NCBI GenBank assembly: GCA_946498975.1
Contig: CAMMQC010000018.1
Span: 1 to 33,000, forward strand
From: an uncultured Mycoplasmatota bacterium
Lineage (GTDB): Bacteria > Bacillota_I > Bacilli_A > RF39 > UBA660
Direction: 5' to 3'
Length of the DNA: 33,000 nucleotides
Below, piece after piece: positions 1-33,000 of this stretch. The translations under genes and the position numbers were made by a program. A model generated the notes under the pieces. It saw only the letters and a list, made by a program, of their open reading frames with translations, was not told where the DNA came from and did not search any database. Every line of letters begins with the position of its first letter. Position 1 is the stretch's first letter.

Positions 1-388
1 TAAAGTATATGCCGACTATAACTATTCACCCCTTACAAACTAGTACACAGCGATTCAATATGCTTCTTCTATGTTTTTAAAAAATACAATTTGTGAGACT
101 GCCTATTTACAAAGAAAATTACCACTAGAAGCCTTTAAAAATTATATAATGTCATTTAAAGATAATCTTAATGATAATGGAATAATTATTATAGGTTATA
201 TTTATACAATACTTGATGAGTGCTATTCCAATGGTATATTTAATAAAGAGATAAGAGATGAGGTATTTCCTTTGGATGAATTTGACTATTATTATTTTAA
301 ATCTATTAATTATTATGAAGATCCATATACTAGTATAGATCCAAAGAGAGAAAAAGATGCTTGTTTAGTTTATAAGAAAACTGTTTAG
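1..388 (+). pseudogene. Unknown gene, 5'-truncated by window edge and interrupted by an in-frame TAG
   Basis: I do not recognise this protein. The longest ATG-initiated frame starts at 71 (105 aa), but no Shine-Dalgarno sequence precedes that ATG. The same frame reads sensibly back to the window edge (VYADYNYSPLTN, stop, YTAIQYASS), broken only by a TAG at 41-43. This suggests a longer gene with a nonsense mutation rather than a start at 71. The C-terminal part contains a strand-like run DNGIIIIGYIY followed by a Tyr- and Asp-rich tail ending in LVYKKTV, which could be the last strands of a Rossmann-like fold; that is a weak guess. It is followed by cutA in the same direction. A sequencing error at the TAG, or a genuine start at 71, cannot be excluded. 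Confidence 0.4.
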
Positions 389-439
389 CATCTTTTTAAA
401 TTTCATAAAATTTTATATAATATATTTGAAGGTGATAAG

Positions 440-751
440 ATGAGATATGTAATGATAGAAGTAGCATTTAATAATGAAGAAGAAGTTAATTTAACAAAAG
501 AAAAGCTTTTAAAGGAAAAGTTAGTTGCAAGTTTACAAGTAATAATTAGTGATAGTATTTGGAATTATAAAGGAGAGCTTGAAAGCGATAATGAGTACTT
601 GGTTTTTATGAAGACTAAAGAGTCTTTAGTTAATGAAGTCTATGAAGTAATTAAAGAAATTCATAGTTATAATGTACCTGAGTTTGCTGTTTTCTCACTA
701 ACTAGTCCAAGTAAAGATTATTTAGATTGGATAGATAAAGAAACTAAGTGA
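440..751 (+). CDS. cutA: CutA-like divalent-cation tolerance protein
   Basis: A 103-aa protein with the layout of the CutA1 family, small trimeric ferredoxin-like proteins linked to divalent metal tolerance. Family-like features are an N-terminal strand MRYVMIEVAF, the helix KEKLLKEKLVASLQVI, the central I-W-x-Y-K-G-E-L-E strand (canonical members have YRWEGK-E), the K-T-K-E strand-helix junction, and the C-terminal H-S-Y-N-V-P-E-F signature (canonical HPYEVPE) followed by YLDWI. Length matches the family (about 100-110 aa). The start ATG is preceded by GAAGGTG at 429-435. It ends in TGA, one sign that TGA is a stop in this genome. A perfect 13-bp terminator follows, so it appears monocistronic. 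The family is clear; the physiological role is not settled even in model organisms. Confidence 0.85.
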   Translation: MRYVMIEVAFNNEEEVNLTKEKLLKEKLVASLQVIISDSIWNYKGELESDNEYLVFMKTKESLVNEVYEVIKEIHSYNVPEFAVFSLTSPSKDYLDWIDKETK

Positions 752-803
752 ATAAATTCCTTTGTTGATAAAATGTTGAAAAATAAAGGAATTATGAGTT
801 ATT

Positions 804-850
804 AAAAAAAGAGAACGCACCATAAAATAAGGGAAAAGTTCTCTTTTTTT
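804..850 (+). terminator. Intrinsic terminator after cutA
   Basis: Perfect 13-bp inverted repeat (A-run plus GAGAAC at 804-816, GTTCTC plus T-run at 838-850) with a 21-nt loop. The T-rich right arm continues as a T-run. The loop contains ATAAAATAAGGG, which recurs at 902-913 and 27723-27734. The A/T symmetry means it could also work on the opposite strand. Confidence 0.8.
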
Positions 851-896
851 ATTTATTTTATAGATATTCTATTTTTTTCGCACAGAACTTATAAAA

Positions 897-913
897 CCCT
901 TATAAAATAAGGG
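897..913. repeat. Palindromic 17-mer CCCTTATAAAATAAGGG, copy 1
   Basis: 7-bp arms CCCTTAT/ATAAGGG around AAA. An identical 17-mer (20 nt including the preceding AAA) occurs at 27718-27734, and a 12-nt piece lies in the cutA terminator loop at 822-833. It lies at the left boundary of the insertion sequence. Confidence 0.75.
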
Positions 914-919
914 TTTTAT

Positions 920-990
920 ATAGAAAACATCACTAGAAAATGTTATAATAAAGTTGAAAAAAATAAAAATAACGAGGTGATGTTTTCTAT
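920..990 (+). promoter_or_regulatory. Inverted repeat able to sequester the transposase start, with internal -10 box
   Basis: ATAGAAAACATCAC (920-933) is the exact reverse complement of GTGATGTTTTCTAT (977-990). The right arm covers part of the ribosome binding site and two bases of the ATG at 989. A TATAAT box lies between the arms at 944-949 with no good -35. A transcript starting near 956 would lack the left arm and be translatable, whereas readthrough from cutA would carry both arms and fold over the start. This matches the protection against external transcription known from IS10 and IS50, but it is inferred here. Confidence 0.6.
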
Positions 991-2248
991 GAAAATTATA
1001 ACACAAATTTCTGTATTTGATTATAGTGAAATTGAAATTTTAGGAGATTTAGAAAGATGTAAATTACTAATAGACAATGTTCCAGATGAAAAAATTGTTA
1101 ATAATCTTACACAGATAAGGGGAAAAGGCCGGAATGATTATCCAATAGTACCAGTATGGAATTCAATACTAATAATGCCTTTAATAGAATGCTATACTGT
1201 AGAACAACTAAGAAGAGAGTTATCTAGAAATAGAGATTTAAGAAAAATATGTGGTTTTAACGATGCAGACTATTATTATGGTAAATGTAAATTGGTTCCA
1301 CCTCCAAAAGCATATAGTAATATGTTTAATAACTTAAAAGAGATAGAACCAAAGTTAAAAGAGTGTTTTAATGAATTAAGAGATTTTATGTATATTTATT
1401 TAAAAGACTTTGGTAAAGAAGTTGGTGAAGATGGAAAAATCTTTTCATCAAAAGCGAAATGTCCTAGTAAAGCAGAAGAACCTGATGCAAGAAGTGAAAC
1501 AGATGCTGATTTTACCTTTAAAGATAACTATTATAAAGATGCAGATGGAAAAACAAAAGTAAAAAGGACAAAATACTTTGGATTTAGAACCCACGTATTG
1601 GCTGATGTTAATTATGAATTACCAATAGAATATACGGTAACTAAAGCATCAAAAAGTGAAAGAAGTGAATTGAAAAATCATATAAATATGTTACCTAATG
1701 AAATTAGGGAAAAAATAGTAACTTTATCAGCAGATAAAGGATATGATGGGAAACCTGTTATAGATTTTTTAATAAAAAATGGTATATCACCAGTAATAGA
1801 TATATGCAATCATTGGGAAAAAGGAGAAGATACTAGACAATATAAAGATACAAATATAATATATACATATGATGGTAAAGTAAGTATTGTTTTGGATAAC
1901 GGGAATATAGAACCATTAAAATATTTAGGCTATGATAAAGTAAAAAATAAATTAAGATATGGTTATAAAGATAAAGTATATAGTATAGATGTAAATTACG
2001 ATACAAGAGTATTTACTCCTATTGCAAGAGATAGTAAAAAATGGAAGAGAATATATAATAAAAGAACAGCATTAGAAAGAATAAATGGAAGACTTGATAG
2101 AGATTTTAATTTAGAAAATAATAAAGTTAGAGGATTAAAGAAAGCTACTGTAATGATAGATATAATGATGATAGGAATGCTTGCAATGGCTAAAGGGCAC
2201 ATTATAAATAATCATCCTGAAAATATAAGAAAATTAAAGACTATATAA
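989..2248 (+). CDS. IS1182/IS5-like DDE transposase
   Basis: About 419 aa from the ATG at 989, chosen because AACGAGGTG lies about 9 bases upstream; GTG 977 and ATG 980 are in frame but too close to that site. The N-terminal third resembles the DUF772 transposase domain (VPVWNSILIMPLIECYTVEQLRREL, then ICGF). The catalytic core follows: DGKIFSSKAK as the likely first Asp region, the second Asp in TLSADKGYDG, and a C-terminal Glu region in YNKRTALERINGRLDRDF, which is the Y-x-x-R-x-x-x-E pattern of IS4/IS5-type enzymes. The frame is uninterrupted and of normal length. It would catalyse cut-and-paste movement of its own element. The family assignment is secure at DDE level; the exact IS family is less certain. 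Confidence 0.88.
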   Translation: MKIITQISVFDYSEIEILGDLERCKLLIDNVPDEKIVNNLTQIRGKGRNDYPIVPVWNSILIMPLIECYTVEQLRRELSRNRDLRKICGFNDADYYYGKCKLVPPPKAYSNMFNNLKEIEPKLKECFNELRDFMYIYLKDFGKEVGEDGKIFSSKAKCPSKAEEPDARSETDADFTFKDNYYKDADGKTKVKRTKYFGFRTHVLADVNYELPIEYTVTKASKSERSELKNHINMLPNEIREKIVTLSADKGYDGKPVIDFLIKNGISPVIDICNHWEKGEDTRQYKDTNIIYTYDGKVSIVLDNGNIEPLKYLGYDKVKNKLRYGYKDKVYSIDVNYDTRVFTPIARDSKKWKRIYNKRTALERINGRLDRDFNLENNKVRGLKKATVMIDIMMIGMLAMAKGHIINNHPENIRKLKTI

Positions 2249-2276
2249 TTTAAAAGCTTTATCCACAGAAGAAAAA

Positions 2277-2303
2277 TTTTACTAAAATTAGTAAAACCTT
2301 TTT
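2277..2303 (+). terminator. Terminator-like hairpin after the transposase
   Basis: Arms TTTTACTAA (2277-2285) and TTAGTAAAA (2288-2296) are perfect complements, followed by CCTTTTT. The formal loop is 2 nt, so the real helix probably loses one pair. It may also mark the right end of the element. Confidence 0.55.
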
Positions 2304-2436
2304 GAAGTGCTATAAAATTTAATAATTTGCCTATAAAGATTAATTTATCTCTACAATTCCTTACTTTTTTTATTCAGATTAATTACAAAAACTGACAAAA
2401 AAGTTTACAAAGGAAAAAATACTAAGTAATTTACTC

Positions 2437-2467
2437 TTGACTTGGAGTTAAGTCTAAGTAGTAAAAT
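2437..2467 (+). promoter_or_regulatory. MerR-type promoter/operator of the flavodoxin operon
   Basis: -35 TTGACT (2437-2442) and -10 TAAAAT (2462-2467) are separated by 19 bp, the over-long spacer typical of MerR-family activated promoters. A dyad fills the spacer, with arms ACTTGGA (2440-2446) and TCTAAGT (2453-2459), one mismatch from perfect. MerR-family proteins untwist such promoters to activate them. No MerR gene is visible in this window, so the regulator must be encoded elsewhere. Confidence 0.7.
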
Positions 2468-2492
2468 TATCTTGTAAGAAAGAAGGTATTTT

Positions 2493-2973
2493 ATGAAAAA
2501 GGCAATTGTTTATTATTCATATTCTGGTAATACTAAAAGTATTGTTGATATGATAAAAGAAAAGGTAGATGCAGATGTTTTTGATATTAAACCAAAGGAG
2601 CCTTATTCTAATGATTATGATGAAGTTGTATATTTAGGACAAGATGAGGTTAATAGTAATACTTTAAGAGAAATAGAAAATGTTGATATTAATCTAGATA
2701 ACTATGATACTGTAATATTAGCAACTCCTGTTTAAGTTAAACAGTGGTTACACATATGCACCTGTTGTTCATACATTTTTAGAAAAGTATGATTTAAAGG
2801 ATAAAACTATTATGCCAATAGTTACTAATGGAGGATGGTTAGGTCATACTATTGATGATATTAAGAAGTACTGTTCTAATGTTACTAATGAATTAATATT
2901 AAAGTTTGATGGAAATAAGTTGGTAACTGATAGTAGTGTTATTGATAAATTTATAGAGGAGGTTAGTAAGTAA
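2493..2973 (+). pseudogene. Flavodoxin family protein, frameshifted
   Basis: The N-terminal 80 aa begin KKAIVYYSYSGNTKSIVDMIKEK, the FMN phosphate-binding loop (S-x-S-G-N-T) of flavodoxins, and reach LDNYDTVILATPV before a TAA at 2733-2735. From 2743 a different frame continues the same fold (GYTYAPVVHTFLEKYDLKDK, then TIMPIVTNGGWLGHT) to a stop at 2971-2973. The expected P-V-W-W-Y-T junction is replaced by DNA holding GTTTAAGTTAAAC, a 13-nt palindrome, a net gain of about 10 nt that causes both the stop and the frameshift. Flavodoxins carry electrons on FMN, and this family is often encoded beside CMD and cupin proteins, as here. The stop overlaps the next ATG by one base, so operon structure is kept. 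An assembly error is the alternative explanation. Confidence 0.75.
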
Positions 2974-3635
2974 TGGAAGTAGATTATATTGTTAATAATT
3001 TTATATCTAATGATATTAAAACTAATATAGATGATAGAAGTAAATACTTAACTTTATTACCTGCTTTAATATCTACTGATAGTAAAGAAATATTTAAAGA
3101 TAAATTAAGTGAAGCGGTAAATCATGTAGATAAAGAGTCATTGAAGGAAGCAGTATATCAGACTGTTCCATATCTAGGGTTTGGTAAAGTTTATCCATTC
3201 CTTGTAATAACTGAAGAAGTCTTAGGTAAAACAGAAGAAGCTTCTACTACAACTAATGATAATAGATATTCTAAAGGTTTAGAAGTTCAAGGAGAAATAG
3301 TTGGTAAAGATAATCTTGAGATGCTAAGAAAAAACGAAAGTGATGATTTTAAATTTATTTGGGATTATTTAGCAAGTTATTGCTTTGGAGATTTTTATAC
3401 TAGGAAATATCTTACTATTAAAGAAAGAGAACTAATTACTTTTGCAACACTAGCATCTTTCCAAGATGTCTCTCCTCAACTTGGTTCTCATATCCAGGCT
3501 AATTTAGGTGCAGGTAATAGTAAAGAGTTATTAATAGAAGTAGTAAAGAACTTAGTTCCATATCTAGGATTTCCTAGAAGTTTAAATACAATTAATTTAA
3601 TTAAAAAGATAACAGAGAAAGGAGAAGATAAATAA
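2973..3635 (+). CDS. Carboxymuconolactone decarboxylase (CMD) family protein
   Basis: 220 aa with two CMD-like halves. Residues about 20-80 contain LLPALISTDSKEIFKDKLSEAVNHVDKE and VYQTVPYLGFGKVYPFL. Residues about 150-210 repeat the pattern with LTIKERELITFATLASF, GSHIQANLGAGNSKELLIEV and VPYLGFPRSLNTINL. CMD-fold proteins include decarboxylases and AhpD-type peroxidase partners. I see no C-x-x-C motif, so an AhpD-like thiol activity is unlikely and the reaction cannot be named. The start is well supported by AGAGGAGG just upstream. It forms an operon with the flavodoxin remnant (1-base overlap) and the cupin (1-base overlap, TAATG), a recurrent redox or detoxification trio in Firmicutes. 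Confidence 0.82.
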   Translation: MEVDYIVNNFISNDIKTNIDDRSKYLTLLPALISTDSKEIFKDKLSEAVNHVDKESLKEAVYQTVPYLGFGKVYPFLVITEEVLGKTEEASTTTNDNRYSKGLEVQGEIVGKDNLEMLRKNESDDFKFIWDYLASYCFGDFYTRKYLTIKERELITFATLASFQDVSPQLGSHIQANLGAGNSKELLIEVVKNLVPYLGFPRSLNTINLIKKITEKGEDK

Positions 3636-4054
3636 TGAGTGAAATTAAAAAAGGAGGAGACTTTGGTTTAGGAGAAGAAAATACTGCTTTTGCAAAATAC
3701 TTTATAGGTAAAAGTTATTTAAATCCTTTAACTGATCCTAATAAAACAAGTCTATTCATTGCAAATGTAACATTTGAACCAGCTTGCCGTAATAATTGGC
3801 ATATTCATAAAGCTAAAAGTGGTGGTGGCCAAATTCTTATCTGTGTTGATGGAGAAGGTTGGTACCAAGAAGAAGGGAAGGATGCTGTTAGTTTAAAACC
3901 TGGTATGGTTATTACTATTCCTGCGAATGTTAAACATTGGCACGGAGCGAGGAAAGATTCTTGGTTTAGTCATTTAGCAGTAGAAGTACCAGGTGATGAG
4001 ACATCCAATGAATGGTGTGAGCCTGTAACTGATGAAGAATATAATAAACTATAA
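3635..4054 (+). CDS. Cupin-domain protein
   Basis: 139 aa, single cupin barrel. Cupin motif 1 is visible as FEPACRNNWHIHKAKSGGGQILICVDGEGWYQEEG, with two histidines in the H-x-H spacing of metal-binding cupins. Motif 2 is LKPGMVITIPANVKHWHGARKDSWFSHLAVE with a further metal-binding His. The family usually binds a divalent metal and covers decarboxylases, isomerases and dioxygenases; the substrate cannot be inferred. The start codon shares one base with the CMD stop (TAATG), indicating translational coupling. It ends the MerR-type operon, and a gap of 15 bases leads to the next gene, which may be co-transcribed. Confidence 0.85.
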   Translation: MSEIKKGGDFGLGEENTAFAKYFIGKSYLNPLTDPNKTSLFIANVTFEPACRNNWHIHKAKSGGGQILICVDGEGWYQEEGKDAVSLKPGMVITIPANVKHWHGARKDSWFSHLAVEVPGDETSNEWCEPVTDEEYNKL

Positions 4055-4069
4055 TTAATAGGTGGTAAT

Positions 4070-4852
4070 ATGTATAATGAATATTTAGAATTTGCTAAAG
4101 AAATTGCACTATATGCAGGCAAAGTAATGATGGATTATTATCATAATGATATTGATTTAGATTATAAAGAAGATAAAACTGTTGTTACAGTTGTAGATAA
4201 AAAAATAAATAGTTATTTGATTGAAAAAGTAAAGGAAAAATATAAAAATCATTCTGTGAATGGTGAAGAAGAAAGTTGTGTTAAAAACAGCGAATATGTA
4301 TGGGTATGTGATCCTTTAGATGGAACTAGTATGTATGTAAATCATATCCCAGTATTTGTTTTTTCTCTAGCTTTAGTCTATAATGGTGAACCTGTTGTTG
4401 GTGTAATATATAATGCGAATGAAGATAAAATATATACTTCAATAAAAGGTGAAGGAGCTTATTGTAATAATATAAAAATTTCTGTTAATGATAAAAAGTT
4501 AGGTAATTTAGGTTATAAAACTAATGTTGAAATATTTAATAACGATATTATAGATGAAGTGTTATTAATAAAAGAATTAAAAGAAACATCAAAAATTTCA
4601 TCTATTGGCAGTGTGGCTAGAAGTTGTATGGCTATTGCCACAGGGGATTTTTCTTGTGATATATTTCCAGGAACGACGCATGGTAATTGTGATTTAGCAG
4701 CATCTTATCTTATTGTTACAGAAGCAGGTGGGAAAGTTACAGATTTATATGGTAATGAGCAACGCTATGATAAAGGTATAAAAGGTGCTGTTATTACGAA
4801 TGGTGTATCACATAATCAAATATTAGAAATAGTTAGAAAGTACATAATATAG
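4070..4852 (+). CDS. Inositol monophosphatase-family sugar/nucleotide phosphatase
   Basis: 260 aa. The family signatures are present in order: GEEES (metal site 1, about residue 65), WVCDPLDGTSMYVNHIPVF (D-P-L-D-G-T, metal and phosphate site) and a C-terminal CDLAASYLIVTEAGGKVTD segment matching the W-D-x-A-A...E-A-G-G motif, with the usual Trp replaced by Cys. Such Mg2+-dependent, lithium-sensitive enzymes hydrolyse inositol phosphates, fructose-1,6-bisphosphate or 3'-phosphoadenosine 5'-phosphate; which applies here cannot be told from sequence alone. Ribosome binding site AGGTGG lies 7-12 bases before the ATG. It follows the cupin closely and precedes the broken DUF362 gene. Confidence 0.87.
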   Translation: MYNEYLEFAKEIALYAGKVMMDYYHNDIDLDYKEDKTVVTVVDKKINSYLIEKVKEKYKNHSVNGEEESCVKNSEYVWVCDPLDGTSMYVNHIPVFVFSLALVYNGEPVVGVIYNANEDKIYTSIKGEGAYCNNIKISVNDKKLGNLGYKTNVEIFNNDIIDEVLLIKELKETSKISSIGSVARSCMAIATGDFSCDIFPGTTHGNCDLAASYLIVTEAGGKVTDLYGNEQRYDKGIKGAVITNGVSHNQILEIVRKYII

Positions 4853-4900
4853 TATAATAAATTAAGATATGTAAAAATTAATAAATAGGAGAGTGATAAG

Positions 4901-5788
4901 ATGAAAAAATCAAAAGTATATTTTATTAAGGAGATAACTCCTGAAAACATTATTAAAGCATATGAGGCAGTAGGAAAGAAATTAGAAGGAAATGTAGCTG
5001 TTAAAATGCATTCTGGAGAGAAGGGTAATAAAAATTATTTAAGACCAGAATTTGTTAAAGATGTAATTAACTATGTTCATGGTACTGTTGTTGAGTGTAA
5101 TACTGCTTATGAAGGAGCTAGAAACTCTACAGAAAAACATCGTTAATTAATTAAAGAACATGAATGGGAGAAGTATTTTCCATTTGACTTATTAGATGCT
5201 GAAGGACCTGATATGGAACTTGATATTCCTAATGGTAAAGTCTTAAAGAAAAACTATGTAGGAAAAGATTTAGCAAAATATGATTCACTACTAGTTCTAT
5301 CTCATTTTAAAGGACATGCTATGGGAGGATATGGTGGAGCTTTAAAACAATTATCTATTGGATGTGCTTCAAGTGCTGGTAAAACATTAATTCATACAGC
5401 AGGTGCAACAGATGATCAAACAAAACTATGGGATAACTTACCAGAACAAGATAGATTCTTAGAAGCAATGGCAGATGCTGCTAGTTCTGTAGTAGATTAC
5501 TTTAAAGGTAATGCAGTTTATATCAATGTTATGAAAAATATTTCAATAGATTGTGACTGTGATGGTAATGCTTCAGCTCCTTGTATGCAAGATATTGGAA
5601 TATTAGCATCTCTTGACCCTGTAGCAGTAGACCAAGCTTGTCTTGACCTTGTATATAACTCTACTGATTCTGGTAAAGATAAATTAATTAATAGAATTGA
5701 ATCACTTCATGGTGTTCATACTATAGAAGCTGCCTATGACCTTGGTGTAGGTAACCGTGAATATGAACTTGTTGATTTAGATAAATAA
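4901..5788 (+). pseudogene. DUF362-family protein interrupted by one in-frame TAA
   Basis: An 81-aa open stretch (KKSKVYFIKEITPENIIKAY, then NVAVKMHSGEKGN and VECNTAYEGARNSTEKHR) ends in TAA at 5144-5146. The same frame continues without further stops for 213 codons (LIKEHEWEKYFPF, then LLVLSHFKGHAMGGYGGALKQLSIGCASSAGK and a C-D-C-D-G-N-x-x-x-P-C cluster). The two parts join as one typical DUF362 protein of about 295 aa with no frameshift, so a single substitution or local error (AAA to TAA would restore Lys) explains it. DUF362 proteins have conserved cysteines and a suspected iron-sulfur or redox role, but no established reaction. AGGAGAG precedes the ATG and an intrinsic terminator follows. 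Stop readthrough is possible but unsupported. Confidence 0.8.
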
Positions 5789-5792
5789 AAAT

Positions 5793-5837
5793 AAAAACAT
5801 AGACTTGACTGTATGTCAAACAAATCTATGTTTTTTT
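5793..5837 (+). terminator. Intrinsic terminator between the DUF362 gene and cas9
   Basis: 11-bp stem: A-run plus CATAGA (5793-5803) with TCTATG plus T-run (5825-5835), continuing into further Ts. It isolates the cas operon from upstream transcription. Confidence 0.85.
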
Positions 5838-5838
5838 G

Positions 5839-5866
5839 TTGCATTATTTTAATTATATGTTATGAT
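5839..5866 (+). promoter_or_regulatory. Candidate cas operon promoter
   Basis: -35-like TTGCAT (5839-5844) and -10 TATGAT (5861-5866) with 16-bp spacing, just past the terminator and about 34 bases before the cas9 start. The -35 is weak. No anti-repeat was noticed here, so the tracrRNA is not upstream of cas9. Confidence 0.5.
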
Positions 5867-5899
5867 GTAGTTAACAGTTAGTAAAGGAGAGTTAAGAAA

Positions 5900-8800
5900 G
5901 TGAAAAAAAATTACATATTAGGAATTGATGTAGGAATATCATCAGTTGGTTGGGGATTACTTGAATTAAATGAAAAGGACGAACCATTTAAAATATTAGA
6001 TACTGGAGTTAGAATATTTACACCAGGTGAAGTACCTAAAACAGGAGCTAGTAAGGCTTTAGCAAGACGTCAAAAAAGAGGGGCTAGAAGAATTATTCAA
6101 AGAAGGGAATATAGACTTGATAGAGTTAGACTTCTTCTAAGCCAATATGGATTTTTACCTAAAATATCAGACGATATTATTCCTAGTGAAAGAGAAGAAT
6201 TATTAACTTTAGAATTTGACAAATTATTAAATAAATATTACAAAAATAAAAATACAAATCCTTATGAACTAAAAGTAGCAGCTTTAAAAAGAAAACTTTC
6301 TAATGAAGAGTTAGTTATTATATTAAATCATTATGCTAAACATAGAGGTTATAAATCAAATAGAGAAGAAGCTAATGATAGTGAAAGTGGTAAGATTAAA
6401 AATGCTATCAAAGAAAACGAAAAGATAATGAAAGAAAATCACTATGAAACTGTAAGTGAAATGTTTATTAAAGATGGTAAATTTAAAGATAAGATTAGAA
6501 ATACAACAGATGATTATAAAATGTCTGTTACAAGAGAAATGTATCTAGAAGAAATAGAAAAAGTTTTAACATCACAAATAAAGTATGGATTAATAACAGA
6601 AGAATTTAAAGAAAAATATTTAGACATATGGCAAAGTCAAAGACATTATTCTAAAGGCCCAGGTTATTACTTTTATAAAGAGAATGGTATATTAAAGAAA
6701 AAACTATCTCCTTATGGAGATGAGAAAAGTTTAATTGCTAGAATGGTTGGTACTTGTAAATTTGACCATTTACCAAGAGCTCCTAAATGTGCCCCATCAT
6801 CAGAAATTTTTGTATTTTTAGAAAGATTGTTAAACTTAAGATATAAAACTCTAGGAGATTATGAAAGATTAGATTCTGAAGAGATTAAAGAAATATTAGA
6901 ACTTGCTAAATCTAAAGATAAAATTACTTATAAAGATATTGCCAAAGTAATTAATAAATCTAATATAGTTTTCAAAGATAATAATATTACAGATAAAGAT
7001 AGAAAAAAAATAAGAACTTATTTTAAAGAAAATTATAATATAGATAAATTGGATTTTAAAAAATTAACTGAAGAACAGAAAACGACTTATAGGGAAATGC
7101 AAAACAAAATGAAAGTTGATAATATCTTTGGCGAATTAAAAACTTATTCAGTCTTTAGGAAAAACTTTACTAAATGGAACAAAAATGAATGGGAGAAAAT
7201 AAAAGATAACTTTAAACTACTAGATGAAATTGCTATTATTCTTACTGATTGTAAACTTAATGAAGATATTAAAAGTGAAGTAGAAAAATCAGACATAATA
7301 GATAATAGTTACTATGAGATTATTACTAAGCTACCTAATTTAAAAGATCACTTAATGTTATCTTTAGATTTAATATATAAACTTATTCCTTTAATGCTAG
7401 AAGGAAATCGTTATGATGAAGCGATGAGTTTGTTAGGATTAAATCATAGTAACATTAACGATAATACAACTAAATATGATTTATTACCTCCAATAGATAG
7501 TGAAGATGGTATTACTAATCAAAGAGTTTTAAGAAGTCTTGCTCAAACTAGAAAGGTAATTAATGCTATTATTAAAAAATATGGACTTCCTAAAGAAATA
7601 AAGATAGAAACAGCAAGAGAATTGGCTAAGTCAAGAGAAGAACGAAATAGGATAGAAAAAGAACAAAAAGAAAGATTTGAAAATAATTTAAATATAAAAG
7701 AATATTTAGTATCATTATTACCTAATATTTTTCCAAGTGTTGATTATGTATCAAGTACAGATTTATTAAAATATAAGCTATGGCAAGAACAAGGTGAAAT
7801 ATGTCCATATAGCCTTAAAAGAATAAAAATAGAAGAACTTTTTGATAATAACTTAGTACAAATAGATCATATCTTACCTTATTCAAGAACCTTTGATGAT
7901 AGCTATTTTAATAAAACCTTAGTGCTAACTAAATATAATCAAGAAAAACGAGAAAAAACACCATATGAGTGGTTTGGAAATACTTCTAAATGGGGAGAAT
8001 TTAAAAATTATATTAGTTCTTTAAATATAACTGATAGAAAAAAAGATAACTATTTACTTACTCAATTAACAGATGAAATGGCAAGCGAAATGAGAAATCA
8101 GAATCTAAATGATACTAAGTATATTAGTAAATATTTAGTTAATTTTATGAAAGCTCATTTAAATGTTGATAAAATAAGTTCTTATAGTGGTTCTATTACA
8201 GGTAGATTAAGAGCAAGATGGGGACTAAATGGTTTAACTCATAGTTTGGAATCAAGTAATTACTATGTAAAAAGAAATAATTATGAAGAAATTAAAAAGA
8301 ATAGAGAAAATCATTTACATCATGCTATGGATGCCTTAGTTATCGCTTCTATTACAAAAAGCCTAGAACAAAAGATAATTGAATATGAAAAATTATATCG
8401 TTATTTTGTTAATGCAACAAGTAGTACTTTAGAAGAATATATGGAAAATAATGACTTTTATATTACTGATTATGTTGATTTAGAAACAGGAGAAGTTACT
8501 AATAAGAGTATAAAAGATTATATTGAGGAAGGAATAGAAAGTGGCAAGATTAAAAATAGTTTAAAACATAAAGAATTGTATTACTTAGATTTCCCATTAC
8601 CATATAATAATTTTGATAAAGAAGCTAAGTTAAGAGTTTATGAAAGAGATATTGTGGTTTTAAGAACTAAACTAAAAGAACTTGGAACATATAATGAAGA
8701 AGAACTTAATAGAGTTCATCCAATCTATCCTTCTTTTGCAAAACCAAAACTAAGCGGAGCATTACATAAAGAAACAGTTTGTGGATATGATAAAAATAGA

Positions 8801-9505
8801 AATATGTTAACAAATCGTATAAGCATAAATTCAACTAGCTTTAATATAAAGGAACTAGATAGTATTATAGATAAAAAAACTGGTAGTAAAGATGTATATG
8901 ATACATTAGTAAGATGGCTATATGGCTTTGATACCGGAAAAGAAGCATATGATAAAAAAGGATATCCAATTAATGAGAAAAGCGGTAACTTAATTAAGAA
9001 AATCACTATAGAAAGTCCATATGATGGTAAAGGACATTTTATAGGTGATAAATTTGTAGGAAAAGAGGATATCTATCAAATTAGAATTTATAAAAAAGAA
9101 AATGATGATAAGTTATATTTTGTAGGATTTGATTTATTTGATTTAGCACAAATAAAAGTTAAAAAGGACTTTAATCTTGTATTATGGTATGGAAGGGATA
9201 AAAATAAGTATATTTTAAAATATAGTGAGCTTAATAAAAACTATAAATTATATTTAAATATAATGAAAAATCAATTAATAGAGGTTAAAAAATATGACGA
9301 AAGTAAAGGAGTATGTTATGTTATAGGCTTTACTAGTGGAAAATTAAAAATTAAAGGAATGCTTGGTGATGGTAGAGATTTAGTAGGTAATGATAATTTA
9401 ATGCTATCACTTAATACTAAAGATGAATACGAAGTAACGGTTTCAACTATAAAGAATATTAAAAAATTGGAAATTACTGTATTAGGAGAGATTAATGGGT
9501 TATAG
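5900..9505 (+). CDS. cas9: Cas9 endonuclease (type II CRISPR effector)
   Basis: 1201 aa, between compact SaCas9 (1053) and SpyCas9 (1368) in length. All catalytic parts are present: RuvC-I GIDVGISSVGWG with D10; Arg-rich bridge helix about 51-80; recognition lobe about 90-520; RuvC-II IKIETARELAKS with E570; HNH QIDHILPYSRTF with D656/H657, N671 and N680 matching Spy D839, H840, N854 and N863; RuvC-III HLHHAMDALVIAS with H808 and D811; a C-terminal PAM-interacting region from about 900. It should cut DNA matched by crRNA:tracrRNA. The start is GTG at 5900, supported by AAAGGAGA nine bases upstream and by alignment of D10. It overlaps cas1 by 11 bases, showing an operon. No missing catalytic residues were seen. 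The PAM cannot be inferred without protospacers. Confidence 0.98.
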   Translation: MKKNYILGIDVGISSVGWGLLELNEKDEPFKILDTGVRIFTPGEVPKTGASKALARRQKRGARRIIQRREYRLDRVRLLLSQYGFLPKISDDIIPSEREELLTLEFDKLLNKYYKNKNTNPYELKVAALKRKLSNEELVIILNHYAKHRGYKSNREEANDSESGKIKNAIKENEKIMKENHYETVSEMFIKDGKFKDKIRNTTDDYKMSVTREMYLEEIEKVLTSQIKYGLITEEFKEKYLDIWQSQRHYSKGPGYYFYKENGILKKKLSPYGDEKSLIARMVGTCKFDHLPRAPKCAPSSEIFVFLERLLNLRYKTLGDYERLDSEEIKEILELAKSKDKITYKDIAKVINKSNIVFKDNNITDKDRKKIRTYFKENYNIDKLDFKKLTEEQKTTYREMQNKMKVDNIFGELKTYSVFRKNFTKWNKNEWEKIKDNFKLLDEIAIILTDCKLNEDIKSEVEKSDIIDNSYYEIITKLPNLKDHLMLSLDLIYKLIPLMLEGNRYDEAMSLLGLNHSNINDNTTKYDLLPPIDSEDGITNQRVLRSLAQTRKVINAIIKKYGLPKEIKIETARELAKSREERNRIEKEQKERFENNLNIKEYLVSLLPNIFPSVDYVSSTDLLKYKLWQEQGEICPYSLKRIKIEELFDNNLVQIDHILPYSRTFDDSYFNKTLVLTKYNQEKREKTPYEWFGNTSKWGEFKNYISSLNITDRKKDNYLLTQLTDEMASEMRNQNLNDTKYISKYLVNFMKAHLNVDKISSYSGSITGRLRARWGLNGLTHSLESSNYYVKRNNYEEIKKNRENHLHHAMDALVIASITKSLEQKIIEYEKLYRYFVNATSSTLEEYMENNDFYITDYVDLETGEVTNKSIKDYIEEGIESGKIKNSLKHKELYYLDFPLPYNNFDKEAKLRVYERDIVVLRTKLKELGTYNEEELNRVHPIYPSFAKPKLSGALHKETVCGYDKNRNMLTNRISINSTSFNIKELDSIIDKKTGSKDVYDTLVRWLYGFDTGKEAYDKKGYPINEKSGNLIKKITIESPYDGKGHFIGDKFVGKEDIYQIRIYKKENDDKLYFVGFDLFDLAQIKVKKDFNLVLWYGRDKNKYILKYSELNKNYKLYLNIMKNQLIEVKKYDESKGVCYVIGFTSGKLKIKGMLGDGRDLVGNDNLMLSLNTKDEYEVTVSTIKNIKKLEITVLGEINGL

Positions 9506-10382
9506 GCAAGTTGTTATTAAAAAGTGTGAAAAGTTAAATTTAGAAGATAGACAATTAATAATAAATAAAGAAGATAATAGTTATAAAGTTCCTCTTGAAG
9601 ATATAAACTTTGTTTTAATAGAAGATAATAAAACGGTTATTACCTCTAAAGTTTTAGCAGCTTTTGGAGCAAAGGGGATATGTTTAATAGTTTGTGATGA
9701 TAAATTTGAACCTATTAGTATTATGTACCCATATAATTATCATTTTAAGCAATTAGAAAATATAGAAAAACAGTTATCTTTAGATGATGAATCTAAAAAA
9801 ATAATATGGAAAGAAATAGTAAAAGCTAAAATTGAAAATGAAATAGCAGTACTGTGTCAAACAAGTAAAGAAGAAAGAGTAATTGACAAATTATCACAGT
9901 ATGTTAAGGAAATAAAATTAGGAGATGAAACTAATAGGGAAGGACTAGCTGCTAAAATGTATTTTAAGAGTTTATTTGGTAGCGAGTTTATAAGATTTTA
10001 TGATGATACTATCAATGCCGCATTAAATTATGCTTATCAAATTGTAAAGAGTTCTATCATTAGAACTCTTAGTATTTATGGTCTTAACTCTTATTTAGGT
10101 GTTAATCATAAATCTAAAGTTAATAATTTTAATTTAGTTTATGATTTAATAGAGCCATATAGAGCGATAGTAGATTTATATGTATACAAAATAAAAGATA
10201 ATTTGACATTACCTCTTTCATTTGAAATAAGAAAAGAATTAATAAATATCTTAAATATACCTGTTATTAGTAATAATATGAAATGTACTTTGGAATATAG
10301 TATAGAAGTACTAATAAAAAGTTATATTAAAACTATTAGTACCGGAGAAATAAATTTAATATTTCCAAGAATTATAGAATAG
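9495..10382 (+). CDS. cas1: Cas1 integrase
   Basis: 295 aa, type II-sized Cas1. The metal-binding triad is visible: E149 in NREGLAAKMYFKSLFG, H205 in YLGVNHKSK, and E220 in LVYDLIEPYRAIVD. The N-terminal beta domain (LEDINFVLIEDNKTVITSKVLAAFGAKGICLIVCD) is typical. With Cas2 it forms the complex that inserts prespacers at the leader end of the array. The ATG lies inside the end of cas9 (11-base overlap), so expression is translationally coupled. The intact triad fits the long array, which shows past adaptation. Confidence 0.97.
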   Translation: MGYRQVVIKKCEKLNLEDRQLIINKEDNSYKVPLEDINFVLIEDNKTVITSKVLAAFGAKGICLIVCDDKFEPISIMYPYNYHFKQLENIEKQLSLDDESKKIIWKEIVKAKIENEIAVLCQTSKEERVIDKLSQYVKEIKLGDETNREGLAAKMYFKSLFGSEFIRFYDDTINAALNYAYQIVKSSIIRTLSIYGLNSYLGVNHKSKVNNFNLVYDLIEPYRAIVDLYVYKIKDNLTLPLSFEIRKELINILNIPVISNNMKCTLEYSIEVLIKSYIKTISTGEINLIFPRIIE

Positions 10383-10393
10383 AAGGAATTGAT

Positions 10394-10717
10394 GTGATAA
10401 ATAGATTTATGAGATTAATAGTAATGTTTGATTTACCTGTTGTCACAGCAGAAGAAAGACAAATATATAGTAAATTTAGAAAATTTTTATTAAAAGATGG
10501 ATATATTATGATGCAGTTTTCAATATATTCAAGAATTTGTAAGAATGGCGATGATGTCTCTAAACATATTAATAGAATTAGACAAAATCTACCAGATAGG
10601 GGAAATATTAGATTGTTACAAGTTACAGAAAAACAATATCAAGATATGATTTTATTATGCGGTAGAAAAGTAGCAGAAGAAGAGATATCTATTCAAAATT
10701 TAATTGTATTTGAATAA
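10394..10717 (+). CDS. cas2: Cas2 adaptation protein
   Basis: 107 aa. The core begins RLIVMFDLPVVTAEERQIYSKFRKFLLKDGYIMMQFSIYSR, the ferredoxin-like fold of Cas2 with the conserved Asp in FDLP. I chose GTG at 10394 because AAGGA lies 6-7 bases upstream; the ATG at 10409 (MRLIVMF) is the alternative. The overlapping ATG at 10392 is closed at once by TGA. It follows cas1 after 11 bases. It is the last cas gene on this strand: no csn2 follows co-directionally, and a terminator overlaps the stop codon. Confidence 0.95.
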   Translation: MINRFMRLIVMFDLPVVTAEERQIYSKFRKFLLKDGYIMMQFSIYSRICKNGDDVSKHINRIRQNLPDRGNIRLLQVTEKQYQDMILLCGRKVAEEEISIQNLIVFE

Positions 10718-10744
10718 AACATCCACTTTTATAATGGATGTTTT
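10716..10744 (+). terminator. Terminator of the cas9-cas1-cas2 operon (symmetric)
   Basis: 10-bp perfect stem AAAACATCCA (10716-10725) / TGGATGTTTT (10735-10744) with a 9-nt loop, overlapping the cas2 stop. A and T tracts flank both sides, so it could also stop leftward transcripts that pass the tracrRNA terminator. Confidence 0.8.
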
Positions 10745-10754
10745 AAAATGCAAA

Positions 10755-10848
10755 CAAAAAGGTCGATTAAGGCTCGACCAAACCTTAAGGCATTAGTGCC
10801 TTATTACAGTAACCTGTAAAAATTTAAGTAATATACATCTTTCGATGT
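10755..10848 (-). ncRNA. tracrRNA
   Basis: On the minus strand, 10830-10803 is a 28-nt anti-repeat. It matches the reverse complement of the 5' part of the CRISPR repeat at 22 positions (blocks TACT, AAATTT, ACAGG, TACT, TAA). Most differences are changes that still allow G-U pairing with the repeat. Then follow a nexus-like hairpin AAGGC-loop-GCCTT (10802-10787) and a terminator hairpin GGTCGA/TCGACC (10779-10761) with TTTTT at 10760-10756. The predicted 5' end adds a hairpin TACATC-GAAA-GATGTA (10849-10834). The predicted length is about 94 nt. It pairs with pre-crRNA for RNase III processing and Cas9 loading. Location between convergent cas2 and the ATPase gene, antisense to cas9, is unusual but clear. 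Confidence 0.92.
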
Positions 10849-10850
10849 AA

Positions 10851-11918
10851 TTAAATAATATCAGTAATTTCATAATCTGTCAATAACCTTTCACAAACTA
10901 ATTTTAATAATTTGAGTTCAAGTATATCTTTATAAAGTATATAATTATTTAATAAATTATTAGTTAAAGAGGTAAGATAAATTTTATTACTAACTAAAAT
11001 AATACCAATGTTATTTTTTTGAAAGTTAAAGATAGTATTTTTTATTCTATTTAAATCATTACTATTTATTAAATTATAATTATTGTGTTTAAATTCTAAA
11101 TAATTAGTATTATTACCAAAATTTTGATATTGTTCAAACATAATATATTCTTTTAATATATCGTTAATATCATTGAAATTTATTAATTTATAATCTTTAG
11201 TTTTATAAATACTAAAAATATTAAGATCTAAATAGTTATATATAGTAGAGTTATTTGTGCTAATAATAAAATAACAATTATTTTTATTAAGAATTTTAAT
11301 TAAATTTAAAACTTCAACTATTCCTTCATTATCGAGATATAAATCAAAATCATCAATAATAACAAAAGTTTTCTTATCTTTAGTGGTATTAAATAATAGT
11401 AATTGATATATTAACTTACGTTTGTCACTTTTTGAAATGTTTTTAGTATCAGTTAAATCATTCACATATATAGTTGTAAATTTATCAATAATTTTATCGA
11501 TATCGTCTATATTTATATCAAATTTTAATTTGTTTTTCAAACTATTATTTATATTACTATCTAAATATTTGTTAACTGCATTATCAATATTATCTAAACT
11601 ATTATTAATCTCAGATAATATTTTTTCCTTATCGATATTTTTATATATTGCATCATATAAAGATGTTTTAAAAATATTATTCTTAGTAAATTTAAATTCA
11701 TTATTAAAATCAGTTTCTTCGTCAAAATAAATAACATTATATCTATTCTTTTCACATTCAAGAGAATTTAAAGAAAAATTTTTATAATTTCCAGCTAAAC
11801 CTTCTTTTAATGCTTTTAGTAAAGAAGTCTTTCCAGACTTATTAGAACCAAATATAATTAAATTATTATTAAAAGATAACGAAAAATCATTCTTTTTATA
11901 TATAAAATTTATTTGCAT
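10851..11918 (-). CDS. Csn2-position P-loop ATPase (ABC/SMC-like) with intact Walker motifs
   Basis: 355 aa, starting MQINFIYKKNDFSLSF. Motifs: Walker A GSNKSGKTS (residues 24-32), a signature-like helix ISKSDKRKLIYQLLLF (161-176), Walker B TFVIIDDFDLYLD (184-196) and a switch strand YFIISTNNS (216-224). This is the order of RecF/SMC/ABC ATPases, with a short helical insert between Walker A and the signature. The C-terminal 120 aa show no motif I recognise. Position beside cas2 and the array, and size (long Csn2 proteins are about 350 aa), suggest a Csn2 equivalent, the ring protein that binds DNA ends during type II-A adaptation. Two oddities: it is inverted relative to cas9-cas1-cas2, and its ATPase motifs look intact, whereas described Csn2 proteins have degenerate ones. 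It is extremely Asn- and Lys-rich. GTGGTGAT precedes the ATG. An unrelated OLD-like defence ATPase is the main alternative. Confidence 0.7.
   Translation of the reverse strand: MQINFIYKKNDFSLSFNNNLIIFGSNKSGKTSLLKALKEGLAGNYKNFSLNSLECEKNRYNVIYFDEETDFNNEFKFTKNNIFKTSLYDAIYKNIDKEKILSEINNSLDNIDNAVNKYLDSNINNSLKNKLKFDINIDDIDKIIDKFTTIYVNDLTDTKNISKSDKRKLIYQLLLFNTTKDKKTFVIIDDFDLYLDNEGIVEVLNLIKILNKNNCYFIISTNNSTIYNYLDLNIFSIYKTKDYKLINFNDINDILKEYIMFEQYQNFGNNTNYLEFKHNNYNLINSNDLNRIKNTIFNFQKNNIGIILVSNKIYLTSLTNNLLNNYILYKDILELKLLKLVCERLLTDYEITDII
10855..10883 (-). promoter_or_regulatory. tracrRNA promoter inside the 3' end of the ATPase gene
   Basis: On the minus strand: -35 TTGACA (10883-10878), 17-bp spacer, -10 TATTAT (10860-10855). 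It is near-consensus and overlaps the last codons of the ATPase gene (stop 10853-10851). The predicted start is near 10848, at the tracrRNA 5' hairpin. Confidence 0.8.
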
Positions 11919-11990
11919 ATTTTATCACCACTTATATAAAGTATAACAAAATTTGTAAAATATAGCGAATTATTATATAATTATTTTGAG
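11919..11990 (+). promoter_or_regulatory. CRISPR leader with array promoter
   Basis: Only 72 bp separate the divergent ATPase gene from the first repeat. On the plus strand: -35 TTGTAA (11953-11958), 17-bp spacer, -10 TATAAT (11976-11981), predicting a start near 11988, three bases before repeat 1. The leader ends in TTTTGAG directly before the first repeat, close to the ATTTGAG leader-anchoring sequence known from streptococcal type II-A arrays. A minus-strand promoter for the ATPase must share this DNA; TATACT read leftwards near 11945 is a candidate. Confidence 0.7.
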
Positions 11991-14900
11991 GTTATAGTAC
12001 CCTGTGAAATTTGAGTAGTATTTATGCTCAGATAGTATTTTATATACAATAACTTGGTTATAGTACCCTGTGAAATTTGAGTAGTATTTATGCGTATTCA
12101 ATTTTATTTATTACATCTTTTAGTTATAGTACCCTGTGAAATTTGAGTAGTATTTATGTACTTAACGGGTTTAAATATTCCAAAGAAAGTTATAGTACCC
12201 TGTGAAATTTGAGTAGTATTTATGTTTCAAGCTCAACTTATAGAAAGGAGCTAGGTTATAGTACCCTGTGAAATTTGAGTAGTATTTATGTAATAATGAA
12301 ATATATTTAACGATACCGAAGTTATAGTACCCTGTGAAATTTGAGTAGTATTTATGTGGAAGCCCAGAGAGCCAGTATGAACTTAAGTTATAGTACCCTG
12401 TGAAATTTGAGTAGTATTTATGCAGGTGTTAACATTGTAAATATTGCATCTTGTTATAGTACCCTGTGAAATTTGAGTAGTATTTATGTAATTGCTTAAA
12501 AGAAAAAAGGTTAGAAAAGTTATAGTACCCTGTGAAATTTGAGTAGTATTTATGAAAGGAATGTATGCTGTGTAGTACATTGAAGTTATAGTACCCTGTG
12601 AAATTTGAGTAGTATTTATGAAGGTAAAATGATTATCGGACGTGATGAAGGTTATAGTACCCTGTGAAATTTGAGTAGTATTTATGATGTTCTTCCAAAT
12701 TCTTGTTCTGCAAATTGTTATAGTACCCTGTGAAATTTGAGTAGTATTTATGTTAAAAAATATAGACCATTTATTGTAAAATGTTATAGTACCCTGTGAA
12801 ATTTGAGTAGTATTTATGTATAATCGTTATCTTGTAAAAATGCACATAGTTATAGTACCCTGTGAAATTTGAGTAGTATTTATGTTTATTCTTTATGTCA
12901 TATAAAACATCACCGTTATAGTACCCTGTGAAATTTGAGTAGTATTTATGTTACGCATTTAATATGAATAAAGCTAACCCGTTATAGTACCCTGTGAAAT
13001 TTGAGTAGTATTTATGACAACAAATAGGACTTACACAAGCTAAACTGTTATAGTACCCTGTGAAATTTGAGTAGTATTTATGAACATTTCTGTTTGCTTC
13101 GTATTTTCTTTTGTTATAGTACCCTGTGAAATTTGAGTAGTATTTATGAAATCATCAGTTATTTCGGTAGTACCTGTAGTTATAGTACCCTGTGAAATTT
13201 GAGTAGTATTTATGTTATTTTTATAGCACCAGTTTATAAACTCTGTTATAGTACCCTGTGAAATTTGAGTAGTATTTATGACATTACCTACCCATTCCTT
13301 TATTTTTTTCGTTATAGTACCCTGTGAAATTTGAGTAGTATTTATGACGGTTGCAAGCCCTTAAAGATGAAGAGTTGTTATAGTACCCTGTGAAATTTGA
13401 GTAGTATTTATGATGTTACAGAAGAAGTTGAAGAAACAACAGGTTATAGTACCCTGTGAAATTTGAGTAGTATTTATGAAAGGGTTAGTAGGTTAGAAGA
13501 AATAACAGGTTATAGTACCCTGTGAAATTTGAGTAGTATTTATGTGAGAACAATTGATCTTAATGTTGAAGCACGTTATAGTACCCTGTGAAATTTGAGT
13601 AGTATTTATGCTTTTGTTCCTAAACTCATCATAAACATTTGTTATAGTACCCTGTGAAATTTGAGTAGTATTTATGATGTCTTAAAAGATATGGAAAAGG
13701 ATAGTCGTTATAGTACCCTGTGAAATTTGAGTAGTATTTATGAAATACTATCATCTTTATCATTTAATGTTTGTTATAGTACCCTGTGAAATTTGAGTAG
13801 TATTTATGATTACAAAGGAATAATCGTATATATGCAGGTGTTATAGTACCCTGTGAAATTTGAGTAGTATTTATGAAACAACTGTGTCACTATATGTTAA
13901 ATTATGTTATAGTACCCTGTGAAATTTGAGTAGTATTTATGTTGATTTAAGAAGTTATATATTAAATGTAGGTTATAGTACCCTGTGAAATTTGAGTAGT
14001 ATTTATGTCTGAATATTAGTTAATATTAACATATATTGTTATAGTACCCTGTGAAATTTGAGTAGTATTTATGACGATATAAGACGAGGTAATCCATACG
14101 ACTGTTATAGTACCCTGTGAAATTTGAGTAGTATTTATGAAGAGAAGAAGATATTATTTAAGTATGAGAAGTTATAGTACCCTGTGAAATTTGAGTAGTA
14201 TTTATGAAGAAAGATATGAAGCTTATAAAACTGCTAAGTTATAGTACCCTGTGAAATTTGAGTAGTATTTATGTCAAAATTATATGTTACGTTATTATAA
14301 CTTGTTATAGTACCCTGTGAAATTTGAGTAGTATTTATGTATTTATCGTCTTGTTATAGAGATTTCTAGGTTATAGTACCCTGTGAAATTTGAGTAGTAT
14401 TTATGACGATATAAGACGAGGTAATCCATACGACTGTTATAGTACCCTGTGAAATTTGAGTAGTATTTATGCTATTAGTATATATTGTGGTACTCTGTTT
14501 CGTTATAGTACCCTGTGAAATTTGAGTAGTATTTATGACGCAAGTTTACAGACATCTGTTCACAAAGGTTATAGTACCCTGTGAAATTTGAGTAGTATTT
14601 ATGACTATACAGCTAGTTACATACAGGGTAATAGTTATAGTACCCTGTGAAATTTGAGTAGTATTTATGTAGAAGTAGTATGCCTGTAACATATCAAGAG
14701 TTATAGTACCCTGTGAAATTTGAGTAGTATTTATGATTTTAAGTACATCATGTTTTGTAGGCTATGTTATAGTACCCTGTGAAATTTGAGTAGTATTTAT
14801 GGGTATAAGTGGTTGTTGGGTAGTACTTAACGTTATAGTACCCTGTGAAATTTGAGTAGTATTTATGTATATATTTAAGAAGATACAAAACAGAACTGTT

Positions 14901-16188
14901 ATAGTACCCTGTGAAATTTGAGTAGTATTTATGTGAGAACAATTGACTTAAACGTTGAAGCACGTTATAGTACCCTGTGAAATTTGAGTAGTATTTATGT
15001 TTTCTTATTTCCTTAGATATGATACATACGTTATAGTACCCTGTGAAATTTGAGTAGTATTTATGATTGTTAAACCTTGCTCTGTATCTTTTACTGGTTA
15101 TAGTACCCTGTGAAATTTGAGTAGTATTTATGTGCTTATAATGATGGACTGCACAGTAATATGTTATAGTACCCTGTGAAATTTGAGTAGTATTTATGCT
15201 GCCATTTCAAATGAAGGTAAAGCAACCAGTTATAGTACCCTGTGAAATTTGAGTAGTATTTATGCCATATGTTAGCAACCTCATAAGGGTTCATGTTATA
15301 GTACCCTGTGAAATTTGAGTAGTATTTATGTAGTTGTATCTGCTTCATCGCCAAAGTCGTGTTATAGTACCCTGTGAAATTTGAGTAGTATTTATGCCAC
15401 ACCAGTAGCTCCACTCTTGTATTGTAGTTATAGTACCCTGTGAAATTTGAGTAGTATTTATGTCATCAATTAACTTCTTTAATTGTTTGTCTGTTATAGT
15501 ACCCTGTGAAATTTGAGTAGTATTTATGGTTAATACTGATAGTTTATCTGCTTTGTTTGTTATAGTACCCTGTGAAATTTGAGTAGTATTTATGTAGTAG
15601 ATGTTCTTACTAATTGATTTGGAAGTTATAGTACCCTGTGAAATTTGAGTAGTATTTATGGACGACTACAAGCTCTTAAAGATGAAGAATGTTATAGTAC
15701 CCTGTGAAATTTGAGTAGTATTTATGAGAATCTCAAACTTTAAAGACTTGTCCGTGGTTATAGTACCCTGTGAAATTTGAGTAGTATTTATGTTTCAATT
15801 AAGCTCTCTAACATTTCGCAAAGTTATAGTACCCTGTGAAATTTGAGTAGTATTTATGCTATACTACTATCAAGAGATAATACTATATGTTATAGTACCC
15901 TGTGAAATTTGAGTAGTATTTATGCTTTGTTTATGAAAAATGGCATAAAACAACGTTATAGTACCCTGTGAAATTTGAGTAGTATTTATGACTGGTTTCT
16001 TCTTTTCTTCTTTCAGTTCAGTTATAGTACCCTGTGAAATTTGAGTAGTATTTATGGCTATAGTGATTGTATGTTAATGCAGGTGGGTTATAGTACCCTG
16101 TGAAATTTGAGTAGTATTTATTTTTCTTTTTCATCATTTGTAGCCACTGTCTGTTACAGTACCCTGTGAAATTTGAATGGTATAATAT
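11991..16188 (+). CRISPR. Type II CRISPR array: 64 repeats, 63 spacers
   Basis: The repeat is 36 nt, starting GTTATAGTACCCTGTG and ending GAGTAGTATTTATG, with period 66. I followed every repeat start: 59 spacers are 30 nt and four are 31 nt (13809-13839, 14140-14170, 14207-14237, 15066-15096). Repeat 63 (16087) has a changed last base and repeat 64 (16153-16188) is degenerate (GTTACAG, then GAATGGTATAATAT), marking the distal end. The leader is therefore on the left, and transcription is rightward, as the GTTATAG 5' end and the tracrRNA pairing also require. Spacers 32 and 37 are identical. Spacers 24/45 and 21/56 are synonymous variants of the same coding sequences. Short open frames across the array are repeat artefacts. 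Confidence 0.99.
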
Positions 16189-16378
16189 TTACTCATATAC
16201 TTTCACTTGATTTATATTACTTAAAACTACAATATTAAAAGAAAAGAATTAGAAATGATATTATTTTTCAATGCTTGCTTTAAAAATCAAATTTAAATCT
16301 TAATAATGTTTTAACATCAATAGCTTTTTTTCTTTTCTTGTGATATAGTAATACATGATGTGAAAAGGCGGTGTTTTT

Positions 16379-19300
16379 ATGACTGATGAATTATTAAGAT
16401 ATGTTAAACAAAGTGATTTAGATAAAGGAATAAAATATGATAATAGAAAGGTTAGATATGTTGGTAGTTATCAAGATTTAGGTTATACTACTAATCGTTT
16501 TATTGTGTCTTCTGAACATACATTAAAATCATATATAGTAACAGTAGAAGTTGATAGTGATGATAAAGAAATATCAGATATAACCTGTACTTGTCCTCAA
16601 TTTACTTTAACAGACTCATGTAAACATGTCGCTGCAGTACTTACTAAATTTCAAGGAGAATATTTTCTATTCGATGAAAAAGAACATAATAACATTCTTG
16701 CTTCTGCCTTATTAAATGAATTAAAGAGAACTTCTCTTGATAAAAACATTGTTAAAAAAGAAGCAAGAGTTATTCCTTATTTAAAATTTGAAAGCTATTA
16801 TAATTATTATAGTTACTATGATAGTGAATCTTTTGAATTAAGATTTAAAGTTGGAGCAAATAAGCTCTATATGTTGGGTACTAAAGTTAATGCTTTTATA
16901 GATAGATATCGTAATGGAGGAGAAGTTAAGTTTGGTAAAGAGTTTGTATTTAGTAATAAAGAATACTATTTTAATAGTGAAAGTAAAAGACTAATAAACT
17001 TTATAGAACTTGCATACTCAAGACTTTATAGATATGATTCATACTTAGTACCTACTAAAACGAGTTTAGATGACTTATTTTCTATAGTTGATAGTATTTA
17101 TGTAGAAGGATTTAATATTAATAGAGAATTACCTGTTGTTAATCATTTGCCATTTACTTTTAAAATTATTAAAGAAGATGATAATCATATCTTAAAAATA
17201 GACTATGATTTAACAAAGTTAAAGAAGTTAACTAATGATTATAGTTACTTAATAGATAAGAATGGTATTTATAGACTAAATGAAAAAGAAACTATACTTG
17301 CTAGTAATATTATGGAAGAAGAGGTAGATAGTTTAAGTTTTTCAGATAAGAATTTTAAAGACTTTAAAGATTATGTAATTCCTAGTATAAAAGATAAAGT
17401 AGAACTTGATGAATCAGTAGATGATTTAGTTATAGTTAAGACTCCTTCTGTAAAGTTATATTTTGATATATTAGAACTATATATAGAATGTAAAATCATC
17501 TTTACTTATGGTGATATAGAGGTAAATTATTTAGATAAAGATAATAGTAATGTTGTTAGAGATAAAGAGTTTGAGCGAAGTGTCTTCTTAGAACTTACTA
17601 AGTATGGTTTTGATAGTGAACTTAAACTTTATGATATAGATGAAGTAGGTTATTTTTTAGAAAATGGGATAGATGAGTTAACTGATACTTATGAAGTATT
17701 TACTAGTGAAAAGTTAAAGAATACAAGTTTAATTAAGAAAGTAAAAGGTTCAACATCTTTTAGTATAGGACAAGATAATATCTTAAATTATGAATTTAAA
17801 CTTGATAATGTAAGTCCTAGTGAGTTGGATGATATCTTTTTAAATCTAAAGAATAAGAAGAAGTACTATAGATTAAAAAGTGGTGATATCTTAGATTTAT
17901 TAGATCCATCTATTAAAGAGTTAGAAGAATTAAAAGAAGATTTTGATTTAGATGAAGAGAAGGGTGAAATACCTAAGTTTAGAGCATTGTATCTAGATAG
18001 TTTAAGAAGTAAAAATAGATTTATTAAGACTAATAACTTGTTTGATAAGTTTGTTAATAATTTTAAAGAATATAAGAATGCAGATATTAAGTTTACTAAA
18101 GATGAAGATAAACTACTTAGACCTTATCAAAAAGATGGTGTTAAATGGCTTTATAACCTATATAAGTGTGGTTTAGGTGGTATACTTGCTGATGAGATGG
18201 GACTTGGTAAGAGTTTACAGACTATCATCTTTATTCAAAGAGTGTTAGAAGAAGATAGTAATGCTAAAATATTAATAGTTTGTCCTACCGCTTTAGTTTA
18301 TAACTGGGATAATGAGTTTAAAAAGTTTAGTGATGATATTAAAAGAAGTATCTTTGTAGGATTAAAGAAAGAAAGACATAAGAAGTTAGGTTGGTATGAA
18401 GGTAATGTTTATATTACTAGTTATGGATTACTTAGAGAAGATTTAGATATCTATAAAGAGATGAACTTTAAAGTTATGATTATAGACGAAGCCCAAAATA
18501 TTAAGAATCCAACTGCTATGTTAACTAAAGCGGTTAAGAGTATTAATAGTGAAGTTAAACTTGCTCTAACAGGTACACCTATTGAAAACTCTATTTTAGA
18601 GTTATGGAGTATCTTTGATTATATTATGCCAGGTTTTCTTGCTAATAAAACTAAATTTAGTGAGAAGTATAAAATAGGTGAAGACTTTGATGATGATACA
18701 AATCTAACTTTAAGTAAACTTAGAAGTCAAGTTAAACCATTTATATTAAGACGTAAGAAAAATGAAGTCTTAAAAGATTTACCTGATAAGATAGAGAATA
18801 ATATTTATATAGACTTAAGCGATGAAGAAAAGAAGATATACGCTGCTTTAGTTAAAGAGACTAAGGAAGAAATGGAAGAGCTAGTTAGTGCAGGTTTTTC
18901 TAAGAATAAGATGCAAATACTTACATTATTAACAAGACTTAGACAAGTATGTGTAGATCCTAAGATTATATTTGATAACTTTAATAAAACATCATCTAAA
19001 ATAGAACACTTAACAGATGTCGTTAAGGAAGCAGTGTCTAATGGTCATAAAATACTTTTATTTACTAGTTTTAGAACGGCTTTAAATATCGTAAAGGATA
19101 ATCTTACTAAAGAAGGTATAACAAGTTATGTAATAGATGGTTCTGTTAGTAGTAAGAAACGTCAAGAATTAGTAGATAAGTTTAATACTGATGATACTAA
19201 TATCTTCTTAATTATGTTAAAAAGTGGAGGTACTGGTTTAAACCTTACTAGTGCAGATATCGTAATTCACTTAGATTTATGGTGGAATCCGCAAGCAGAG

Positions 19301-19522
19301 AATCAAGCGACTGATAGAGCCCATAGAATAGGTCAAAAGAATACTGTTGAAGTTATTAAACTAATTACTAAAGGAACTATTGAAGAGAAAATCCTTGATT
19401 TACAAGCAAAGAAGAAGATACTTAGTGATAAGTTAATAGAAAATGATGGTGATGAGTATAAGAGTTTCCAAAACTTATCTGTTGATGATATTAGAGAATT
19501 ATTAAAATTTAATAATGAATAG
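16379..19522 (+). CDS. SWIM zinc-finger SNF2-family helicase/ATPase
   Basis: 1047 aa. The N-terminal SWIM zinc finger has ligands C70, C72, C81 and H83 (CTCPQFTLTDSCKH). A long middle region of about 450 residues follows, typical of bacterial SNF2 helicase-associated domains. The C-terminal motor starts near residue 580: motif I ADEMGLGKSLQT with K611, motif II DEAQ at 703-706, motif III LTGTPIENS, the helicase C domain SSKKRQELVDKFN, and motif VI ATDRAHRIGQ. Such proteins are dsDNA translocases that move proteins on DNA or RNA polymerase. The family is common in Firmicutes chromosomes, so its place beside the array is probably incidental. The ATG is preceded by AAAAGGCGG. It is followed by a phosphatase gene with no gap. 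Confidence 0.93.
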   Translation: MTDELLRYVKQSDLDKGIKYDNRKVRYVGSYQDLGYTTNRFIVSSEHTLKSYIVTVEVDSDDKEISDITCTCPQFTLTDSCKHVAAVLTKFQGEYFLFDEKEHNNILASALLNELKRTSLDKNIVKKEARVIPYLKFESYYNYYSYYDSESFELRFKVGANKLYMLGTKVNAFIDRYRNGGEVKFGKEFVFSNKEYYFNSESKRLINFIELAYSRLYRYDSYLVPTKTSLDDLFSIVDSIYVEGFNINRELPVVNHLPFTFKIIKEDDNHILKIDYDLTKLKKLTNDYSYLIDKNGIYRLNEKETILASNIMEEEVDSLSFSDKNFKDFKDYVIPSIKDKVELDESVDDLVIVKTPSVKLYFDILELYIECKIIFTYGDIEVNYLDKDNSNVVRDKEFERSVFLELTKYGFDSELKLYDIDEVGYFLENGIDELTDTYEVFTSEKLKNTSLIKKVKGSTSFSIGQDNILNYEFKLDNVSPSELDDIFLNLKNKKKYYRLKSGDILDLLDPSIKELEELKEDFDLDEEKGEIPKFRALYLDSLRSKNRFIKTNNLFDKFVNNFKEYKNADIKFTKDEDKLLRPYQKDGVKWLYNLYKCGLGGILADEMGLGKSLQTIIFIQRVLEEDSNAKILIVCPTALVYNWDNEFKKFSDDIKRSIFVGLKKERHKKLGWYEGNVYITSYGLLREDLDIYKEMNFKVMIIDEAQNIKNPTAMLTKAVKSINSEVKLALTGTPIENSILELWSIFDYIMPGFLANKTKFSEKYKIGEDFDDDTNLTLSKLRSQVKPFILRRKKNEVLKDLPDKIENNIYIDLSDEEKKIYAALVKETKEEMEELVSAGFSKNKMQILTLLTRLRQVCVDPKIIFDNFNKTSSKIEHLTDVVKEAVSNGHKILLFTSFRTALNIVKDNLTKEGITSYVIDGSVSSKKRQELVDKFNTDDTNIFLIMLKSGGTGLNLTSADIVIHLDLWWNPQAENQATDRAHRIGQKNTVEVIKLITKGTIEEKILDLQAKKKILSDKLIENDGDEYKSFQNLSVDDIRELLKFNNE

Positions 19523-19533
19523 GAATGGTAGTT

Positions 19534-19986
19534 ATGATAAAAATTTGTTTTGTATGCCAAGGTAATATTTGTAGAAGTACTATGGCAGAGTATGTATTTA
19601 AAGATTTAGTAAGAAAAGAAGGATTAGAAAAAGACTTTTTAATAGAATCACGTGGTGTTATTGCAGATGTTGGTAGTGATATACATCCTGGTACTAAAAA
19701 GATGTTAGATTTACATCATATTCCATATGATAAACATATATCAACACAATTAGAAAAAAGTGATTATGAAAAGTTTGATTACTTTATTGGTATGGATAAT
19801 TATAATGTTATATCTATGAAGAAGATATTTGGTACTGATAAGAAAGTGTATAAACTATTAGATTTTACTAAGAAAAGTAAAGAAATAGATGATCCTTGGT
19901 ATACTCATAATTTTACTATTACTTATGAGGAGATAGATAAAGGCTGTAGAGCCTTGCTTGATTATATAAAGTGTAAAGATAAGTAA
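19534..19986 (+). CDS. Low-molecular-weight protein tyrosine phosphatase
   Basis: About 150 aa from the ATG at 19534, chosen because AGGA lies nine bases upstream; the in-frame ATG at 19525 is too close to it. The signature P-loop C-x5-R-S is CQGNICRS with nucleophile C8 and R14. The general-acid loop is DDPWYTH near the C-terminus. Length and layout match LMW-PTPs, which act on phosphotyrosine or phosphoarginine in Firmicutes (YwlE-type); the substrate here is unknown. It begins within 15 bases of the SNF2 stop, so the two are co-transcribed. An intrinsic terminator overlaps its stop codon. Confidence 0.93.
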   Translation: MIKICFVCQGNICRSTMAEYVFKDLVRKEGLEKDFLIESRGVIADVGSDIHPGTKKMLDLHHIPYDKHISTQLEKSDYEKFDYFIGMDNYNVISMKKIFGTDKKVYKLLDFTKKSKEIDDPWYTHNFTITYEEIDKGCRALLDYIKCKDK

Positions 19987-20003
19987 ACTTTACACTTTTT
20001 CTT
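19968..20003 (+). terminator. Terminator after the phosphatase gene
   Basis: 11-bp stem AAAGTGTAAAG (19968-19978) / CTTTACACTTT (19988-19998), followed by further Ts. The phosphatase stop codon lies in the loop. Confidence 0.85.
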
Positions 20004-20040
20004 TTTGATTTGTGTTAAACTTAAACTAGAGGTGATTAAG

Positions 20041-21066
20041 ATGCGTGCAGTTGCATTAAAAGGTAAAAGAGAATTTGAAGTAAAAGAGATAGAAGAACCA
20101 GTTGTTGATAACGAGAATGTTGTTATTAAAGTATTAAAAGCTGGTATATGTGGTTCTGATTTACATTATTTTGAATTGGGAGAACCTAGTGGTTTAATTA
20201 TGGGACATGAGTTTTGTGGAGAAGTGATAAATCCAGGGAATAGAAGTGATTTAAAAGTAGGAGATAGAGTTACGGCTTTACCTATTTCTCCATGTTTAGA
20301 ATGTCCTGCTTGTTTGAGTGGTAATCCACAGTACTGTAAGAGTACTTGGACTCATGCTGTAGGCCTTTCTATAGATAATCCTGGTGCTTTGACAGAAAAG
20401 ATTAAAGTTAGAAGTGATATGGTTTTAAAAGTACTGGATAATGTAAGTGATGAAGAAGCAACTATGGTTGAACCAACTGCAGTTGCTCTACATGGAATAC
20501 ATCTTGCTGATGTTAAAGTAGGTTCTAAAGTATTAGTAATTGGTGGTGGAATAATAGGATTACTTAGTGCAATGTTTGCTAAGAAAGAAGGGGCAAGCTT
20601 TGTAGCAGTTTCTGAAACTAATCCTAAAAGAGGAGAGAAAGCCATTACTTTAGGTGTTGCAGATAAGTATTATAATGCTAAAGATGAAGATATGCTTAAA
20701 GAAGTTATGTCTGATACTAATGGAGGATTTGATATAGTAATAGAGTGTTGTGGTAATGATAGTGCCGTTACGTCATCTTTAGTTACAGTTAGACCAGGTG
20801 GAACTGTTATTTTAGTTGGTGTTGCAACTGGACCTATTAATATACCAACAGTGGTAGCAGTTATGAATGAATTAACTGTAAAAGGTGCTATCGCTTATAC
20901 TAAAGAAGAGTTTAAAATGTGTTTAGATTTAATTAATAATAACCAAATAGATGTTATGCCTTTTGTTGATGATGTAGTAAGTTATAATCAGGTACAAACT
21001 GCATATTTTAGGCTTACAAGTGGTAATGATGGAGCGGTTAAGATATTAGTTAGTCCTAGTAAATAA
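20041..21066 (+). CDS. Zinc-dependent medium-chain alcohol/polyol dehydrogenase
   Basis: About 341 aa from ATG 20041, where AGAGGTG lies at the right distance; upstream frame residues to 20005 lack support. Catalytic zinc ligands are C37 (GICGSD) and H56-E57 (GHEFCGE). Structural zinc cysteines are in SPCLECPACLSGNPQYC. The Rossmann nucleotide-binding loop is KVLVIGGGIIGLLSAMFAKK. The family (threonine 3-dehydrogenase, sorbitol and butanediol dehydrogenases) oxidises secondary alcohols with NAD(P); substrate choice cannot be decided here. It stands between a terminator and the deoD leader, so it is probably a single-gene unit. Confidence 0.9.
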   Translation: MRAVALKGKREFEVKEIEEPVVDNENVVIKVLKAGICGSDLHYFELGEPSGLIMGHEFCGEVINPGNRSDLKVGDRVTALPISPCLECPACLSGNPQYCKSTWTHAVGLSIDNPGALTEKIKVRSDMVLKVLDNVSDEEATMVEPTAVALHGIHLADVKVGSKVLVIGGGIIGLLSAMFAKKEGASFVAVSETNPKRGEKAITLGVADKYYNAKDEDMLKEVMSDTNGGFDIVIECCGNDSAVTSSLVTVRPGGTVILVGVATGPINIPTVVAVMNELTVKGAIAYTKEEFKMCLDLINNNQIDVMPFVDDVVSYNQVQTAYFRLTSGNDGAVKILVSPSK

Positions 21067-21128
21067 AATTTTACCAATATATTTAACATATTCGAATTTT
21101 TTAACTTCCTTTTTTAAATTAATTAAGT

Positions 21129-21194
21129 TATAATTTTAATAGGAAGTGTTAATAATAAGATTATAAAAAGTTAACATTTTTATAGTCTTTTTTT
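21129..21194 (+). promoter_or_regulatory. deoD 5' leader with promoter -10 and attenuator-like hairpin
   Basis: TATAAT (21129-21134, poor -35) is followed by an 11-bp stem GATTATAAAAA (21159-21169) / TTTTTATAGTC (21177-21187) with loop GTTAACA and then seven Ts (21188-21194), directly before the AAGGAGG of deoD. The loop sequence TTAACA is complementary to TGTTAA at 21147-21152 upstream, giving an alternative pairing. It may be an attenuator, or simply a terminator placed just before the gene. No known riboswitch class was recognised. Confidence 0.5.
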
Positions 21195-21207
21195 AAGGAG
21201 GATTATT

Positions 21208-21921
21208 ATGACAGCACATATTGAAAGTAAAAAAGAAGATATTGCCGAGGTAGTTCTTATGCCAGGAGATCCACTTCGTGCAAAATATATTGCTGAGAAT
21301 TTCTTAACTGATTATAAATTAGTTAATAAAGTTAGAAATATGTTTGGTTATACTGGTTATTATAAAGGAAAAAGAGTAACGGTCTTTGCATCAGGTATGG
21401 GTATTCCTAGTATTGGAATATATTCTTATGAATTATATAAATTTTATGATGTAAAGAAAATAATTCGTATTGGTACTAGTGGCTCTTTTAATAAAAATAT
21501 TAAAGTCCTAGATGTTGTATTATCTAGTGGAGCATACTGCAAGACTTATTTTCCTAAGTTATTAGATGGTAATAATATAGATTTTATTAAGTCAAGTGAA
21601 TCTTTAAACGAAAAAATAAAAACAGTCGCAGATAATAAGAATATTCCTTTAAAAATTGGTAAGACTATTACTAGTGACGTGTTTGATTTATACAGTAGTT
21701 CCCTTGATGAGTTTAAATCTAATTTCCCTGATGATGATTTCTTATCAGTAGAAATGGAAGCTTTTGGACTATTTTATATTGCAAATAAATTTGGAAGAGA
21801 AGCATCATGTTTAATGACTGTTGTAGATTCTTTCTATGATGAAAAAAGTCTAACTAGTGAAGAGAGGGAACAGTCACTAAATGAAATGATTACAATTGCA
21901 TTAGAATCAGTGCTTATATAG
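21208..21921 (+). CDS. deoD: Purine-nucleoside phosphorylase, DeoD type
   Basis: 237 aa, the normal length of hexameric DeoD enzymes. Recognisable segments are MTAHIESKKEDIAEVVLMPGDPLRAKYIAENF (phosphate-binding G-D-P-x-R), the RNMFGYTGYYKGK strand, FASGMGIPSIGIYSYEL, IRIGTSGSF, VEMEAFGLFYIANKFG (the base and ribose site M-E) and the catalytic-loop Asp in TVVDSFYDEKSLTSEER. It cleaves purine (deoxy)ribonucleosides with phosphate in the salvage pathway. AAGGAGGATTATT precedes the ATG. A gap of 16 bases leads to yfmF, so a longer transcript is possible. The terminator-like hairpin in its leader suggests regulation. Confidence 0.95.
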   Translation: MTAHIESKKEDIAEVVLMPGDPLRAKYIAENFLTDYKLVNKVRNMFGYTGYYKGKRVTVFASGMGIPSIGIYSYELYKFYDVKKIIRIGTSGSFNKNIKVLDVVLSSGAYCKTYFPKLLDGNNIDFIKSSESLNEKIKTVADNKNIPLKIGKTITSDVFDLYSSSLDEFKSNFPDDDFLSVEMEAFGLFYIANKFGREASCLMTVVDSFYDEKSLTSEEREQSLNEMITIALESVLI

Positions 21922-21937
21922 AAAGGTAAGGTGTAGT

Positions 21938-23209
21938 ATGAATTATGTAAAGAAAGAAATAGGTGCATATAATCTTCATATAATTAAAACTAATCTTTAT
22001 AAGACTATTACTGTTAAGATATTTTTTAGAGAAAAAGCTTTAAAAGAAAATATTACGAAACGTAATTTTTTAAGTCGTATTATGATGCTTGGTAGTAATG
22101 ACTATAAAACTAAAGTAGAACTTACGAAAGCTGAACAGGACTTATATGCTGCTAATATCTCTGGTACTAATAGAAGAATAGGTAATTATCTAGATACAGG
22201 TATTAGTCTAAAAGTATTACATGATAAATATACTGAAGAAGGTAACTTTGAGAAGAGTTTAGATTTATTAGATTCTTTAATCTTTAATCCTAAAGTTACT
22301 AATAAAGCTTTTGATGAGATAGACTTTAATACTGTTTATGAAGAATATAAAGCAGATCTTAATAGTTTAGTTGAAAATAAAATGACTTATGCTTTAATCA
22401 AAGGATTAGAAGCGACAGATAGTAAAAGTGTTATAAGTTATAGAGGTATTGGTTATATAGAAGACTTAGAGAAAATTACTAAAGAAAATTTATATGATTA
22501 TTATTTAGAAATGATAAAACATAACTTTGTTGATATCTTTGTTTTAGGAGATGTAGATGAAGAGTATATTACAAATGTTATAAGAGAAAAGTTTAAGATA
22601 AATACCTTTAAAAAACAACCTATAAAAGCTTTAGTAGATGACATGAAAACTTCTAGAACAAAAATAGTTAAAGAAAAAGTATCAGCAGAACAAGATAACC
22701 TAATAATAACATTATCTCTTAATAACTTAACAGACTATGAAAGAAATTATCCTCTTTCTTTATATAATGCTATACTTGGTGGAGGTTCAGAATCTTTATT
22801 ATTTACAGAGATTAGAGAAAAAAACTCCCTTGCTTATTATGTAAGTAGTACTCCTAATAAATTAGATAACTTAATTATTATTAGAGGTGGTATTACTAAA
22901 GATAAAAGTATTGATGCCGTTAATATTGTTAAAAAGATTTTAAAAGACTTAGAAGCAGGTAAAATAGATGATGATAGAATCGAAAAAGCGAAAGAATACT
23001 ATACTAGTGCGATTGATGATATAATAGAAAGTCCTTTTCAAATTATAGAAAGTTACTATATGATAGAACTACTTGGAGTAGATGATATTGAAACTAAACG
23101 TAAGAAAATGTTAAAAGTAACTAAAGATGAAATCATCGCTGTTGCTAAAAAAGTAAAAATAAATACTGTTTATATTCTAGAAGGAAGTGATGATAATGGA
23201 GAAAATTGA
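21938..23209 (+). CDS. yfmF: M16-family protease-like protein YfmF (inactive partner)
   Basis: 423 aa, insulinase/M16 fold without the zinc motif: the place where H-x-x-E-H is expected reads RNFLSRIMMLGSND. C-terminal M16 features are kept (LYNAILGGGSESLLFTEIREKNSLAYYVSS, the R/Y pair of the M16C domain). It is the first of the two-gene pair found across Firmicutes; the partner carries the active site. In reference annotations the pair is linked with the elongation factor P 5-aminopentanol modification pathway. It is translationally linked with yfmH, whose start lies inside its end (14-base overlap). The ribosome binding site AAAGGTAAGG is just upstream. Confidence 0.85.
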   Translation: MNYVKKEIGAYNLHIIKTNLYKTITVKIFFREKALKENITKRNFLSRIMMLGSNDYKTKVELTKAEQDLYAANISGTNRRIGNYLDTGISLKVLHDKYTEEGNFEKSLDLLDSLIFNPKVTNKAFDEIDFNTVYEEYKADLNSLVENKMTYALIKGLEATDSKSVISYRGIGYIEDLEKITKENLYDYYLEMIKHNFVDIFVLGDVDEEYITNVIREKFKINTFKKQPIKALVDDMKTSRTKIVKEKVSAEQDNLIITLSLNNLTDYERNYPLSLYNAILGGGSESLLFTEIREKNSLAYYVSSTPNKLDNLIIIRGGITKDKSIDAVNIVKKILKDLEAGKIDDDRIEKAKEYYTSAIDDIIESPFQIIESYYMIELLGVDDIETKRKKMLKVTKDEIIAVAKKVKINTVYILEGSDDNGEN

Positions 23210-24500
23210 ACTAAAAAATGTAGATAAAACTATCTATAGAGAAGTTTTAGATAATGGTTTAGAAATTATTATTATTCCTAATAATGAATTTAGTAAAAAG
23301 AAAAACTATTATTTTAACTATGGTACTTATTATGGGGCTGCTATTAATGAGTTTGTACCTAAAGGTATGAGTAAAATGACTTCTTTTCCTAGTGGTATCG
23401 CTCATTTCTTAGAACATAAAATGTTTGAAAGTAAAGATGGTATAAAACCTTTTGATTTCTATGCTAAAACAGGTAGTTATGTTAATGCTTTTACTAGTTA
23501 TAAAAATACTTGTTATGTTGTAACTGGTAATAAGAAGATGAAAGAAAACTTAGAATATTTATTAACATTTGTTAATAGTCCATACTTTACTGATGAAAAT
23601 GTAAAAAAAGAACAAGGAATAATATGTGAAGAAGCAGCGATGAATGATGATAGTCCTGATTATCTTGCTTATAAAACTATAAATAAGAATCTTTATAAAG
23701 TATCTCCTTATAATACACCTATACTTGGTACTATTAAGAGTATAAAAGAGATTACTAAAGATGATTTATATAAATGTTATAATACTTTCTATCGCCCTAG
23801 TAATATGTTTTTAGTAGTAGGAGGAGCGGTAGATCCTGATGAAGTTGTAAAGATTACTACTAGTGCATTAGCAAGATTTAATTTAGAACGTGATGATACT
23901 ATTAAGATAAAACATTATAAAGAACCAGTTAAAGTAGTTAAAGACTATGAAGAGATAAAAAAAGATGTAAAAGTAGAAAAACTTGCTATTGGATTTAAAA
24001 TGGATAAAGCTAAGTTTCCTATTAAAAATAAAGTTACTTTAGACTTATATCTTAATATGTTAGTATCTTTATGTTTTGGAGCAAGTTCAGATTTTAGAGA
24101 AATGATAAGAAAAAGACATTTAGTTAGTAGAAGTGGTTATTATTTTCAAGATGTAGGTAATGTTATTACTTTTATGATAGAAGCAGATGTACTAAATTAT
24201 CCAGTTTATCTAAAAGAGTTAGAAAACTATCTTAATAATTTAGATGTTTTAGAAGAAGACTTAGAAAGAATAAAGAAAGTATGGATATCTAGTGAAGTAA
24301 TTAAAAGTGATTATGCTGATAGTATTGTAGATACTGTAGTAGATGATTTAATTAACTATCATAAGGTTATTACTAACTATGTAGAGCTTATTAAGAATAT
24401 GAATATTACAACAATGAGAGAGGTTATTAATAGTTTAGATTTTAGTAATAAAGCGATTGTTAGAGTAATAAGTGAAAATAATCCTTTACAAAATGATTAA
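23196..24500 (+). CDS. yfmH: M16-family zinc protease YfmH
   Basis: 434 aa from ATG 23196. AAGGAAG lies about 10 bases upstream; GTG 23187 and ATG 23190 are in frame but overlap or crowd that site. The inverted zinc motif H-x-x-E-H is intact as GIAHFLEHKMFE (H70, E73, H74), with the downstream acidic ligand region KKEQGIICEEAAM. The C-terminal M16C domain has MLVSLCFGASSDFREMIRKR. It should be the catalytic half of the YfmF/YfmH pair. The rplS promoter overlaps its last codons, a sign of dense packing. Confidence 0.88.
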   Translation: MEKIELKNVDKTIYREVLDNGLEIIIIPNNEFSKKKNYYFNYGTYYGAAINEFVPKGMSKMTSFPSGIAHFLEHKMFESKDGIKPFDFYAKTGSYVNAFTSYKNTCYVVTGNKKMKENLEYLLTFVNSPYFTDENVKKEQGIICEEAAMNDDSPDYLAYKTINKNLYKVSPYNTPILGTIKSIKEITKDDLYKCYNTFYRPSNMFLVVGGAVDPDEVVKITTSALARFNLERDDTIKIKHYKEPVKVVKDYEEIKKDVKVEKLAIGFKMDKAKFPIKNKVTLDLYLNMLVSLCFGASSDFREMIRKRHLVSRSGYYFQDVGNVITFMIEADVLNYPVYLKELENYLNNLDVLEEDLERIKKVWISSEVIKSDYADSIVDTVVDDLINYHKVITNYVELIKNMNITTMREVINSLDFSNKAIVRVISENNPLQND

Positions 24501-24514
24501 TACTATGATATAAT
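24485..24514 (+). promoter_or_regulatory. rplS promoter
   Basis: -35 TTTACA (24485-24490), 18-bp spacer, -10 TATAAT (24509-24514); it straddles the yfmH stop. The predicted start is near 24521. Confidence 0.7.
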
Positions 24515-24519
24515 TAAAA

Positions 24520-24586
24520 CCGTCAAAAAAATGTTCCGCTGGCTCTTTAGTTATGAGCATTGGTTATAGGTAAAGGAGGATCTTAT
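24520..24586 (+). ncRNA. Probable L19 leader (rplS autoregulatory leader)
   Basis: A 67-nt leader containing TGTTCCGCTGGCTC and GAGCATTGGTTATAGG immediately before the ribosome binding site of rplS. The GCTC/GAGC pair closes a hairpin. Firmicutes carry a conserved L19-binding leader at this position; the resemblance is from memory and no covariance search was possible. Confidence 0.5.
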
Positions 24587-24934
24587 ATGAACGTAGTTGA
24601 CAAAATTAATGACAAACAAATTAATAAGAACATTCCTGAGTTTAGAGTTGGAGATACTGTTCGTGTTGACGTTAAGATTATCGAAGGTAAACGTGAAAGA
24701 ATCCAAGCTTTTGAAGGAATTGTAATCGCTCGTCGTGGTGGTAGTGTTAGTGAAACATTTACAGTTCGTAAAATGAGTAGCGGTGTAGGTGTTGAAAGAA
24801 CATTCCCAATCCATTCACCTAAGGTTGCTAAAATTACCGTCTTAAGACATGGTAAAGTAAGACGTGCTAAATTAGGAAATGTTTTAAGAAATAGTAAAGG
24901 TCAATATCGTATTAAAGAAAGAGGACAACAATAG
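24587..24934 (+). CDS. rplS: 50S ribosomal protein L19
   Basis: 115 aa from ATG 24587, chosen because TAAAGGAGGATC lies just upstream and [40 protein letters not shown] matches the usual L19 start; the frame extends upstream to 24560 without support. The rest ([37 protein letters not shown] and the KVRRAKLGN region) is highly conserved. L19 sits at the 30S-50S interface. Its codon use is richer in C-ending codons than the neighbours, as expected for a highly expressed gene. It has its own promoter and terminator. Confidence 0.98.
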
Positions 24935-24950
24935 TTCCTCTTTTTTCTTT
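24918..24950 (+). terminator. rplS terminator
   Basis: Stem AAAGAGGA (24918-24925) / TCCTCTTT (24936-24943) followed by a T-rich tract. It overlaps the last codons of rplS. Confidence 0.75.
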
Positions 24951-25001
24951 TCTTAATATTAATTTAGATGTATAATATTAATGTATTAGAAAGGATTAAA
25001 T

Positions 25002-25508
25002 ATGAAAGAGAAGATAAAACCATTTTTGCCATATATAATTATTATTGCAGTTGTCTTATTTATAAAAGCTTTTATAGTAACACCTATTAAAGTAAATGGA
25101 GAGTCTATGTATCCAACATTAGAAGAAAGTGACATAATGATTTTAAATAAGACAGCTTATTACTTTAATGAACCTAAAAGATTTGATATAGTTGTTGTTA
25201 ATATGCCAAATGAATATTTAATTAAAAGAGTTATAGGATTACCTGGTGAACATATAGAATATATTGATAATACTTTATATGTAGATGGTAAAAAAATTAA
25301 AGAGAATTTTAAACATGGTAAAACAGATGACTTTAATATAGAAGAATTAGGTAGTGATACAGTTCCAGAAGGTTCTTATTTAGTCATGGGAGATAATAGA
25401 GAAAATTCTCTTGATAGTAGAGAGTTAGGTTTTATGAGGGAAGAACAATTACTTGGTAGAACTAGTTTAATTATTTTACCATTTGATAGAATAGGAAATG
25501 CAAATTAA
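25002..25508 (+). CDS. lepB: Signal peptidase I
   Basis: 168 aa with one N-terminal membrane helix (about residues 9-27, LPYIIIIAVVLFIKAFIV). The catalytic Ser is S35 in NGESMYPTL and the general base Lys is K75 in YLIKRVIGLPGE. The C-terminal box is YLVMGDNRENSLDSRELGFM. Length and single anchor fit the Gram-positive SipS type, which cleaves signal peptides on the outer face of the membrane. Its place after rplS and before rbgA is a common Firmicute order, here split by inserted genes downstream. AGAAAGGATT precedes the ATG. Confidence 0.95.
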   Translation: MKEKIKPFLPYIIIIAVVLFIKAFIVTPIKVNGESMYPTLEESDIMILNKTAYYFNEPKRFDIVVVNMPNEYLIKRVIGLPGEHIEYIDNTLYVDGKKIKENFKHGKTDDFNIEELGSDTVPEGSYLVMGDNRENSLDSRELGFMREEQLLGRTSLIILPFDRIGNAN

Positions 25509-25519
25509 TAATATATTAT

Positions 25520-25552
25520 CTAGTACTTAGTTAGTGATAAGTACTAGTTTTT
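25520..25552 (+). terminator. lepB terminator
   Basis: 10-bp stem CTAGTACTTA (25520-25529) / TAAGTACTAG (25538-25547) followed by TTTTTA. It separates lepB from the accessory block. Confidence 0.85.
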
Positions 25553-25590
25553 ATTTACGAAAACTCGTATCAAAAATATTTCAAAAAGTA

Positions 25591-25619
25591 TTGACGAACA
25601 ATTATTCTAATGATAAGAT
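25591..25619 (+). promoter_or_regulatory. Promoter of the accessory block
   Basis: -35 TTGACG (25591-25596), 17-bp spacer, -10 TAAGAT (25614-25619), about 39 bases before the first small gene. It is close to the vegetative consensus. Confidence 0.65.
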
Positions 25620-25657
25620 TGACTTAATAATTATTTATTAGATTGATTGAGGTATTA

Positions 25658-25945
25658 ATGGAGGAACTAGTAAAAGAAATAAAAAAATTAGAAGTATTAT
25701 TAGATAATAACTTAGGAATGCTTAAAGATAAAGTAGATTATATAATTAGTAATAAAATATCTGATAAAAAAGAAATAGAATTTACTTTAGATAATATATT
25801 AGATTTAGTATATTGGTATGGTGAGAATATAAAAGAATTATATTATAGTTTACTTGAATATTATAAAACTATTAATTTAAATAATGCTAGAGATTATGAA
25901 AATATTTATTTAGATATTATTGAAGGATGTGATGACAATGACTAA
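25658..25945 (+). CDS. Hypothetical small alpha-helical protein
   Basis: 95 aa from ATG 25658, with TGAGG five bases upstream; a TTG at 25643 is an unlikely alternative. I do not recognise it. It is Lys-, Glu-, Leu- and Asn-rich, starts with a helix-like EELVKEIKKLEVLLDNNLG, continues with IEFTLDNILDLVYWYGENIKELYYSLLEYY, and ends in acidic residues. There is no signal peptide or Cys. It overlaps the next gene by eight bases and belongs to the accessory unit leading to RhuM. A small toxin-antitoxin-like or phage-derived protein is possible but unsupported. Confidence 0.6.
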   Translation: MEELVKEIKKLEVLLDNNLGMLKDKVDYIISNKISDKKEIEFTLDNILDLVYWYGENIKELYYSLLEYYKTINLNNARDYENIYLDIIEGCDDND

Positions 25946-26339
25946 AATAAATAGTGTTAAAGAAATAAAAAAGTTAATCGATAAATTAATTATACCTGGA
26001 TATCATTATAAAACTAATTTTAGTTGTCCTGACTTTTTAGTAGATGTTGAATCAAAATTTATAATAATTGCAAAACCAGTTTGTACTGATAAAGATTTTC
26101 ATTATGAATTTATTTTAGATACACAGTTTTTATCTGAAAAGGAGATAAATTATCAAGAACTAGTAATGATAAAGAATATTATTGAAGTTTTAGAAGAAAA
26201 TAAAAATTTTATTTTGAAAAGATTAAAGAAATATACCGTGGATGAATATAAAGAAGAATTAAGATTAAGAGAAGAAAAAAGCAGGAAAATTCTTTTAGCT
26301 TTAGATAATTATATTAAAACTAGAGAAATGTATTATTAA
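25938..26339 (+). CDS. Hypothetical protein
   Basis: About 133 aa. ATG 25938 and ATG 25932 are both plausible after GAAGGA at 25922-25927. Not recognised. The N-terminus NSVKEIKKLIDKLIIPGYHYKTNFSCPDFLVDVESKFIIIAKPVCTDKDFHYEFILD looks like a small alpha/beta domain, and the C-terminal half is a charged helix (EEYKEELRLREEKSRKILL-like). It overlaps the preceding gene by eight bases and is 17 bases from the RhuM gene, suggesting one transcript. No nuclease or DNA-binding motif was seen. Confidence 0.6.
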   Translation: MTKINSVKEIKKLIDKLIIPGYHYKTNFSCPDFLVDVESKFIIIAKPVCTDKDFHYEFILDTQFLSEKEINYQELVMIKNIIEVLEENKNFILKRLKKYTVDEYKEELRLREEKSRKILLALDNYIKTREMYY

Positions 26340-26356
26340 AGAAAGGAAGTGTTAAT

Positions 26357-27391
26357 ATGAGTGAATTAAAAGAACAAAATGACTTATTAATTTACAAAGA
26401 TGAAAATGATAATATTATAGTAGATGCGATATATAAAGAGGAAACATTATGGCTAACTCAAAAAGGAATGTCAAAAGTATTTGATTGCACTACAGACAAT
26501 ATATCATATCATTTAAAAAATGTTTTTAAAACGAAAGAATTAAAAGAAAATTCAGTTACCGAGGAATCCTTGGTAACTGCTTCTGATGGTAAAAACTACA
26601 AAACTAAAATATATAACTTAGATGCTATTATCGCTGTTGGGTATAGAATTAATTCAAAAAAAGCGACCAATTTTAGAATTTGGGCTACTAAAGTATTAAA
26701 AGATTATATGATTAAGGGATTCGCTTTAAATGATGAGAGATTTATTAAAGGTAATAAACATGATGCAAAATATTTTGATGAATTACTTGAAAGAATAAAA
26801 ACTATTAGAGTTAGTGAAAGAATGGCTTATCAAAAAATAACTGATTTATTTATTGCGACTTCAACAGATTATAATCCTAAGAGTGAAGAAGCATACACTT
26901 TCTTTAAAATAGTTCAAAATAAACTTCATTATGCAATTTCTGGACATACTGCGGCGGAACTTATATATAGTAGAGCAGATGCTTCTAAAGAACATATGGG
27001 ACTTACTAATTGGAAGAATTCTCCAGATGGTTTAATATATAAATATGATGTAAGTATTGCTAAAAATTATTTATCTGAAGAAGAACTATCTAAATTAAAT
27101 GATTTAACTAATTTATTTTTAGTATTTGCCGAAGATGAAGCGAAAGAAAGACATGTTATGACTATGAAAAATTGGATTGATGCAACAGATGATTTATTAA
27201 AGTTTAGAAGAAAAAAAGTATTAAGTAATGCAGAAAGTATTTCTCATAAAGAAGCAGTAGACAAAGCAGAAAGAGAGTATGAAAAATATAGAGTTATCCA
27301 AGATCAAGAATATATTTCTTCTATGGATGAATTCTATAAGAAATATTTAGAAGAAAATAATAAATTAAATGATAAAAAATCTGGAAATTAA
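26357..27391 (+). CDS. RhuM-family (virulence-associated) protein
   Basis: 344 aa. The layout is that of the RhuM family: N-terminal DNA-binding-like domain (LWLTQKGMSKVFDCTTDNISYHLKNVF), a variable linker (KENSVTEESLVTASDGKNYKTK), then the highly conserved IYNLDAIIAVGYRINSKKATNFRIWATKVLKDYMIKGFALND, the middle YFDELLERIKTIRVSERMAYQKITDLF, and a helical C-terminus. RhuM proteins are related to KilA-N/BRO-type phage proteins; their biochemical role is unknown, and they occur in pathogenicity islands, prophages and defence regions. An inverted repeat lies in the linker (26553-26579). Strong ribosome binding site AAAGGAAG. Its location between lepB and rbgA marks inserted DNA. Confidence 0.87.
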   Translation: MSELKEQNDLLIYKDENDNIIVDAIYKEETLWLTQKGMSKVFDCTTDNISYHLKNVFKTKELKENSVTEESLVTASDGKNYKTKIYNLDAIIAVGYRINSKKATNFRIWATKVLKDYMIKGFALNDERFIKGNKHDAKYFDELLERIKTIRVSERMAYQKITDLFIATSTDYNPKSEEAYTFFKIVQNKLHYAISGHTAAELIYSRADASKEHMGLTNWKNSPDGLIYKYDVSIAKNYLSEEELSKLNDLTNLFLVFAEDEAKERHVMTMKNWIDATDDLLKFRRKKVLSNAESISHKEAVDKAEREYEKYRVIQDQEYISSMDEFYKKYLEENNKLNDKKSGN

Positions 27392-27655
27392 GGATATATG
27401 AATTAGAAAAATACATTTAATATTTAAATAGGTTTAATGATGAAGTCTTTACCTAATAGTAATGAAGTTTAATAAAATTCGGTCGTCGAGGCTGACTAAA
27501 TTAAATTAATTTGATAAAATAAATACAATATGAAGAAATAATTGGATTGTTGAGGTTAACAAGCTAACCTGTAATTAAAAGTAAAAATAGTAAATTTAAT
27601 GTGCTTGGTCATTTTGTTGGTTTCAACAAAATGATAGAAAAGGAAAGTGGTTTAA

Positions 27656-27748
27656 ATGAATGAAAATAAGCAAATAGTGCAATGGGCGAGCCACATTTAT
27701 GCCAAACCACCTCTAAACCCTTATAAAATAAGGGAATTAGAAAAATGA
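27656..27748 (+). CDS. Possible 30-aa small ORF
   Basis: ATG at 27656 preceded by AAAAGGAAAG at a long spacing of about 10. It runs 30 codons to TGA: begins MNENKQIVQWASHIYAKPP and ends with KIRELEK. It has balanced composition and no repeats, but the length gives no statistical weight. It may be a fragment of a lost gene. The palindromic 17-mer forms its last third. Confidence 0.2.
   Translation: MNENKQIVQWASHIYAKPPLNPYKIRELEK
27718..27734. repeat. Palindromic 17-mer CCCTTATAAAATAAGGG, copy 2
   Basis: Identical to 897-913 beside the insertion sequence; with the three preceding As the match is 20 nt. It lies in the gene-poor stretch before dinD. Confidence 0.75.
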
Positions 27749-27940
27749 GTTCTTACACATTTTCGCAAAATATGCTAAATTTTATTGATTTCCATAAAAA
27801 ATATAATCATGATATAATTAGTAAGAATTTTATTGTATTTGAGTAGTCAAAATGAGTAATTATTATTGATGAAAAAAGTATAGCATGACATAAATATGTT
27901 AGCGAATAATTAAAATTGTGATAGTAGATTGGAGGTAGTG

Positions 27941-28801
27941 ATGAAGAAAATTGATAATAATTATACTAACAATATTTTTGAAGATATAAAACATATTGAT
28001 GAATATGGAAATGAGTACTGGTTTGCTCGTGATTTGCAAAAAGTTTTAGAATATAAGGATTGGAGAAATTTTTTAAAAGTTTTAGATAAAGCAAAGGAAG
28101 CTTGTTGCAATTCTAGATTTAACGTGGATGAACAACTTGTTGAGGTCAACAAGTTGTCAAAAAGAAACAATAATGCTATTGTTAATATACAAGATTATAA
28201 ATTATCGAGATATATATGTTATTTGATAGTTCAAAATGCCGATCCAAGTAAGGAAGTGGTTGCTTTAGGTCAAACTTATTTTGCTGTTCAAACAAGAAAA
28301 CAAGAAATTACTGAACAAGAATATGATTCTTTATCAGATGATGAGAAAAGATTTTATCAAAGAAAGTTAACTAGACGAGGAAATTATACATTACAAAAAG
28401 TAGCCTCATCTGCAGGAGTTAAAAATATGGCCGAGTTTCATAATGCAGGATATAGAGGATTATATAATGGTGAAACTGCTGATGATATTTTCAAGAGGAA
28501 AAAATTACGTTATAGAGAAGATATTTTAGATAATATGAATGAGGATGAATTAGTAGCAAATTTGTTTAGAATCAATCAAACAAAACAAAAACTTTTAAGA
28601 GATAATATTCAAGGCGAAAATAATGCCAAAAACGTACATTATGAAGTAGGTAAAAAGGTAAGAAAAGCAATTGCCGATATTGGTGGTATGATGCCTGAAG
28701 AAATGCCAACACCAAAAAAGAGTTTGAAAGAACTTGAAAGGGAAAAGAAACAGCTAGCAGATAAGAAAAAGAGAAAATTAGTAGCGGAAACAATAGAGTA
28801 A
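27941..28801 (+). CDS. dinD: DNA damage-inducible protein D (DinD)
   Basis: 286 aa from ATG 27941, with GGAGGTAGTG directly upstream (the frame opens earlier without support). Recognisable DinD features are the N-terminal BRO-N-like domain EYWFARDLQKVLEYKDWRNFLKVLDKAKEAC, the hallmark YKLSRYICYLIVQNADPSKEVVALGQTYFAVQTRKQE, and the C-terminal LTRRGNYTLQKVASSAGVKNMAEFHNAGYRGLYNGETADDI. E. coli DinD is SOS-induced and inhibits RecA filament activity; family members are often encoded on mobile DNA. No LexA-type box was recognised upstream. A perfect inverted repeat (28133-28156) lies in the variable linker DEQLVEVNKLSK. Only 13 bases separate its stop from the rbgA start, so rbgA is probably expressed with it. 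Confidence 0.93.
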   Translation: MKKIDNNYTNNIFEDIKHIDEYGNEYWFARDLQKVLEYKDWRNFLKVLDKAKEACCNSRFNVDEQLVEVNKLSKRNNNAIVNIQDYKLSRYICYLIVQNADPSKEVVALGQTYFAVQTRKQEITEQEYDSLSDDEKRFYQRKLTRRGNYTLQKVASSAGVKNMAEFHNAGYRGLYNGETADDIFKRKKLRYREDILDNMNEDELVANLFRINQTKQKLLRDNIQGENNAKNVHYEVGKKVRKAIADIGGMMPEEMPTPKKSLKELEREKKQLADKKKRKLVAETIE

Positions 28802-28814
28802 GGAAGTGATAAAA

Positions 28815-29696
28815 ATGGATAATAAAGAGAAAAGTTTGGCATCACAGCGTATCGGGTGGTATCCAGGCCATATGGCTAAAACTAAAAGAGAAATAAGAGA
28901 AAAGATTAATTTAATAGATATAATCTATGAAGTAATTGATGCAAGAATGCCTATATCATCTAAAATCAAAGATATAGATGATTTAATTAAAGATAAGCCC
29001 AGAATACTAATAATGACTAAGTATGATTTATGTGATAAAAAAGAAACTGATAAATTTATTAGTTATTATGAGAGTCTTGGCTATATTGTAGTACCAGTTG
29101 ATTTAGCAAATAATAAGAATGTTAAAGAAGTTCTAAACTTGAGTGAAAGTGTTAGTAAAGAACTTAATGAAAAAAGAAAATCTAAGGGCTTAAAACCTCG
29201 TAACTTAAGAGCCTTAATTATAGGTATACCTAATGTAGGAAAGAGTACCTTAATTAATAGATTAGTAGGTAAGAAAGCAGCAGGTGTAGGTAATAAGCCA
29301 GGTTTTACTAAAAGCCTTTCTTGGATTAGAATTAATAAAGATATAGATTTACTAGATTCACCTGGTATTTTATGGCCTAAATTAGAAGATCAATATGAAG
29401 CAAGGATACTTGCCATATTTTCATCTATTAAAGAAGAAATACTCAATAAAGAAGATTTAGCTCTCTTCGCTATAGATATTCTAACTAAACTATATAAAGA
29501 AAAGTTAGAAAGTCGTTATAATATCAAAGTAGATAATATGACTAACATAGAAATAATGGAAGAAATTGCAAAGAAAAGAGGCTGTGTTACTAAAGGTAAT
29601 ATTATTGATTATGAGAGAGTATCTAGTATTATTTTAAATGATATTAAAAACAATGCTTTTAAAGAAATAACTTTAGATAGATTAGAAAAAGACTAG
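28815..29696 (+). CDS. rbgA: Ribosome biogenesis GTPase RbgA (YlqF)
   Basis: 293 aa from ATG 28815; AAGGAAG lies about eight bases upstream, and the in-frame GTG at 28806 overlaps that site. It is a circularly permuted GTPase: G4 TKYD at 68-71, then G1 GIPNVGKST at 137-145, and G3 DSPG at 181-184. The N-terminal IGWYPGHMAKTKREI and ARMPISS segments are signatures of the family. RbgA drives late 50S assembly, which fits its usual closeness to rplS. Here it is separated from rplS-lepB by accessory genes and follows dinD. A strong terminator overlaps its end; rnhB, the common next gene, is absent. Confidence 0.96.
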   Translation: MDNKEKSLASQRIGWYPGHMAKTKREIREKINLIDIIYEVIDARMPISSKIKDIDDLIKDKPRILIMTKYDLCDKKETDKFISYYESLGYIVVPVDLANNKNVKEVLNLSESVSKELNEKRKSKGLKPRNLRALIIGIPNVGKSTLINRLVGKKAAGVGNKPGFTKSLSWIRINKDIDLLDSPGILWPKLEDQYEARILAIFSSIKEEILNKEDLALFAIDILTKLYKEKLESRYNIKVDNMTNIEIMEEIAKKRGCVTKGNIIDYERVSSIILNDIKNNAFKEITLDRLEKD

Positions 29697-29720
29697 AATT
29701 TGGAGGTTTCTAGTCTTTTT
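29686..29720 (+). terminator. rbgA terminator
   Basis: Perfect 13-bp stem AAAAAGACTAGAA (29686-29698) / TTCTAGTCTTTTT (29708-29720), overlapping the stop codon. Confidence 0.88.
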
Positions 29721-30033
29721 ATGGGAGATGAACTTCGAAAGGAATTTTGTTTATTATGATTTTTTAATAAAGGAGTGATACATTCCTGGAAAAAAATCAA
29801 AAATATAAAATTAATGAAAAGAAAATTGGTTATACACATATCTATTTCATAATAAACTTTTCTCCTTTCGCTATCACTATAACATATAGAGTTATTCTTT
29901 GCAAAAAGTGAATTTTCAAAATTCAGAACAAAAACAGGTTGAAAATTGGTCAAAAAGGCCTTTTTCTCCTAAAATTCGAGTGAAAAATACTTCGAATTTT
30001 TAAAATTCATACTTTTTTAAAAAAATATAAAAA
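29721..30033. other. Intergenic region rich in palindromes, no gene seen
   Basis: Between rbgA and rpsT. It contains TGAATTTTCAAAATTCA (29909-29925, also at 32829-32845), the 14-nt palindrome AAAAAGGCCTTTTT (29953-29966), and an inverted repeat AAAATTCGA / TCGAATTTT near 29971-30002. Short open frames here have no ribosome binding site and look random. Confidence 0.6.
29909..29925. repeat. 17-nt palindrome TGAATTTTCAAAATTCA, copy 1
   Basis: 8-bp arms around a central C. An identical copy lies at 32829-32845. Both lie in long intergenic regions, and both are followed within about 45 bases by AAAACAGGT or a near copy. Confidence 0.7.
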
Positions 30034-30068
30034 AAAGAAATGTGCGTGTACACTATCCACATTTCTTT
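30034..30068 (-). terminator. rpsT terminator (minus strand)
   Basis: 11-bp stem formed by 30034-30044 and 30058-30068. Read leftwards, the helix AAAGAAATGTG/CACATTTCTTT is followed by a T-run. It overlaps the rpsT stop codon. Confidence 0.85.
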
Positions 30069-30333
30069 ATCTTTCCATAGCATTTACTGCTTTAGTAAGT
30101 CTTGATTTTAATCTAGCAGCTTTATTCTTATGAACTAATCCACTAGTGCAAGCCTTATCAACTCTTTGTAATGCAATGTTTAATTTATTAGATGCTTCTT
30201 CTTTATTACCTGTGCTTACTGCTTTTTCACAATTCTTAATAGCAGTTCTCATACTAGATTTAACTAAAGTATTAACATCTGCTTTTCTAGCATTACTACG
30301 TACTCTTTTCTTAGCACTTCTAATATTTGGCAT
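30067..30333 (-). CDS. rpsT: 30S ribosomal protein S20
   Basis: 88 aa, reading MPNIRSAKKRVRSNARKADVN and ending KNKAARLKSRLTKAVNAMER, a standard S20 with its basic N-terminus and three-helix bundle. GAGGTG precedes the ATG at the right distance. It is divergent from gpr, and rpsT-gpr-spoIIP-lepA neighbourhoods are common in spore-forming Firmicutes. It has its own promoter and terminator. Confidence 0.97.
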   Translation of the reverse strand: MPNIRSAKKRVRSNARKADVNTLVKSSMRTAIKNCEKAVSTGNKEEASNKLNIALQRVDKACTSGLVHKNKAARLKSRLTKAVNAMER

Positions 30334-30363
30334 GTTTTCACCTCACTTTTTGTAAACAATCTA

Positions 30364-30392
30364 ATTTTACCAAATAATAGTATATTTTGCAA
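30364..30392 (-). promoter_or_regulatory. rpsT promoter (minus strand)
   Basis: Read leftwards: -35 TTGCAA (30392-30387), 17-bp spacer, -10 TAAAAT (30369-30364), about 30 bases before the rpsT start. Confidence 0.65.
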
Positions 30393-30454
30393 ATATTTTT
30401 GTACTTTTTGTTAATAATATAAAAAGAAAATAAAATTGAAAGGTAGTGTTTTTT

Positions 30455-31471
30455 ATGCATGAAGTAGATTTAAGTAAATATAGGATTAGAACAGACTTAA
30501 TAGTTGAACATCTTAGTAACTTTAAAGAATATGAAAAACATGAGGAACTATATAAAGATATTAAAATAGAAACTATCACCTTAGATAAAGATAGTGCTAA
30601 ACTAATCTCTAAAAAAGAAGGAATCTATAAGACTATTTATTTTGAAGATGTTACAGATGAGGCTAATTTTAATAATTTGTTAAACACAACTATTAAAGCT
30701 TTAAAAGACTTATTAAATAGTATCAATATCAAAGATAGTTACAGTTGTTTAATCGTAGGGCTTGGAAATAGAAAGGCAACACCTGATGCTTTAGGACCAT
30801 TAACAGTAGATTCTATTAAAATAACAAGACAGATAGTAGAGTTAGGGCTACCATTAGATAATAAATATAGAGTTATTTCATCACTAATACCAGGAGTTAT
30901 GGGTACAACAGGTATTGAAACTAAAGAAATAATAGAAGGAGTAATAGAAAAAACGAAACCAGATTTTCTAATCGTAATAGATGCCCTTGCTGCCTCAAGT
31001 CTTGAACGTATTAATAAAACAATACAAATAACAGATACAGGTATACATCCAGGTAGTGGTCTTTTAAATAATAGATTTGAAATTAGTAAAGAAACTCTAG
31101 GTATACCTGTAATCGCTATTGGTATACCAACAGTTGTAGATGCAACAACTATAGTTAGTAATACTATTAACTATATCTTTAGACACTTCTCTTATGAAAA
31201 AGAAAATATTAATAATAGTAAATTAAAGTTAGTCCCTCCAAGTAGTAGAGATTATAAAAGTCATGATAAAACTTTAAACAGGGAAGAAAGAGAAGAAGTC
31301 ATGGGTCTAATAGGCAATTTATCAGAAGAAGAGATTAAGACCTTAATTACAGAAGTCTTAACACCTCTAGGCTATAATCTTTTAGTAACTCCTAAAGAAA
31401 TAGACTTTGTTACCCAAAAGTTAAGTCTTCTTTTATCTAAAGCTTTAAATAAAAGTCTAGAATTAAACTAA
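30455..31471 (+). CDS. gpr: Germination (spore) protease GPR
   Basis: 338 aa from ATG 30455 (GAAAGG about 11 bases upstream; a GTG at 30446 sits too close to it). The N-terminal RTDLIVEH is like the propeptide start of GPR, which cleaves itself. The core IVGLGNRKATPDALGPLTVDS, SSLIPGVMGTTGIETKEII, PDFLIVIDALAASSLERINKTIQITDTGIHPGSGLLNNR and IGIPTVVDATTIV are hallmark segments with the proposed catalytic Asp residues. GPR degrades small acid-soluble spore proteins during germination, so the organism or its ancestors sporulate. No clear sigma-G promoter was recognised. It is followed by spoIIP in the same direction, 53 bases on. Confidence 0.96.
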   Translation: MHEVDLSKYRIRTDLIVEHLSNFKEYEKHEELYKDIKIETITLDKDSAKLISKKEGIYKTIYFEDVTDEANFNNLLNTTIKALKDLLNSINIKDSYSCLIVGLGNRKATPDALGPLTVDSIKITRQIVELGLPLDNKYRVISSLIPGVMGTTGIETKEIIEGVIEKTKPDFLIVIDALAASSLERINKTIQITDTGIHPGSGLLNNRFEISKETLGIPVIAIGIPTVVDATTIVSNTINYIFRHFSYEKENINNSKLKLVPPSSRDYKSHDKTLNREEREEVMGLIGNLSEEEIKTLITEVLTPLGYNLLVTPKEIDFVTQKLSLLLSKALNKSLELN

Positions 31472-31524
31472 TTCGACATAATTTTAATAACTCTTTTATT
31501 ACTATGTAGTAAAGGAGATTTCTT

Positions 31525-32502
31525 ATGAAGAAAAAGTTTATATCAAAGAATAAAAAAACTAAGAAAATAAAACCTAAAATCATTCTATTCTTTATTATGA
31601 TTTTTTCTTCGTTTGTCATAACTATTAAAGCTTTATCTAAATATAATTTACCTTATCAAAATAGTGATTTAGTAAACTTTTTAATAGAAAATAATAATCC
31701 TTTTATTGTTAATAGTAAATCTAACTATAGTTACTTTCATCAAATTATGACTAAATTAATTGATTTAAATTTAAGTGATCCTCTTTCAATATTAGATACT
31801 AATTTTAAAGGGTTAACTAAAAAAGTAAATGTAGAGGAGAAAGAAGTTAAAAAAGTAAGTAACAAAGATGTTGTTAATGAAGAAGAACCTACTATTTATT
31901 TATATAATTCTCATGATACAGAAGAGTATAAACCATCATCTTTTGCAGAGTATAGTGTAATGCCAACAGTTAAACTATCAGATTATGTTTTAAAAGAAAA
32001 ATTAGAAGATAATGGTTTTAGTGTGTTAATAGAAGAACAAACAATAAGTAGTATTAGAAGTAGTTTAGGACTTAATTATGCTGGAAGTTATACTGCTAGC
32101 AGAGTCTTAATGGAACAAGCGAAAGAGAATTATCCTAGTTTAATTTATTTTATAGACTTACATAGAGATTCCTTATCTCATGATAAGACAACTCTAACTT
32201 ATAATGATAAGAACTATGCTAAAGTAATGTTTTTAGTAGGATTAGAAAATCCTAATTATCAGGGAAATTTAGATTTCAGTACCAAAATAAGTGAGATGAT
32301 AAATGCTAAAATACCAGGACTATCTAAAGGAATATACAAAAAAGAAGGGGAAGGGGTAAACGGTGTTTATAACCAAGATTTTTCTAATAGAACTATTCTA
32401 ATAGAAGTAGGAGGACCAGAAAATACTATAGATGAAGTCTATGAGACTCTTTTAGTTTTAAGTGAAGTGCTAACAGAGGTGATAAATAATGACCAAAACT
32501 AA
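31525..32502 (+). CDS. spoIIP: Stage II sporulation protein P
   Basis: 325 aa. A basic N-terminus (KKKFISKNKKTKKIKPK) is followed by one membrane helix about residues 19-37 (IILFFIMIFSSFVITIKAL), then a linker and the amidase/endopeptidase domain with PTIYLYNSHDTEEYKPSS (zinc His), FIDLHRDS (second His region) and a C-terminal ILIEVGGPENTIDEVYETLLVL segment. SpoIIP with SpoIID and SpoIIM degrades septal peptidoglycan during engulfment. AAAGGAG precedes the ATG. It overlaps the next gene by 14 bases. Confidence 0.95.
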   Translation: MKKKFISKNKKTKKIKPKIILFFIMIFSSFVITIKALSKYNLPYQNSDLVNFLIENNNPFIVNSKSNYSYFHQIMTKLIDLNLSDPLSILDTNFKGLTKKVNVEEKEVKKVSNKDVVNEEEPTIYLYNSHDTEEYKPSSFAEYSVMPTVKLSDYVLKEKLEDNGFSVLIEEQTISSIRSSLGLNYAGSYTASRVLMEQAKENYPSLIYFIDLHRDSLSHDKTTLTYNDKNYAKVMFLVGLENPNYQGNLDFSTKISEMINAKIPGLSKGIYKKEGEGVNGVYNQDFSNRTILIEVGGPENTIDEVYETLLVLSEVLTEVINNDQN

Positions 32503-32812
32503 TTTAGCAAGACTTATTGTTTTAATATTAGTATTTCTTTTCTTTGTCCTATATTTTATGCAAGCATCAGGTTATAATGAATACACAAGAAATAGAGAGA
32601 ATATGTTAACAGAAGAACAGATAAAAGAGTATGAGGAAGATATAGAAGCGGGTAAGGATGTTACTATAAAAGATTATCTTAATAAAGATAAAGTTAATTA
32701 TGAAAACAAAGTATCAGAACTAGGATTAGACTTATCTCGCTTAATAGAAGACATTTTTAATAAAGGTATGAATACTTTCTTTGAGATGTTGAATGAAGCA
32801 GTATCATCTTAA
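32489..32812 (+). CDS. Small single-pass membrane protein next to spoIIP
   Basis: 107 aa, not recognised. One N-terminal membrane helix about residues 7-26 (ARLIVLILVFLFFVLYFMQA) is followed by a charged region (NRENMLTEEQIKEYEEDIEAGKDVTIKDYLNKDKVNYENKVSELGLDLSRLIEDIF) and an amphipathic C-terminal helix. The short lumen-facing domain and the 14-base overlap with spoIIP suggest a sporulation-linked membrane protein. GAGGTGA inside spoIIP serves as ribosome binding site. Function unknown. Confidence 0.75.
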   Translation: MTKTNLARLIVLILVFLFFVLYFMQASGYNEYTRNRENMLTEEQIKEYEEDIEAGKDVTIKDYLNKDKVNYENKVSELGLDLSRLIEDIFNKGMNTFFEMLNEAVSS

Positions 32813-32828
32813 AAAAATAAAATTTATA

Positions 32829-32845
32829 TGAATTTTCAAAATTCA
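32829..32845. repeat. 17-nt palindrome TGAATTTTCAAAATTCA, copy 2
   Basis: Identical to 29909-29925. It lies between the small membrane protein gene and a terminator-like hairpin. Confidence 0.7.
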
Positions 32846-32871
32846 AGCTAATATGAGAGTGAATATTGTAG

Positions 32872-32910
32872 AAAACAGGTGTTTTGAGGTAATTTTCCAC
32901 CTGTTTTTCT
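32872..32910 (+). terminator. Terminator after the spoIIP unit
   Basis: 10-bp stem AAAACAGGTG (32872-32881) / CACCTGTTTT (32898-32907) followed by T/C-rich sequence. Confidence 0.7.
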
Positions 32911-32968
32911 TTTGAATTTTCAATTTTCTCTTTTTGATTTAATTCTCTTGTTATGTTAGAGTTAAATC

Positions 32969-33000
32969 ACTTTTCGAAAAGTATTTAATTAGGAAAGGAG
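32969..33000 (+). other. Upstream region of a gene beyond the right edge
   Basis: The 14-nt palindrome ACTTTTCGAAAAGT (32969-32982) is followed by a strong ribosome binding site GGAAAGGAG at the last bases, so a plus-strand gene starts just outside. By common order (rpsT-gpr-spoIIP-lepA) it is probably lepA; this is inference. Confidence 0.4.

Follow-up and report, generated by a model that had tools for sequence, protein, structure and literature searches.

The window, by which we mean the whole stretch of 33,000 nucleotides analysed here, carries cas9, cas1 and cas2 on one strand, followed by a gene of the opposite strand that occupies the gap between the end of cas2 (10717) and a CRISPR array (Table 1). 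This minus-strand open reading frame starts with ATG and encodes 355 residues; its coordinates and strand are exactly those of the original prediction, which described a P-loop gene of this length opposite cas9-cas1-cas2, between cas2 and the array. Homologues of 75-82% identity are found at the same position in related genomes, and the dN/dS ratio is about 0.15 in comparisons with the 82% and 75% identical homologues (calculated with our own Nei-Gojobori script, with synonymous sites fairly saturated in the 75% comparison). The frame is therefore a real gene, which we call csn2 for the reasons given below, and it is shown to be under purifying selection. Upstream of the cas locus, a plus-strand open reading frame (977-2248) resembles, by eye, a DDE-type transposase.

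Table 1 Features of the csn2 locus, with the positions in the window and the evidence for each
Feature	Position	Strand	Evidence
cas9, 1201 aa	5900..9505	+	TIGR01865, 9e-181
cas1, type II	9495..10382	+	TIGR03639, 9e-82
cas2	10394..10717	+	TIGR01573, 7e-27
Predicted tracrRNA	10755..10848	-	Anti-repeat, fold z, terminator, conservation
csn2-like gene, long Csn2 with P-loop ATPase fold	10851..11918	-	ORF, PADLOC, AlphaFold model, fold match
Predicted tracrRNA promoter, TTGACA-17-TATTAT with TG, 11/12	10855..10883	-	Consensus scan
Walker B and D-loop, VIIDDFDLYLD, residues 186-196, RecF-like DD	11331..11363	-	Alignment, RecF of the same genome
Signature-like motif, ISKSDKRKL, residues 161-169	11412..11438	-	Alignment
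Walker A, GSNKSGKTS, residues 24-32	11823..11849	-	Sequence, alignment
Leader, 72 bp, csn2 start to first repeat	11919..11990		Alignment of 11 loci
Predicted csn2 extended -10, TGTTATACT	11940..11948	-	Comparison with closest homologues
Predicted pre-crRNA promoter, TTGTAA-17-TATAAT	11953..11981	+	Consensus scan, alignment
CRISPR array, 64 repeats of 36 nt, leader at csn2 end	11991..16188	+	Repeat analysis

The array has a spacing of 66-67 bp, and its last repeat (16153), which is counted among the 64, is degenerate, placing the leader at the csn2 end. In a genome of the same genus (G003) the region comprising csn2, tracrRNA and leader is identical to that of the window, and elsewhere in the cas locus, between 5300 and 11990, there are five differences. 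The two arrays have no spacer in common (28 spacers in G003 and 62 compared in the window; window 11991-16122 against L045 6863-8745). The array has thus been replaced or extended with csn2 unchanged, which fits a working adaptation module. Two pairs of window spacers, 24 with 45 and 32 with 37, are duplicated or nearly so, a pattern suggestive of duplication within the array or of targets sampled more than once. A minus-strand open reading frame of 92 residues inside the array (15136-15414) comes only from reading the CRISPR repeat in reverse (HKYYSNFTGYYN repeats) and constitutes an annotation trap.

The last seven bases of the leader, TTTTGAG (11984-11990), differ at one position from the type II-A element ATTTGAG, which stands directly before the repeat in several relatives. 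This element is reported to be essential for adaptation in Streptococcus thermophilus CRISPR1 and is present in 87 of 167 II-A loci (PMC5382924). Consensus promoters are about equally frequent in this AT-rich DNA and in shuffled sequences (22 versus 19.4), and we therefore name only the strongest or the conserved ones. For csn2, a predicted extended -10 lies 18-21 nt upstream of the ATG in the window (TGTTATACT) and, as TGnTATAAT, in its three closest homologues, and a conserved Shine-Dalgarno sequence (GGTGAT in most) lies 3-6 nt before the ATG. Summed over ten related loci, which are not independent of each other, the -10 score is 68, versus 58.5 (sd 2.2) in a Markov control. Independent expression of csn2 is plausible, given the conserved Shine-Dalgarno sequence and the extended -10 predicted in the closest relatives. 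The predicted csn2 and pre-crRNA starts lie back to back within the 72-bp leader, a few bases apart, and csn2 probably has its own promoter there, facing away from the predicted promoter of the pre-crRNA. A csn2 -35 would overlap the latter, so that the two start points are probably mutually exclusive. With this back-to-back layout, there may be competition between transcription of csn2 and that of the pre-crRNA, and between either of them and the binding of integrase to the end of the leader.

On the other side of csn2, between this gene and cas2 and on the strand of csn2, lies a predicted tracrRNA that was absent from the original prediction. Its anti-repeat (10804-10834, minus strand) is identical to the repeat at 25 of 31 positions, and is followed by a stem-loop and then by an intrinsic terminator (10779-10761), which is the only terminator-like site in the region. 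The element thus combines an anti-repeat, downstream hairpins and a terminator, as a tracrRNA should, and its fold z-score is -4.3; a search of Rfam returned no tracrRNA match. Its predicted promoter overlaps the csn2 stop codon. The same order of csn2 and tracrRNA is found in those other inverted loci of the family in which the gap between csn2 and cas2 is 140-220 bp. There is a second clade with inverted csn2, in which the 3' ends of csn2 and cas2 overlap or lie very close together; here the anti-repeat lies upstream of cas9 in the three loci where it could be searched for (G151, G166 and G466). The tracrRNA being beside csn2 in one inverted clade and upstream of cas9 in these three loci of the other, the inversion occurs with or without an adjoining tracrRNA.

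Two identities had been proposed for the protein, an ancestral-like ATPase form of Csn2 and a separate SMC/OLD ATPase, and the comparisons with profiles and structures favour the former. The PADLOC Csn2 model PDLC01597 matches the window protein over residues 8-335 (2e-53), far ahead of the next-best PADLOC model and best defence ATPase, mad8 (6e-12), and is matched by 27 of the 28 homologues. For the profile built from these 28 homologues, the best PDB entry is 3zth, the long Csn2 STU0660 (7e-9, residues 10-283); ABC transporter ATPases come close behind, but over short stretches. The AlphaFold2 model (mean pLDDT 86, pTM 0.78) has an ATPase core followed by a mostly helical C-terminus, and its top PDB match in Foldseek is again 3zth (8.6e-10, with a TM-score of only 0.55). 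In fourth place is 6qxf, the Csn2 of the Cas1-Cas2-Csn2-DNA complex (2.5e-7), and OLD, GajA and ABC ATPases are also among the fold matches. A Pfam scan gave no match of the window protein to the Csn2 models PF09711 and PF16813, and NCBIfam did not name it Csn2; both assign it to generic P-loop ATPases only. Since profile-profile comparisons with short Csn2 (hhalign probability 2.8%) and with one St-type sequence were not significant, the assignment rests on PADLOC, the profile hit to 3zth, the fold and synteny, which together show that the protein belongs to the Csn2 superfamily. Like other Csn2 proteins, it is encoded with cas9-cas1-cas2, with the array adjacent, and its strong homologues, where the contigs reach far enough, lie with these cas genes, an array or both. 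The gene is inverted and so is not the fourth gene of the cas operon on the same strand, but that position is a habit of arrangement and not a defining property of the Csn2 protein.

By fold, the closest protein of solved structure is STU0660 of Streptococcus thermophilus, which also has about 350 residues, occupies the slot between cas2 and the array, and belongs, as the window system would, to a II-A class with a shorter Cas9 and a longer Csn2 (PMC4607530). In STU0660, however, Walker A reads GQNNELKYY and Walker B is degraded, whereas the window motifs are intact, and the window csn2 is inverted and has no PF16813 match. The STU0660 class (PF16813, Cas_St_Csn2) is the Csn2 type II of Chylinski 2014 as that term is used in PMC10310304, and five Csn2 subfamilies were defined by Chylinski et al. 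2014, as cited in PMC5382924. The short Csn2 proteins (PF09711; 3qhq, 3toc and 6qxf) share the locus position and, by fold, the core, but have about 220 residues and no nucleotide motifs. PDLC01597, annotated as CAS-II-A and acquisition associated, covers almost the whole length of the window protein. Its highest-scoring members are encoded on the same strand as cas2, overlap it and have IIDQ at Walker B, in contrast to the inverted gene and IIDD of the window. As the subfamily is already modelled in PADLOC, the window protein is not a new kind. The best-scoring genome for PDLC01597 is G465, with in-frame TGA codons as in Mycoplasma and Spiroplasma. TGA is probably read as a residue in G548 (L103), G485 (L102) and G465 (L051), in which the csn2 homologue is on the same strand and overlaps cas2; that of G548 is interrupted by stop codons.

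All three motifs described in the original prediction, namely Walker A, the signature-like motif and Walker B, are present, and Walker A, Walker B and the D-loop are intact. Six of the eight invariant or nearly invariant columns of our first, 12-member alignment fall in these motifs (G24, G29, K30, S162, I188 and D189), which places their conservation above chance. In the signature region Ser162 is nearly invariant and the LSGGQ glycines are absent. The position of the catalytic base, after the Walker B aspartate, is occupied by Asp and not by the Glu typical of ABC and SMC proteins, a detail that the original prediction did not mention. RecF of the same genome (VLLLDDIFSELD) has Asp at this position as well, and RecF is an ATPase with slow hydrolysis; a DD-type site is therefore known in a slowly hydrolysing ATPase. 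The signature of this RecF is ASQGQQK, versus ISKSDKRKL in the csn2 product. The heads of RecF, Rad50 and SMC proteins share Walker A, Walker B and the D-loop with the window protein, which matches PF02463 weakly, but the latter lacks the LSGGQ glycines and a coiled coil and is linked to cas genes. Judged from its motifs, this looks like a working nucleotide site of the ABC/RecF type, and the csn2 product may hydrolyse ATP.

At E <= 1e-10, 14 of the 386 genomes from the window's family contain a homologue, as do 18 of the 392 genomes from its phylum. Wherever the contigs extend far enough, the strong homologues adjoin cas9-cas1-cas2, the array or both, and those records that carry names are metagenome-assembled genomes (MAGs) of uncultured Bacilli or Tenericutes. 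No relative was found in the viral contigs or plasmids searched. When whole genomes were searched with the Csn2 model, 113 of 395 had a hit; most hits weaker than about 1e-7 were judged to be generic ABC/SMC proteins and dropped. L060 and L061, which have no cas genes and were pulled in by the iterated profile, were excluded as drift, as were weak second hits in L047 and L094.

Both Walker motifs are kept in 12 of the 28 family members. On the tree, the GK[ST] core of Walker A requires at least five changes, and the D[DE] of Walker B requires three to five. One clade within the window's own family has GQNSIFKTN and IINN; these close relatives are about 37% identical to the window protein, with unchanged gene order. 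Walker A Lys is retained even in most degraded sites. Although the trees are unrooted, repeated loss is the likelier direction, since the ABC/SMC relatives outside the family have the intact motif. With only 4-5 independent pairs, it could not be shown statistically that the two Walker motifs are lost together. The earlier statement that described Csn2 proteins have degenerate motifs holds for STU0660, which is degraded, and for short Csn2, which has no motifs; as the intact and the degenerate state both occur inside the family, degenerate motifs cannot define the whole Csn2 superfamily. The loss of the site in several cas-linked homologues, including inverted ones of the same family, indicates that hydrolysis is not essential to the role of the family. 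Two related proteins have a catalytic Glu: a homologue in L055 (G219, 8602-9573) with ILIDE, which is placed beyond the array and not between cas2 and the array, and a protein of G107 (L057) with IIDE.

The inversion seen in the window is not peculiar to it. Counting the window, 17 of the loci compared have csn2 inverted and 10 have it on the strand of the cas genes, and the inverted arrangement recurs in two clades that span four bacterial families. It is found in the window's family and in the families coded f7, f20 and f21, with the same-strand arrangement in f2, f4, f19 and f29. The Csn2 tree and the Cas1+Cas9 tree each need only two changes of orientation, their deep branches being weak. 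There are inverted members with degenerate motifs as well as same-strand members with intact motifs, and the intact site and the inverted orientation are thus independent of each other.

Canonical Csn2 is needed for spacer acquisition, with no biochemical activity found (PMC6620040). Its tetramers encircle DNA beside Cas1-Cas2 in the spacer-capture complex, and Csn2 must slide off before integration, handing over the prespacer (PMC6620040; PMC8034620); the means by which the prespacer is released is still an open question (PMC8034620). We consider it fairly probable that the window encodes a type II-A system combining a shorter Cas9 with a long Csn2, and that this Csn2 acts in spacer capture as a clamp on DNA ends gated by ATP in the style of RecF and Rad50. 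By analogy with these proteins and with canonical Csn2, the long Csn2 would bind DNA ends and retain the prespacer for Cas1-Cas2 (and Cas9). ATP binding would dimerise the heads and close the ring on the DNA ends, and slow hydrolysis would open the clamp for release and hand-off to Cas1-Cas2. Lineages that lost the nucleotide site would now clamp DNA independently of nucleotide, like the Csn2 proteins of solved structure. More tentatively, and with rather less confidence than in the mechanism, we suggest that the ATP-gated clamp could be the ancestral form of Csn2, the site having been lost repeatedly on the way to the nucleotide-independent clamps of the model systems. The absence of the LSGGQ glycines, the Asp at the catalytic-base position and the loss of the site in cas-linked homologues speak against ATP gating.

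Some of the same observations, namely the missing signature glycines, the GQNSIFKTN and IINN of members with the same family and arrangement, the corresponding GQNNELKYY of STU0660 and the Walker A Lys that persists in most degraded sites, would also be explained if the site were structural only, binding ATP or nothing, with no hydrolysis cycle, and were being lost here as in its sisters. We regard this as unlikely, though a serious competitor, because the full motif set is constant in the window and its 75-82% identical relatives at the low dN/dS given above, and intact motifs are present in many separate lineages. It is very improbable that the csn2 product is instead a regulator of array or tracrRNA dosage, acting mainly through its position and not through an activity in adaptation: the predicted back-to-back starts in the leader and the tracrRNA directly downstream of csn2 in the window's family would suit such a role, but in the other inverted clade the tracrRNA is upstream of cas9 in the loci where it could be searched for, with csn2 overlapping or nearly touching the end of cas2, and the Pfam scan recognised no DNA-binding domain in the protein. 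The remaining alternative, a separate defence ATPase of OLD, SMC or Gabija type that acts alone and stands at the Csn2 position by chance, draws on weak matches to mad8, GajA, PtuA and SMC_N and on an ATPase core shared by fold with OLD and GajA, but hardly survives the far stronger profile match to Csn2, the long Csn2 as best fold match, the linkage to cas2 and the array, and a Pfam scan that found no TOPRIM or other nuclease after the ATPase domain.

The ATP-gated clamp is our preferred reading of the long Csn2. In the literature searched, within which Chylinski et al. 2014 (who may comment on Csn2 nucleotide motifs) was not covered, we came across no further description of a Csn2 ATPase or an inverted csn2, and the intact site, its repeated loss in close relatives and the inverted combination of tracrRNA, csn2 and leader appear to be undescribed there. 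Inverted loci such as this one would escape a survey pipeline that takes the sequence downstream of csn2 as leader and array (PMC5382924). With a Csn2 whose nucleotide site is intact, one can examine whether the hand-off of the prespacer was formerly timed by ATP, and the relatives with naturally broken sites, which have the same gene order, are ready comparisons.
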